IMG/VR virus record: IMGVR_UViG_3300042698_000008
Location: 1-40,813 of that record
Strand: one strand, 5' to 3'
DNA length: 40,813 bases
From: a virus
Part shown: one piece after another, positions 1-40,813 of the stretch
Layout: the number at the start of each line of letters is the position of its first letter
How positions within the stretch are numbered: the stretch's first letter is position 1
Program-made: the position numbers and the translations under genes
The notes under the pieces: generated by a model
What the model saw: only the letters and a program-made list of their open reading frames with translations
Databases searched by the model: none
Told to the model about the DNA's origin: nothing

Positions 1-18
1 GTGTCCGCTTGGAAGGCT

Positions 19-147
19 CTAGACTTTTGAAGTACCCCCGGCCCCATTCAGTGAGGCGAGCGCTTCGCCGACAGTGGCAAAGCCTAGCTTCCCTGCTTCA
101 TTCCTTAGCTCATCGTATGCCTTGGCCTTGTCGGCTTTGGTCATCAT
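19..147 (-). CDS. Small hypothetical protein next to HNH gene (42 aa)
   Basis: A 42-residue ORF starting at an ATG that overlaps the TAA stop of the HNH gene (TAATG), a typical coupled start; an in-frame ATG at 162 is an alternative. The product is charged and helical in character, with a motif GFATVGEALASL near its C-terminus, and stops at 19-21 just before the window edge. No family is recognised with certainty. On a circular map it would lie directly upstream of the terminase small subunit whose 3' part is at the right edge, so it could be a separate small gene or the N-terminal piece of that subunit; the frames do not join as given. Confidence 0.45.
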   Translation of the reverse strand: MMTKADKAKAYDELRNEAGKLGFATVGEALASLNGAGGTSKV

Positions 148-440
148 TAGCTTACGGGCCATCCGTTCAATCCGATCTCTTGCCGTCGTCGCTTGAACCC
201 AAAGTCCTTGCGCGTCTTCTGATCGTGATGAGGCCTACACAAATTACGCGTGTTGGAATCGACGTCCAATCCGCCTTTCGACAGCGGAATGACGTGATCG
301 ACTTCAACGGCTCGGATGTACCGACCTTCAGCCTGGCAGTCCTCGCATAGTCCCTTGGTACGCTCTAGGCGGCGTAAGCGCTGGGCTTTGCCTGCTCTGC
401 CACGGAGGCGCTCAACAGTGCGTCCCTGACTTGGCTGCAT
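147..440 (-). CDS. HNH endonuclease (packaging-associated type)
   Basis: Small 97-residue HNH nuclease. A basic N-terminus (RLRGRAGKAQRLRRLE) is followed by CEDCQ, the core VEVDHVIPLSKGG and NLCRPHHDQK, giving the Cys-Cys...His...Cys-His-His pattern of the HNH/His-Me finger fold with a structural zinc. Genes of this kind sit beside the terminase genes and cos site of HK97-like phages and assist packaging nicking. Here it is at the left edge, which on a circular map is directly upstream of terS. I chose the ATG at 440 because a GAGG lies 10 bases upstream; a GTG at 464 is possible. The 154 bases between it and the methyltransferase gene hold no convincing ORF or terminator and may carry a promoter. 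Confidence 0.85.
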   Translation of the reverse strand: MQPSQGRTVERLRGRAGKAQRLRRLERTKGLCEDCQAEGRYIRAVEVDHVIPLSKGGLDVDSNTRNLCRPHHDQKTRKDFGFKRRRQEIGLNGWPVS

Positions 441-594
441 GATGGGCGAACCTCGTCTTCCCACACTTGCGGATGCGGTACGCTATGGGCTCGGCAGCAA
501 AGCGCCCGCGAACCGAGGGGGCCGCAGGCGCAATTGTTCAAATTAACTGAAGTCGACCTATACATTCGGGAAATAGGGGAAATCGTCAAGTCGA

Positions 595-1308
595 TTATGC
601 GGCTTGGAATAAATCGCCCTGGCGCTGGGCTTCCTCTATTCTCTTGCAGCTCAGATCAAAGGCGGTTGGATCGATCTCAATCCCCACAAATCTGCGCTTC
701 TCGAGCATACAAGCAACGCCGGTAGTGCCTGCTCCCATAAATGGGTCGCAGACCAGTTCCTCCGGCCGCGAATAGTCGCATACCATGAGGCGCATCAAAC
801 GGGTTGGCTTACCTCCCATGCGCTCTTTGTCGTTCCATCCTTCATTCGCAATGTAGCCTCCGCGCAGGGTTCCCCATTTGTTGAGGGCCTTTGTGCGAGC
901 AACGACGATCCAATCCGTCCATGAGCAAGGGCCGTCGCCAGCTAGACGCACACTACGGCCTGAATGATAGTAGGGAAGTGGGGGAAATGTTGTCCGGCCA
1001 AGCTTATCGAACTTCAAGCGAACGACTGGAGCAAGTTCGGCATCAGTGAGCCAAACGACCCATCCCTTGCTATGAGCTGCAAGGACTTCAGCTAGCGCAA
1101 TGGCGTCGGCCTCTGAAAGAGCAGAATATCCAAGGCGCTTAGCGTCTGAGCTGTCCCTGCGAGTCTGAGAGTTCTCATCGTGCCGTTCGTGCGTTCGGCT
1201 GCTGTAAGGCGGATCCGTGATAATGTGATCGCTAGGCTCAAGGGACGGCAGGATTTCCCTGCTGTCTCCCAAATACAGGGTCGCTAGGCCGATATGCTCG
1301 ACCCTCAT
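595..1308 (-). CDS. DNA methyltransferase, N6-adenine/N4-cytosine type
   Basis: 237-residue amino-methyltransferase. Motif IV, DPPY, is at residues 32-35 and precedes the SAM-binding motif I, DPFMGAGTT, at about 188-196, followed by FVGIEIDP. This order (catalytic motif first, SAM motif near the C-terminus) is that of the beta class. The region between would carry target recognition. No restriction endonuclease gene is adjacent, so this is probably an orphan methyltransferase that protects the phage DNA from host restriction or marks it. It is the last methylation gene of the leftward early operon and overlaps its upstream neighbour by 4 bases. Confidence 0.88.
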   Translation of the reverse strand: MRVEHIGLATLYLGDSREILPSLEPSDHIITDPPYSSRTHERHDENSQTRRDSSDAKRLGYSALSEADAIALAEVLAAHSKGWVVWLTDAELAPVVRLKFDKLGRTTFPPLPYYHSGRSVRLAGDGPCSWTDWIVVARTKALNKWGTLRGGYIANEGWNDKERMGGKPTRLMRLMVCDYSRPEELVCDPFMGAGTTGVACMLEKRRFVGIEIDPTAFDLSCKRIEEAQRQGDLFQAA

Positions 1309-1964
1309 GCTGCAAACCGCGCAATCGTCAGAGCGTCCACCACAATGCGAAGCGCCTCTCGGTACTTCTGCTTAATCCGCCGTGTGGTGTAGCGGCCGAG
1401 TTCCGGCATGGCTTGGCGGACCCGAGTCCAGCTAATGTTTCTGCCAGCGTCTCCGCGCTTGTTCGTTGCACCTACGACAAGCAGTTTGCGGAGCAGTTCG
1501 TCGTCAATGAGCAATAGCCAATCGAGCGCCTGATTGGCGTCGTCGATTTCCTTCGATGACGGGAGAGAAGGGCGCGGAGCTAACGCTTCCCACTTTCCGC
1601 CAGGAGCATCCGCATAGCGCGCATGGGTGTCATCGCGATCGTGAAAATACTCCAGTCCGCAACGAGCGGCGAGGAGCGGTGCGCCTTTGCCAAAGGGCTG
1701 GCGAGCAATTGTCCAGAACGCCTTCACGAGACGGATTTCAACGGCAAGCATCGCCTCGGCTACGGATCGACGCTCAGGGGCATCGGGAAGCCTCGCAGCG
1801 CGTCTCGAAAGTCGAGACTCTTCCTGCTTCTCCCGAATGGCTCGACAAGCCTCCAGAGCAATGACTTTCCCTTCCTCCTGTGAAAGAGGCTTTCCGCCGA
1901 TATTCACATAGGCAAGGCTCATCTTTGAACTCCGTCTGAAATGACGACGCTGGGGCCTATTCAT
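1305..1964 (-). CDS. Hypothetical protein with C-terminal DNA-binding-like region
   Basis: 219 residues. The ATG at 1964 overlaps the upstream stop (ATGA). The C-terminal third contains ISWTRVRQAMPELGRYT followed by TRRIKQKYREAL, a layout that resembles phage helix-turn-helix proteins of the DUF6362 kind; this is a recollection of pattern, not a search result. The N-terminal half is charged with no motif I recognise. It lies between the replication-type protein and the methyltransferase, so a role in replication or early control is plausible. Confidence 0.6.
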   Translation of the reverse strand: MNRPQRRHFRRSSKMSLAYVNIGGKPLSQEEGKVIALEACRAIREKQEESRLSRRAARLPDAPERRSVAEAMLAVEIRLVKAFWTIARQPFGKGAPLLAARCGLEYFHDRDDTHARYADAPGGKWEALAPRPSLPSSKEIDDANQALDWLLLIDDELLRKLLVVGATNKRGDAGRNISWTRVRQAMPELGRYTTRRIKQKYREALRIVVDALTIARFAA

Positions 1965-2734
1965 GCTGCGATCCTCGATTTGACGGCCCAATAGGTGTTC
2001 CAGTCGGCGCGCTTCTGAGCCTCACGCATCACGGCTTCGTCATCGCCGCGGTATTCGTAACCGGACTTTGAAACCCATTTCGCGACCTGGAGCCGCTTAG
2101 TGAGCCATTCGACGGGATTGCTGATGGATTCGGCTCGGCACTCAAGGAACGCGGTTAGGACTTCCCCGTCGGGCTTGGCTTTGCGCCACTTGCCGACGAG
2201 AGAGCGGGCTTGCTTCTCGGTCTGCCCTGCTTCGGTCAGAAGCGAAATACCCAAATCGAACAGTGTTTTCACAGGATCCGCAGGCGCTTCGTCGCCCGAA
2301 GCGTTAGCTTCGGAACTTATCTTCTTAACTTCTTCCCTTCTTTGTTCTGTGCCTTGCGCCTGCCTTGCGCCTGCCTCTTCAACTGCCTCATTCGCTGCCT
2401 TGCCGGTGCCTCGCTCGGCCTGATAATCGTCGTAATTACAAATGGTTATGACGGCGACGCCTGCCTCACTTGCTACCTCAATCATTGCCTCGGCTCGCAG
2501 ACGTTTCCACAAGCGCTCAATCCACGCTTTGTCGCGATCGAGGGCGCGGGCCATGTCCCGTTGAGAAATGGCAACCTGGCCGCGCTGAAGAGTGAGGACG
2601 CGATCCTTGTAGCGGACGCGAGTTGCCTTCCATGCGGCTTTGAGGATCAGCGAGACGAACGCCAACGCCTCGGACTCATTCCGGAAGACCGGATGAGCGA
2701 GGACGCGGCGATGGATATGGGCGTAACCGCTCAT
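1961..2734 (-). CDS. Winged-helix replication-type protein
   Basis: 257 residues. The N-terminus (MSGYAHIHRRVLAHPVF, then GQVAISQRDMARALDRDKAW and IERLWKRLRAEAMI) looks like the winged-helix domain of phage replication initiator/organiser proteins. A charged linker (about residues 110-150) leads to a C-terminal part with WRKAKPDGEVLTAFLECR and NPVEWLTKRL, like the C-terminal portions of phage replication proteins. The start is the ATG at 2734 overlapping the upstream stop by 4 bases. No separate helicase or primase is seen in the window, so this protein may recruit host replication machinery. Exact function is inferred. Confidence 0.65.
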   Translation of the reverse strand: MSGYAHIHRRVLAHPVFRNESEALAFVSLILKAAWKATRVRYKDRVLTLQRGQVAISQRDMARALDRDKAWIERLWKRLRAEAMIEVASEAGVAVITICNYDDYQAERGTGKAANEAVEEAGARQAQGTEQRREEVKKISSEANASGDEAPADPVKTLFDLGISLLTEAGQTEKQARSLVGKWRKAKPDGEVLTAFLECRAESISNPVEWLTKRLQVAKWVSKSGYEYRGDDEAVMREAQKRADWNTYWAVKSRIAA

Positions 2735-2949
2735 CCGTGAGCCCTCCGCTGACCGTCCATCGAAATCTGATCTTCGATGAGCGATCGCGCGTCGGCCGCG
2801 CTCAGCCTGCAACTCGTCTGAAGAAGATTATAATGAGCGCGATACTCGGGCGGACACCACAAACTCGGATCCTTGCGCTCGTCATCTTCACGCACTTGCT
2901 TTTGGTTCCGGTGGCCGGCGAACGGCATGTGACCGATAGCTGCCATCAT
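2731..2949 (-). CDS. Small conserved-type phage protein (72 aa)
   Basis: 72 residues, coupled on both sides by ATGA overlaps. The segment WCPPEYRAHYNLLQTSCRLS followed by ARSLIEDQI recalls small phage proteins often found next to replication genes, where a similar C-P-P-E...Y...A-A-(D/E)-A-R-x-(L/M)-I-E-D pattern occurs. No enzymatic motif is visible. Function unknown. Confidence 0.6.
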   Translation of the reverse strand: MMAAIGHMPFAGHRNQKQVREDDERKDPSLWCPPEYRAHYNLLQTSCRLSAADARSLIEDQISMDGQRRAHG

Positions 2950-3098
2950 GCCGCGATCCGATGCTTACGGCGGTAGCAATAGACCGCGTGAATGGCGCGC
3001 ATGAGCTCGGCGCTCTCTTCGTCTGTGAGAGGGCGCTTGAGCCCTTCTAGATACTCTAGGCGCTGTTCGGCCGCTGTTTTGATGCGGAGGGCGTTCAT
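2946..3098 (-). CDS. Small hypothetical protein (50 aa)
   Basis: A 50-residue ORF beginning MNALRIKTAAEQRLEYLEGL and ending RRKHRIAA. It overlaps both neighbours by 4 bases (ATGA at each end), which in this tightly coupled operon is good evidence that it is translated. Highly charged and predicted helical, with no recognised domain. Confidence 0.6.
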   Translation of the reverse strand: MNALRIKTAAEQRLEYLEGLKRPLTDEESAELMRAIHAVYCYRRKHRIAA

Positions 3099-3343
3099 CT
3101 GCCGCCCCATTCGACAATGCGAGCCCGTCCAGATGCGACAAGGGCAAGCTGTTCTTCGAATGTCAGGCGGTCACGCTTGGGCGCGGGCGCAAGGGCCTGG
3201 CCGGTTCGCTGGATGGCATCCCTAAGCAGTTCGCTACCGATCGCGGCTGACACGCGCGTTCGCTCATCGTGTCCAGTCCAAGGCGTCATCGCCTCTTTGC
3301 TGGTTCCGATTGGTCTTAGACCTGGGGCTAGGCTGAAGGTCAT
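3095..3343 (-). CDS. Hypothetical early protein (82 aa)
   Basis: 82 residues starting MTFSLAPGLRPIG at an ATG that overlaps the stop of the upstream C5 methyltransferase (ATGA). The C-terminus DRLTFEEQLALVASGRARIV is amphipathic. No known family is recognised. Its position between the methyltransferase and replication-type genes places it in the leftward early operon. Confidence 0.6.
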   Translation of the reverse strand: MTFSLAPGLRPIGTSKEAMTPWTGHDERTRVSAAIGSELLRDAIQRTGQALAPAPKRDRLTFEEQLALVASGRARIVEWGGR

Positions 3344-4431
3344 GCTGCCCTCGCTTGGGCCTGGAGGGCTTCGACCATCTGGATGCGCTCGCCGATCCAA
3401 CGCATCACCGGGACCGCCATCGAGTTGCCGAGCGCCTTGTAGCGCGGACCGTCAGCCGACCATTTGAACAGGTCGGGGTCCTGGTATGTCCCTTCCGCGA
3501 ACCGGCGCAGTTCTTCGGCTTCAGCCTTCTTGTTGCGCTTGCGCAGCGGAATGAGGGTGTAGTCATCGGGGAAGCCTTGGAGGCGTTCACACTCGCGAGG
3601 AGTGAGGCGCCGGACCGCAGAACCTAGGCGGACGCCCAAAACAACACCGGGCGGCGTATTCGTATCTAGGGTCTTGGTCGGTTTATCCGGTCCGTGCCAG
3701 CCGACGTTGCCACCTGATCCTTGATTGCTCAGCTCTAGGCTGGCGATGACATTGCATGTTTCCCAATCACCGCGCTTGCCTTCTCCGGCTGTGACACAGC
3801 GCGCAAGGCCATCTCCAGCGCCGCCGGCAATTGCTTCCCGCGTTTCTCGGCGCGGCGGAGTATCCCCCGACAGGCTGTGGCGCTCAAATAGTACCGCTGC
3901 GGCACGTCGCCAGTCTCCAAGATGTCCGACAACGAACACGCGGCGGCGGCGCTGTGGAACTCCAAAGAACTTAGCGTCAAGCACTCGGTAGGCGAACCCA
4001 TACCCGAGTTCTGCCAGCCCTCCGAGAATGGAACCAAAGTCCCGTCCTCCGTTCGACGACAGGACGCCGGGGACGTTCTCCCACACCAGCCATCGGGCGC
4101 CCGTGCGGTGAGCAAGCTTAAGAAACTGGAGTGCCAGGTTGCCACGGTCGTCGGCCAGCCCGCCTCTAAGTCCAGCGACCGAGAACGATTGGCAGGGGGT
4201 TCCTCCGACAAGAAGGTCAATTGGGCCATACTCATCGGCTCCGATGGTCGTGAAGTCGCCATGAAGGGGAACATCCGGATAGTGATGGGTCAGGACGGCT
4301 CGAGGGAATGCCTCGATTTCGCTAAACGCTGCCGGCCTCCATCCGAGCGGATGCCACGCGACAGTCGCCGCTTCGATGCCTGAGCAAACCGAGAAATATC
4401 TGAAGGCGCCTGTACGCGCGCCAGCAAGCAT
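3340..4431 (-). CDS. DNA (cytosine-5) methyltransferase
   Basis: 363-residue C5-cytosine methyltransferase with all major motifs in order: motif I FSVCSGIEAA (13-22), catalytic GTPCQSFS with Cys80, motif VI WENV (117-120), motif VIII QRRRRVF (160-166), a target-recognition region, and motif X RYKALGNSMAVPV near the C-terminus. It transfers a methyl group from SAM to carbon 5 of cytosine in DNA. No endonuclease gene accompanies it, so anti-restriction or regulatory methylation is the likely role. I use the ATG at 4431, which overlaps the upstream stop (TGATG), rather than a longer in-frame extension to 4572 that would run far into the upstream gene. Confidence 0.93.
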   Translation of the reverse strand: MLAGARTGAFRYFSVCSGIEAATVAWHPLGWRPAAFSEIEAFPRAVLTHHYPDVPLHGDFTTIGADEYGPIDLLVGGTPCQSFSVAGLRGGLADDRGNLALQFLKLAHRTGARWLVWENVPGVLSSNGGRDFGSILGGLAELGYGFAYRVLDAKFFGVPQRRRRVFVVGHLGDWRRAAAVLFERHSLSGDTPPRRETREAIAGGAGDGLARCVTAGEGKRGDWETCNVIASLELSNQGSGGNVGWHGPDKPTKTLDTNTPPGVVLGVRLGSAVRRLTPRECERLQGFPDDYTLIPLRKRNKKAEAEELRRFAEGTYQDPDLFKWSADGPRYKALGNSMAVPVMRWIGERIQMVEALQAQARAA

Positions 4432-4730
4432 CAGGGTATCTTCCACACGATCGCCGAGCGCCCTGAAGCGTTCTTGCGTCGTGTCCCGGTATCCATGAGT
4501 TTGCCGAACTTGTGGAGTTCGGTCACGCGAGGGCGGATCGAAAGCACTGATGACCGCATCGCGTCCGCACACTCATCAGCCGTCATTGCTCCGCGCCGTT
4601 GGAACTCGGTCAGAACCTTCCCGCGAAGCAGGCTTGCGGGGATGGATTCAGCAGCAGCGCGGCTTGTGTCGGTTCCGCGATGGCCGGCGACGGTCGGATA
4701 GCTGAATAAGTCGAAAGCGGGCTGGTTCAT
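4431..4730 (-). CDS. Winged-helix DNA-binding protein (99 aa)
   Basis: 99 residues starting MNQPAFDLFSYP. The segment LRGKVLTEFQRRGAMTADEC, followed by ADAMRSSVLSIRPRVTELH and GKLMDTGTRRKNASGRSAIV, reads as a winged helix: helix, turn, recognition helix (SIRPRVTELH) and a beta wing ending in VWKI. Proteins with this pattern are common in phage early operons and may act as regulators or replication accessories. The start at 4730 is chosen because it overlaps the preceding stop by 4 bases. Confidence 0.7.
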   Translation of the reverse strand: MNQPAFDLFSYPTVAGHRGTDTSRAAAESIPASLLRGKVLTEFQRRGAMTADECADAMRSSVLSIRPRVTELHKFGKLMDTGTRRKNASGRSAIVWKIP

Positions 4731-4966
4731 GCGTCGACCCTCCGCTTGCTCGGGACGGCGTGTTCGAAGAACTTCGCTTCCGGCCCACATCGTTCAGGTC
4801 CAAAGCCAAGCCATCTCCGGCCCTGCTTGCGTTCGTCTGAGCAAAGCTCGGCCAGTCGGTCGTCAAGCGCGCCCGTGACTAAGCTTCTCCGGTCACTGAG
4901 CGGACGAGTGCAAACCCATCCGGCGCAACTGCTCATCTGATGGGAGCAATCCTGACACAGCCTCAT
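4727..4966 (-). CDS. Small cysteine-rich protein
   Basis: 79 residues beginning MRLCQDCSHQMSSCAGWVCT. Four cysteines within the first 20 residues (CxxC...C...C) suggest zinc binding; further cysteines follow in LCSDERK and ERCGPEAKFFE. The ATG at 4966 overlaps the previous stop (ATGA). No catalytic motif. Function unknown; a small DNA- or protein-binding zinc protein is plausible. Confidence 0.6.
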   Translation of the reverse strand: MRLCQDCSHQMSSCAGWVCTRPLSDRRSLVTGALDDRLAELCSDERKQGRRWLGFGPERCGPEAKFFEHAVPSKRRVDA

Positions 4967-5127
4967 TGCCGCGCCTCCGCTGGCGGAAGACGGCCGATAA
5001 GTGCCAGTCTCCACTTCTCATCCTGAGCATCGGCGCCCTGTCGGTATGCAACCCAAAGAGGGGATCCGACTTTGTAAGGGTTCGCCTTGGTTTGACCTCG
5101 GGCGAATGGGATGACGGCGGCGGTCAT
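4963..5127 (-). CDS. Small hypothetical protein (54 aa)
   Basis: A 54-residue ORF (MTAAVIPFARGQTKANPYKV... ending LPPAEARQ) with ATGA overlaps at both ends, which supports translation in this operon. It has a short motif GSPLWVAYRQGADAQDEKWR but no recognised domain. Confidence 0.55.
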   Translation of the reverse strand: MTAAVIPFARGQTKANPYKVGSPLWVAYRQGADAQDEKWRLALIGRLPPAEARQ

Positions 5128-5597
5128 GCTACTGACCTCAACCGCAAGCGGTCACGGCGCTGAGTGAGCATGTCGGCGATGCTCTTGAGCGTTTCGATTA
5201 CGCCCGCTTCGTCGAGCTGGTGAACGTCGTCGTTCGAGCAATCACCGTCAGCGAGAAGGCTAATCAGCAACGGGACGCACTTGGCGACGTCGCAAGGAAT
5301 GTCGCGCGGGTTATACGATTCCTCATCCTGGCCGATCGCCTTGAGCCCGATCAGGTGAAGGACGGTCGAGAGGGCATCCGCGCCGAACCGCTCACCCAGC
5401 TTGAGCAGGGGAACCGAACTGAGGTCGTGGTTCCGGTTGCGCGCATTGGCGACCGTGCCGGCCGATACGCCCCACTTGTCCGCGAAGTCGTTGTCGGTGT
5501 CGCCGCCCTGCAAATGGCGGACGGTTTCGCTGACGGCTTCCCGCAAAGATGTTTGCGTAAGCCTCGGCCTATTACGCAACCCGTTACGCTCGCGCAT
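5124..5597 (-). CDS. Helix-turn-helix early regulator
   Basis: 157 residues. Residues about 15-60 contain SLREAVSETVRHLQGGDTDN and DFADKWGVSAGTVANARNR, a helix-turn-helix with recognition helix near GVSAGTVANARNRN, similar in layout to phage CII-like or Xre-type regulators. The remainder is helical. It stands near the start of the leftward operon, where a transcriptional activator or a regulator of the lysis-lysogeny decision is expected. A GGAG lies 9 bases upstream of the ATG at 5597. Which promoter it controls cannot be told from sequence. Confidence 0.65.
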   Translation of the reverse strand: MRERNGLRNRPRLTQTSLREAVSETVRHLQGGDTDNDFADKWGVSAGTVANARNRNHDLSSVPLLKLGERFGADALSTVLHLIGLKAIGQDEESYNPRDIPCDVAKCVPLLISLLADGDCSNDDVHQLDEAGVIETLKSIADMLTQRRDRLRLRSVA

Positions 5598-5778
5598 CGG
5601 TATTCACTCCATTATGAATAGAAAAACCTTCAGGCAGATTGGGGAAGTCGCCCGTCACATCGTCGCTCGGCAGCGGTGGCCGGGAGCCTTCGAGCCCCTT
5701 CAAGAGCGCGTCGGCCCCTACGAAAAAGAGGACGGCGGAAAGGATGAAGAGCGCGACGAGGGCGCGATCGTCGATCAT
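5584..5778 (-). CDS. Small single-pass membrane protein (64 aa)
   Basis: 64 residues: MIDDR, then a hydrophobic stretch ALVALFILSAVLFFVGADAL that would span the membrane once, then a polar tail rich in Pro, Asp and Ser. It overlaps the downstream HTH gene by 14 bases. The start at 5778 overlaps a preceding TGA (ATGA); that reading frame extends upstream to 6125, but only a very short coupled leader (GTG or TTG near 5870) seems possible there. Function unknown; superinfection exclusion or membrane signalling are possibilities. Confidence 0.5.
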   Translation of the reverse strand: MIDDRALVALFILSAVLFFVGADALLKGLEGSRPPLPSDDVTGDFPNLPEGFSIHNGVNTDARA

Positions 5779-5906
5779 GCCGCTAACCACTTCGGAAAAG
5801 TGGCGGTTGAGCGCTGAGCGATAAACGCCGTTAGCTGCGCCTTGACATTAACCAAAGTGAGCCTGCCCACTCCGAGGTTGCTCGGTACAGTGGACAGGAG
5901 TCGCTC

Positions 5907-6119
5907 ATGGCTAGTAAGCCAAGTAAGGTCACAACGTTCATGCAAGAGCCGCCGATCATTGAAATCAGCGGGGGCGTTGTTCTCATCAAATACCGACCAG
6001 GATCGTGCTGCTCTGACCGAGCAATGTCCGTCCGAGTTCTTCAAAAGGGGGTTGAGCGCGCCCAGAAGGCGCTTCGCCAACACGCGGCCGGAGACGAGTA
6101 CGTCATTATCGACGACTAG
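5907..6119 (+). CDS. Small hypothetical protein on plus strand in immunity region
   Basis: 70 residues starting MASKPSKVTTFMQEPPII and ending DEYVIIDD. A clear CAGGAG lies 6 bases upstream of the ATG. The sequence IIEISGGVVLIKYRP suggests a beta hairpin. It is transcribed against its neighbours: leftward genes lie on both sides, and it converges on the Cro-like gene with only 2 bases between stops. The 128 bases upstream (5779-5906) contain a TTGACA at 5842-5847 but no good -10 box at normal spacing. A gene isolated like this near the repressor may be expressed from the prophage. Function unknown. Confidence 0.55.
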   Translation: MASKPSKVTTFMQEPPIIEISGGVVLIKYRPGSCCSDRAMSVRVLQKGVERAQKALRQHAAGDEYVIIDD

Positions 6120-6121
6120 GC

Positions 6122-6337
6122 TCACGCTACGTCCTCGCGCGGATAGAGGTCCGGACGCAGGTCGTGCCGGCTGATTGCCGTGGCCTCTTCCGTGCGAAGG
6201 ACGTACTCCGCGGGAAGGTCTTTCCCGTTTCGGATCCAGTAGGACACGAGTTGCTGAGACGTGCCGATCGCGGCTGCGAACTTCGACTGATTACCGTCGA
6301 AGAATGCGAGCGCTCGTTTAAGGGCTAGGTGGCTCAT
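6122..6337 (-). CDS. Cro/YdaS-like DNA-binding protein
   Basis: 71 residues: MSHLALKRALAFFDGNQSKF, then AAAIGTSQQLVSYWIRNG, then LPAEYVLRTEEATAISRHDLRP. This is the compact helix-turn-helix of Cro/YdaS-type proteins (FAAAIGTSQQLVSYW is the HTH; the LPAEYVLRTEEAT...LRPD tail is typical of the group). It is divergent from the repressor gene and its leader contains two operators, as cro is placed in lambdoid switches. It would oppose the repressor and be the first gene of the leftward transcript. I use the ATG at 6337; an upstream in-frame start at 6346 exists. Confidence 0.8.
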   Translation of the reverse strand: MSHLALKRALAFFDGNQSKFAAAIGTSQQLVSYWIRNGKDLPAEYVLRTEEATAISRHDLRPDLYPREDVA

Positions 6338-6350
6338 GGAAACCACCGCT

Positions 6351-6383
6351 ACAACAGTTTTGTTATCCTCACAACAATTTTGT
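6351..6383. promoter_or_regulatory. Operator pair between Cro-like gene and repressor gene
   Basis: Two 13-base imperfect palindromes, ACAACAGTTTTGT (6351-6363) and ACAACAATTTTGT (6371-6383), are 20 bases apart, centre to centre. A weaker copy, ACGATATTTTTGT, is at 6397-6409. They lie in the divergent space between the Cro-like gene (starting leftward at 6337) and the repressor gene (starting rightward at 6423). The same motif recurs just after the repressor gene. The symmetry and location fit binding sites of the S24 repressor and/or the Cro-like protein. Confidence 0.75.
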
Positions 6384-6422
6384 GCGGGAAGCGGCCACGA
6401 TATTTTTGTAGGCTGCGAGCCG

Positions 6423-7091
6423 ATGACGCCGGGGGACGCCTACGACAAGCTGACCAGGCTGCGCGTGAAGCGCGGCTGGTCCGAACCGGAGTTGGCGCGT
6501 CGTGCGCGCGGCTTCGCGCTGGAAGACGGTGACACGATCAAGCTGTCCCAGCAGTCTATCAACAAGCTTTCTGAGGCTAAGAAGATGCCTCATTGGCTGA
6601 AGTACGTCTGGAAGGCGCTGGACGCCGCGGCAGAAGAAACCGCCGAAGACCCACACCTTCACATGGGCAAGTCCGATCGCTCGGTAATGATTAAGCTGCT
6701 TCCCAACTTCGTCGGCCTCGGAGCTGGCGGGACGGAGGAAGGCGACGAAGGGCAGATTTCCTTCTCGCGCGACCTCATAGAGAACGAACTGAGAGCGCCG
6801 GCCGATCAGCTCCTAGCGATGGTTGCCGAGGGTAATTCGATGGAGCCGAACTTCCTCGGCGGCGATCAGATACTCGTCGACACGCGCCGCAAGAGCTTGG
6901 CCCAGCCTGGCGCCTTCTGCCTTTGGGACGGGGATGGCCACGTTATCAAGTTCCTCGAGCGCATTCAGGGGAGCGACCCGCCCAAGGTTCGGGTGATAAG
7001 CGCGAACTCGCTTTACGAGCCGACCGAGCGCCTTTTGGAAGAGATACATTTGGTCGGCCGAGTCGTGTGGTTTGGCCGCCGCGTACAATGA
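6423..7091 (+). CDS. S24-family phage repressor (CI/LexA-like)
   Basis: 222 residues. The N-terminal part (GDAYDKLTRLRVKRGWSEPE, then LSQQSINKLSEAKK) is an HTH DNA-binding domain. The C-terminal S24 peptidase domain has Ser139 in EGNSMEP, GDQILVD at 147-153 and the catalytic-type Lys176 in HVIKFLER. An Ala-Gly bond at 101-102 in the linker (GLGAGG) is a plausible self-cleavage site, so induction by RecA filaments is expected. I use the ATG at 6423 because a longer in-frame reading to 6336 would cover the operators. Operators flank the gene on both sides. This is the master switch of lysogeny. Confidence 0.92.
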   Translation: MTPGDAYDKLTRLRVKRGWSEPELARRARGFALEDGDTIKLSQQSINKLSEAKKMPHWLKYVWKALDAAAEETAEDPHLHMGKSDRSVMIKLLPNFVGLGAGGTEEGDEGQISFSRDLIENELRAPADQLLAMVAEGNSMEPNFLGGDQILVDTRRKSLAQPGAFCLWDGDGHVIKFLERIQGSDPPKVRVISANSLYEPTERLLEEIHLVGRVVWFGRRVQ

Positions 7092-7095
7092 CCTC

Positions 7096-7131
7096 ACAAA
7101 AAAGTTGTTGACCCTCCAACAATAGTTTTGT
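7096..7131. promoter_or_regulatory. Operator pair upstream of the rightward early operon
   Basis: Two further copies of the repressor-region palindrome: ACAAAAAAGTTGT at 7096-7108 (reverse complement ACAACTTTTTTGT) and ACAATAGTTTTGT at 7119-7131, 23 bases apart. They fill the gap between the end of the repressor gene and the first rightward early gene at 7143. A TTGACC at 7108-7113 could be a -35 element, with the second operator covering the spacer. The whole block resembles, in mirror orientation, the block in front of the Cro-like gene. It is probably the operator-promoter of the rightward operon. Confidence 0.7.
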
Positions 7132-7142
7132 AGCGATGAGGA

Positions 7143-7418
7143 ATGGAACGCATCCATTCCCATCGCGACGTCGGAGGTTCGGCCCCCGCTTCATCTGATG
7201 TCTCCCCAACCGTCGACGGCCACGGTAGCGATAAAGGCCGTCAACCTTCCCCTTGGCCGTTAGCGGACACACCGGGACGGCCTTTCATCCATCAGCTCCG
7301 ACACGACGAGAGCGTCCGTAACTGGGCTTATTCGGCGGCTATCTGGACATCCGTCATTCTCATGGGCGTGGCGATCCTTGCGACGCTTTGCGACCGCTTC
7401 CTTGACGGGAAGTTCTGA
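7143..7418 (+). CDS. Hypothetical protein with C-terminal membrane segment
   Basis: 91 residues, first gene of the rightward early operon; GATGAGGA just upstream of the ATG is a plausible ribosome-binding site. The N-terminal 55 residues are polar and probably disordered. Near the C-terminus, WAYSAAIWTSVILMGVAILA is a likely single transmembrane helix, so the bulk would lie on one side of the inner membrane. No family recognised. Confidence 0.6.
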   Translation: MERIHSHRDVGGSAPASSDVSPTVDGHGSDKGRQPSPWPLADTPGRPFIHQLRHDESVRNWAYSAAIWTSVILMGVAILATLCDRFLDGKF

Positions 7419-7582
7419 TGCAGTTCAGCCGTTTAGTCGCAGCGTTTGCGCTTGGGTCTTACATCAGCCTTGCGCAGAAGGTCGGTTCAGAGCCGCTTCG
7501 CTTAGCGGTCGTCCTGACCGTGATCTATTTCATCGCCCGCTTCTATGAATGGCGGAAAGAAGATCGGGAGCCCGCCCAATGA
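7418..7582 (+). CDS. Small membrane protein (54 aa)
   Basis: 54 residues (MQFSRLVAAFALGSYISLAQ ... YEWRKEDREPAQ) starting at an ATG that overlaps the previous TGA and ending with an ATGA overlap into the next gene. Two hydrophobic stretches (LVAAFALGSYISLA and LAVVLTVIYFIARF) suggest two short membrane helices and a charged cytoplasmic tail. Function unknown. Confidence 0.55.
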   Translation: MQFSRLVAAFALGSYISLAQKVGSEPLRLAVVLTVIYFIARFYEWRKEDREPAQ

Positions 7583-7803
7583 GCGGCCCCCGTCTCATCT
7601 GGCCTGTGATCGGTCATGCCCCCCGCGAAACCATCGCGCACTTTTTCAACTGGGGCGATGCGGCTTCGTTCGCAATGCGCCCTCAGGACTTCGGAGCGGA
7701 GAAGCGAAACCTTTATATTGGCAATGCGCGCCGTCGGATGCCGCCTGTTTGGATCGTTCGCGACACTGATCCGCAGTCGAAGCGGGAAAGGGTGTGCGCG
7801 TGA
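7579..7803 (+). CDS. Hypothetical early protein (74 aa)
   Basis: 74 residues beginning MSGPRLIWPVIGHAPRETIA, linked to both neighbours by 4-base or 1-base overlaps. It contains FFNWGDAASFAMRPQDFG and ends RERVCA. No recognised domain. The tight coupling supports real translation. Confidence 0.55.
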   Translation: MSGPRLIWPVIGHAPRETIAHFFNWGDAASFAMRPQDFGAEKRNLYIGNARRRMPPVWIVRDTDPQSKRERVCA

Positions 7804-8063
7804 TGGCTCCCGGCGTCATTGGATACCGCAGCGGCTCTTGCCGCAACGAAGAGCGGGCGTTGTCGCACACCTATGCGATGATGGACGACGGTGAGCTTTG
7901 GCCGATGTGTGGCTATGGCTGGAATCGTTCAAACGGTCATCGCTTCAGCATTCTTCGCGGCTCGCCCGGAACCGAAGGCGACTGCAAAGTATGCCGAAAG
8001 AACGTCACGCTAGGGAAGCCTCCCGTCGTCGACGGCTTCGAACACAAAACGCGGTGGCTGTGA
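7803..8063 (+). CDS. Small zinc-ribbon-like protein
   Basis: 86 residues, ATG overlapping the previous TGA. The core PMCGYGWNRSNGHRFSILRG, followed by GDCKVCRKNV, gives a Cys...His...CxxC set that could bind one zinc ion, a pattern seen in small phage proteins of unknown role. Located among small early genes before the recombination module. Confidence 0.6.
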   Translation: MAPGVIGYRSGSCRNEERALSHTYAMMDDGELWPMCGYGWNRSNGHRFSILRGSPGTEGDCKVCRKNVTLGKPPVVDGFEHKTRWL

Positions 8064-8311
8064 TGACCCTCCGCGACCTCTCCAAGCCCCAATCCGACGC
8101 AGCCCACGCCGCTGCTCACATCATGCTCAACGGAGACTGTAACCGTCCCGAGTGCCGCCAAGCCTACGCCGATGCAGTCATTGAGCTCGAGCAAATGCTT
8201 GTCGAACCAGCAGAGGCGAGGGCGCTCATTCGTGAGGCTGCGCGCTGGCAGATGCGTGACGCCATTGCGGAGGTCTGCGCGGGACTCCCGAGTCAGGCGG
8301 TGCGGGCATGA
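8063..8311 (+). CDS. Hypothetical early protein (82 aa)
   Basis: 82 residues starting MTLRDLSKPQSDAAHAAAHI. Mostly helical and acidic, with two cysteines in GDCNRPECRQAY. It starts at an ATG overlapping the previous stop and ends with a 4-base overlap into the RecE-like gene. A longer reading in the same frame (from 7898) runs over the previous gene and is not needed. Function unknown. Confidence 0.55.
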   Translation: MTLRDLSKPQSDAAHAAAHIMLNGDCNRPECRQAYADAVIELEQMLVEPAEARALIREAARWQMRDAIAEVCAGLPSQAVRA

Positions 8312-9585
8312 CCTTGGAACTGGAAACCGTGGCCGAAGTCATCGGCGATGAACCCGAGCCGACGCCGGGACCATTCACGCCGGAGACGCTTCCGGACACT
8401 CCGGAGCTTCCGCCGCCTGGAATCTACTTCGGGATGCCAGAGGAGCTTTATCACGCGCTTCCCGCCCTTAGCTCGCATGGCATTCGGAAGCTCGCCGGCT
8501 CGCCTATGCTGTATTGGGCGTCCTCAACATTCCTGAGCGACATCGCACGGAAACGACGAGAGGAACGGCTTAAGAAGGCCGAAGAGAAGCAGCATTACAC
8601 AATCGGCAGGGCCTACCACTGCCGCATCATGGAGGGCGCGGAAGAGTTCGCGCGCCGGTTTGCCGTCGACCTATCGCCTGAGGATTGCGAGGGCGCCCTA
8701 GATCATACGGATGAAATCAAGGCCGCGATCGGCCGCTTCCAATGCGAGTCCACGCTTAAGAAAGACCCGCCAGGAACGATGGTCCCGGTCAAGCCGTGGT
8801 CGAAAGTCCCTGACACCATGCCGGACGGGGACGAGGAGTTTCTTCGGGCCGCGGTCAAGGCGGACTGGATCAAGCAGCTTCAGCAACTCGACCCATCGGC
8901 CAAGATCCTAGACGTTTTGCGTCGCCAGCATCGCGAGAAGAACGGCGGAAAGATGTTCATCAGCCGCGAAGCTTTTGAGCAAATCGAAATCGCGGCTCGC
9001 ATGGTCGAACATGACCCGGAAGTCCGCCACGCCTTCAAGGACGGCTATCCGGAAGTCGTTCTCATCTGGAATTGCGCCAGGACGGGCGTCCCGATGAAGG
9101 CGCGGGTCGATTATCTGAAGCTAAAGGCCATCGTCGACCTCAAGAGCATCGGCAATCAGCGTGAACGGTCGCTCGAGCAAGCGATCCGGTACGAGATCGC
9201 GGGCTATCACTACAACGTCCAGCCGAGCGTTTACGTTGAGGGCGTTGAGGCTGTCCGCGAGCTCATCAGGGAACGCAAAGAACAGGCAATTCACCGGCAT
9301 TATGCGGGCGAAGAAGCCGAACACGAATGGGCGTTGAAGTGGGCCGCTCAATCCGAAACCGAATGGCTTTGGGTCTTCCAGCAGAAAGGTGACGCTCCGG
9401 TAACGCGCGGCGTCTTCTACCCGCTCTCAGGCACAACCCGAATGCTGACCGACGACATCGTTCTTCGGGAGAAGCGGCGGTTTCGCCAGTTCAGCGAGAC
9501 ATTCGGGACCGATCCTTGGCTCGACGTTCGGCCGATTTACGACCTCGCCGACGAAGACCTTCCACCTAGCGCAACCGAAATCTGA
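8308..9585 (+). CDS. RecE-like exonuclease (PD-(D/E)XK, exodeoxyribonuclease VIII type)
   Basis: 425 residues. After an acidic, Pro-rich N-terminus, residues 38-70 (GIYFGMPEELYHALPALSSH ... GSPMLYW) match the opening of RecE-type nucleases, in which a short segment fixes the start of the nuclease domain. The active-site pattern is His104 in GRAYHC, Glu249 in YPEVVLIW, Asp268 in KARVDYL, and the DLK triad Asp277-Lys279 in AIVDLKSI, followed by AGYHYNVQPSVYV. It would resect double-stranded DNA 5' to 3' and pair with the RecT-like annealing protein encoded two genes downstream. Confidence 0.85.
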   Translation: MTLELETVAEVIGDEPEPTPGPFTPETLPDTPELPPPGIYFGMPEELYHALPALSSHGIRKLAGSPMLYWASSTFLSDIARKRREERLKKAEEKQHYTIGRAYHCRIMEGAEEFARRFAVDLSPEDCEGALDHTDEIKAAIGRFQCESTLKKDPPGTMVPVKPWSKVPDTMPDGDEEFLRAAVKADWIKQLQQLDPSAKILDVLRRQHREKNGGKMFISREAFEQIEIAARMVEHDPEVRHAFKDGYPEVVLIWNCARTGVPMKARVDYLKLKAIVDLKSIGNQRERSLEQAIRYEIAGYHYNVQPSVYVEGVEAVRELIRERKEQAIHRHYAGEEAEHEWALKWAAQSETEWLWVFQQKGDAPVTRGVFYPLSGTTRMLTDDIVLREKRRFRQFSETFGTDPWLDVRPIYDLADEDLPPSATEI

Positions 9586-9597
9586 AGGAGCGAAAGA

Positions 9598-10188
9598 ATG
9601 AGCCGCATTTCCAAAGGCACCCGCGAACAAATGGCGCGCGCCCTCGTGAAGCATCGCTTCGATGAGAAAGCGCAAGAGCTTTGCGCTGAGAGCGCAGCGC
9701 TATTCAATGCCGTGCTGGATGAGCGTTACGACGCCGCCACTCAAAAACTTATGCGCCAACTGGAGAAGCGCCAGCCCGGCGCGTTCTCGAAAACCGATGA
9801 CCTTTACGTCCGCGCGCAGGGGATGCGGGTCACAATCGGCGCGACCACTATCGGCAAGTACGACATAGCCATCTGGATTCCAGAAACCAAAGAGCGCGCG
9901 GTTCTGCACAAAGATGAGGGCGAGCCGAGCACCGCGCTAGCCGAGCGCATCGCGAAGTTCGCGATGGCGACGAAGGACTTCACCGAGCAACTTGTGTTTG
10001 CTCATCGTCGCGCCCTTGGCGCGCTGGAGCAGTTCACGACTGCCAAGGCCCTTACTGAAGGCTGGCCGGAAGCAATGCCCGTTATCGGCCATCTGCTCGC
10101 CGTTGAAGATCGCGCGCTTCCTGCCGTGCAGTTGGAAGCCATCAACGACGAGTTCGGCCTTCCGCCGTCCGAGCAGATTGCAGCATGA
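9598..10188 (+). CDS. Nmad5-like protein (nucleotide-modification-associated)
   Basis: 196 residues with a strong ribosome-binding site (AAGGAG, 7 bases before the ATG). The opening (SRISKGTREQMARALVKHRF) and the near-C-terminal FTTAKALTEGWPEAMPVIG resemble Nmad5, a phage family grouped by genome context with DNA base modification. The middle is a predicted helix-rich part followed by beta strands. It lies between the RecE-like and RecT-like genes, so it may instead be an accessory of recombination. The Nmad5 assignment is from remembered sequence pattern and is not certain. Confidence 0.6.
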   Translation: MSRISKGTREQMARALVKHRFDEKAQELCAESAALFNAVLDERYDAATQKLMRQLEKRQPGAFSKTDDLYVRAQGMRVTIGATTIGKYDIAIWIPETKERAVLHKDEGEPSTALAERIAKFAMATKDFTEQLVFAHRRALGALEQFTTAKALTEGWPEAMPVIGHLLAVEDRALPAVQLEAINDEFGLPPSEQIAA

Positions 10189-10979
10189 CCGACGCCCCCG
10201 AACCCATCCAGACGCCCGAACCCGACACCGCGGAGGGTGAGCATAGCGTCCCGGCAATCCGAGATAAGCCGCAGCTAGTCGCGCAGGAATCCGTCCTCGC
10301 GATCATGCCAACGTCGATCGAGGAAGCCGGGCGCTATGCGATGGGGCTGGTACGGGCTGGCATCGTTCCCGACGCCTTCAAGGACAAGGCGACAGGGCAA
10401 GCCAATCCCGAACTCGTGATGATGGGCGTCCTCAAGTCGATGGAGCTCGGCGTCCCGCCTCAGACGGGGCTTGCCGGATTGCTCCCGATCAATGGACGGT
10501 TTTCAGTTTGGGGGGATTTGGCCGCGGCGCTGGTTCAGCGAACAGGCCAGGTTGAAAAGCAGGAGACAATCGAACTCGGTGCGGGCTTCGATCCCAACAC
10601 CGCTATTGCCGATTGGCCCGCTGAGTATGGCTTCCGCGTCCTCTATTGGCGGACGGGTCAGGAAACGCCTTACGTTGGCGAGTTCACGGTCAGGGACGCC
10701 AAGCGCGCCGGCCTATGGGCCAATGCGGCTCGGCAACCTTGGCTCAAATACCCGAAGCGGATGCTGTTCAACCGAGCCCGCGCCTTCGCGCTCAGGGACG
10801 GCTTTGCCGACGGCCTAAGCGGTCTGACGATCGCCGAAGAAGCGATGGACGTCCTTCCGCCGCCTGTCGACGAGCGCGGGCCGTCTAAGCGGCTTTCCGC
10901 TTTGCTCGACGAACCGGAGGAAACGGCGGTTGCGGACGAGACGCCGCCTGAGGCTGACGAAGCGGAGAAGCTTCTATGA
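10185..10979 (+). CDS. RecT-like single-strand annealing protein
   Basis: 264 residues. The central region has the features of the RecT family branch found in many phages: LVMMGVLKSMELGVPPQTGL, then LLPINGRFSVWGDLAAALVQ, a Cys-free beta region, FTVRDAKRAGLW, and WLKYPKRMLFNRARAFALRD leading into a short tail with DVLPPP. Such proteins anneal complementary single strands during phage recombination. The N-terminus and the Glu/Pro-rich C-terminus are low complexity. It overlaps the Nmad5-like gene by 4 bases and works logically with the RecE-like exonuclease. Confidence 0.8.
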   Translation: MTDAPEPIQTPEPDTAEGEHSVPAIRDKPQLVAQESVLAIMPTSIEEAGRYAMGLVRAGIVPDAFKDKATGQANPELVMMGVLKSMELGVPPQTGLAGLLPINGRFSVWGDLAAALVQRTGQVEKQETIELGAGFDPNTAIADWPAEYGFRVLYWRTGQETPYVGEFTVRDAKRAGLWANAARQPWLKYPKRMLFNRARAFALRDGFADGLSGLTIAEEAMDVLPPPVDERGPSKRLSALLDEPEETAVADETPPEADEAEKLL

Positions 10980-11335
10980 AGCTGGATCTGAAGCCGCGCC
11001 ACCGCAACGCCGGTCGACCTCTCAGCAAGAGCGCGCCGGGGTTCCTCCAATACTGCCGCGGTCGCCCCTGTGTCTTCGCTGACCAAGGCGATTGCGAGGG
11101 GAAGACCGAGGCCATGCATCTCGACTTCGCCGGGGATAAAGGCATGGGTTCCAAGGTTTCCGACAGATACGCGCTGCCATGCTGTTCAGGCCATCATCGC
11201 CTTCAGCATTCGATCGGCTGGACCTCGTTCATGCGCCGGATGGGCGTGACCCGTGAACAAATGATGTTGGCCGCCGCGCGACTTTGGAATGCCTGGCCCT
11301 CGAGATTGGCTTGGGAACGAAAGCAAGCAGCATGA
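10976..11335 (+). CDS. HNH/DUF968-like zinc nuclease candidate
   Basis: 119 residues. Cysteines at 27, 32 and 40 and His48 are followed by GDKGMGSKVSDRYALPCC, then SGHHRLQH (His73, His74, His78). This pattern (H...GMGxKxxD...PxCxxHH...H) recalls DUF968 and related phage HNH-type proteins, some of which cut DNA in a recombination-dependent way. It follows the RecT-like gene with a 4-base overlap, which fits a role in recombination or resolution. Catalysis is inferred only. Confidence 0.65.
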   Translation: MKLDLKPRHRNAGRPLSKSAPGFLQYCRGRPCVFADQGDCEGKTEAMHLDFAGDKGMGSKVSDRYALPCCSGHHRLQHSIGWTSFMRRMGVTREQMMLAAARLWNAWPSRLAWERKQAA

Positions 11336-11664
11336 CCACAGCCCCTAACTCTGTACAGACCGATGTACTGGAACGGCTGAAGTCGCGTTGTCGCGAAGTT
11401 CGCAATGCGCGTGCGGCGACAGTCCGCTTCGCTGCTCAGCGGCTGTTCGACCGCGAATGTGACGAACTCGCGTCCATCATCGAAGCCCAAGCAAAAGAGA
11501 TAGAGCGGCTGACTGAGGCGCTGCGAACGACAGACGCCTACCATTTGACGGCGCTGATGTTTCGCAACGGGAAGACTTGTTACGCCGCCCTCAACACGGC
11601 TGCGCTTGCAAAAGACGATGCGCGCCAGGCCCTCACCAATACCCAACTACAGAGGGAAGACTAG
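11332..11664 (+). CDS. Hypothetical protein with coiled-coil character (110 aa)
   Basis: 110 residues starting at the ATG at 11332 that overlaps the previous stop (ATGA). The central ECDELASIIEAQAKEIERLT shows heptad-like spacing suggestive of a coiled coil. No family recognised. An earlier in-frame start at 11284 would lie inside the previous gene. Confidence 0.55.
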   Translation: MTTAPNSVQTDVLERLKSRCREVRNARAATVRFAAQRLFDRECDELASIIEAQAKEIERLTEALRTTDAYHLTALMFRNGKTCYAALNTAALAKDDARQALTNTQLQRED

Positions 11665-12054
11665 GTGTCTGGACCTGATCCGGCTTTCGCTGCTTCGCAG
11701 TCCAGCCAATCTTCGTTGTCTGGCCGGTTCCCGCTTCAATCCGGGGTAGGGTTCACGCCTGGACCGTGGCTCGTTGGAACTGGCAGCGGTGGCGGCGCCA
11801 CGACCTACGTTTATGAGGACGATGGATCGGGCCAGCAGTGCCGCGCAATTGCGGCCTGCACGCTTGAGTTTGTCGAGCGCCCAATGGCGGAACGCGAGGC
11901 CAATGCCCGCCTGATCCGCGCGGCACCGGACATGTTAGCCGCCCTTTGCGCAGTGAAGGCATACCACATCGACGCCAACCCAACGAAACTCACTGATGCA
12001 ACGGTGTGCGATCTCGTGTGCGGAGCCCTCGCCAAAGCGCGAGGCGAGCAATGA
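11665..12054 (+). CDS. Conserved-type small phage protein (FTPGPW family)
   Basis: 129 residues, GTG start directly after the preceding TAG. The core GFTPGPWLVGTG, followed by EREANARLIRAAPDMLAALC, is a pattern seen in many phage and prophage proteins of unknown function (FTPGPW ... ANARLI-AAPDLL-AL). The first 30 residues are Ser/Gln-rich and share a 14-base stretch (11705-11718) with the small gene at 13814. No enzyme motif is visible. Confidence 0.7.
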   Translation: MSGPDPAFAASQSSQSSLSGRFPLQSGVGFTPGPWLVGTGSGGGATTYVYEDDGSGQQCRAIAACTLEFVERPMAEREANARLIRAAPDMLAALCAVKAYHIDANPTKLTDATVCDLVCGALAKARGEQ

Positions 12055-12998
12055 GTGCCTTCTACAACGAACATGACCCCTTTGCCGCCGCGTGGCTTCG
12101 CGAGTTGATCGCGGACGGCCTCATTGCGCCTGGCATCGTTGACGAGCGGAGCATCGAAGATGTCAGACCGGACGAACTTGCCGGATTTGTTCAATGCCAT
12201 TTCTTCGCCGGTATCGGAGTCTGGAGCCTTGCCCTGCGAGAGGCGGGATGGCCCGACAACGCTCCGATTTGGACAGGATCCTGTCCATGCCAGCCTTTCA
12301 GCTCGGCAGGCAAAGGAAATGGGTTTGCTGACGAGCGGCACCTGTGGCCCGCTTTCCACTGGCTCATCGAACAGTCGCGTCCTGAGCTCGTCCTTGGCGA
12401 GCAGGTTGCATCCAGTGACGGCCTCGCTTGGCTCGACCTTGTACAAGCTGACCTGGAGGCAGCGGGTTACGCCTGCGGGCCGATCGATACCTGCGCTGCG
12501 GGCTTCGGCGCTCCGCAAATCCGACAGCGACTCTACTGGATGGCCGACGCCCACTACTCGGGATTGGAAGGACGGCTCTCTCAATCTGAACGTGCCGATG
12601 AATGCCCTCCTGGGCCGCGAAGTGTGGCTGACGGGCTGGAGCAGCCCCACTGTGGCGGAACGGGAGCGCAGCCCGGAGATCATTGCCAAGCTGGCAAAGA
12701 AGCGCCTGGAAACCTGCGGCCAAACGACCGTGCCCCTCTATCACTGCGAGCAGGCCCAATTAGTGCAGAACGGCCCGGCCCGCTTAACGGCTTCTGGAGA
12801 GATGCTGACTGGCTCTGCTGCACAGATGGAAAGTGGAGGCCGGTTGCACCCGGCACATTCCCTCTGGCTCCAGTTGGGGCCGTTCGCAACCGCGTGGGCC
12901 AGCTGCGCGGAGCGGGTAACTCGATCAACCTCGCGCAAGCCCAGGGCTTCATCGAAGCCGTAATCGAAACTCGGTCGATCCAGAGGCTCGCAGCATGA
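12051..12998 (+). CDS. DNA (cytosine-5) methyltransferase, second copy type
   Basis: 315 residues, ATG overlapping the previous TGA. Motifs: FFAGIGVWSLAL (51-62, motif I), SCPCQPFSSAGKG with catalytic Cys80 (motif IV), GEQV (117-119 EQV in place of the usual ENV), QIRQRLYWMADA (motif VIII) and a C-terminal part with GFWRDADWLCC, GKWRPVAPGTFPLAP and RGAGNSI (motif X). It is a different subfamily from the minus-strand C5 methyltransferase. About 85% of the gene (12160-12963) is also open in the +1 frame and that frame too encodes a protein-like sequence (next entry). No restriction partner is nearby. Confidence 0.88.
   Translation: MSAFYNEHDPFAAAWLRELIADGLIAPGIVDERSIEDVRPDELAGFVQCHFFAGIGVWSLALREAGWPDNAPIWTGSCPCQPFSSAGKGNGFADERHLWPAFHWLIEQSRPELVLGEQVASSDGLAWLDLVQADLEAAGYACGPIDTCAAGFGAPQIRQRLYWMADAHYSGLEGRLSQSERADECPPGPRSVADGLEQPHCGGTGAQPGDHCQAGKEAPGNLRPNDRAPLSLRAGPISAERPGPLNGFWRDADWLCCTDGKWRPVAPGTFPLAPVGAVRNRVGQLRGAGNSINLAQAQGFIEAVIETRSIQRLAA
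12160..12963 (+). CDS. ORF nested in another frame within the C5 methyltransferase gene
   Basis: 267 residues from the ATG at 12160 (MSDRTNLPDLFNAISSPVSE) to the stop at 12963, wholly inside the methyltransferase gene in the +1 frame. It is not random in character: it contains LSARQAKEMGLLTSGT, TGWPTPTTRDWKDG, a second WLTGWSSPTVAERERSPEII, and GPARLTASGEMLTG followed by MESGGRLHPAHS. I recall similar segments (TPTTRDWKDG; RLTASGEMLTGS-GMESGGQLNP) from phage proteins next to methyltransferases. No function is known to me. An open frame of this length opposite a GC-rich gene can arise by chance, so translation is not proven. Confidence 0.6.
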   Translation: MSDRTNLPDLFNAISSPVSESGALPCERRDGPTTLRFGQDPVHASLSARQAKEMGLLTSGTCGPLSTGSSNSRVLSSSLASRLHPVTASLGSTLYKLTWRQRVTPAGRSIPALRASALRKSDSDSTGWPTPTTRDWKDGSLNLNVPMNALLGREVWLTGWSSPTVAERERSPEIIAKLAKKRLETCGQTTVPLYHCEQAQLVQNGPARLTASGEMLTGSAAQMESGGRLHPAHSLWLQLGPFATAWASCAERVTRSTSRKPRASSKP

Positions 12999-13261
12999 GT
13001 GGCCCTAGATCATACGTCGGGTCGCGCAATCCTGGCGAGCCTCGAAACACAAGCGAGGGCGGCATGACTGATGGAGTAATCGCGAGCCTTTTGAGCGCCA
13101 TCGCCCGGGGCGAACTGGAGAGCCAGGCTGAACAGAGCTGTGCTCATTCTCGTCTTAGTGGACCGCCGATGAGTGGTTTCTGCCTCGATTGCGGTGACGA
13201 CATCATGGTCAGGCAGGTTGAGGAATACCTGGCGAAGTCCGCCCAAAAGGATGGGACATAA
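12995..13261 (+). CDS. Small hypothetical protein with cysteine pair (88 aa)
   Basis: 88 residues, ATG overlapping the stop of the methyltransferase. The region MTDGVIASLLSAIARGELES, then MSGFCLDCGDDIMVRQVEEY, gives CxxC and a helical tail. No family recognised. Internal ATGs (13064, 13169) could also start translation. Confidence 0.5.
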   Translation: MSGPRSYVGSRNPGEPRNTSEGGMTDGVIASLLSAIARGELESQAEQSCAHSRLSGPPMSGFCLDCGDDIMVRQVEEYLAKSAQKDGT

Positions 13262-13263
13262 CC

Positions 13264-13512
13264 ATGCAAGACCCTCAACTCGTGTGCGAAATGTGCGACG
13301 ATCCGCAGTCCTGTCCTGCCAAGCAATGCTGTTTTCGGCAAACTCGTTCAGCCGAGATAGAACATCTCCAATCCCAACTGATCCTCGTCCGCGAACAAAT
13401 CCGATCAGCCAAGGCAATCCAACGCGAGAACGGCGTCAACTACTGGCTCGTTCCAGACGCAACGATGCAGACGCTTGGAGCCGCTCTCAAGACAGTGGAG
13501 CAGCCGAAATGA
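13264..13512 (+). CDS. Small Cys-rich protein, first of a paralogous pair
   Basis: 82 residues: a cysteine-rich start (LVCEMCDDPQSCPAKQCCFR), then AEIEHLQSQLILVREQIRSA, a probable coiled coil, and the C-terminal ALKTVEQPK. The stretches encoding EIEHLQSQL and the C-terminal AALKTV are repeated nearly base for base in the next gene, while the middle differs. Function unknown; the N-terminus may bind zinc. Confidence 0.55.
   Translation: MQDPQLVCEMCDDPQSCPAKQCCFRQTRSAEIEHLQSQLILVREQIRSAKAIQRENGVNYWLVPDATMQTLGAALKTVEQPK
13352..13380 (+). repeat. 29-base direct repeat, copy 1 (with a second pair at 13480/13782)
   Basis: The 29 bases at 13352-13380 are identical to 13618-13646 and encode the EIEHLQSQL segment of two neighbouring genes. 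A further 17-base identity joins 13480-13496 to 13782-13798 at the 3' ends of the same genes. Both repeats have the same reading frame in each gene. Confidence 0.85.
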
Positions 13513-13814
13513 CGGTCACACCTGAGATGATCGAAGCCGGCGGCGCTGAATGCGATGTTGGCGCGGACCGCAAGCAGATGCTCCGCCGCATCTACAAGGC
13601 CATGCGCTCCAAAGACCCCGAGATAGAACATCTCCAATCCCAACTGAATGCGGCAACTGAAGCGTTGAGGCCGTTCGCGGCATTGGCTGGCAAGTTCAGC
13701 GATTGCGTCGTCGAAATCTGCGCGCCGCATCCTGAAAACCCGTCACCGCGTATCGAGCCGTTCGACACAAGGCATTTCGACGCCGCTCTCAAGACAGTCG
13801 GGAGTATGGGTTGA
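13509..13814 (+). CDS. Small hypothetical protein, second of the pair (101 aa)
   Basis: 101 residues starting at the ATG at 13509 that overlaps the previous stop. Opening VTPEMIEAGGAECDVGADRK, then EIEHLQSQLNAATEALRPFA (a coiled-coil-like segment found in many phage proteins), ending DAALKTVGSMG. It shares a 29-base and a 17-base repeat with the preceding gene. Function unknown. Confidence 0.6.
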   Translation: MTVTPEMIEAGGAECDVGADRKQMLRRIYKAMRSKDPEIEHLQSQLNAATEALRPFAALAGKFSDCVVEICAPHPENPSPRIEPFDTRHFDAALKTVGSMG

Positions 13815-13942
13815 TGGCTGACAAAGTACGAGCGAATGCGCTTCGCGCACCGCGCCACTCGGTCTTCGACCCGAGCCGCCAATCTTCGTTGCCGTCTCGG
13901 CCATTCGGCGAGTGTCGGCTTTCGCAGGAGACTATTCGATGA
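13814..13942 (+). CDS. Very small ORF (42 aa) joining two early genes
   Basis: A 42-residue ORF (MADKVRANALRAPRHSVFDP ... RLSQETIR) beginning at an ATG on the previous TGA and ending with a 4-base overlap into the next gene. The coupling at both ends favours translation, but the sequence is basic and low in order and may simply be a spacer that keeps ribosomes moving. Its middle carries a 14-base match to the start of the gene at 11665. Confidence 0.4.
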   Translation: MADKVRANALRAPRHSVFDPSRQSSLPSRPFGECRLSQETIR

Positions 13943-14574
13943 GCGTCTATGGAAGCGATCCGCAAAAGGACGCTGAGCATCGGGCATACGCTCGGGGTTA
14001 TGCGGCGGGGAAGAAGGCGCAACCCCGCGAAACCAGGATTGTGCCAGAGCCAACTATTCCGCCGCTGATTATTGAGCCGAAGGCCGCTGGTCAGTTGTCG
14101 CTGATGCAGCGAATGAAGATCAACGCTGTGCTCGTGGCCCATTACACGGACAGCATCCGCACTCACGCTGAATGGCTGGAGCGCGATCGCAAGCAACAGG
14201 CGAACGCGATGCGCAACTTGGAGGGCCTGCTTACCGAGGTTGAGGCGGTGGCTACCGACCCGTTCGCTGCGTCAGCGAAGGCCAAAGATGACGCCGCTCC
14301 GGAGGCATGTAGCCGCTGCGAAGGGTGCGGCGCCCCACTTTATCCGGAAGACACTTACGCAGTAGACGAGAACGGCGTTGTTGGCTGCTTCGCGGTCATG
14401 ACCGATCCTCCAGTAGAGGGCCGCCCGTGTTACGCGAGCCGCGTTGGTAAACCCGACGCCAATCTTGCGTCAGCCGACACTCGCCCGGAGGGTGGAGACT
14501 CAACGGAGATTGAGGCTCCATTCACGAGTGGCGCGGTGCCGAAGGCAGACGCCCAAGGACCGTCCCATGACTAG
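13939..14574 (+). CDS. Hypothetical early protein with zinc-ribbon-like segment
   Basis: 211 residues from the ATG at 13939; an AGGAG precedes it. The N-terminus is charged, with EHRAYARGYAAGKKAQPRE, a helical hairpin-like middle (LMQRMKINAVLVAHYTDSIR ... EGLLTEVEAV), and then CSRCEGCGAPLYPEDTYAVD, which resembles a Cys-knuckle (CxxCxxC) of a zinc ribbon. The C-terminal 40 residues are disordered in character. Function unknown. Confidence 0.6.
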   Translation: MSVYGSDPQKDAEHRAYARGYAAGKKAQPRETRIVPEPTIPPLIIEPKAAGQLSLMQRMKINAVLVAHYTDSIRTHAEWLERDRKQQANAMRNLEGLLTEVEAVATDPFAASAKAKDDAAPEACSRCEGCGAPLYPEDTYAVDENGVVGCFAVMTDPPVEGRPCYASRVGKPDANLASADTRPEGGDSTEIEAPFTSGAVPKADAQGPSHD

Positions 14575-14734
14575 TCCAATACCCCCTAAAGATGATTGGC
14601 ACACCCTTGAATGCGAACGTGCGCTGTACGTAGACCGTGGGCGCAATGTCATTCTGTGCGACCGCCTGCCGTCTCCAGTGACGCTCGTGGTCAAGCTTCG
14701 GGCATTATCCAAACCATCGGGGGAAGTATCCTAA
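14567..14734 (+). CDS. Small hypothetical protein (55 aa)
   Basis: 55 residues, MTSPIPPKDDWHTLECERAL then YVDRGRNVILCDRLPSPVTL, ending KPSGEVS. It overlaps the previous gene by 8 bases and the next by TAATG. Beta-rich in character. No family recognised. Confidence 0.5.
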   Translation: MTSPIPPKDDWHTLECERALYVDRGRNVILCDRLPSPVTLVVKLRALSKPSGEVS

Positions 14735-14904
14735 TGACGCGCAGCTCAGCGAAATTGCGGGTCGTGGCCGACGAGCCGATCGACATTCAGGCGCTCAACC
14801 GTGCCGACATCGAACGGCGCGATTGGTCGGCCTGCCACTGTGCCGGCGACAAGGGGGAGCCTCTGCTGTCGTGGAGCAGGGTGCGGAGGCCCTGGCGGGG
14901 ATAA
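14734..14904 (+). CDS. Small hypothetical protein (56 aa)
   Basis: 56 residues starting MTRSSAKLRVVADEPIDIQA and ending RVRRPWRG. The start is the ATG in a TAATG overlap; the end overlaps the excisionase start in the same way. DWSACHCAGDKGEP could hold a metal through Cys-His-Cys but this is uncertain. Function unknown. Confidence 0.5.
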   Translation: MTRSSAKLRVVADEPIDIQALNRADIERRDWSACHCAGDKGEPLLSWSRVRRPWRG

Positions 14905-15218
14905 TGGCGCCCGCTCGTCCTTTCTCGCCTGAGACGCTGGCGGCCCGATGGGGTTGCTCATCTGAGAAGGTTCGGCAAATGTATCATGCCGGCGAGCTGG
15001 CCGGGTTCCGGCTTGGCAAGCTGATCCGCATTCCTGCGTGCGAAGTGGATCGCATCGAATGTCTGACTATCGCCTCGTCAAGCACAGAGGAAAATATAGC
15101 CTCGCCTACGGATCTCCCCGTCGACGAATTGCGACTGGCACGAATGATCGGGGGAGGGCCGAAGCTATCGCTAGTGAAATCTGGCGAAGGCTCCAACGGC
15201 CGTCACAAGAGCGGGTGA
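14904..15218 (+). CDS. xis: Excisionase-like HTH protein
   Basis: 104 residues. The N-terminal 50 are a MerR/excisionase-type winged helix: FSPETLAARWGCSSEKVRQM followed by YHAGELAGFRLGKLIRIPAC, ending EVDRIE. This is the classic pattern of small phage directionality factors. It lies directly before the integrase gene. The C-terminal half (after about residue 50) is encoded within the first 160 bases of int in another frame, so its sequence may be constrained by int rather than by its own function. It should help excision by bending DNA at the attachment sites. Confidence 0.75.
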   Translation: MAPARPFSPETLAARWGCSSEKVRQMYHAGELAGFRLGKLIRIPACEVDRIECLTIASSSTEENIASPTDLPVDELRLARMIGGGPKLSLVKSGEGSNGRHKSG

Positions 15219-16021
15219 GCGACCTTTGGCCGCCCTACGTTGCCGATCGAGCGACGAATCCTGCCGCGGAAACCCGCATGAAATCCCTTTGGAAGACGCT
15301 GGAGCCGCACTTCGGCTATAAGCTGGGCAAGGCCGTCACGAAGGCCGACTGCCGCGCCTATACGGATATGAGGCGGCGCCTTGGCCGAACTAACTCAACG
15401 ATCAGGACCGAACTGGAGGCGCTTCGGGCCTGCCTACGCTGGCACTATGGAGACGACGCTCCCGAGATAACGGCCCCGCCGTCCTCAAAGCCTCGCGACC
15501 GCTATCTGACCAAGGACGAACGGGACAAGCTGCTCGAGAAGATCGAAACGCCGCATGTAAAGCTGTTCGTCACGTTGGCCCTGACGACAGGCGCGCGAAT
15601 GAGCGCGCTACTGGATCTGACCTGGGACCGAGTGAACTTCACTCATGGGACGATCGACCTCAATCCTGCCGGCCGCGACATCACGAACAAGCGGCGGACG
15701 GTCGTTCCGATGAATGCCCGCGCCAGGCTAGAGCTCGAGAAAGCCCGCGAAGGCGCGCTGACCGATCATGTCATTGAATATGGGGGGAAGCCCGTTGCGA
15801 GCGTGAAGCGGGCCATTGCGGCCGCGGCTCGGAGGGCAGGGGTGCCATGCTCGCCCCATGTGTTCAGGCACACGGCTGCGGTCTGGATGGCTGAGGCGGA
15901 TGTCTCAATGGACAAGATTGCTCAGTATCTCGGCCATACGTCAACGCGGGTGACGTTCGCGACCTATGCGCGGTTTTCGCCCCGGTACATGGCCGACGCG
16001 GCCGCTGCTTTGGAGTGGTAG
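15059..16021 (+). CDS. int: Tyrosine-recombinase integrase
   Basis: 320 residues from the ATG at 15059. An N-terminal arm-binding-like part (residues 1-50), a SAM-like core-binding domain (about 55-140: WPPYVADRATN ... LRWHYGD), then the catalytic domain. Catalytic residues are visible: Arg180 in TTGARMSALL, Lys211 in ITNKRRTVVP, His267-x-x-Arg270 in SPHVFRHTA, His293 in YLGHTS and the nucleophile Tyr303 in ATYARFSP. It would integrate the phage at a tRNA-Val gene, judging from the attP site just downstream. The first 160 bases overlap xis in a different frame. Confidence 0.94.
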   Translation: MSDYRLVKHRGKYSLAYGSPRRRIATGTNDRGRAEAIASEIWRRLQRPSQERVSDLWPPYVADRATNPAAETRMKSLWKTLEPHFGYKLGKAVTKADCRAYTDMRRRLGRTNSTIRTELEALRACLRWHYGDDAPEITAPPSSKPRDRYLTKDERDKLLEKIETPHVKLFVTLALTTGARMSALLDLTWDRVNFTHGTIDLNPAGRDITNKRRTVVPMNARARLELEKAREGALTDHVIEYGGKPVASVKRAIAAAARRAGVPCSPHVFRHTAAVWMAEADVSMDKIAQYLGHTSTRVTFATYARFSPRYMADAAAALEW

Positions 16022-16258
16022 GCCGGTACATGCGAACCGACCGAACCTCTAACTTCACTCGCCGGAAATGGCGGATTTCCTTGGTGGGCGGTGACGGGCT
16101 CGAACCGCCGACCCTCTCGGTGTAAACGATGACTACCCGCGCAAAACTGCCGTTTTTTGCTCAATTTCGCGAGGGTTTTCGCCAACGTCTCTCTGTGTGG
16201 CAGGTGGTACACTGGTACGATGTGTACCGCCCGAACCTCTAGTTGAAGGAGCTGCTAA
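16022..16258. other. Attachment region: attP core and candidate integrase arm sites
   Basis: 237 bases between int and the J-domain gene without a gene. It holds the tRNA-derived core (16082-16127) and repeated short elements on both sides: CCGGTACATG at 15982-15991 (inside the end of int) and 16023-16032; CCGAACCTCTA at 16041-16051 and again at 16231-16241; and further GGTAC-type words at about 16206-16228. These are candidate arm-type integrase or excisionase sites. An AAGGAG at the right end serves the next gene. Confidence 0.55.
16082..16127 (-). other. attP: attP core: 3' half of tRNA-Val(UAC)
   Basis: Read on the minus strand, these 46 bases match the 3' part of a bacterial tRNA-Val with anticodon TAC: anticodon loop TTTACAC, 3' anticodon stem CGAGA, T-arm GGCGG-TTCGAGC-CCGTC, acceptor strand ACCGCCC and ACCA. 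The 5' half is absent: the bases before the loop do not pair with CGAGA. A partial tRNA beside an integrase is the hallmark of a phage attachment site that restores the host tRNA on integration. Because phage genes flank both sides, this is attP rather than attL or attR. Confidence 0.85.
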
Positions 16259-16849
16259 ATGAGCGCTGAAGCCTATCCGCTCGCGTGGCCCGCTGGCTGG
16301 CCCCGCGCCCGCCGCAAGAGTAGCGCGGCGTTCAACCTATCGTTCGCCAAGGCACGAGACGAACTGATGCGGGAGCTTCGCCTGATGGGCGCCCGCTATC
16401 CGGTGCTGAGCAGCAACGTCCCGCTTCGCCGCGACGGCTTGCCCTATGCGGGTCAAAAGGAACCTGAAGACCCTGGCGTTGCCGTTTATTTCATGTGGCA
16501 AGGCAAGCAGATGACGTTCGCCTGCGACCGATGGGACAAGGTGAAGGACAATGTTCGGGCCATCGGGAAAACGATCGAGGCTCTACGCGGTGTGGAGCGC
16601 TGGGGAGCATCCGACATGATGGAGCGCGCGTTCTCGGCATTTGAGGCGCTTCCCGCCCCTGATGGCGTCGTGACGCTATCTTGCTGGCAAGTTCTAGACT
16701 TGGAGCCGGGAGCGTCGGAAATGGAAATCGAGCGCGCCTATCGGGCGAAGTCGAAGGTTGCTCATCCTGACGCCGGGGGCTCTCGCGAAGAATGGGACCA
16801 ACTCCGAAGCGCCTACGATCAGGCGAAGAAAGCCGCTATTGCCGCCTGA
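16259..16849 (+). CDS. J-domain protein with novel-type N-terminal region
   Basis: 196 residues, preceded by AAGGAG. The C-terminal 60 residues are a J domain: CWQVLDLEPGASEMEIERAY, then the HPD tripeptide at 169-171 and a helix ending QAKKA. J domains stimulate the ATPase of a DnaK-type chaperone, so the phage protein may recruit host DnaK. The N-terminal 130 residues (PLAWPAGWPRARRK ... MGARYPVLSSNVPLRRDG ... GVAVYFMWQG) form a separate domain I have seen with J domains in alphaproteobacterial phages but cannot name. It sits right of attP at the end of the rightward operon. Confidence 0.8.
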   Translation: MSAEAYPLAWPAGWPRARRKSSAAFNLSFAKARDELMRELRLMGARYPVLSSNVPLRRDGLPYAGQKEPEDPGVAVYFMWQGKQMTFACDRWDKVKDNVRAIGKTIEALRGVERWGASDMMERAFSAFEALPAPDGVVTLSCWQVLDLEPGASEMEIERAYRAKSKVAHPDAGGSREEWDQLRSAYDQAKKAAIAA

Positions 16850-17004
16850 TGCCCCGCCGAATCCCCGAGCGCCCGCCGAACTGCGATAAGTGCGGCAAGC
16901 CAATCGGCGGGAAGGGGTACTATGGACCCGGCTGCATGTGCGCGGTTGAGGCTTCACATGCCGCAAATAAGGCGCATTCAGCCGGACAGACGAGGAAGCC
17001 ATGA
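16849..17004 (+). CDS. Small zinc-finger-like protein (51 aa)
   Basis: 51 residues beginning MPRRIPERPPNCDKCGKPI, then GKGYYGPGCMCAVEASH. CxxC and CxC pairs make one zinc site likely. The ATG overlaps the stop of the J-domain gene. It is the last gene of the rightward operon and faces the leftward late operon with only 14 bases between stops; no terminator hairpin is seen in that gap. Confidence 0.6.
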   Translation: MPRRIPERPPNCDKCGKPIGGKGYYGPGCMCAVEASHAANKAHSAGQTRKP

Positions 17005-17018
17005 TTGGCAGGAGCCGC

Positions 17019-18431
17019 CTAGTTCGGAATAAGCCTGTCGTTCGCCTCCGGCCCTGGAATCGGCTTTGACCTATTCGGGTTCCTATTCGCCGCTACTAGG
17101 TTGCCGCTGGCATCCGGATACTTGGCTTGAGAAGCGTCGATCGCTCGGCCGCCGCCCATGTTGCCGGCTGAGCAATTCAGCTTCTTGTTGAGGCAATTGG
17201 CTTCCCAATCGTCGCGGGCGTTAAAATCCCATGCCATGAAGAAGTCAGCATGTGACGTATCCTCTGCCTCCGGATGCATCGGATCGGACGACGCGCCCCA
17301 CTTCGCAAGATCATCACCCTCCGCGATCAAGTAGACCTCCTGAAGCTGGTACTCGGGGATCACGAACGGATGCTCTGCATCGCACTTCGGATAGCCCCAT
17401 GACCCGTATTTCGGATAGCTCAGGTGATCGCGGTGGTTCGGGCTATCGACGCGCTTGCCGTCCCAACAGCTCGGGGCATGAAGTCGCCGGATCAACTGCA
17501 ATCCAGCCCGAGCCTTTCCGCTGGCTGCAACGGCCTTGATCGAAGACCAGCCCGCTCCATTGTTGCTGAACACCGCCCAATTGGTCGGGTCTTGCAGAAC
17601 ATAGTCGACGACGCCGGGAGCCGGGGTTCCGCTCAACATGTCGTATCCGAAGATGAACCTCAGGCCGTTGGGGAGGGGAACGGCAATTCCTTGGGCGAAG
17701 GGCGGGTCTTTCGGATTGATCGGCGTGATAGGTGTGCCAGGCAGAGCCGACACGACCGGATCGTAAGCAGGGCGGCGCTTGTAATAGACTGCTGCGTAAT
17801 CGACCTCGAGGGCGTTGCCCTTCCCGTCGAGCATCGCGGCGGTCCAATACGCGCTGCGGTTGAGCGGATAGTCGCCATAGCCGCAAGTCGATTTCCCGCT
17901 TGTACGGAGGCTCTGATAATTGGAGTCGGGATTGATGCCGGTATTGCCGTAGAAGTTGTGCAGATGGCTCTTTCCGGTCTTGTCGCCGGGATAGACCATC
18001 GGATCAAAGCGACCAAGGCCAGCCGAGCCGCAGATGAACCGGAACGCGCCTACAACGTCAGGATCGGCCGAGCCTGGAATCGTATAGGGCTTGGTCCCGA
18101 GGCGCCAATCGAACTCGCTCTGGATCGCGGGAAGGCCGGCACCGACAACGGGCACGGTTACATCGCCCGGAGGCGTTGGAGCCGGTACAGGCGCCGGAAC
18201 GGGCGTAGGAGCGGGCGCGGGCGTCTCAGCAGCCCGAACGGCCTTGTACGCCTTCAGAGCCCCTTGGAACGCTGCTGTGCCGTCTCTAGCGCCTGACAGA
18301 TAGGCTTTCTTGACGGAGAGCGTTGAGACGGTCCCGGCCATGATTTGACGGGTGTCCGCGACTGGATCCGTTGAGGCGAGCGCTACACTCGCCATGACAA
18401 GCGCCGTGGACGCGAGAACGATCGCGCGCAT
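17019..18431 (-). CDS. Secreted DUF1996 protein
   Basis: 470 residues from the ATG at 18431 (GAAAGGA upstream). MRAIVLASTALVMASVALAS is a signal peptide; about residues 30-75 are helical, followed by a Pro-Ala linker (APTPVPAPVPAPTPP), then a large domain of DUF1996 type: SHLHNFYGNTG, NPDSNYQSLRTSGKSTCGYG, PLNRSAYWTAAMLDGKGN, PNGLRFIFGYDM and HAPSCWDGKRVDSPNHRDH. DUF1996 occurs in secreted proteins of fungi and bacteria; its activity is not known to me. Here it is the last gene of the late operon after the spanins, so it may act in the envelope during lysis or remain as a conversion protein. Confidence 0.75.
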   Translation of the reverse strand: MRAIVLASTALVMASVALASTDPVADTRQIMAGTVSTLSVKKAYLSGARDGTAAFQGALKAYKAVRAAETPAPAPTPVPAPVPAPTPPGDVTVPVVGAGLPAIQSEFDWRLGTKPYTIPGSADPDVVGAFRFICGSAGLGRFDPMVYPGDKTGKSHLHNFYGNTGINPDSNYQSLRTSGKSTCGYGDYPLNRSAYWTAAMLDGKGNALEVDYAAVYYKRRPAYDPVVSALPGTPITPINPKDPPFAQGIAVPLPNGLRFIFGYDMLSGTPAPGVVDYVLQDPTNWAVFSNNGAGWSSIKAVAASGKARAGLQLIRRLHAPSCWDGKRVDSPNHRDHLSYPKYGSWGYPKCDAEHPFVIPEYQLQEVYLIAEGDDLAKWGASSDPMHPEAEDTSHADFFMAWDFNARDDWEANCLNKKLNCSAGNMGGGRAIDASQAKYPDASGNLVAANRNPNRSKPIPGPEANDRLIPN

Positions 18432-18442
18432 GGGTGTTCCTT

Positions 18443-18784
18443 TCAGTGGGTTGTACCGGCCTGCCACTCGCGAAGCCAAGCGTCGTCATTCGCGCACTGG
18501 AACAAGTCGCCCTCGAGCGTGAGGACGTAATTTGCGACAATCTGCTCACGACCGCGAATGACGTTCACGAAATTATCGTGTTCAGCCTTGGCTTGTCCGA
18601 CCGACGCCACCTTGGCCCAGTCGATTTGATACTCAGGCGGAAGCTTCGGGCGCTTTCCCGTCGCGGCCTGGCAGTCGATCCGCTCAGGCGGAATCGGGAG
18701 CGCTTTGACCGTTCGAACCGTGTCGCAGGCGCTAACCGCCAAAAAGCACGTCGAAAGGACTGCTGCCATCTTTAGCGGCTGCAT
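18443..18784 (-). CDS. Rz1-like outer-membrane spanin lipoprotein
   Basis: 113 residues. MAAVLSTCFLAVSAC is a lipoprotein signal with the lipobox LAVSAC, so the mature protein would carry lipid on Cys and sit in the outer membrane. Pro-rich segments (LPIPPERID, KRPKLPPEYQ) follow. Its 5' end overlaps the gene of a membrane-anchored coiled-coil protein by 53 bases in another frame, as Rz1 overlaps Rz. The pair would fuse inner and outer membranes in the last step of lysis. Confidence 0.7.
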   Translation of the reverse strand: MQPLKMAAVLSTCFLAVSACDTVRTVKALPIPPERIDCQAATGKRPKLPPEYQIDWAKVASVGQAKAEHDNFVNVIRGREQIVANYVLTLEGDLFQCANDDAWLREWQAGTTH

Positions 18785-19049
18785 CGACTTTCTCCTTCTC
18801 TTGTTCTTGTTTGGCCGCGAAATCAGCGACGCGACCGGCCGCGGCCTTGTCCGCCTTCGTTCCCGCCTTCGCGGCTTTCTCGATCAGTTTGTCGGAGGCT
18901 TCCTGCCACGCCCTGTCGGCGTCGGATTTGCCCTCACGGTATCGGCTGTCTCCGTAGGCATCCAACGCGAAATAAAATGCCGCCATGAGCAGGGCAGCGC
19001 CGACCAGTACCCACGCCCAACGGGGCATGAGTCCAAGGAATGCGGGCAT
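18732..19049 (-). CDS. Rz-like inner-membrane spanin
   Basis: 105 residues from the ATG at 19049. An N-terminal membrane anchor (WAWVLVGAALLMAAFYFALD) is followed by a long Ala/Lys/Glu-rich helix (ASDKLIEKAAKAGTKADKAA ... AAKQEQEKEKVDAAAKDG) that would form a coiled coil in the periplasm. Order and overlap with the lipoprotein gene support an i-spanin/o-spanin pair. AGGAAATC upstream is a ribosome-binding site. Confidence 0.7.
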   Translation of the reverse strand: MPAFLGLMPRWAWVLVGAALLMAAFYFALDAYGDSRYREGKSDADRAWQEASDKLIEKAAKAGTKADKAAAGRVADFAAKQEQEKEKVDAAAKDGSSPFDVLFGG

Positions 19050-19060
19050 GGTGATTTCCT

Positions 19061-19192
19061 TCAGGTATTGCCGAGGAACTTGCCCTCGCAGATGGTTGTG
19101 TCTGGATTGTCGTCGGCAAACTTCCTCGTGACGAACTTGCCGGTGATCGCGCTTCGATAGACGTAGCGCCACTTCGGATGCATTCGGGTCAT
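19061..19192 (-). CDS. Small conserved-type phage protein (43 aa)
   Basis: A 43-residue ORF (MTRMHPKWRYVYRSAITGKF ... EGKFLGNT) starting at an ATG overlapping the stop of the holin gene. The motif RSAITGKFVTRKFADDNPDT followed by TICE is like short phage proteins that I recall from lysis and tail regions (RSA-TG-FV-...A--NP-TT). Function unknown. Confidence 0.65.
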   Translation of the reverse strand: MTRMHPKWRYVYRSAITGKFVTRKFADDNPDTTICEGKFLGNT

Positions 19193-19518
19193 GGGTGCGC
19201 TTCCTGTACGTTCGCCGGGTTCTCGGGCGTGTTCACGACCTGGACGGGCGTCGGCGTCTCGGATGCAATGACGGACTGCCGCTCCATCGTTCGGACGGCT
19301 TGCTCGGCGACCTTGCGGCCCGTCGTGGTCGCTCCGTATTCGCTCTGAACGACGGAGCCTCCCCATCCGAGAACGAGGCCGATCGCAAGGAGAAGCGGTT
19401 CTTTGTTTCCAGTGGGAATCTCGATGAAGTAGAGGCCCGCCAAGGAGGCGAGTCCGCCGACGATGCAAAGCAGTCCGATGACGTACCGGAAGACATTGCC
19501 TTCATGGTGTTCGTTCAT
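19189..19518 (-). CDS. Holin candidate (two membrane segments)
   Basis: 109 residues from the ATG at 19518. Two hydrophobic segments, FRYVIGLLCIVGGLASLAGL and LLLAIGLVLGWGGSVV, separated by a short polar turn, then a charged C-terminal tail rich in Gln, Thr and Pro. Size, topology and position between the endolysin and spanin genes fit a class II-type holin that would permeabilise the inner membrane at lysis time. No specific holin family is recognised. Confidence 0.7.
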   Translation of the reverse strand: MNEHHEGNVFRYVIGLLCIVGGLASLAGLYFIEIPTGNKEPLLLAIGLVLGWGGSVVQSEYGATTTGRKVAEQAVRTMERQSVIASETPTPVQVVNTPENPANVQEAHP

Positions 19519-19568
19519 CGCGCCCAATCTCCGGTGTTTCGTTGCGAATGGGGCGTGAATCTGGCATG

Positions 19569-19608
19569 AAAAGCGGGCCGGAAACGCTGCGGAAACAGCG
19601 CCCGGCCC
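19569..19608 (-). terminator. Strong hairpin terminator on minus strand upstream of holin
   Basis: GGGCCGG (19575-19581) pairs with CCGGCCC (19602-19608) and CGCTG (19585-19589) with CAGCG (19596-19600), forming one long stem with a small internal loop. On the minus strand it is followed by CTTTT (forward AAAA at 19569-19572), the layout of a Rho-independent terminator. It stands between the endolysin gene and the holin gene, right beside the homing-type endonuclease start. On the plus strand no T-run follows. Confidence 0.6.
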
Positions 19609-19634
19609 TGACCACAGCGCGAAGGACCCGCGAT

Positions 19635-20168
19635 ATGGCTTTTCCCCCTATGCCCTTGCTGACTGAGAAGCTGAAGGCTCGATTTTGGGCCAAGGTTTGC
19701 AAGACCGATGGCTGCTGGCTTTGGACTGCTCACAAAGACCCGAGAGGATATGGTCGTCTTTCCTGCCAAATGGATGGAAAGACGGTCCCTATTCTCGCCC
19801 CTCGGCTTTCGCTGCTGATGGCGGGTCATACTCCGCTGAACGATCAGTTCGCCCTGCATTCGTGCGACAATCCGTCCTGTGTAAATCCGGCTCATCTCAG
19901 GTGGGGAACCGCACTGGAAAATTCCCGCGATATGGTTGCCCGTGGCCGGACGACGCCGACCGAACAGCATAGCGCCCGAATGCGCGCATGCGCCCGACGA
20001 GGATCGAGCCATCACTTTTTCAAAGTTCCCGACGAAATTGTGGTTCTGATTTTCGGAGACGCGCGGAGTCACCGCGAAATTGCCGCCGCCTACGGAGTGT
20101 CCCAAGGCTACGTCAGCCTCGTGAAATCGGGCAAGACGCGCAGCGAAGTAACTCGCTGGATCACTTAG
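19635..20168 (+). CDS. HNH_3-type homing endonuclease
   Basis: 177 residues from the ATG at 19635 (GAAGGA upstream). The HNH_3 pattern is clear: ARFWAKVCKTDGCWLWTAHK, then RGYGRLSC, LHSCDNPSCVNPAHLRWGT (His75, Cys77, Asp78, Cys82, Asn84, His87) and ENSRDMVARGR. A helix-turn-helix follows near the C-terminus (SHREIAAAYGVSQGYVSLVK), probably for target binding. It is on the opposite strand to the lysis genes around it, and its stop overlaps the end of the endolysin gene by 8 bases. This is the arrangement of a free-standing mobile endonuclease gene inserted in a late operon. Confidence 0.9.
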   Translation: MAFPPMPLLTEKLKARFWAKVCKTDGCWLWTAHKDPRGYGRLSCQMDGKTVPILAPRLSLLMAGHTPLNDQFALHSCDNPSCVNPAHLRWGTALENSRDMVARGRTTPTEQHSARMRACARRGSSHHFFKVPDEIVVLIFGDARSHREIAAAYGVSQGYVSLVKSGKTRSEVTRWIT

Positions 20169-20796
20169 CCCAGTCGCCGCATTTGCTGTGCAGCCAACCG
20201 ATGAACTGAGCGACTGTCTTTCCTCGCAAAATTGAAGGATTGGCGTTTGTTGCAGCCGGACCAGCGAGAACATCGGCTCGCGAGCCAATATCGGCACATA
20301 ATATCTTTACTGCCGTGCCAGCCCCCAAAAAATGGGCGGCGTAAAGGGATGATTTCGTGATCCGGATTCCCATCCGCTTGAGATAGTCGGCGTTCTTCTG
20401 TGTGAAGGTCTTGGCGCGTTGGGTCTGCTCAGCCTCGGACGGCCTCAGCCCTCCGAATGCTTGCGATGGATCCGAGCCCCATTGCCCGCCCTCGCCGATC
20501 CAAGTCTGTTTGATGAACTGATACAGGCCGGAAGCGCTCGAGGTCGGAGCCTTGATGTAGGGACGCCCGCCGCTCTCAATCTGCGCCAGCAAGGGCCAAT
20601 AGTCGTCGGGGATGCCAGGAGACGGCGGCGCGGCCGTCTGAGCTCTCGGAACCCCCAACAGGTCGAGATGACGATCGAGCCCTTCGACCAATGCCGGGTC
20701 ATTGAAACCGGGAGCCTTCAGGTATGGCCGAAGGAACGCGAACAGCGGCCCGCGTGGGTCATCGCTCAAGTCTGCTCTCCTCGGCCTCGGTTTCAT
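20161..20796 (-). CDS. Endolysin, lysozyme-like transglycosylase
   Basis: 211 residues from the ATG at 20796. An N-terminal region (residues 1-60, possibly a spacer or wall-binding helix) precedes a lysozyme/transglycosylase-like fold: catalytic-type Glu74 in LLAQIESGGRPY, SASGLYQFIKQTW (87-99), a helix with EAEQTQRAKTFTQKNADYLK, and LYAAHFLGAG (151-160). It would cut the glycan strands of peptidoglycan. It has no signal peptide, so it depends on the holin for export. Its 5' end overlaps the upstream membrane-protein gene by 38 bases, and its 3' end overlaps the homing endonuclease gene on the other strand. Confidence 0.82.
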   Translation of the reverse strand: MKPRPRRADLSDDPRGPLFAFLRPYLKAPGFNDPALVEGLDRHLDLLGVPRAQTAAPPSPGIPDDYWPLLAQIESGGRPYIKAPTSSASGLYQFIKQTWIGEGGQWGSDPSQAFGGLRPSEAEQTQRAKTFTQKNADYLKRMGIRITKSSLYAAHFLGAGTAVKILCADIGSRADVLAGPAATNANPSILRGKTVAQFIGWLHSKCGDWAK

Positions 20797-21196
20797 CGGC
20801 GGCGATTTCAGCAGCTCGGATGATGGCCTTTTCCTCTGCTTCGGCGATGAGTTGCTTCGCGCGCATTTCCTCAATCATCACGACAACTTCGCCGGCCTTG
20901 TCGGGATTGGCTTTGATGAGGAGGAGCAAAGCGTCGAAACACTGTGTCACGTTGTTCAGACGGTGACGGTCTAAGGCTCGCTCTGCATTATGGCGGGTCC
21001 GCTCTCTATCGAGCGTCCGTTCCAGCTTCTCAACGCGCCTTAGAAGATCATTCCGAAGATGCTCCTCGGCTTCTGAGACTTGGCGCTTCCACGGGCCAAT
21101 CTGCCGAATGAGAAGCCCGATGAAACTCAGCGCGGCAATCCATATGCCAGCGGCGGTGACACTTTCTGCGGAAGGGATCACATTTCCCCCCGCCAA
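20759..21196 (-). CDS. Membrane-anchored coiled-coil protein of lysis region
   Basis: 145 residues. An N-terminal membrane helix (AGIWIAALSFIGLLIRQIG) is followed by a long charged coiled coil (EEHLRNDLLRRVEKLERTLD ... ERALDRHRLNNV) and a helical tail. The start is a TTG at 21196 or a GTG at 21181; GGGGGGA stands just before the GTG. It lies between the tail fibre gene and the endolysin gene, so it may help lysis, but it could also be a small structural or exclusion protein. Confidence 0.6.
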   Translation of the reverse strand: MAGGNVIPSAESVTAAGIWIAALSFIGLLIRQIGPWKRQVSEAEEHLRNDLLRRVEKLERTLDRERTRHNAERALDRHRLNNVTQCFDALLLLIKANPDKAGEVVVMIEEMRAKQLIAEAEEKAIIRAAEIAADETEAEESRLER

Positions 21197-21309
21197 AATT
21201 GGAATGACGGTGTTCCGCCGCGGGACGTTGGACTCATACTGGTTCCTCGGCTTTTTGATTGTCGGTTGATGTTGCGCTAAGTCATTGACCGCTCGGGCTT
21301 GGGGGTCGC

Positions 21310-22149
21310 GTGTTCTATGGTTTCGCGACGGTGCTGCTTATCGCTGCACTGGTAACGGCAACGGAGTTCGTTGCAGCGGTCGAGCGCCCATCGTGGCGGA
21401 CGCGGCTGAAGGGGTTCACCTTTGTATCGGTCGGCTGGTTCGCAGCGACCGCCCCTCTGACCGCTTTTCTCGTGCTATTCGACGTCTTGGGCGTGAAGCC
21501 GATCTACACGTTTCCGTCACTTACCAGCGAAGCCCTCGGCATTGTCGCCGCGTTGCTATTCTCGGACTTTCTCAACTACTGGAGCCATCGGTTCCTGCAT
21601 CGCTTTGCATGGCCGATTCATGCCGTGCACCACTCCGTTACCGAGCTATGCGCCGCCAACAATTATGCCCACTTCACGGAGAGGGTGATCAAATCGGCGC
21701 TGTTCGCGCTGCCGCTGTCACTGGTGACGTTCAAGTTTCCCGAAACGCCCTACGCAATCGCCTTTTGGCGGGCGGGCATGGAGTTCTGGATTCACTCTCC
21801 GACCAGCGCACACCTTGGTCCGCTGTCGTGGATATTGGTCGATAACCGCTGGCACCGCATCCACCACTCACTGGAAGCACAGCACATCGACAAGAACTTC
21901 GGAATCCTGTTCAGCTTCTGGGACCGAATGTTCGGAACGGCCTGGGTTCCCGCAAAAGGAGAATGGCCCAAGGTCGGAGTGGCGGGAACGCCGCCGCCGA
22001 GAAACGTTCTGGATTACCTGCTGATGCCGCTACGCCGTCGGCGCAATCACGAAGATGCCTTGGAAGTCGCCGCTCGGAACGGCCGAGTAGGAGAACGTGG
22101 CCGAAACGGCTCCGGAGCTTCCGAGGACGCCGCCATAGATGCAACCTGA
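21310..22149 (+). CDS. Membrane fatty-acid hydroxylase/sterol desaturase family protein
   Basis: 279 residues, GTG start. Several membrane segments surround three histidine clusters of the di-iron family: HRFLH (93-97), HAVHH (104-108) and HRIHH (182-186), with further His at 121 and 162-168. These bind two iron atoms and insert oxygen into lipid substrates using O2. The closing AFWRAGMEFWIHSP, FSFWDRMFGTAWVP is typical. No phage structural role fits, and the gene is on the strand opposite to its neighbours, so it is a probable moron expressed from the prophage to alter host lipids or carotenoid/hopanoid-like compounds; substrate unknown. Its last 120 bases overlap the tail gene on the other strand. 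Confidence 0.85.
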   Translation: MFYGFATVLLIAALVTATEFVAAVERPSWRTRLKGFTFVSVGWFAATAPLTAFLVLFDVLGVKPIYTFPSLTSEALGIVAALLFSDFLNYWSHRFLHRFAWPIHAVHHSVTELCAANNYAHFTERVIKSALFALPLSLVTFKFPETPYAIAFWRAGMEFWIHSPTSAHLGPLSWILVDNRWHRIHHSLEAQHIDKNFGILFSFWDRMFGTAWVPAKGEWPKVGVAGTPPPRNVLDYLLMPLRRRRNHEDALEVAARNGRVGERGRNGSGASEDAAIDAT

Positions 22150-23415
22150 TCCCTCGCTGTTGCTGGACGTCTGAAGGCTGCTTCCCTGGTTGCAGGTGAC
22201 GGTCGAGTTTCCGCGGCACTGCCCCATGTAAACGGCATAATCACCCGCCTGCGGAGTCGGCCCGCTTGTGGTTACGTTCCGCGTCGATGAGCCCGACCCG
22301 TTGCGCGTGAAGGCGAAGTCGCGCAGTCCGCCGGTGCAGCCAACGAAAGTGATCCCGCCGACGATGCCGTAATAGGCGTTCGCGAACGTAATTGTGACGC
22401 TGCCGGTGGCAATGTCGGCAGCTGTCAGAATGCGCGAGAAAGCCGCCCCGTTGGTATTACTGCCCGTTAGCGAGACGAGCGTCACCCAGCCCGCCGGCGT
22501 GTTCACTGACCAACCATTAGAGGCGGCGATGTCGCATCGATCACCGGCTTGCGAACCGGGCGGGAGCGAGAAGACGATCGAGCTAGCGTTGTTGACCCAA
22601 GTCAGGCGGCTACCGCGGACGGAAATGGACAGGGACGGCATCGAACCCGACCCCGCCAGCGCGATCGCGGCCATCGCGACGCCTTCGGTGGAGACGAAAG
22701 GCGTTGGCTCCTCGGTTGTTTGAACTCCGGTTCCGGACGAAGCCGCATAATGAAGCGCGAAGTTGTAATTGTTCCCGCCACCACCGTTGTTGTTATAGTC
22801 GAAGCCTTCGGTCCAACCGGCCTCTTCGGTAAACGTCGAGAATGAATCGGTTGCGAATCCGTTGACTATCAGGCGGTTCGCACCCGCGGTCGTGACGGCT
22901 GGCGATGAGATCGCGACCGTCGAATGGTTGGTGGTCATTTTACCGACCACGCTCTCGAAACTCGCAGCCCCGGTGAAGCGCGAAATTGCGGCGCTCTTTA
23001 CGTTCACGATGCCGCCCGACTGTGTGAACGTAAGCGTGCCGCTCTCGGTCCCGTCGGCTACCTTGTAGAACCAGAAGAGCTGGATGCCGGTGTTAACCGG
23101 GCAATGGATCCGCGTGATGCGCTCCCACCCGCTCGGCGTCAGAATGTGCGCGTCCGGCGTGGCGTTGAGGATGACACTGGCGAGCAGGTAATCACCCGCC
23201 GCTATGCTCGCCGGATAGTTTGCTACCAGCGAGTTGGCCGCGTGGGCACCGGTCGAGACATAGGCCGGGCCACCGCCGCCACCTCCACCGCCGCCAGGGG
23301 TGCGCATTTTCAGAGCGCCAATCGGCAAGAAGCCCAACAGCGGCAGTGCGTCCAGAGCCTGCAAAAATCCCGTGAACGCGCTCAAGTCAGGCTTCCTGCG
23401 CCACCGCCACGACAT
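22030..23415 (-). CDS. Tail fibre-like protein with repeated beta domains
   Basis: 461 residues, with a Gly-rich linker near residue 42. Three similar beta-rich modules follow, each opening with a GD motif and often a downstream GW: AGDYLLASVILNATPDA ... LTPSGWERI; AGDRCDIAASNGWSVNTPAGW; and AGDYAVYMGQCRGNSTVTC. Such repeats are typical of phage fibre or adhesin domains. The ATG at 23415 overlaps the previous gene by 29 bases; a TTG at 23385 (SAFTGFLQALD...) with AGGAAG before it is a credible alternative. It would contact the host surface. Confidence 0.75.
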   Translation of the reverse strand: MSWRWRRKPDLSAFTGFLQALDALPLLGFLPIGALKMRTPGGGGGGGGGPAYVSTGAHAANSLVANYPASIAAGDYLLASVILNATPDAHILTPSGWERITRIHCPVNTGIQLFWFYKVADGTESGTLTFTQSGGIVNVKSAAISRFTGAASFESVVGKMTTNHSTVAISSPAVTTAGANRLIVNGFATDSFSTFTEEAGWTEGFDYNNNGGGGNNYNFALHYAASSGTGVQTTEEPTPFVSTEGVAMAAIALAGSGSMPSLSISVRGSRLTWVNNASSIVFSLPPGSQAGDRCDIAASNGWSVNTPAGWVTLVSLTGSNTNGAAFSRILTAADIATGSVTITFANAYYGIVGGITFVGCTGGLRDFAFTRNGSGSSTRNVTTSGPTPQAGDYAVYMGQCRGNSTVTCNQGSSLQTSSNSEGSGCIYGGVLGSSGAVSATFSYSAVPSGDFQGIFVIAPTA

Positions 23416-24253
23416 CCCATTTCGTGTCAGCGTTGTTGAAAATCATGCCAAGGTAGAGGGTTTTGCTGATTACGGTCGTAGTGGGGAGCGTCACGCCGAT
23501 CGCGCGATATTGGGTGCCATAGGAAATCGAGCGGGCGGTGCCGTTGTCCTTGATGCGGATCGAAATTCCGAGGCCTGGTATCGCCGTTCCGGTCGGGTTG
23601 GCGAGCGTCAGCCCGGCGGCCTGGGCCGTAATTTCCACCTGATCGTCGGCGAATGTCGGCGTTACTGTTGCGGACGAGGAGACCGATTGGATAGCAGGTG
23701 ATCGGGACTGAGCGCCAAGGTTCGAGCGCGCCGTCGCGGCATTGGCGACGTCCGAAAGGTTGTTCGTGGAGACGAGATCGCCGCCACCAAGGCCCGCGAA
23801 CGGATTGATGAAAGTCAGCGACGTCGAGCCAAGCGTGATCGGCGCATTGGTCGTGCAGATGAACAGCTTGTCGGCGTTCGCAGTGCCTTCCGAGACCCAG
23901 ACCGCCGCATTGACGAGCTCGGCCCCGCTGTCGGCATCCGTGGCGCGCGTGGGAGCGCCGGACGCATTGACGGTGTAAATGCCGTTTTCGGCGCCGCTCG
24001 ACTGGTTCTTGATGAGGATGCGATCGCCGGTCGCCAGAGTGACGCCATCCACCGTGTCCCCATTCTCGAAGGCGCTGGCGAGCGTTCCGTTGGCTGTCGT
24101 GGCGACCCGCACCGGCAGCTTCGCCCCGCCCAGCGCCGCAACCTGCCCATAAAGCTCGGTGAAGTTGTCGTTGATCTTGTCGCCAGCGTCCCGAAGCGTG
24201 TCGCCCGTCCCGTCATTCGGTGCCGAGCCTATGTCAACCGTCTGTTGGGCCAT
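23387..24253 (-). CDS. Tail/baseplate fibre protein with IGxxPNDGTGD motif
   Basis: 288 residues. The N-terminus VDIGSAPNDGTGDTLRDAGD then KINDNFTELYGQ is the common attachment motif of phage and gene-transfer-agent fibre proteins. The rest is beta-rich (GDRILIKNQSSGAENGIYTV, LSDVANAATARSNLG) as in trimeric fibres. The start is the ATG in a TAATG overlap with the tail-tip gene. It probably joins the tip protein to the distal fibre. Confidence 0.85.
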   Translation of the reverse strand: MAQQTVDIGSAPNDGTGDTLRDAGDKINDNFTELYGQVAALGGAKLPVRVATTANGTLASAFENGDTVDGVTLATGDRILIKNQSSGAENGIYTVNASGAPTRATDADSGAELVNAAVWVSEGTANADKLFICTTNAPITLGSTSLTFINPFAGLGGGDLVSTNNLSDVANAATARSNLGAQSRSPAIQSVSSSATVTPTFADDQVEITAQAAGLTLANPTGTAIPGLGISIRIKDNGTARSISYGTQYRAIGVTLPTTTVISKTLYLGMIFNNADTKWDVVAVAQEA

Positions 24254-27051
24254 TATCCGAGGTCCATTGTCTCTAGGGTGCTATCCATTGTGAGCAGCGT
24301 GGAATCGAAGCGCCGCGCACCTATGCTGATGTTGCCGATGGTGACTGGGCCGAGAACGAGCCGATCACCGGGCTCGCCATCGACGATGTAAGTCACGGCC
24401 GCGTAGTAGACCGAGCCGCCCGTCACGCTGCTGATGTCGACCTGCGTGGTGGAAGCCGGCAGTGTGCCGTAGACAATCCAGGCCGGGGCGTCGGGATCGG
24501 CAACCGGATCGATTATTCCGTCGTCTTGCCAGTATTCGAAGATGATCGCCGAAACCAAGGTGTCATCGTCCGCACTCCCCGAGATGCGAAGTGCGGGGAT
24601 TGAAGCGCCACCACTTGCGAGTGAGACGGCGGTCAGCGTCCAGTTGTCAGGATCCGGAGAGCCGATGTCAGGAAGGAACGGCGGCGTGCTGGGCTGCGAA
24701 AGGTCCGGATCGAACTCCCCGCACCCATAGACGTCCGCATTGATCTGACGGAGCGTGAGCGTGTTCTGCCACTTCTCGTCGATCGAATAGGCTTCGACCC
24801 GGAAGGTCATCGAGCCCAGAGGAAAGCGGGAAGACACCCACGTCACCCAATCGCCGTCTTCTATCTCGCAGAAGGACGGACCAAGCGTTACGGTCCCGCG
24901 CCACCAAAGCCTGCCGAGCTTCCGCTGAATTTCCGCGACCCTGAGCGCCTGTTCAACGTAACGAACGAGGCGAAGAGAAATGCTTGCTTCGCGCGGCCTC
25001 CCATCAGCCGTAATATCGGCGGTATCACGAACAACCGGGGCTCCATGATCCTGCCACTTCTGCTCGGGCTCGACGTAGCGAGCGACGACGGTGTTAAGCC
25101 ATTCCTCGCTAGACTCCGAAAGGATGCCACGGTTGCATCCGACCTTGCTGCCAGAGAGAAGGTCGTCGTCCGTAAAGGTCGCGACAACGCTTTCAGCATG
25201 GCCAGGATTGAGCTCAACCGAACCTTCGCGAGTAACGACGGTTCCGCCCGTTGCCGCGGCGAACATGCCTTCAACGTCGATGAAATCCTGATTTGCGTAG
25301 ATCGGCCCCGCAACCCTGTAGCCCGCGTGGTGATCCAAGGCTCGAAACTGGAACGTATCCCCCAAGAACGGGCGCGAGATCAGCGTATGGCCGAGTGGGC
25401 TGTAAACGGTATCCGATAGCGAGGAACCGACCGGCGCCCATTCCGTCATGTCCACAGTCCGGATGGCTTGCAGCGTAGTAGTGCTATATTCGGTGCCGAC
25501 CGCCCAAAGCGAAGACGCCCTCGGCTGGATATTCCGCATTATCATCACGGGATTTGTGCCGACGACACCGCTGCCGCTGTCGTCTAGGACCGTCTCTGCT
25601 ACCGGATCGACGAGGATCAACCAGCCGTTTTGAAGGACGACTATATTCCCGTCAGGATTGGTCATTGCATAGGCGGATCCCGTGGTCGGTGACGGGACAG
25701 TAAAGACCTCTTCGGTTAGAACGTTAACGAAGCTGAGATCGGATCCGCTCTGACTGACACCCCACGGCCCACCGTCCGGGCCGGTAAAATAGGACTCGGC
25801 CAGGGAGCCGACCACAGTGTAAACGGTGCCGCCAGTGACCAGATACGCAGGGCCGCCACCTATAAGGTCGGCTAGGAGCACTCGCCCGCCAGCATACCAA
25901 ACCGTTCCCATTGCCGTCGGGAACTCAGATGACGGGACGATGACCGACTCGCCGCCACCAAACGACACGAAATAGAGTTCGCTACCGAATGTATCGTTGA
26001 GGGCGTAGAAGCCGTCTTCGGCCGCCGCGGTTCCACCGCCAATGTATGACTGTATAGGACCGGCCGTCTGCCGTGTGAGAGCGTCCCAAACCTGAAAGTG
26101 GCCGCCGCCATCAACGAGGAAGAAACGATGGTCTGGCGTGAAGGTTACGAAGTTGAGGCCGAACCCATTAGCGTCAGCTTCGGTAAAGGGCAGAGCTGGG
26201 CAGGACGCTTCGTCACACAGATTGGCAGCAGCAAATACATTCTCCGGAGGGGCTTCCTCAGCAGTCAGGCCCCTGCCAATTAGAAGCTGCGTCTGGTCGC
26301 TGTTGTCATCGTTCGCATAGACACCGCGAACCCACTTATAACGGCAGATCGCCGCGTTCTCGGTCCACTCCCAGGTATCAGGATCGTCAATGCGATGCGG
26401 TCCCGATCCGCCCGTAACCGTGTCGTCAAGCCTCGGGTCGTAACAGAACGCGCCCTTCAGAACGAAACCGAACCGGGGACGTCCACCCGGCCACGCCGGA
26501 TGCTTCTCGTCGGGCTTGTCGGCGCGATACGCCACGATGACATCGCAGCCCGACTCGCCGATGTCGGCTGAAGTCCAGCCAGGCCCATTATCCAGTACGA
26601 TGTCGGGCAGGGGATCGTTGGTCGTGTCGGCCCGGAAAAACAGCCTGAACTTGAGATCGTCGTCGGTCGGATCGAACTCCCGGTAATCCCCGTCACCTTT
26701 GTATTTGTGATACTCGTCGTTGACGTAGAAGCCGATCAGCGAATGGCACTTATGGTCCGCTAGCCGGATAATCAGGACTTCCCAATCGGTCCCGTACTTG
26801 CCGCCATAGTTGAACCCGTCGACTAGACTGCCGGGGGTGAACGTCTCGCCGACCAAAAGAACGCGAGGCTGTTCCCCGAGCTGGATCGACATTTCCGACG
26901 CTTGGCGCGCCGGGGTCTTCGGTGCGGTCAGCAGGACGACGGCCTGCATCACGACCATTGCGCTGCCCTGAATAATCAGGGCAGGGTTTCCGGTGACGAT
27001 GCCGACCGCGATCAGCGCGACACCGACGACAAAGCCGACGACTTTACTCAT
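24253..27051 (-). CDS. Tail-tip attachment protein with inserted propeller-like domain
   Basis: 932 residues, the largest gene of the tail. Residues 1-45 are hydrophobic (VVGFVVGVALIAVGIV), as in J-type tip proteins. Residues 46-283 (PGSLVDGFNYGGKYGTDWEV ... LLIGRGLTAEEAPPENVFAA) and 577-800 (AGPIYANQDFIDVEGMFAAA, EEWLNTVVARYVEPEQKW, RVAEIQRKLGRLWW, FCEIEDGDWVTW) form the tip core. Between them, about 284-575, is a block rich in short beta repeats (FFLVDGGGHFQVWDALT, VWYAGGRVLLADLIGGG, GNIVVLQNGWLILVDP) like a beta-propeller, which I believe is absent from the usual family. The protein should form the tail tip and contact the receptor. Confidence 0.8.
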   Translation of the reverse strand: MSKVVGFVVGVALIAVGIVTGNPALIIQGSAMVVMQAVVLLTAPKTPARQASEMSIQLGEQPRVLLVGETFTPGSLVDGFNYGGKYGTDWEVLIIRLADHKCHSLIGFYVNDEYHKYKGDGDYREFDPTDDDLKFRLFFRADTTNDPLPDIVLDNGPGWTSADIGESGCDVIVAYRADKPDEKHPAWPGGRPRFGFVLKGAFCYDPRLDDTVTGGSGPHRIDDPDTWEWTENAAICRYKWVRGVYANDDNSDQTQLLIGRGLTAEEAPPENVFAAANLCDEASCPALPFTEADANGFGLNFVTFTPDHRFFLVDGGGHFQVWDALTRQTAGPIQSYIGGGTAAAEDGFYALNDTFGSELYFVSFGGGESVIVPSSEFPTAMGTVWYAGGRVLLADLIGGGPAYLVTGGTVYTVVGSLAESYFTGPDGGPWGVSQSGSDLSFVNVLTEEVFTVPSPTTGSAYAMTNPDGNIVVLQNGWLILVDPVAETVLDDSGSGVVGTNPVMIMRNIQPRASSLWAVGTEYSTTTLQAIRTVDMTEWAPVGSSLSDTVYSPLGHTLISRPFLGDTFQFRALDHHAGYRVAGPIYANQDFIDVEGMFAAATGGTVVTREGSVELNPGHAESVVATFTDDDLLSGSKVGCNRGILSESSEEWLNTVVARYVEPEQKWQDHGAPVVRDTADITADGRPREASISLRLVRYVEQALRVAEIQRKLGRLWWRGTVTLGPSFCEIEDGDWVTWVSSRFPLGSMTFRVEAYSIDEKWQNTLTLRQINADVYGCGEFDPDLSQPSTPPFLPDIGSPDPDNWTLTAVSLASGGASIPALRISGSADDDTLVSAIIFEYWQDDGIIDPVADPDAPAWIVYGTLPASTTQVDISSVTGGSVYYAAVTYIVDGEPGDRLVLGPVTIGNISIGARRFDSTLLTMDSTLETMDLG

Positions 27052-27066
27052 CGGCCCTTCACCCTT

Positions 27067-27465
27067 CTAACAGCAAATAGACCATGCGACGGTCATCGCT
27101 CGGCGAGGCACCCGCTTGTTGCCTCGATCGCCTGGAGCAACGAGTTTATCGCCCTCAACAATCATCGGGTGGATGCCCAAAGCCTCATCCGGAACCCCGG
27201 CAATATCCCCACGCTTCGCTAGTGCCGGAGGGATGCGCTCGAAACGCTCGTCTAGAGCGGCTTCGATTCCTCCAAGACGTTTGAGGACGCGGAGCGCGCC
27301 CGTCTGAGTTCCCCAGCGTAGGCCCTTCAGCGGATCCTTGCCCGTTGCCGCCTTGACGGCTCCGGCAACGAACTTCGCGCAATCGTTATCGCCCCACGAG
27401 TGAGGCGTGTTCTGACGGCTATCCACGAAGGCCAGAAGCTCGGGAATGTCTCGGCTGCATCCCAT
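27067..27465 (-). CDS. Tail-associated peptidase-like protein (DUF6950-like)
   Basis: 132 residues. The motif SWGDNDCAKFVAGAVKAATG with Cys in NDC, and a later HPMIVEGDKLVAPGD, is like the small NlpC/P60-related tail proteins (lambda gpK position) that help the tail cross the peptidoglycan. A catalytic Cys is visible but the His is not certain. It stands directly before the tip gene in the operon, as in other long-tailed phages. Confidence 0.65.
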   Translation of the reverse strand: MGCSRDIPELLAFVDSRQNTPHSWGDNDCAKFVAGAVKAATGKDPLKGLRWGTQTGALRVLKRLGGIEAALDERFERIPPALAKRGDIAGVPDEALGIHPMIVEGDKLVAPGDRGNKRVPRRAMTVAWSICC

Positions 27466-28100
27466 CAGTGGAGCATCCCACCGCCGAAGCCGCCGCCTCC
27501 TGAGCCGACCGAACTGCCCGCCCGAGCAGGCTTCTTCCCGCCCCAGTAAAGCATCTTCTCAGGCGCATAGGCGGTGAACTTGAAATAGCCGTCTAAGGCA
27601 TTGATGAGGCGTTGGTCCGAGTCCGCCCGCATTCGTGCGCCGCTCCGGCCGAGCCCCCGAGCCGCGCTTTCAACCGACGCGTTAATAGCAGCAGGGCCGC
27701 CGATGACTTCTTCTGTCTCGACGGTATCTATCCGCCCGCGATCGAACACATGGGCGTCCAGCAACGTCTTGCCGTCGCTCGCGAAGATCAGCCGATAGAG
27801 GACGACCGACGCGCCCTTGACTTCATCGGCATCCAATAGAGCTAGTGCCTCGGGCTCAACACCTGAGAGAGTGAGGGTGAGGCCCTGAGCTACTCCACCG
27901 AGCGCCCCGTTGGTCTGTTGTGCAATCGCGCTGTTGCCAAGGCCGAGATATTCGTCGCCGTCGATCGTGATGGGACCATAGCCGCCCCAAACCCGGATCG
28001 GCGTTCCGAGCGGGTCACGCGGCGTAAGCTGGACGGCCCCGGTCACAATTGCCTCGCCGGCCTCAATCGCAGTCATCGCGCCCGAAGCGATCGACTTCAC
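27465..28100 (-). CDS. Minor tail protein
   Basis: 211 residues from a GTG at 28100 that overlaps the previous TGA (GTGA). IVTGAVQLTPRDPLGTPIRV, YGPITIDGDEYLGLGNSAIA, VEPEALALLDADEVKGASVV and FDRGRIDTVETEEVI are beta-rich, as in the distal tail proteins at this position; the C-terminus is Gly-rich. A longer frame to 28202 exists but would lie wholly in the upstream gene. A role at the tail tip is inferred from position. Confidence 0.7.
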   Translation of the reverse strand: MKSIASGAMTAIEAGEAIVTGAVQLTPRDPLGTPIRVWGGYGPITIDGDEYLGLGNSAIAQQTNGALGGVAQGLTLTLSGVEPEALALLDADEVKGASVVLYRLIFASDGKTLLDAHVFDRGRIDTVETEEVIGGPAAINASVESAARGLGRSGARMRADSDQRLINALDGYFKFTAYAPEKMLYWGGKKPARAGSSVGSGGGGFGGGMLH

Positions 28101-28771
28101 GCGCGTATGTCCTGAATGCCGGCGATCTGGCCTTCGCGGATTGCGTAAAGCCGGTCGACCGGCCCGACGCTCGTCTGATCCAGAACCAGCGCCATGATGC
28201 ATCCTGGCTCGTCCAGATGCGCTTCGGCATCAACCGGAACCGCTGCCGGAACGGGCGGCTCAACAATGACGGTCGCTGAGCCGCCGCCGTTCGCGGTTGC
28301 GCCCTCAACGACCCTGACAATCGCGCGCCAGGGAAGTCCCGAAACCGCATCCTCGGTCGCGGTCCAGCGGAAGTCGATGTAATCGCCCTGACCCAACACG
28401 AGGCCAACGGGCAGGCCGGTCAGGGTGAGTTCGGAATCCCCATCGGCGTTGATGTTTTCGGACCAGCCCGAAGCCTCTCCGTCGAAACCACCGGGAAGCC
28501 CGCTTTCCATGTAGGCTTTCGGCAAGGGCCTTGAGATTGGCCGACCGATGAACCGCCGCGTCTGTCCGCGCATTCCCGAAACCCAAGCGCGCCACTCATC
28601 GGAGTTGTCCTGAGGCATTCGGCTGAGCGTCCAAACGCACGACCAAAGCGGGAAGCCGCTCTGCACACCGCCGATGCGGCCGCTCGCTTCTGGAGCGGCG
28701 AAGTCGTTTCGCTGGATTTCGAAGGCCTCCATCGCGACATACATGTCGGGCATCGCGACGGGTGACTTCAC
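28097..28771 (-). CDS. Distal tail-type protein
   Basis: 224 residues. AFEIQRNDFAAPEASGRIGG, then CVWTLSRMPQDNSDEWRAWV and RRFIGRPISRPLPKAY resemble the distal-tail proteins that form a ring at the tail end (pattern: R---G---G-P-W--T--L-----...F-----R-R----F). The second half has beta strands (DGDSELTLTGLP, DYIDFRWTATED). It overlaps the tape-measure gene by 4 bases. Confidence 0.7.
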   Translation of the reverse strand: MKSPVAMPDMYVAMEAFEIQRNDFAAPEASGRIGGVQSGFPLWSCVWTLSRMPQDNSDEWRAWVSGMRGQTRRFIGRPISRPLPKAYMESGLPGGFDGEASGWSENINADGDSELTLTGLPVGLVLGQGDYIDFRWTATEDAVSGLPWRAIVRVVEGATANGGGSATVIVEPPVPAAVPVDAEAHLDEPGCIMALVLDQTSVGPVDRLYAIREGQIAGIQDIRA

Positions 28772-31239
28772 TTGTCCCTCCAGATAAAGCGCTGGCGGGC
28801 GTCATTCATGGTTCGAACTACCTGACCCGGCAGTTCGCGTTCGAACTGATCCTGGCGCGCCTGGATCGCCGCGACCGAAGCCGGATCTGCGCCGCGGTAA
28901 TCGTTGTGAAAGTGGAGCTCCATTGTCGGCATGGGCGGAGCGTTGTCGTTTGAGATACCGCGCGCCTTGAGAAGCTTGTCGGGACTGAACCTGACGGGCC
29001 CGCCCGATGCAAACTTGAATGCGCCTGAATTGATCTTCTCGAGCAATGGCAGAAACTTCTTCGTCGCGGACGCCTTCACGACGAACTCGCCATTGGAGAG
29101 CAGCGCCGGGATGCTGTCGGAAGTGGATGTTCCGCGTCCCCGGATGAACCCGCCGCTAGCGAAACCCTGTACCTGGCCGCCCCCGGAGAACCCGCCGACC
29201 GCCTTGAAGATGGAGTCAATGATGTATTTCTGGATTGCGAGCCGGATGAGGTCGGCGAGGATCTGTTCGGCAACCGCGTGGAAGACGTCCCGCAGCTTTG
29301 CCGTCCCCATGATGACGGCGGTCAGGCCATCGCCAAGGGTTTGAAGGCCGCTGGTTGCGATCCGGGCCAGAGCGTCGTTAGCCGTCTTTGCCGCTTGCGG
29401 GATCGCCGTGAGCATGGACAGCATCTTGTCAGTGTCGACGTCCATTCGGTCCGGATTGTCGCCGGCCCCCAAGAGGTCGGCGGACGGAAGCGGGTTTTCG
29501 GGAAACCCTGTATATTCAGCGCGAAGGCGAGCGACCGCCGCGGCTAGATCATCGACTCCAAGCCCGGCCTTGAGAGCGTATGCCTCGAGGTCCGCCAAAT
29601 CCTTATTGAACTGGATTTGTGCGGCGTTCTCCGGAAACAGCCGATCGAGAATGCCCTGAACCCGATCCTGAAGCGCCTTGAAAGCGTCTCCGGCTTTCGT
29701 CGTCGCCTTGTTGACGGGCTGAACCATGACCGCATCCAGGCGCGCCATTTCGGCGGCGATGCCGTCCACCATATCGGGAACGTAGGAGTGCCCGACGACG
29801 CGATCGTACAGGGTCGCGAAAGCGTCCCCGACTTCCTTCGCCTTGTTTCGAACCCAGTCGAACGGCGCCGAAAGCTTCTGAAGCGAGGCGGAAACGGCAG
29901 TAACCATGCGCCCGACGGCCGCGCCCGCGTTCCCGAATGCGGTCACGACGGCCCTGTCGAAATCGGCTGCGGCCTTCTGGATAGCTAGGAGGAAGCTGTC
30001 GATCCGGCCAACGGCCGCTTTCACATCGTTGACGATCTTCGTCAGGAACTCGTCTTTCGACGGAATACCCAAGCGCTTATCCAAGCTGTCCGCGCCGTCC
30101 TGAATGGACTTCAGCTTGGCGTTGATGTCGGTCGCGGCCTTAGTCGTGCGATCGACGACGCCCTGAATATAAGGGCTGATCTTGTCCCAGTTCTGATAGG
30201 CGACGAACACCGCAATGGCGCCGGCCGCAACGATGCCGAGAACGGGGCCAAGCGCCGCTAGCGAAGTCGCAGCGCCAGCCGCGCCCGTTCCCGCCAGGCC
30301 GAGAGCAGGGCCGATCTTGATAAGCAGCGGGAGCATCGAACCCGTCGCGCTAATCACCGCTCCGAATGCGACGAGCATCGGGCCGAGAGCCGCAGCGACG
30401 CCGCCAGCGATAATGAGGAACTTCTGCATCCCCGGCGAAAGGCTGGAGAAGGCATTCGCGATTGAGACAATCGCGTTCGTGAAGATGGGAATGATCGGAA
30501 GTAGAGCCTGTCCAACCGTCTCGGCCATCTGCTTGAAGGCGTCGGTCGCCTTGTTGTACGGATCCGCGTCCTGAGCGGCCTTCGCCGCGCCTCCGAATTG
30601 TCGTTCGAGCTCGCCGAGGATGATCGCCTGAGCCTTGGCAGTCTGCCCAGTCTCGACGAGGCTCTTAATCGTCTCCTTCTGAGCCTCGGAAAACTGGACG
30701 CCGACGCGGGCTAGGGCATTCATGCCCTTGACCGGATCGTTCAACGCCTTGCCGACCTGAATGGCGGATGCCTGCAAGTCCTGCCCCAAGCGAGCGGAGA
30801 GGTTCACGGCCGCTTGCTGGGCCCGGTCGAACGCCTGCCCGGAAATGTTGCCGAACGTCAGGAGATTGGCGGTGACCTTCTTGAGGATCTCGTCGCCTTC
30901 GAACAGGCTGTTCAGCTCCAGAGCGTCCGAAGCTTTCTTGAGCTGGTCAGCAGTCTTCCCGGCAACCGGACCCATGCTCTTGAGCGCGGCATTGACCTGG
31001 GCCATTGCCGCGTTTGCTTCGTTCGCTTCCTTCAGGGCCACGGCGCCGAACCCGACGAGCGGGGCGGTGATCGCCAGCGACATTTTCTGACCGATGCCGG
31101 CGACCTTCGTCGCCATCGCTTCGAAGTCTCGCTGCGTTTTCCGAAGGAGCTTGCTGGCCTGAGAAGTTCCCTTCTCGAACGCAGCAGTCTCCATTGTCAG
31201 GAGGACGGCTAGATTGCCGATCAGGCTCTCACCTGGCAT
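28768..31239 (-). CDS. Tape measure protein
   Basis: 823 residues, the second longest protein, long helical and Ala-rich. The start ETAAFEKGTSQASKLLRKTQ, hydrophobic segments near 270-370 (AGGVAAALGPMLVAFGAVIS; AALGPVLGIVAAGAIAVFVA) and the C-terminal GFASGGFIRGRGTSTSDSIP, ALLSNGEFVVKASATKKFLP are typical of tape measure proteins, which set tail length and leave the tail at DNA entry. At roughly 0.15 nm per residue a tail on the order of 120 nm is expected, so a siphovirus morphology fits. It overlaps the frameshift ORF by 11 bases. Confidence 0.92.
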   Translation of the reverse strand: MPGESLIGNLAVLLTMETAAFEKGTSQASKLLRKTQRDFEAMATKVAGIGQKMSLAITAPLVGFGAVALKEANEANAAMAQVNAALKSMGPVAGKTADQLKKASDALELNSLFEGDEILKKVTANLLTFGNISGQAFDRAQQAAVNLSARLGQDLQASAIQVGKALNDPVKGMNALARVGVQFSEAQKETIKSLVETGQTAKAQAIILGELERQFGGAAKAAQDADPYNKATDAFKQMAETVGQALLPIIPIFTNAIVSIANAFSSLSPGMQKFLIIAGGVAAALGPMLVAFGAVISATGSMLPLLIKIGPALGLAGTGAAGAATSLAALGPVLGIVAAGAIAVFVAYQNWDKISPYIQGVVDRTTKAATDINAKLKSIQDGADSLDKRLGIPSKDEFLTKIVNDVKAAVGRIDSFLLAIQKAAADFDRAVVTAFGNAGAAVGRMVTAVSASLQKLSAPFDWVRNKAKEVGDAFATLYDRVVGHSYVPDMVDGIAAEMARLDAVMVQPVNKATTKAGDAFKALQDRVQGILDRLFPENAAQIQFNKDLADLEAYALKAGLGVDDLAAAVARLRAEYTGFPENPLPSADLLGAGDNPDRMDVDTDKMLSMLTAIPQAAKTANDALARIATSGLQTLGDGLTAVIMGTAKLRDVFHAVAEQILADLIRLAIQKYIIDSIFKAVGGFSGGGQVQGFASGGFIRGRGTSTSDSIPALLSNGEFVVKASATKKFLPLLEKINSGAFKFASGGPVRFSPDKLLKARGISNDNAPPMPTMELHFHNDYRGADPASVAAIQARQDQFERELPGQVVRTMNDARQRFIWRDK

Positions 31240-31615
31240 CGTCCTCCCCTTTCTTGGGAACTTCTCGGATGGTTACGAGCCCGCGGCTGGCGAGCGTTGT
31301 GAAGGTCGCGACCGCCTCCATGACGGCGCTTCCCTCGTGCTTCGGTTTCATCTCGTCGAGATAATGCTGAAGCGTCTTGAGCTTCGGCCCTGCGAGAGTG
31401 AATCGAGCGATCCGCCAGGCAAGGGCCGTGTCGCACTGGAGTTGGATTTCCAGCCGCTTCTTGCACCCCGCCATGATCGCCGCATGGGAAACCGGCGTCT
31501 GATCGAAGAATGTATCGGCAGGCTGACCAGCGGCAACCCAGTCGGACCAAAGCCCTACCCAGTCCGTCGGCTTCGGCGGGCCTGCCGGTTCGGAGGGTTT
31601 GCGGCCGAGCCTTCG
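31229..31615 (-). CDS. Tail assembly chaperone, -1 frameshift extension (G-T type)
   Basis: An ORF in the -1 frame relative to the chaperone gene, open from 31615 to the stop at 31229-31231. Its sequence is protein-like (KPTDWVGLWSDWVAAGQPAD, then MAGCKKRLEIQLQCDTALAW, FTLAGPKLKTLQHYLDEMKP) and has no good upstream start of its own, so it is probably read through a -1 shift from the upstream ORF at the slippery site near 31594-31600. The fused product (about 250 residues) would be the gpGT equivalent that holds tail tube and tape measure during assembly. The ATG at 31474 is a weak alternative start. Confidence 0.7.
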   Translation of the reverse strand, partial: RRLGRKPSEPAGPPKPTDWVGLWSDWVAAGQPADTFFDQTPVSHAAIMAGCKKRLEIQLQCDTALAWRIARFTLAGPKLKTLQHYLDEMKPKHEGSAVMEAVATFTTLASRGLVTIREVPKKGEDDAR

Positions 31616-31992
31616 TCACCCTCCTTGACGAGAGCCGCGGTCAGGGCGTCGCCTATGACCTGGCTCATCTTGCCGATGCCGATTTCGTCGATCAGGTCTT
31701 CGACTTTCGCTTCGGTCAGCTCCGGATGGAACTTCAGCAAGGCGAACTCGAGCAGGATCCCGATGTCGGAAAACCGGATGTTGGCTGACGCGGCGGCAAT
31801 CTTGGACTTGTCGCCCAAGTCTTCAGGGGAGAGTTGCGGCATGATGCCCGCAATCGCCTGGAAGAATGGCTTCGGCTCATCGTCGGTGCCGAAGTGGCGC
31901 TCGACGGCCTTCATCGCCTTGAACCCGAAAACGGCGGAGAACTTCTTCCCCGCCGCCTCGAACGTGACAACGCCTTCAGGATCGGCCGACAT
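31555..31992 (-). CDS. Tail assembly chaperone (G type)
   Basis: 145 residues. VTFEAAGKKFSAVFGFKAMK, then FHPELTEAKVEDLIDEIGIG is like the small alpha-helical chaperones between tail tube and tape measure genes (lambda gpG position). The last 15 residues (PNRQARRSRRTG) are basic and differ in character from the rest, as expected if the final part is normally replaced by frameshifting. The ORF starts at an ATG at 31992, directly after the tube gene's stop. Confidence 0.8.
   Translation of the reverse strand: MSADPEGVVTFEAAGKKFSAVFGFKAMKAVERHFGTDDEPKPFFQAIAGIMPQLSPEDLGDKSKIAAASANIRFSDIGILLEFALLKFHPELTEAKVEDLIDEIGIGKMSQVIGDALTAALVKEGDEGSAANPPNRQARRSRRTG
31594..31600 (-). promoter_or_regulatory. 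Candidate -1 ribosomal slippery site AAACCCT
   Basis: On the minus strand the zero-frame codons are GCA AAC CCT CCG, which contains A-AAC-CCT, a heptamer of X-XXY-YYZ form. Slipping back one base would give AAA CCC in the frame of the extension ORF. That frame is open only after a TGA at 31616-31618, and the zero frame ends shortly afterwards at 31555, so the site lies inside the only window in which a shift can occur. Confidence 0.55.
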
Positions 31993-32423
31993 TAGCTAGC
32001 CGCTGCTTCGGCCTGGGCCCCGGTGACCTTGATCGTGATCGTGGCGCGCATGACGCCATCGACTTCGATCGTTCCTCGGTCATAGCCGGTGACGATGCCG
32101 TCGCCAGTGACTTCCCAGTTCGCGGTTTCGCGAGGAACAACAGCCATCCAGTCGCGAGTTTCCCCGTCGTCGAGCGCAGCCCGAACGAGGATGTCGGTCG
32201 CCGAACCCGGGACGTAATTGATGACGACTTCCATCTCGCCATCGTCGATCATGCCGGCGACGTATTCGCGGCGGCGGTTCGGCGATTTCAGGTGGGTCGC
32301 TTCGACCTGTTCCGTTTCGCCGTTTGGCAGGGTGATACTGACGACTTCGACAAGTTCCGTCAGTGCATCGACAGCATCGTCAAGGTGGAACTCGCCACCC
32401 CAACCCGTTTTTGCAGCAGTCAT
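31992..32423 (-). CDS. Major tail tube protein
   Basis: 143 residues. GWGGEFHLDDAVDALTELVE, LPNGETEQVEATHLKSPNRR, REYVAGMIDDGEMEVVINYV, GYDRGTIEVDGVMRATITIK are beta strands and loops of the gpV/tail-tube fold, with the common pattern THLKSP-RR-Y--G--DDGE. It would polymerise into hexameric rings around the tape measure. It lies immediately upstream of the assembly chaperone. Confidence 0.87.
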   Translation of the reverse strand: MTAAKTGWGGEFHLDDAVDALTELVEVVSITLPNGETEQVEATHLKSPNRRREYVAGMIDDGEMEVVINYVPGSATDILVRAALDDGETRDWMAVVPRETANWEVTGDGIVTGYDRGTIEVDGVMRATITIKVTGAQAEAAAS

Positions 32424-32436
32424 TTAGGGGTTTCCT

Positions 32437-32832
32437 TCAGGCTGATTGCCACCAAATCAGAAGATCGGTGGAGCGGCGGTGGATGAACTGTGTCTCGGTT
32501 CGTTCGCCGAGGTCACGGGCGCCATCCACCAGCGCCCGATTGAAGATGATTCCATTGCCCGTGTTCTCGGGAACCAGCGCAGCGAGCGCCGCTTCCGTGA
32601 TCGCCAGGACCGATGCGTAGGACGTTCCAAACACGTCCAATTGGACCCGCGTCTCGCGAAGGTCGTCGAAGCCCTTCAGGTGTTGCGGCCTCGGGTCACT
32701 GATGACCTGAAGCACGATCGCCGGAAGCGCCGCGGCTTGAGGACGGTCGACCCAGTAAACCCGCTGCCCGACGAGAGTAGTGACGGGGGACGCAGCCAAA
32801 AGCCGCGCCCTCAAGGCTCCCTGCATGTCCAC
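32437..32832 (-). CDS. Tail completion protein (DUF3168-like)
   Basis: 131 residues (start ATG 32832 or 32826). ALRARLLAASPVTTLVGQRV, ALPAIVLQVISDPRPQHLKG, ETRVQLDVFGTSYASVLAIT match the DUF3168 pattern of tail-terminator proteins, which close the tail at the head-proximal end. Position between neck genes and the tube gene supports this. Confidence 0.8.
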   Translation of the reverse strand: MDMQGALRARLLAASPVTTLVGQRVYWVDRPQAAALPAIVLQVISDPRPQHLKGFDDLRETRVQLDVFGTSYASVLAITEAALAALVPENTGNGIIFNRALVDGARDLGERTETQFIHRRSTDLLIWWQSA

Positions 32833-32836
32833 AGTT

Positions 32837-33298
32837 TCAGCCTCCGACCCGTGCCCGCTTGTTCGCTAGTTTTTGAGCCGCTTTGCTAACTGCGTCCCAA
32901 AGGTTCGTTTCGACGTAATCCAAGGCCGGTTGCGCCCCGGTGTCCCAGGCGCTTCGCATGTACCCAAACGCCGGTGTGTCTACCGTCCCGAACTCATCGA
33001 AACTGGCGTAGGTCAGGGCCGCGCCGAACCCGCTTGCTGGGCCCATCGCCATTTGAATGCCGGTTCTCGTGTCGAACTTGGCGTCACGCTTCACCCGACG
33101 AGTTCGCTTTTCTCCGACCGAAATACTGAATGCCAGGCGCCCGGTTCGCTCAGGAGCGAGCGCGGCCGCCTTGTCCGCCATTGGCTCGAGTGCGCCCTTT
33201 GCCACTTTTCGCAGCACGGTCTTGCCCGTCGCTTTCGGGAGGTCGTGAAGGGCATTCTCCACTCCCCGAAACCCGGCTAGCGTCACGCCCATCTTCAT
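32837..33298 (-). CDS. HK97 gp10-like neck protein
   Basis: 153 residues from the ATG at 33298. GFRGVENALHDLPKATGKTV, LRKVAKGALEPMADKAAALA, PERTGRLAFSISV and YASFDEFGT followed by GYMRSAWDT are typical of HK97 gp10-like proteins at the head-tail joint. Its 5' end lies inside the preceding ORF for almost 150 bases. An in-frame start at 33325 is possible. Confidence 0.82.
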   Translation of the reverse strand: MKMGVTLAGFRGVENALHDLPKATGKTVLRKVAKGALEPMADKAAALAPERTGRLAFSISVGEKRTRRVKRDAKFDTRTGIQMAMGPASGFGAALTYASFDEFGTVDTPAFGYMRSAWDTGAQPALDYVETNLWDAVSKAAQKLANKRARVGG

Positions 33299-33443
33299 CG
33301 GCAAGCTCCACATAGCCGCGGGCAATCAGGCGTTTCGCCTCGCTCTCCGAGGCTTCATAAACGGGACCAGCGCTGCCGGATTTGAACGGATCGCCAAAGC
33401 CGCTGTAGCGATAGTGATCGCGGATTGTGCGGACACGGACCAT
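33150..33443 (-). CDS. Small neck-region protein with long overlap
   Basis: 97 residues from the ATG at 33443 (overlapping the previous TGA). The first 50 (MVRVRTIRDHYRYSGFGDPF ... SESEAKRLIARGYVELADE) look like a short folded domain; EAKRLIARGYVEL recalls the small head proteins whose C-terminal helices end in -RGLV-. The remaining 47 are a low-order, basic tail coded inside the gp10-like gene. The true end may differ, for example through a frameshift; function unknown. Confidence 0.5.
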   Translation of the reverse strand: MVRVRTIRDHYRYSGFGDPFKSGSAGPVYEASESEAKRLIARGYVELADEDGRDASRVSGSGECPSRPPESDGQDRAAKSGKGRTRANGGQGGRARS

Positions 33444-33853
33444 CAGAGCGACACACCGCTTTCGGTGATGCGAACATCCAGCACGGAGGCCGAGCTCGCA
33501 ATCCCGAGGATGGTCGCATATTCGCCCGAACCGACGTCCGCGACCGGGCAAATCCCGCCAGGAGTGTCGGAGAGGTAGTAGGCGACGCCCGGAGTCAGCG
33601 TGGCGCCGATCGTGACCGGCCCGCTCTGAATCACTGCCAAAGGCTGATTGTTAGACCCTCCGTTGAGAGCAATTCCCGTCGGACTTCTGGCCGCCGCAGT
33701 GACGGAATTGCTGTCGGCCAGCATGTATTTGTTCGTCGCGTCGTCCAAATAAACGACCTTGCCGGCCGTGATCGTCTCTCCAGCGGTCCCGCGATCGACG
33801 CTGGCGCCACTGCCCTTGACGACATTCGCAGCTGTAATCGAAAGATCAGCCAT
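33443..33853 (-). CDS. Capsid decoration-like protein (DUF2190-like)
   Basis: 136 residues, Gly/Ala/Ser-rich and beta-rich: GTAGETITAGKVVYLDDATN, NNQPLAVIQSGPVTIGATL, TPGVAYYLSDTPGGICPV, GEYATILGIASSASVLDVR. This pattern (G----AG--VY-D--T---LADS... G-V--G------G--Y--S-T-G-I-P) fits DUF2190-type head proteins. It lies between the adaptor gene and the small neck gene and probably decorates the capsid. Confidence 0.7.
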   Translation of the reverse strand: MADLSITAANVVKGSGASVDRGTAGETITAGKVVYLDDATNKYMLADSNSVTAAARSPTGIALNGGSNNQPLAVIQSGPVTIGATLTPGVAYYLSDTPGGICPVADVGSGEYATILGIASSASVLDVRITESGVSL

Positions 33854-34198
33854 CTAAGCGCTCCTAACCACAGTGAAGTGAAGTTCATCGTTCAGGCCCA
33901 CGCGCGCGGGCGGTGCGGTGATGTCCCAATCGAAACCATCGAAAACGGCCCGATCCTTCGGAATCACGCCAGACAGTTCCGGCGTCCAGTTGACCATCAC
34001 AGTCGCGGCCTGTTGCGCGCTTTCCTGCGCTGCCTGACGACGTTCGGATCCGGTGCCGTAGAGAACTTTCGCCGCGACCTCGATTTCAAGCGCCAGCGTG
34101 TCCCAATCGATCAAAGACTCGCTCGTGTAATCGTCGGAAACCGGCGTTCCGCGCTGAAATGACACGAGCGTTGTCCGCTCGCCGGCAGGAATGGTCAA
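33854..34198 (-). CDS. Head-tail adaptor (head-closure) protein
   Basis: 114 residues. IPAGERTTLVSFQRGTPVSD, WDTLALEIEVAAKVLYGTGS, ERRQAAQESAQQAATVMVNW and DITAPPARVGLNDELHFTV follow the head-closure family (SPP1 gp16 / HK97 joining-protein type: R--F-R------G------W-----W-----...R-----...R--). It sits directly downstream of the connector gene with a 4-base overlap. Confidence 0.8.
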   Translation of the reverse strand: MTIPAGERTTLVSFQRGTPVSDDYTSESLIDWDTLALEIEVAAKVLYGTGSERRQAAQESAQQAATVMVNWTPELSGVIPKDRAVFDGFDWDITAPPARVGLNDELHFTVVRSA

Positions 34199-34737
34199 AA
34201 GACCGACCGGAACTGGTCAGCCAACCGCATCGCTCCCGATAAATCGGGGTTGATGCGATCATCAAAAAAGGCCGACGTTGCCATCTTCACGGCGCCCAAA
34301 AGGTGCGGCGGGATGTCTGCCGGAAGCGTGAAGCCGGCCGTAAACTTGACCCTCACACCGCCCGGCCGACCGTCTGCGTAGGGCCAGGTCGAGCCGCTTG
34401 CAGAAGCAAGGATGTTCCCGCCCGTCACGTAGGTATCAGCGTCGATTACCGTGTCGGTGCCGTTGCTGTCGTAGTAGCTGACTTCGCCAATCCCGTCGTC
34501 TGCGACCGGCCCAATGGGCAGGTACATTCGCGACGCGAACTGATCGACCGTCCAGAGAAAATCGCGCTCCTGAAGCGATTGGCCGGTGTAACTTTCGACC
34601 CAGCCGATCGCCTGGTCCCGAGCGCTTTCAAGAGCGTCGAAGTGATAGCTGTCGCTGTCGGTCAGCCTGACTTGGATCTTCGCGTCCTCGAGCGGCAAAA
34701 TCGTCTCGCCGTCGAACGGCGCCAGGGCCGTCAGCAT
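34195..34737 (-). CDS. Head-tail connector protein (gp6-like)
   Basis: 180 residues. LPLEDAKIQVRLTDSDSYHF, DALESARDQAIGWVESYTGQ and SLQERDFLWTVDQF match gp6-like connectors (L--AK-----------D--L---I--A---IE-YTG--L). The C-terminus with VKFTAGFTLPADIPPHLLGA and VKMATSAFFDDRINPD is also typical. It forms the ring below the portal. Confidence 0.87.
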   Translation of the reverse strand: MLTALAPFDGETILPLEDAKIQVRLTDSDSYHFDALESARDQAIGWVESYTGQSLQERDFLWTVDQFASRMYLPIGPVADDGIGEVSYYDSNGTDTVIDADTYVTGGNILASASGSTWPYADGRPGGVRVKFTAGFTLPADIPPHLLGAVKMATSAFFDDRINPDLSGAMRLADQFRSVF

Positions 34738-35082
34738 TTACGCAGCAGCAACCGCAGCAGTCGCATTGCTGTTGGCAACTGCAGAAACACCCAAGTTCGT
34801 CGCCTTGACGCTCGCCGTGATAACGGCATCGACGTCATCGACAGTGAGGTCGTAGGTCGCCGCAGAAGCTCCGGGGATCACAACGCCATCCCGCTTCCAG
34901 ATGTAAGCGTAGGCGTCGGGCGTGTTGCTCCAAGTGCCGTTCGACAGGCTCAGAGTTTCGCCTTCCGTAGCCGTTCCGGTGATAGCCGGCGCAACCGAGT
35001 TGACTGGCAGTTTCGCCTTGGCATCAGCCGCACGGCTGGCCTGCCGGCGTCCGGCGTAAGTCGAGCGTGACAGGCGCGCCAT
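34738..35082 (-). CDS. Ig-like domain head protein
   Basis: 114 residues. After a basic N-terminus (MARLSRSTYAGRRQASRAAD), residues 28-112 form an Ig-like domain: APAITGTATEGETLSLSNGT, WSNTPDAYAYIWKRDGVVIP, TYDLTVDDVDAVITASV, with the W and paired strands expected of an Ig fold. Phage capsid-associated Ig-like domains are thought to bind surface sugars loosely. Its place between capsid and connector genes suggests a head decoration. Confidence 0.75.
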   Translation of the reverse strand: MARLSRSTYAGRRQASRAADAKAKLPVNSVAPAITGTATEGETLSLSNGTWSNTPDAYAYIWKRDGVVIPGASAATYDLTVDDVDAVITASVKATNLGVSAVANSNATAAVAAA

Positions 35083-35083
35083 G

Positions 35084-35308
35084 TTACTTCTTCCCCTTTG
35101 GCTTGGCCGAGGCCTTGTTTGCGGGAGCCGCTTCCATCTTGTTTTCCGGAGCGGCTTTCTCGGCCTTCGTTTCGCTCACGCGCTTGGCGAGGCCGCGTTC
35201 TTCAAGGCTCTTTCCCTGATCGTCGCTGACTTCGAACTCGCCATTCGGAGGAATGTTTTCAGACGAGACGGAGCTGATGAAAAGCGTGTCGAGTGCCTTC
35301 ATTTTCAT
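35084..35308 (-). CDS. Small head-associated protein (DUF7302-like)
   Basis: 74 residues, AAGGAG before the ATG. The first 45 (ALDTLFISSVSSENIPPNGE, FEVSDDQGKSLEERGLAKRV) resemble short beta-rich capsid-region proteins (-F------G--F-V-D--A--L---GLV--). The last 30 residues are Ala/Lys/Pro-rich and flexible. It follows the terminator behind the capsid gene. Confidence 0.6.
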   Translation of the reverse strand: MKMKALDTLFISSVSSENIPPNGEFEVSDDQGKSLEERGLAKRVSETKAEKAAPENKMEAAPANKASAKPKGKK

Positions 35309-35349
35309 GGGATTTCACTCCTTTCTGGACGGTCACTGATGGCCGTCGA

Positions 35350-35383
35350 GAAAAGAGGGGCCAGCCCGAAAGCCAGCCCCTCT
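35350..35383 (-). terminator. Rho-independent terminator after major capsid gene
   Basis: AGAGGGGC (35354-35361) pairs with GCCCCTCT (35376-35383). On the minus strand the 8-bp GC-rich stem is followed by TTTT (forward AAAA, 35350-35353). It lies right after the capsid stop (35392) and before the next gene's ribosome-binding site, so part of the transcripts would end here, leaving capsid more abundant than downstream products. Full termination would need a later promoter or antitermination. Confidence 0.7.
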
Positions 35384-35391
35384 CCCCTGTT

Positions 35392-36726
35392 TTACGAAGT
35401 CAGGTCGGTAACCTGATCCGAGAAATCGCCCTTAACGAACGCGAGCGCATTGTAGACAGCCAGCGCCAACCGCTCTTCGGCCAGGATGGTGACCAGGTTG
35501 GAACGGAAGTTGACGTCGTCCTCGGTCGAAATCTCCACCCGCGCATCCATGCGGTCGAAGATCTGCGCGCCGTAACGGAACGCTCCGACGAGGAACTTGT
35601 CGACGGTCATCGCTGGCGTTTCGACCACCGGCAGGCCCCACAGACGCGGGTTGGTCCCGTCCTGCGGATTGCCGATGATGTAGGCGCCCGCGGTGTCCTT
35701 CGTGGTCTCGATCTTGAACCAGTCGGTCGGATTGAGAACGATGCCCGTCGGCGGGATGTTGGCAAGCGAAGCCTGCAACATTGCCGCTCTCAGCACATCC
35801 AGGAACGTCGGCGACGTAACAACCGCGAGATTGGCGGTTGATGCCGTTGCCTGCGTGTAGATGCCCGAAAGGTCAGGACTGCCCGCGCCGTTCAGCAACG
35901 CGTTGTCCTCGACATAGCCGAGGCCGTAGCGAAGCCGCCCGTCGATGTACGACTGAAGCATCGGAACATCGTCAAGGATGTTGCGGTGAGCAAGCACCCA
36001 GTGGGCGATGGTCACGACAGCCGAAGTCACCAGGTCGAACTTCATCTCCGACTGGGCCTTCACTGCGCCGCTCGTTTCCGAGATCGCCGCGGCCGAGTTG
36101 GTGAAGCCCGTCTCCTTCGGATACTGGATCGCGTTGGAGTTGGTTCGTCCCGGCGTCAGCAGGTCACGGATCGTCAGGCGGCGCTTGACCGGATCGACGA
36201 TCGGAGCCCGCATCGGGACGATCAGGTCACCAGCCGAACCATCGGCGTCCGTAGTCAGGGACGTGATGATCGCCTTGACCTCGGCGCCAACACGGCGGCC
36301 CGAAGTCGGGTTGGCAATGAACGCCTTGACCTCTTCGTTTGAAACGAAGATTTCGCCGGCCGAAAGGATTCGTCCGTCGCCCTCTTCGCCCTTGCGGGCC
36401 ATTTTCTGCTCAAGCTCGTCGAGACGGGCCTTCGCTTCGGTGACTGCGGTTAGAGCTTCATCAGCGGTTTGCTTGGCACCGGCTGCAAGGGGTTCTCCCT
36501 TTTCAGCCTTGCCCAGCGCATCCGTTGCGATGCCCTTCAGTTCGTCGAACTTCTTGTCGAAGTCGGCCTTGACCTCCTTCGCTGCCTGTTCGGGCGTCAG
36601 TTCACGCCGGCCATCGCCACCGTCGGGGTGGCCCGTGCCGTCGCGCATATAGCGGCCCACGCTACGTTCGGCATGGGTCATCGCTCCGAGCGCGCAAATG
36701 GCGCTCGCAAGTGCAAGCTTTTTCAT
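35392..36726 (-). CDS. Major capsid protein, HK97 fold
   Basis: 444 residues. The first 20 (MKKLALASAICALGAMTHAE) look like a signal peptide, which is unusual; the GGAG 8 bases upstream supports this ATG. Residues about 45-115 are a coiled coil (the scaffolding-like delta domain), probably removed by the protease encoded upstream. From about residue 120 the HK97 fold begins: VSNEEVKAFIANPTSGR, SGDLIVPMRAPIVDPVKRRL, LRTIRDLL-like TIRDLLTPGRTNSNAIQYPK, and the C-terminal GIVLNPTDWFKIETTKDTAG, GLPVVETPAMTVDKFLVGAF. Confidence 0.93.
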   Translation of the reverse strand: MKKLALASAICALGAMTHAERSVGRYMRDGTGHPDGGDGRRELTPEQAAKEVKADFDKKFDELKGIATDALGKAEKGEPLAAGAKQTADEALTAVTEAKARLDELEQKMARKGEEGDGRILSAGEIFVSNEEVKAFIANPTSGRRVGAEVKAIITSLTTDADGSAGDLIVPMRAPIVDPVKRRLTIRDLLTPGRTNSNAIQYPKETGFTNSAAAISETSGAVKAQSEMKFDLVTSAVVTIAHWVLAHRNILDDVPMLQSYIDGRLRYGLGYVEDNALLNGAGSPDLSGIYTQATASTANLAVVTSPTFLDVLRAAMLQASLANIPPTGIVLNPTDWFKIETTKDTAGAYIIGNPQDGTNPRLWGLPVVETPAMTVDKFLVGAFRYGAQIFDRMDARVEISTEDDVNFRSNLVTILAEERLALAVYNALAFVKGDFSDQVTDLTS

Positions 36727-36751
36727 TGGATTTGCTCCGGTTTAAAGTGAG

Positions 36752-37408
36752 TTAGGCGCGGATTTGGTCCCGCATTGCCGACCAGAAGTCAGCGGTGGTT
36801 GCATTGCCGGACTCACTCCGGAGCAGATGCGCCAAGCCTTTTCCCGTTATTGCGGTGGCCTGGGTTTTCGAGAAACCTGCCTCGCGCAGGAACTCCTCGA
36901 ACTCGGGAAGCGAAGGCAAATTGCCCCCGCTGGTATAGCTTTTCACGTTGTCGACCGCGGCTCGGCGCTGCGCCGGGAAATTGACGGGCGAGACTTCCCA
37001 AAGATCGACGCTCTTCAGGATGCGAATCCCCGGCCGCTTGGCGTCGGTTTCGCTCTCAATCGTCTCGTAACCGATCGACAGGCCCTTCATGGCCTTCCGC
37101 TTCAGGGCCCGGTGAACCCGCTGGCCCATCGCGTCCTCGAGGTCGACGGAGCCTTGGACCCAAAGGCCCTTGCCGTCCTGCGCCATGTCGTTCCAGTTGC
37201 CGATCGGCGGCTGAAAGGAGTCATGGCCCCAAAGCATCAGCGGCATCGTGCCTTCGCGCTTGTGCTTGGCCAGCGTGTCCGAAAAGGCGCCAGGCGCGAT
37301 AATGTCGCCGTAGCTGTCCGGAGCTCCACCGAAGACCGAAGCATAGCCTTCGATCACGCCTTCGTCGGAGACGGCCTTAACGTCGAGGCCGAATGACTTA
37401 TGCAGCAT
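36752..37408 (-). CDS. Prohead protease, U35 (HK97) family
   Basis: 218 residues. IEGYASVFGGAPDSYGDIIA, PLMLWGHDSFQPPIG with His62 and MKGLSIGYETIES with Ser111, then LKSVDLWEVSPVNFPAQRRA are the conserved steps of the U35 family. It cleaves the capsid N-terminal delta domain during head maturation. The gene overlaps the portal gene by 11 bases and stands just before the capsid gene. Confidence 0.92.
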   Translation of the reverse strand: MLHKSFGLDVKAVSDEGVIEGYASVFGGAPDSYGDIIAPGAFSDTLAKHKREGTMPLMLWGHDSFQPPIGNWNDMAQDGKGLWVQGSVDLEDAMGQRVHRALKRKAMKGLSIGYETIESETDAKRPGIRILKSVDLWEVSPVNFPAQRRAAVDNVKSYTSGGNLPSLPEFEEFLREAGFSKTQATAITGKGLAHLLRSESGNATTADFWSAMRDQIRA

Positions 37409-38702
37409 CGTCTTCCGCTCCAGTCGCGCCCTCTATCGGCGTCGATTGCGAGATGAGCGGGACTGGTTCGTCCCACCCTTCCATTGGCTCTAGGTTTTCG
37501 AGCCGCCTAATTTCGTTTCGGACCATCCAGCCGGGCTTTTGCGTGTCGCCAAGGGCAGCGCGATAAAACTCCGAACGGCTCTTGCTGTCCCCCCGGAGAA
37601 GCCCTTCAAGATTGAACTCGACCATGATCCCATCCGCACGGTCGCGTGCGGTCAAAAGCTGTTTCTCAAGTGCTTGTTCGATCCGCTTCAGCCGGCGCCG
37701 GAGCGTGAACTTCTGGAACCCTAGCGTCTGCTGCTCCAGGCCCGTTCCCCAGCTCGTCGTCTTCTCGGTATGCCCCACCATGTGCGGCGGGACACCGAAG
37801 AACCGGCAGATTTCCTCAACCGAAAAGGCGCGGCTTTCCAGCATCTGCGCATCATCTGGATTAATGCTGATCGACTGCCACTTGAGGCCATTATCGAGCA
37901 GGAAGGGGACTCCGGCGTTCATCGAGCCGGTGTATTTCTCCTGAAGCAGCTTCTCCGCGTCAGCCCTTTGTGTCCCGACGAAGGTCTTGTCGGAAGTCAT
38001 CACGCCAGAGGGCTTCGCTCCATTTCGAAACGTCGCCAGCGCAGCCGTGTTGATTGACCTCGCTATCCCGAAAGCCTGTCGCCCGAAGGTGAGGGTAGAC
38101 AAGCCACCAAGGGGTGATCCACCGAACCCGCGGATGTGGAGAATGCGCGATTGCGTCTCCCTCCGCTGCCGCTGGCCCTCGCTCCATCGATATTCCAGGT
38201 CCCCGTTGCTAATGCGACTGACGCTCACCGTCTCCGGAATGAGGGGAGGCGACAGCGCAATGACCCGCCCGTCAGATGCTCGCTCGATCTCGCAATAAGT
38301 GTTTCCCTGCAATTCCAGGCAGGCTTCGGCGAACTCCCAAAAATCCATCGACGTTTGATCGGCATTCGGGCTGTCGTGAAGCACCCGGTAAAGCGGGTGA
38401 TCGTAAGCGACCGTGCGCTGTCCATCGCGCGAGGTTCGGTAAACCATCAACGGGAGCGACGCGATCGTCCCCGCAAGCAGGTTCACGCACGCCCACGCCG
38501 CCGAAAGAGCCAGAACCCCGCCGACGCCGGCCGTCCCGCTGTCCTGATATTCGGACAGGCTGACCGTGTTCGTGCGGAAGTTCGTTCCGTCCTGGCGAGA
38601 CACGCCCGCCCAGTCGTACACTCCCTGACTCAGGCTGATTATTGCCTTGCTCTCACCCGGCGATGGCAGAAGCCATTCCATCGCCTTCGCGATAGGATTC
38701 AC
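37398..38702 (-). CDS. Portal protein, HK97 family
   Basis: 434 residues from a GTG at 38702 (GTGA overlap with the terL stop); an upstream ATG at 38723 is less likely. ALSAAWACVNLLAGTIASLP, VYRTSRDGQRTVAYDHPLYR, RILHIRGFGGSPLGGLSTLT, and GVPPHMVGHTEKTTSWGTGL followed by TLRRRLKRIEQALEKQLLT are canonical HK97 portal features. The dodecameric ring is the DNA gateway of the capsid. Confidence 0.93.
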   Translation of the reverse strand: MNPIAKAMEWLLPSPGESKAIISLSQGVYDWAGVSRQDGTNFRTNTVSLSEYQDSGTAGVGGVLALSAAWACVNLLAGTIASLPLMVYRTSRDGQRTVAYDHPLYRVLHDSPNADQTSMDFWEFAEACLELQGNTYCEIERASDGRVIALSPPLIPETVSVSRISNGDLEYRWSEGQRQRRETQSRILHIRGFGGSPLGGLSTLTFGRQAFGIARSINTAALATFRNGAKPSGVMTSDKTFVGTQRADAEKLLQEKYTGSMNAGVPFLLDNGLKWQSISINPDDAQMLESRAFSVEEICRFFGVPPHMVGHTEKTTSWGTGLEQQTLGFQKFTLRRRLKRIEQALEKQLLTARDRADGIMVEFNLEGLLRGDSKSRSEFYRAALGDTQKPGWMVRNEIRRLENLEPMEGWDEPVPLISQSTPIEGATGAEDDAA

Positions 38703-40576
38703 GCGGCGAGGCTCGCCAACCAACTATCCATGGAGCCGCTGCTTCCCATTGCTATCGCCGCTCCTATCCCCATGCACAGCGCTACGGCTGCGTCGATCTT
38801 GTTGACTGACCGCTGCTTTGCGAGCCAGCGGTTGTCCCACTTGTCCTCGTCGGTCACCGCCGACATCATCGCGGAAATCAGGACGGGATTACTCCTCAGC
38901 CGGATCCTGCCCTCGAGCATCGCTTCCTCAAGCAGGCGAAGCGAGCCGGGCATCCACAGGCCTTCGGCCTCGCGCCCTTCGGCTTCGGCTGCCGCCTTCA
39001 TTTCCTCGGTCGGCTTGCCTTTCTTCGTTCCGCCTTGCGGATGTTCCACGAACTCAAGCAGCAAGCCTATCTTCTGGCACTCTTCTTCGAAGCGCCGGAA
39101 GGCGTATCGGTCGTAAGCCACGATCCCGATGTCGAAGTCTCGGCTGTCGTCGGCCAAGGACTGCGCCACATGGTCAAAGCGGATGCTCTGACCCTTGGGA
39201 GCATGAAGAAACCCTTGATCGGCCCATGTCCTATAGTGCGGGCTCTTGTCCCTGAGCGCCCTTGCGTCCAGCGTATCGCCCGGCGTCCAAGCCTCGATCC
39301 ATGCATCGAAGGTCGGTTTCGAGACGATTTGCGTCTCGCCTTCGACCTCTGCCTCAATCTGGACGCTGCCCGTCTCGACTATGCAGGCTTTGGCCGTGAA
39401 GTCCCGGTTTTGAGACAAGTCCAGGCCAACGGCGATGCGCTTGCCGTGATGCTCTGAAGGATCGAAGTCCGCCAAACAGGGCTCGAGGACTTCGCGGGTC
39501 ATCCATGCCGTCTCGGCGTCGGTCCAGACGCAGAAGTGAAGCCTCAGAATCCCGTTTAGCTTGCCGGGCATTGCCTTGGCCTGGGCCACGACGCCGGCAA
39601 GATATTCGTCCGTGATCGTCACGCCTAGGAGCGGGTTCGCTTTCGGCCAACATGACGGGTCGGCTAGAGGGTCGTCGCCCTCGTCAAGAGAGCAAACGTA
39701 GGAAAATGTCGTGTCGTCGATCGGCTCGCCAATGAAAGTCGGATCGGTCAGCGCGTCAACATGCCCGGCCGCGACCTTGACCGCGTGTTCGTGTTCCTCC
39801 CAAGCGACCGAGTTCCGGTCGGTTCCGCTGTTCGTAATCATCAACAGCAACGGTTGGCGGCGGAACTTGAAGCCCCGTTCGACCATCTCCATCGCCGCCC
39901 GGTCGGAGAGCTCGTGAACCTCGTCGGCCAAGCCGAAGTGAGGTCGCGGGCCCGAACCTGTTCGTCCTGCCTCACGACTGAGCGGGCGCATGAAACTGCC
40001 CGTTTTCAGCCATGCAATATTGTATTCCCGGCCCTCTCCGCCGCTGAACTTCAGCCGTTTCATCAAATCCGGCGAAGACCGGACCATCTTCACGGCGTCA
40101 CGAAACAGAACCATCGCCTGGTCGCGGTGCGAGGCGACGGGATAAATCTCCGCGCCTGCTTCGCCGTCGGCGGTCATCCCGTATAGGCCGACACCAGCGG
40201 CCCACGGAGACTTGCCGTTTCCCTTGCCTTCTTCGATGTACGCCCGACGGAACCGGCGAGTGCCGTCCGCCCGTTTCCAGCCGAACAGGCAGCCCGTTTT
40301 GAACGCCTGGGACGGATGGAGCTCAAAGGGAAGCCCTTCGAACTGCCCGCCGTTCAGTCTCAGCCTGGTTTCAAAGAACCGGATGGCCTTGGCCGCTTCG
40401 GCTTCATCATAGTGAAGCCCGCGCTCGTGACCGTCCTGAAGATCCTTCAGGTGTCTCCGGCAAGCGTTCCGAACGTTAGGACCGGCAACGATCCGTCCTT
40501 CCGCGACCTCAATCGCGTAGAGTGTCGCCCGATCAGTTGTCGCCGAAGAACTCGTCAGGCTCTTCTTTCTTGCCAT
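38699..40576 (-). CDS. terL: Terminase large subunit
   Basis: 625 residues. The ATPase part has FRRAYIEEGKGNGKSPWAAG (Walker A-like GKGNGKS at 117-123) and HFGLADEVHEL (Walker B, 214-224), with the coupling ITNSGTDRNS after it. The nuclease part begins near VGLDLSQNRDFTAK (383-396, Asp386), continues with VAYDRYAFRRFEEE and ends with KQRSVNKIDAAVALCMGIGA, carrying the acidic residues of an RNase H-like fold. It cuts and pumps DNA into the prohead. It overlaps terS by 44 bases. Confidence 0.94.
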   Translation of the reverse strand: MARKKSLTSSSATTDRATLYAIEVAEGRIVAGPNVRNACRRHLKDLQDGHERGLHYDEAEAAKAIRFFETRLRLNGGQFEGLPFELHPSQAFKTGCLFGWKRADGTRRFRRAYIEEGKGNGKSPWAAGVGLYGMTADGEAGAEIYPVASHRDQAMVLFRDAVKMVRSSPDLMKRLKFSGGEGREYNIAWLKTGSFMRPLSREAGRTGSGPRPHFGLADEVHELSDRAAMEMVERGFKFRRQPLLLMITNSGTDRNSVAWEEHEHAVKVAAGHVDALTDPTFIGEPIDDTTFSYVCSLDEGDDPLADPSCWPKANPLLGVTITDEYLAGVVAQAKAMPGKLNGILRLHFCVWTDAETAWMTREVLEPCLADFDPSEHHGKRIAVGLDLSQNRDFTAKACIVETGSVQIEAEVEGETQIVSKPTFDAWIEAWTPGDTLDARALRDKSPHYRTWADQGFLHAPKGQSIRFDHVAQSLADDSRDFDIGIVAYDRYAFRRFEEECQKIGLLLEFVEHPQGGTKKGKPTEEMKAAAEAEGREAEGLWMPGSLRLLEEAMLEGRIRLRSNPVLISAMMSAVTDEDKWDNRWLAKQRSVNKIDAAVALCMGIGAAIAMGSSGSMDSWLASLAA

Positions 40577-40813
40577 CGTCTCCGCGATTCCGTTCGTCGG
40601 TCAGCCCCAGTTCGCTCATGTACGCGCGGAGCTGACCGTGCTTCGCGGCGACAAATCGTTGGGGAGCCTCGCGAAACTCCTGCCAAAGTTCGCAGAAGGC
40701 GATCGCTGCGGGCTCTTTCGAACCGTCCAGCCATGCCGCGGGCTCAATGTATCGTTTCCAGGCGTTCGCCGCATCACCCTTCAGATGCTTGGGTCGGACC
40801 AGTTTCCCGCCTG
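40533..40813 (-). CDS. terS: Terminase small subunit, 5' end missing at window edge
   Basis: The last 92 codons of an ORF whose start is beyond the right edge; the stop is TGA at 40533-40535. GGKLVRPKHLKGDAANAWKR, YIEPAAWLDGSKEPAAIAFC, ELWQEFREAPQRFVAAKHGQ match the P27-type small terminase (RHL---A---W---...D---A--FC--W-E). It recognises the packaging site and feeds DNA to TerL. No start codon is found in the visible part. If the window is a closed circle, reading on into position 1 gives no start codon in this frame either. Confidence 0.75.
   Translation of the reverse strand, partial: GGKLVRPKHLKGDAANAWKRYIEPAAWLDGSKEPAAIAFCELWQEFREAPQRFVAAKHGQLRAYMSELGLTDERNRGDDGKKEEPDEFFGDN

Follow-up and report, generated by a model that had tools for sequence, protein, structure and literature searches.

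The window analysed here is the whole 40,813-nucleotide stretch of a virus record. It contains a gene for a C5-cytosine methyltransferase at 12051–12998 (plus strand), within which a second frame, shifted by +1, is open from an ATG at 12160 to a stop codon ending at 12963. This nested frame has 267 codons with no internal stop and spans 85% of the methyltransferase gene; the +2 frame of the same gene has 13 stops. The locus raises the question of whether the nested frame is a gene and, if so, what its product contributes to the enzyme around it.

Direct reading of the DNA confirmed the open frame and the peptides quoted for it in an earlier, sequence-only reading. However, an equally long +1 run was obtained in 184 of 10,000 synonymous permutations of this gene (1.8%), and codons redrawn from the other genes of the window gave a run at least as long in 189 of 10,000. 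The open frame of a single gene is therefore weak evidence by itself, and it was dropped as proof of a gene. The sequence-only reading had also argued that the motif content spoke against chance. There is indeed more than chance here, and this becomes decisive across relatives, but the protein-like look of one GC-rich gene is insufficient. An antisense ORF of 292 codons (11811–12689, minus strand) also overlaps the methyltransferase, and it is probably a by-product of codon constraint.

Conservation, selection and the start of the nested frame

A long +1 frame is present in all of the 164 related loci. Eighty of these loci were fetched with the methyltransferase alone as the query, so they were not picked for their +1 frame. 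The longest +1 run in 146 distinct genes ranges from 230 to 423 codons, with a median of 304. Homologues with a +1 frame broken by stops had been named as evidence against a nested gene; none of that kind was found among these loci, and the frame is open in the relatives. A tblastn search with the nested protein found 203 phage records, with alignments covering 80% or more of the protein in 88 of them, and phages whose hosts differ widely share the same nested frame. In many records only frame 0 is annotated, and the nested products of other records are hypothetical or unannotated.

Loci from bacterial genomes were also fetched with the nested protein alone, and all 80 match a methyltransferase in the −1 frame. 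Where the nested frame has "stops" in these loci, they sit in the last residues of the C-terminal tail; the one exception is an endosymbiont prophage in which both frames are decaying. No standalone nested homologue, lacking a methyltransferase in the other frame, was found among the 80 genome loci. Synechococcus phage Ssp-JY39 and Komagataeibacter phage phiKX1 were candidates for a standalone gene by annotation, and both were rejected because the methyltransferase is present in the other frame. The second product had been described as one of unknown function. It does have relatives: its profile matches phrog_31772 (3.1e-21) and phrog_1008 (2.5e-16), both labelled DNA methyltransferase, and phage K1H has an annotated nested homologue. 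The label of these two families does not prove that the nested protein can methylate DNA by itself. A Pfam scan of 98 members gave no credible family, and the copy in the window had no Pfam match at E ≤ 1.

Selection on the nested frame was evaluated against a null in which the methyltransferase protein of each relative was kept and its synonymous codons were permuted. The similarity of the nested frame to that of the window lay above this null in 100 of 100 relatives (z 6.9–13.4; identity 0.49 vs 0.29). Similarity in the +2 frame was likewise raised (z 3.4–9.0), as expected because it shares bases that are held by the +1 frame. The synonymous excess, defined as identical codons at conserved methyltransferase residues minus the expectation from codon usage, is 0.44 within the nested ORF, but only 0.07 over the 36 codons that precede its ATG and 0.09 past its stop. 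The first ~40 nested codons are weakly constrained (0.13–0.17). Selection in both frames, which the sequence-only reading had called for, is thus borne out by synonymous change that is strongly depressed within the nested ORF only; free substitution at the synonymous sites of the methyltransferase, the other observation proposed as a refutation, was not found. The second C5 methyltransferase of the window failed as a negative control, having a nested ORF of its own, and 26 chromosomal Dcm-type methyltransferases were used instead. These show a flat synonymous excess of 0.017 and +1 runs with a median of 70 codons. Because the Dcm-type set is more diverged (pairwise identity 0.38 vs 0.62), the comparison within the gene weighs most.

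The pattern of substitutions also changes along the gene. In 77 close pairs, the shares falling on frame-0 codon positions 1, 2 and 3 are.15/.10/.75 in the 5′ part,.32/.15/.53 in codons 75–165, and.47/.25/.28 in the variable region; there, conservation is stronger in the nested frame than in frame 0. A conditional BLOSUM test showed that nested replacements at synonymous changes are milder than expected in codons 75–165 (−1.23 vs −1.57); it gave no signal in codons 240–300 and 37–75. The variable region (12546–12770 in the window) is a dual-coded, length-variable, recognition-type region. In the window and in relatives such as L283 and L319, its nested frame has a variable copy number of GWPTPTxxD repeats, and its frame 0 has (G)(L/M)A(D/N) repeats.

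The nested start codon (12160–12162) is an ATG in 77 of 101 non-redundant relatives, and a Shine-Dalgarno-like GGAG is located 8 bases 5′ of it (12148–12151). Among 216 genes, GGAG occurs at −12 to −9 in 127 of the 167 with an ATG at this position and in none of the 49 without it, although these counts come from related sequences and are not independent events. The GGAG is written by AGG or CGG arginine codons together with AGY serine codons of the methyltransferase. Many genes without the usual ATG have an alternative upstream ATG with its own GGGAG. The co-variation of GGAG and ATG favours internal initiation over frameshifting, and the conserved start would permit separate translation of the nested protein. 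In gene 58 of phage N15 (L328) and in phage pangalan (L327), the nested core is conserved and the usual GGAG–ATG is absent. Sequence comparison leaves very little doubt that the nested ORF is a real gene under purifying selection.

Division of the motifs between the two frames

The frame-0 product (315 residues) matches the profiles of phrog_363 (7e-78) and PF00145 (2e-13), which confirms its earlier identification as a C5 enzyme. It has motifs I–VIII and X, and no motif IX is recognisable. The catalytic PCQ motif IV (PCQPFS, 12285–12302), which lies within the overlap and is invariant as PCQ.FS in family alignment A3, is present together with motifs VI, VIII and X, as in a C5-cytosine methyltransferase. 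The core of motif X (GNSI) is at 12915–12926. A match to an HMM of M.HhaI covers residues 70–172, corresponding to motifs IV to VIII, and ends at motif VIII. In the AlphaFold model, residues 1–170 (the catalytic domain) and a C-terminal helix are ordered, residues 170–290 are mostly unordered, and the fold of the ordered part is that of a C5 methyltransferase. The frame-0 chain is thus predicted to be without an ordered small domain.

Just upstream of motif X, the nested frame contains a motif-IX-like segment, RLHPAHSLWLQLGPFATAW (12841–12897, plus strand); the same DNA read in frame 0 is not motif-IX-like. The segment in the window is a variant two codons longer than the family consensus, QLNPAHSRWLMGLPPEW, and is without its MGLP core, and the motif pattern misses it. 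The same longer form occurs in loci L019, L024 and L081; therefore, it looks like the form of a subfamily rather than decay. One-frame methyltransferases of actinobacteriophages have LSPVFVEWMMGLPRGWV ahead of motif X.

Four families (A–D) were compared. Motif IX is found in the +1 frame in 200/216 members of family A and 47/57 of family D (together 247/273), and never in frame 0. In families B and C it is found in frame 0, in 66/73 and 65/75 members, respectively (together 131/148), and never in +1. Frame 0 of family A has the motif-IX pattern in 0 of 216 members and motif X in 214 of 216. Motif-IX profiles of the nested frame match those of frame 0 between families (A vs C, 2e-11; D vs C, 3e-17; D vs canonical B, 2e-8; A vs B, 1e-4), with E-values that are inflated because the segments were picked with the pattern. 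An unselected hhalign comparison of the nested with the canonical family placed the segment correctly and was not significant. In families A and D the synonymous constraint extends across motif IX, whereas in B and C it stops short of this motif. The Mycobacterium phage Estave1 (L334, 1408–2508) shows the reverse of the window, with PTP/STP-type repeats and a motif-IX-like segment in frame 0, possibly because of a frame exchange between the two chains.

The earlier suggestion that the second product might be tied to methylation is supported by this distribution, since the nested family carries the motif-IX-like segment that is missing from frame 0. The division is that of M.EcoHK31I, and for this reason the nested gene is taken to encode a beta polypeptide. 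Frame 0 has motifs I–VIII and X and not IX, like the large polypeptide of M.EcoHK31I-type enzymes, and the second polypeptide carries motif IX family-wide, the window copy being a variant. We consider it probable that the +1 ORF is a real gene with an internal GGAG–ATG start, and that it encodes the beta chain of a two-polypeptide C5 methyltransferase. A ribosome would start the nested ORF at this internal site within the methyltransferase message, and the product would supply motif IX, missing from the alpha polypeptide encoded by frame 0. The two chains would then assemble, and we infer, as we do for translation in the cell, that methylation would need both. What the comparisons show directly is the coding, the purifying selection, the start signal, and a motif-IX-like segment in +1 where frame 0 has no recognisable one; the function as a subunit is inferred. 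A structural model of the nested protein is mostly of low confidence, with a helix and hairpin near residues 71–117 as its only confident part, and a fold search with it gave no structural match. Families B and C keep the nested ORF though their frame 0 has motif IX; therefore, the partner must do more than supply this motif, at least in those families.

A second pair of this kind is present on the minus strand of the window. The second C5 methyltransferase (3340–4572; phrog_116, 1.1e-89; PF00145, 1.5e-47) has motifs IX (RRLTPRECERLQGFPDDY) and X in frame 0. Its nested +1 ORF (3735–4229) begins with a conserved ATG at 4229 and has a stop codon ending at 3735. The synonymous excess is about 0.3–0.7 along this ORF, against mostly 0 to 0.1 outside it, and in each of 64 non-redundant relatives the +1 run is 153 codons or longer. 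The start is an ATG in 62/81, mostly with a purine-rich stretch upstream. The product ends in VPQRYYLSATACRGILRRAEKRGKQLP and matches phrog_1008 weakly (E 0.079). A common origin of the two nested proteins is suggested, though not proven, by sequence. The partner in the second pair must have a different role, since motif IX is already present in frame 0 there. A third DNA methyltransferase gene (phrog_67) lies at 595–1308 on the minus strand; therefore, the 40.8-kb record holds three methyltransferases.

Alternative readings of the nested frame

There might be no nested gene at all, the +1 frame being open as a result of GC content, codon bias and the protein sequence of the methyltransferase. 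The 1.8% of synonymous permutations that reach the same run, a figure for this gene alone, and the raised +2 similarity (z 3.4–9.0) agree with such an origin. However, the constraint begins and ends with the nested ORF, a start signal is present, the codon-position shares of substitutions are shifted, and nested replacements are milder in codons 75–165 (−1.23 vs −1.57) and not in the 5′ part. The frame is also kept across phages of quite different hosts, and the Dcm control is flat. This explanation is largely refuted, and we attach almost no probability to it. Programmed frameshifting, by which the +1 sequence would serve as an alternative C-terminal half of the methyltransferase instead of a separate protein, is very improbable, even though joined frames would rebuild a canonical enzyme, as other families have motif IX in frame 0. 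N15, pangalan and some other phages have no obvious nested ATG close to its usual position, which is in keeping with frameshifting, but the GGAG–ATG is conserved and co-varies, and the clade without the usual start has a second start with its own GGGAG. Moreover, the motif X that follows the +1 motif IX is still read in frame 0.

The nested ORF could also be a real overprinted gene whose protein is no methyltransferase subunit, such as a regulatory or counter-defence protein. The same coding evidence fits this explanation, and so does the presence of the ORF in families B and C, where frame 0 has all motifs; the well-ordered part near residues 71–117, which overlaps motifs IV–VIII, is without a known homologue. 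We nevertheless regard this role as unlikely. Motif IX occurs in one frame only, beside motif X, the nested segment matches the frame-0 motif IX of the actinophage enzymes, and no nested copy was found without a methyltransferase in the other frame among the loci fetched. Beyond the two-polypeptide enzyme proposed for the window, several phage C5-methyltransferase families may share a nested +1 partner as a general trait, one that would be retained even with a complete set of motifs on the main chain. Its common part would overlap motifs IV–VIII in four families, and motif IX would have moved between the frames (nested chain in A and D, main chain in B and C). The chances of this wider generalisation are, in our estimate, evenly balanced.

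Known two-polypeptide enzymes and nested genes

The small polypeptide of M.EcoHK31I is reportedly encoded in an alternative frame within the gene of the large one. The window pair shows the same division of motifs as this enzyme, a likeness drawn from the published description of that enzyme. According to the summary of Lee, Kam and Shaw (1995) in PMC3404938, M.EcoHK31I (YGGCCR) is a two-polypeptide C5 methyltransferase with motifs I–VIII and X on the large subunit and only IX on the smaller. Unlike M.EcoHK31I, the window enzyme is an orphan phage methyltransferase with no neighbouring nuclease recognised, and in the variable region of the phage pair the nested frame is more conserved than frame 0, whereas the recognition domain of M.EcoHK31I is predicted in the large subunit. 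M.AquI is a split C5 methyltransferase of two polypeptides with motif IX on the smaller one (PMC3404938). That subunit also holds motif X and half of the variable region, whereas motif X of the window enzyme stays in frame 0 and 85% of its gene is shared by the two frames.

The same nested +1 arrangement is annotated as two genes in phage K1H (ORF29/ORF28, "C-specific methylase" and "Mte8-like protein") and in Paenibacillus phage Genki (LYCANUS1_56/57). The nested +1 CDS of Genki (L335, 1451–2155) is named "DNA cytosine methyltransferase", like its frame-0 gene. In both phages, the nested products are known by annotation only, and no role, selection test or start-signal analysis of them was found in the literature searched. 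ShiLan also has a second protein out of frame within a phage methylase gene. However, that is a mobile insertion with a patchy distribution, whereas the ORF of the window type overlaps conserved catalytic motifs and occurs throughout the family. A mobile out-of-frame HNH endonuclease of the ShiLan type was rejected because the nested ORF is in all relatives, spans motifs IV–VIII, and has no HNH family among 98 members. A literature search found no paper on this phage pair, on the signal at its start, or on a shift of motif IX from one frame to the other. The kind of enzyme is already known through M.EcoHK31I; what sets the phage pair apart is how widely it occurs, how far the nested frame dominates the variable region, and the retention of that frame even where motif IX is in frame 0.

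With relatives in N15, epsilon15 and K1H, laboratory phages allow tests of a long-conserved gene pair with an almost complete overlap of 267 codons. Research on overlapping genes gains a large natural data set of four families with internal controls. If the proposal is true, many phage annotations of a "DNA cytosine methyltransferase" cover half an enzyme, and synonymous recoding of such genes for cloning would silently destroy the partner.

Follow-up and report, generated by a model that had tools for sequence, protein, structure and literature searches.

A nested frame in a phage C5-cytosine methyltransferase gene probably encodes the target-recognition subunit of a split enzyme

Introduction

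The smaller of the two polypeptides of the C5-cytosine methyltransferase (MTase) M.EcoHK31I is reportedly encoded in an alternative frame within the gene for the larger one. The account of this enzyme (YGGCCR) that is relayed in a later paper has the larger polypeptide bearing motifs I-VIII and X and the smaller bearing motif IX (Lee 1995, via PMC3404938) and, on that account, such a division of motifs between separate polypeptides can therefore work. In M.HhaI and M.HaeIII the small domain consists of the variable region and motif IX (PMC3404938).

Here we describe a C5 MTase locus in a viral DNA of 40,813 nt (IMG/VR record IMGVR_UViG_3300042698_000008, positions 1 to 40,813), the whole of which we call the window. 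The genome resembles that of a temperate siphovirus, with a CI-type repressor, exonuclease VIII, RecT, an integrase and HK97-like head and tail genes.

Results

Both the MTase frame (12051-12998, plus strand, 315 aa) and the ORF nested in it (12160-12963, plus strand, 267 aa, ATG start) were re-derived from the window exactly as a first-pass annotation had described them; the +1 frame is open from 12109. ATGA junctions link the MTase to the ORFs on either side: its start overlaps the stop of the one before it, and its own stop is overlapped by the one that follows. Among the neighbouring genes covered by a scan, none was identified as a restriction enzyme gene, a point of difference from M.EcoHK31I. 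Elsewhere in the window, two minus-strand ORFs, 17019-18479 (486 aa) and 22030-23415 (461 aa), have no PHROG match at E 0.001. The features of the locus are as follows.

12051..12998, plus strand: frame-0 C5-cytosine MTase, catalytic polypeptide with motifs I-VIII and X (PF00145, PHROG 363, M.HhaI alignment)
12147..12162, plus strand: CGGAGCATCGAAGATG, Shine-Dalgarno (SD) sequence GGAG and nested start codon, inside MTase codons (conserved, 147 loci)
12160..12963, plus strand: nested +1 gene, 267 aa, proposed target-recognition and motif-IX polypeptide (80/80 MTase-selected loci; purifying selection in relatives; PHROG 31772 and 1008)
12201..12542, plus strand: frame-0 motifs I (12201-12227), IV (12279-12311), VI (12387-12407) and VIII (12510-12542) (dNN/dSN 0.11 in relatives)
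12289..12507, plus strand: nested N-half, with the SLSARQAKEMGLLTSGT block (12289-12348) and the STLYKLTW..TPAGR..ALRAS hairpin (12427-12507) (near-invariant columns; dNN/dNS 0.39 in relatives)
12541..12771, plus strand: putative nested target-recognition cassettes, WPTPTTRDWKDG (12541-12636) and WSSPTVAERE (12637-12771) (in relatives, nested dNN/dNS 0.19 and frame-0 dNN/dSN 1.23)
12835..12906, plus strand: nested motif-IX block GGRLHPAHSLWLQLGPFATAWASC, a divergent copy with LQLGP and two extra residues (sequence reading against the family consensus)
12906..12926, plus strand: frame-0 motif X, RGAGNSI (downstream region selected in frame 0 only, in relatives)

The frame-0 protein matches PF00145 (E 2e-13, residues 73-165) and PHROG 363 (E 7e-78), and its alignment to M.HhaI covers motifs I to VIII only. 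It carries the catalytic motifs I, IV (PCQ), VI and VIII of a C5 MTase, and motif X (RGAGNSI), which is constrained in relatives, lies on the same polypeptide. All the expected MTase motifs had been placed in this frame by the first-pass annotation; motif X is indeed there, but motif IX is not. The target-recognition region and motif IX, which in the PF00145 scheme belong on the catalytic polypeptide, both lie in the +1 frame here, and only the two frames taken together supply the complete set. Between motif VIII and GFWRDADW, frame 0 shows no purifying selection in relatives.

The length of the nested ORF proves little by itself. Given the MTase protein, a +1 run this long has P = 0.019 in the window alone (synonymous-codon permutation or resampling), which is only mildly unusual and is suggestive rather than proof. 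This figure, and the long reverse-strand ORFs that arise by chance in some loci, leave room for the idea that GC-rich codon usage and MTase conservation keep the +1 frame open as a by-product, with no gene there at all, but comparison among loci reduces its probability almost to nothing. We fetched viral loci with the MTase protein alone, to keep the openness of the +1 frame out of the selection. In all 80 of them the +1 frame ran without a stop over 200 codons or more, the median run covering 89% of the gene, and held a recognisable relative of the nested protein, whereas +2 runs in the same loci had a median of 17% of the gene; the openness is always in +1 and never in +2. Homologues with a broken +1 frame, named beforehand as evidence that would count against the gene, were looked for among these loci and none appeared. 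The by-product idea is also at odds with nested dNN/dNS values of 0.19-0.39 inside the overlap against about 1 outside, and with the match of the nested protein to in-frame sequence of actinophage enzymes (both below). A chance ORF was rejected on the 80/80 open loci and the region-wise selection in relatives.

Other collections of loci gave the same picture. The nested gene is carried by 80/80 bacterial-contig loci, 85 loci retrieved through the nested protein or through its matches in phages agree on the arrangement, the offset is +1 in every fetched locus, and the arrangement recurs in a second (Firmicutes/marine) clade. With the nested protein as query, tblastn found matches in 203 phage records, and the segments that the first-pass annotation had likened to other phage proteins are signatures of this family. 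Most of the nested protein is matched by PHROG 31772 and PHROG 1008 (E 3.1e-21 and 2.5e-16), as are 76/76 aligned members; both are labelled 'DNA methyltransferase', so they give no separate function. Searching the nested protein against Pfam, NCBIfam, PADLOC and PDB sequences gave no useful match. The view that this is more than a chance ORF is borne out by comparative conservation and by selection in relatives. The pair had also been billed, if real, as one of the longest to be met in a phage of this size. The nested frame is a real, conserved gene and no isolated case: it is almost universal across the sampled clades of phage MTases.

The nested ATG is preceded by GGAG, 8 nt to its 5' side and within the MTase codons ERSIEDV, and CGGAGCATCGAAGATG occurs as a single copy in the whole window. 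SD and ATG are conserved across 147 loci, with the ATG at the window's position in 91, 18 nt upstream in 38 and 12-15 nt downstream in 15, and nearly all of these ATGs have an SD match. This bears on a different scenario, in which ribosomal frameshifting near motif VIII fuses frame-0 motifs I-VIII to the +1 target-recognition region and motif IX, which would leave the SD-ATG a secondary role. The order of the parts in the DNA would indeed yield a nearly complete enzyme by this route, and a natural frameshift joins both parts in the rare loci L267, L328 and L331. However, motif X would be missing from the fusion, an unsystematic look revealed no obvious slippery site, and the nested N-half, 5' of the junction, is under selection (0.39) although frameshifting alone does not need it. 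The conserved SD-ATG and the selected N-half together make frameshift fusion highly improbable as the main mechanism. In L267, L328 and L331 themselves, the nested target-recognition region and motif IX are in frame with motifs I-VIII, and motif X is in another frame; these may be mutants or sequencing errors.

Selection was assessed by scoring single-base differences between independent sequence pairs by their nonsynonymous or synonymous effect in frame 0 and +1, with OLGenie-style counting in our own implementation and Jukes-Cantor correction. The nearest relative of the window copy has at most 73% DNA identity, too distant for selection to be tested in the window lineage by itself, and the figures therefore come from relatives. 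For the first clade, 36 pairs of 85-98.5% identity were used. Nested dNN/dNS was 0.94 before and 0.85 after the overlap, that is, no constraint, and inside it was 0.39 in the N-half, 0.19 in the target-recognition region and 0.22 in the motif-IX block. Frame-0 dNN/dSN was 0.08 before the overlap, 0.11 in the N-half, 0.25 in the motif-IX block and 0.18 after the overlap, and over the target-recognition region it was 1.23 (1.05-1.44). The +2 control frame gave 1.05-2.49 before and within the overlap.

In relatives, then, frame 0 bears most of the constraint over motifs I-VIII and all of it over motif X; the motif-IX block is constrained in both frames. With 1.23 in frame 0 against 0.19 in the nested frame, the constraint over the target-recognition region is therefore on the +1 protein only, and frame 0 is read there but unselected. 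The same contrast is found in the Firmicutes/marine clade (frame 0 0.86-0.98, nested 0.30), where nested ratios before and after the overlap are less clean than in the first clade (0.39-0.71), partly because the nested start varies there. The earlier expectation that both frames would be selected over 800 bases does not hold, frame 0 being effectively neutral across the target-recognition region in relatives. Free substitution at synonymous sites of the MTase, which had been named as evidence against a nested gene, was tested for in relatives and not seen. Between the window and its nearest relative (locus L087), the motif-IX block has one difference in 47 NN sites.

The C-half of the nested protein is made up of cassettes starting WPTP. 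Nearly all relatives have between one and six of them, and their order differs between phages. After the cassettes comes a consensus block, which reads LNPxWVEWLMGFPxGWTD in the Firmicutes/marine version; hhalign unites the two nested clades in one family (E 1.5e-28). This terminal block resembles C5-MTase motif IX (LTPRECARLMGFP), and in the DNA it is closely followed by frame-0 motif X. In the window it departs from the family consensus, with LQLGPFATAW for LMGLPPEW, and in the few loci where a strict pattern missed it a variant was visible on reading the frame. When the nested family was compared with chromosomal and canonical C5 MTases by hhalign, the best match fell on motif IX and was weak (E 0.1 and 0.023). 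Most of the chromosomal C5 MTases compared have a recognisable motif IX in frame 0, although some escaped the strict pattern, and the nested block is in +1 in none of them. Nested-type genes have no motif IX in frame 0 and an IX-like block in +1. The commonest spacing from IX block to motif X is 65 nt in both nested clades, near but not identical to that of single-frame enzymes (typically 29 aa, 87 nt), and is not counted as proof.

Several loci depart from this plan. In L249 (Komagataeibacter phage phiKX2, about 1133-2782), the frame-0 MTase has 549 aa, and past the nested stop the +1 frame holds an HNH-endonuclease-like stretch and then the nested C-terminus once more (AWDDCAVTAMPSSRKSRQ), which looks like the insertion of an HNH element; out-of-frame HNH insertions in mycobacteriophage methylases (PMC11855218) are comparable. 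In plasmids of Nostoc and Scytonema (L378, 1865-3688; L379, 1724-3286), +1 ORFs of 607 and 520 aa span the MTase and continue with unrelated sequence. A Paenibacillus bovis plasmid (L377, 2387-2854) has, 3' of a normal overlapping pair and outside the catalytic motifs, a second, stand-alone WPTP..NPAWIECMMGFPEGW ORF.

What the C-half corresponds to is indicated by actinophage enzymes. In Wachhund-type MTases, motifs I-VIII, several PTP cassettes, the block RLxxAFPEWMMGWPxGW and motif X all lie in one frame. The nested-family HMM matches the stretch from target-recognition region to motif IX of these proteins at 8.6e-16 (hmmsearch; shuffled controls at most 2.4 bits) and hhalign pairs the two at E 2e-10, while the N-terminal part of the single-frame enzymes matches canonical C5 MTases at 2.3e-32. 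From these matches to in-frame sequence, the nested C-half therefore corresponds to the target-recognition and motif-IX region of a C5 MTase, and so matches in content the small domain of M.HhaI and M.HaeIII. SchottB and Graduation are mixed, with the cassettes in +1 and motif IX in frame 0. In Wachhund itself (Mycobacterium phage, L386) a +1 run of 139 codons persists from motif IV, N-half-like (MSATSGP..) and with one PTP motif.

This homology weighs against another reading, that the nested product is a separate conserved phage protein, such as an anti-restriction factor or a regulator, and no MTase subunit. The gene does have a conserved start of its own, and its N-half is conserved without a known counterpart in canonical MTases. 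Structure predictions add little here: AlphaFold runs on the nested family with 76 and 74 homologues gave low-confidence models, and with such a model a viral fold search returned significant matches to its own relatives only and a PDB fold search none. Nevertheless, the C-half is homologous to in-frame MTase sequence, frame 0 is without motif IX and unconstrained in the target-recognition region, and the two frames are inseparable in the loci sampled, and we consider a separate protein unlikely. The nested product had been described as of unknown function and possibly linked to methylation; the link to methylation stands, and a function can now be proposed from the actinophage homology.

Discussion

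We favor the interpretation, which we consider likely, that the locus encodes a split C5 MTase with reciprocal overprinting, in which the target-recognition subunit lies nested within the gene for the catalytic one. Frame 0 would provide the catalytic large domain with motifs I-VIII and X, and the internal SD-ATG would allow a second polypeptide to be made in the +1 frame from the same mRNA. The C-half of the latter, with its shuffled WPTP cassettes and motif IX, would be the small domain. The DNA order would then be the canonical VIII, target-recognition region, IX, X, with the middle two in +1. The catalytic motifs would have the nested N-half overprinted on them, and over the target-recognition region frame 0 would be a passively read linker. 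We infer that both polypeptides are translated and associate into one working MTase, and the nested N-half, being selected and conserved, may help to hold the subunits together. By analogy with M.EcoHK31I, methylation would be expected to require both polypeptides.

Phage MTases guard phage DNA against host restriction, and cassette shuffling would change the targets. The cassettes of the nested subunit would set the DNA targets in our scenario, and the enzyme probably shields phage DNA from host restriction. More broadly, and with somewhat less assurance than for the locus itself, we think it probable that a major class of phage C5 MTases, spread over proteobacterial, Firmicutes, Bacteroides, cyanobacterial and marine elements, consists of two reciprocally overprinted proteins that make one enzyme, with a shuffled-cassette target-recognition subunit in +1 and an unselected frame-0 linker there, with single-frame and mixed forms in actinophages.

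If this is correct, many phage 'DNA cytosine methyltransferase' annotations describe half an enzyme, with target specificity written in a frame that annotation usually omits, and the annotated ORF would be a misleading basis for cloning without the nested frame or for the prediction of specificity. The locus would also add a case of overprinting that is large, old and open to test, with a proposable function for both frames; the single-frame and mixed relatives would allow the origin or loss of the two-frame form to be traced, and the shuffled cassettes would offer a route to pairing short peptide modules with methylated motifs. Three records, NC_016765 (PMG1), NC_055839 (FoX4) and PP887698 (Tunturi_1), leave out the catalytic frame and instead give the nested frame alone, under the name 'DNA methyltransferase'.

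In the open-access literature we found no paper on the role of the K1G protein discussed below and no report in phages of the arrangement, of a target-recognition domain in a nested frame or of the link to single-frame enzymes. No copy of M.EcoHK31I was identified among 296 Enterobacterales genomes.

Among described systems, M.EcoHK31I, as summarized in the secondary account, is the closest: its motifs I-VIII and X are on the larger polypeptide and IX on the second, and the same division is seen here at the sequence level, with the assignment of IX coming through the actinophage link and the direct match to canonical IX being weak. It differs in that this account puts its predicted target-recognition domain in the larger polypeptide, whereas selection and homology put it in the nested one here, and in that the window family has tandem, shuffled cassettes; the likeness lies in the published motif division. 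M.AquI (PMC3404938) also consists of two polypeptides, the second with part of the variable region and motif IX, but its motif X is on that second polypeptide as well, whereas here motif X is in frame 0 and IX and X are not together. The multispecific C5 MTases of Bacillus phages (PMC8936443) similarly have several tandem target-recognition modules, although these lie in the MTase frame and not in +1. The actinophage enzymes of Wachhund, SchottB and Graduation share the catalytic domain and an IX-like block with the window family, and the Wachhund type also the PTP cassettes, but all three have IX in frame 0; the cassettes of Wachhund are in that frame too, and those of SchottB and Graduation are in +1. 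Finally, the 'Mte8-like protein' of Escherichia phage K1G (GU196277, ORF30), inside ORF31 'C-specific methylase', is the same nested gene in K1 phage records of the 2010 era, annotated there with no function. The motif division is already known from M.EcoHK31I and both frames are annotated in K1G; the spread among phages, the modularity and the nested target-recognition domain are what is added here.
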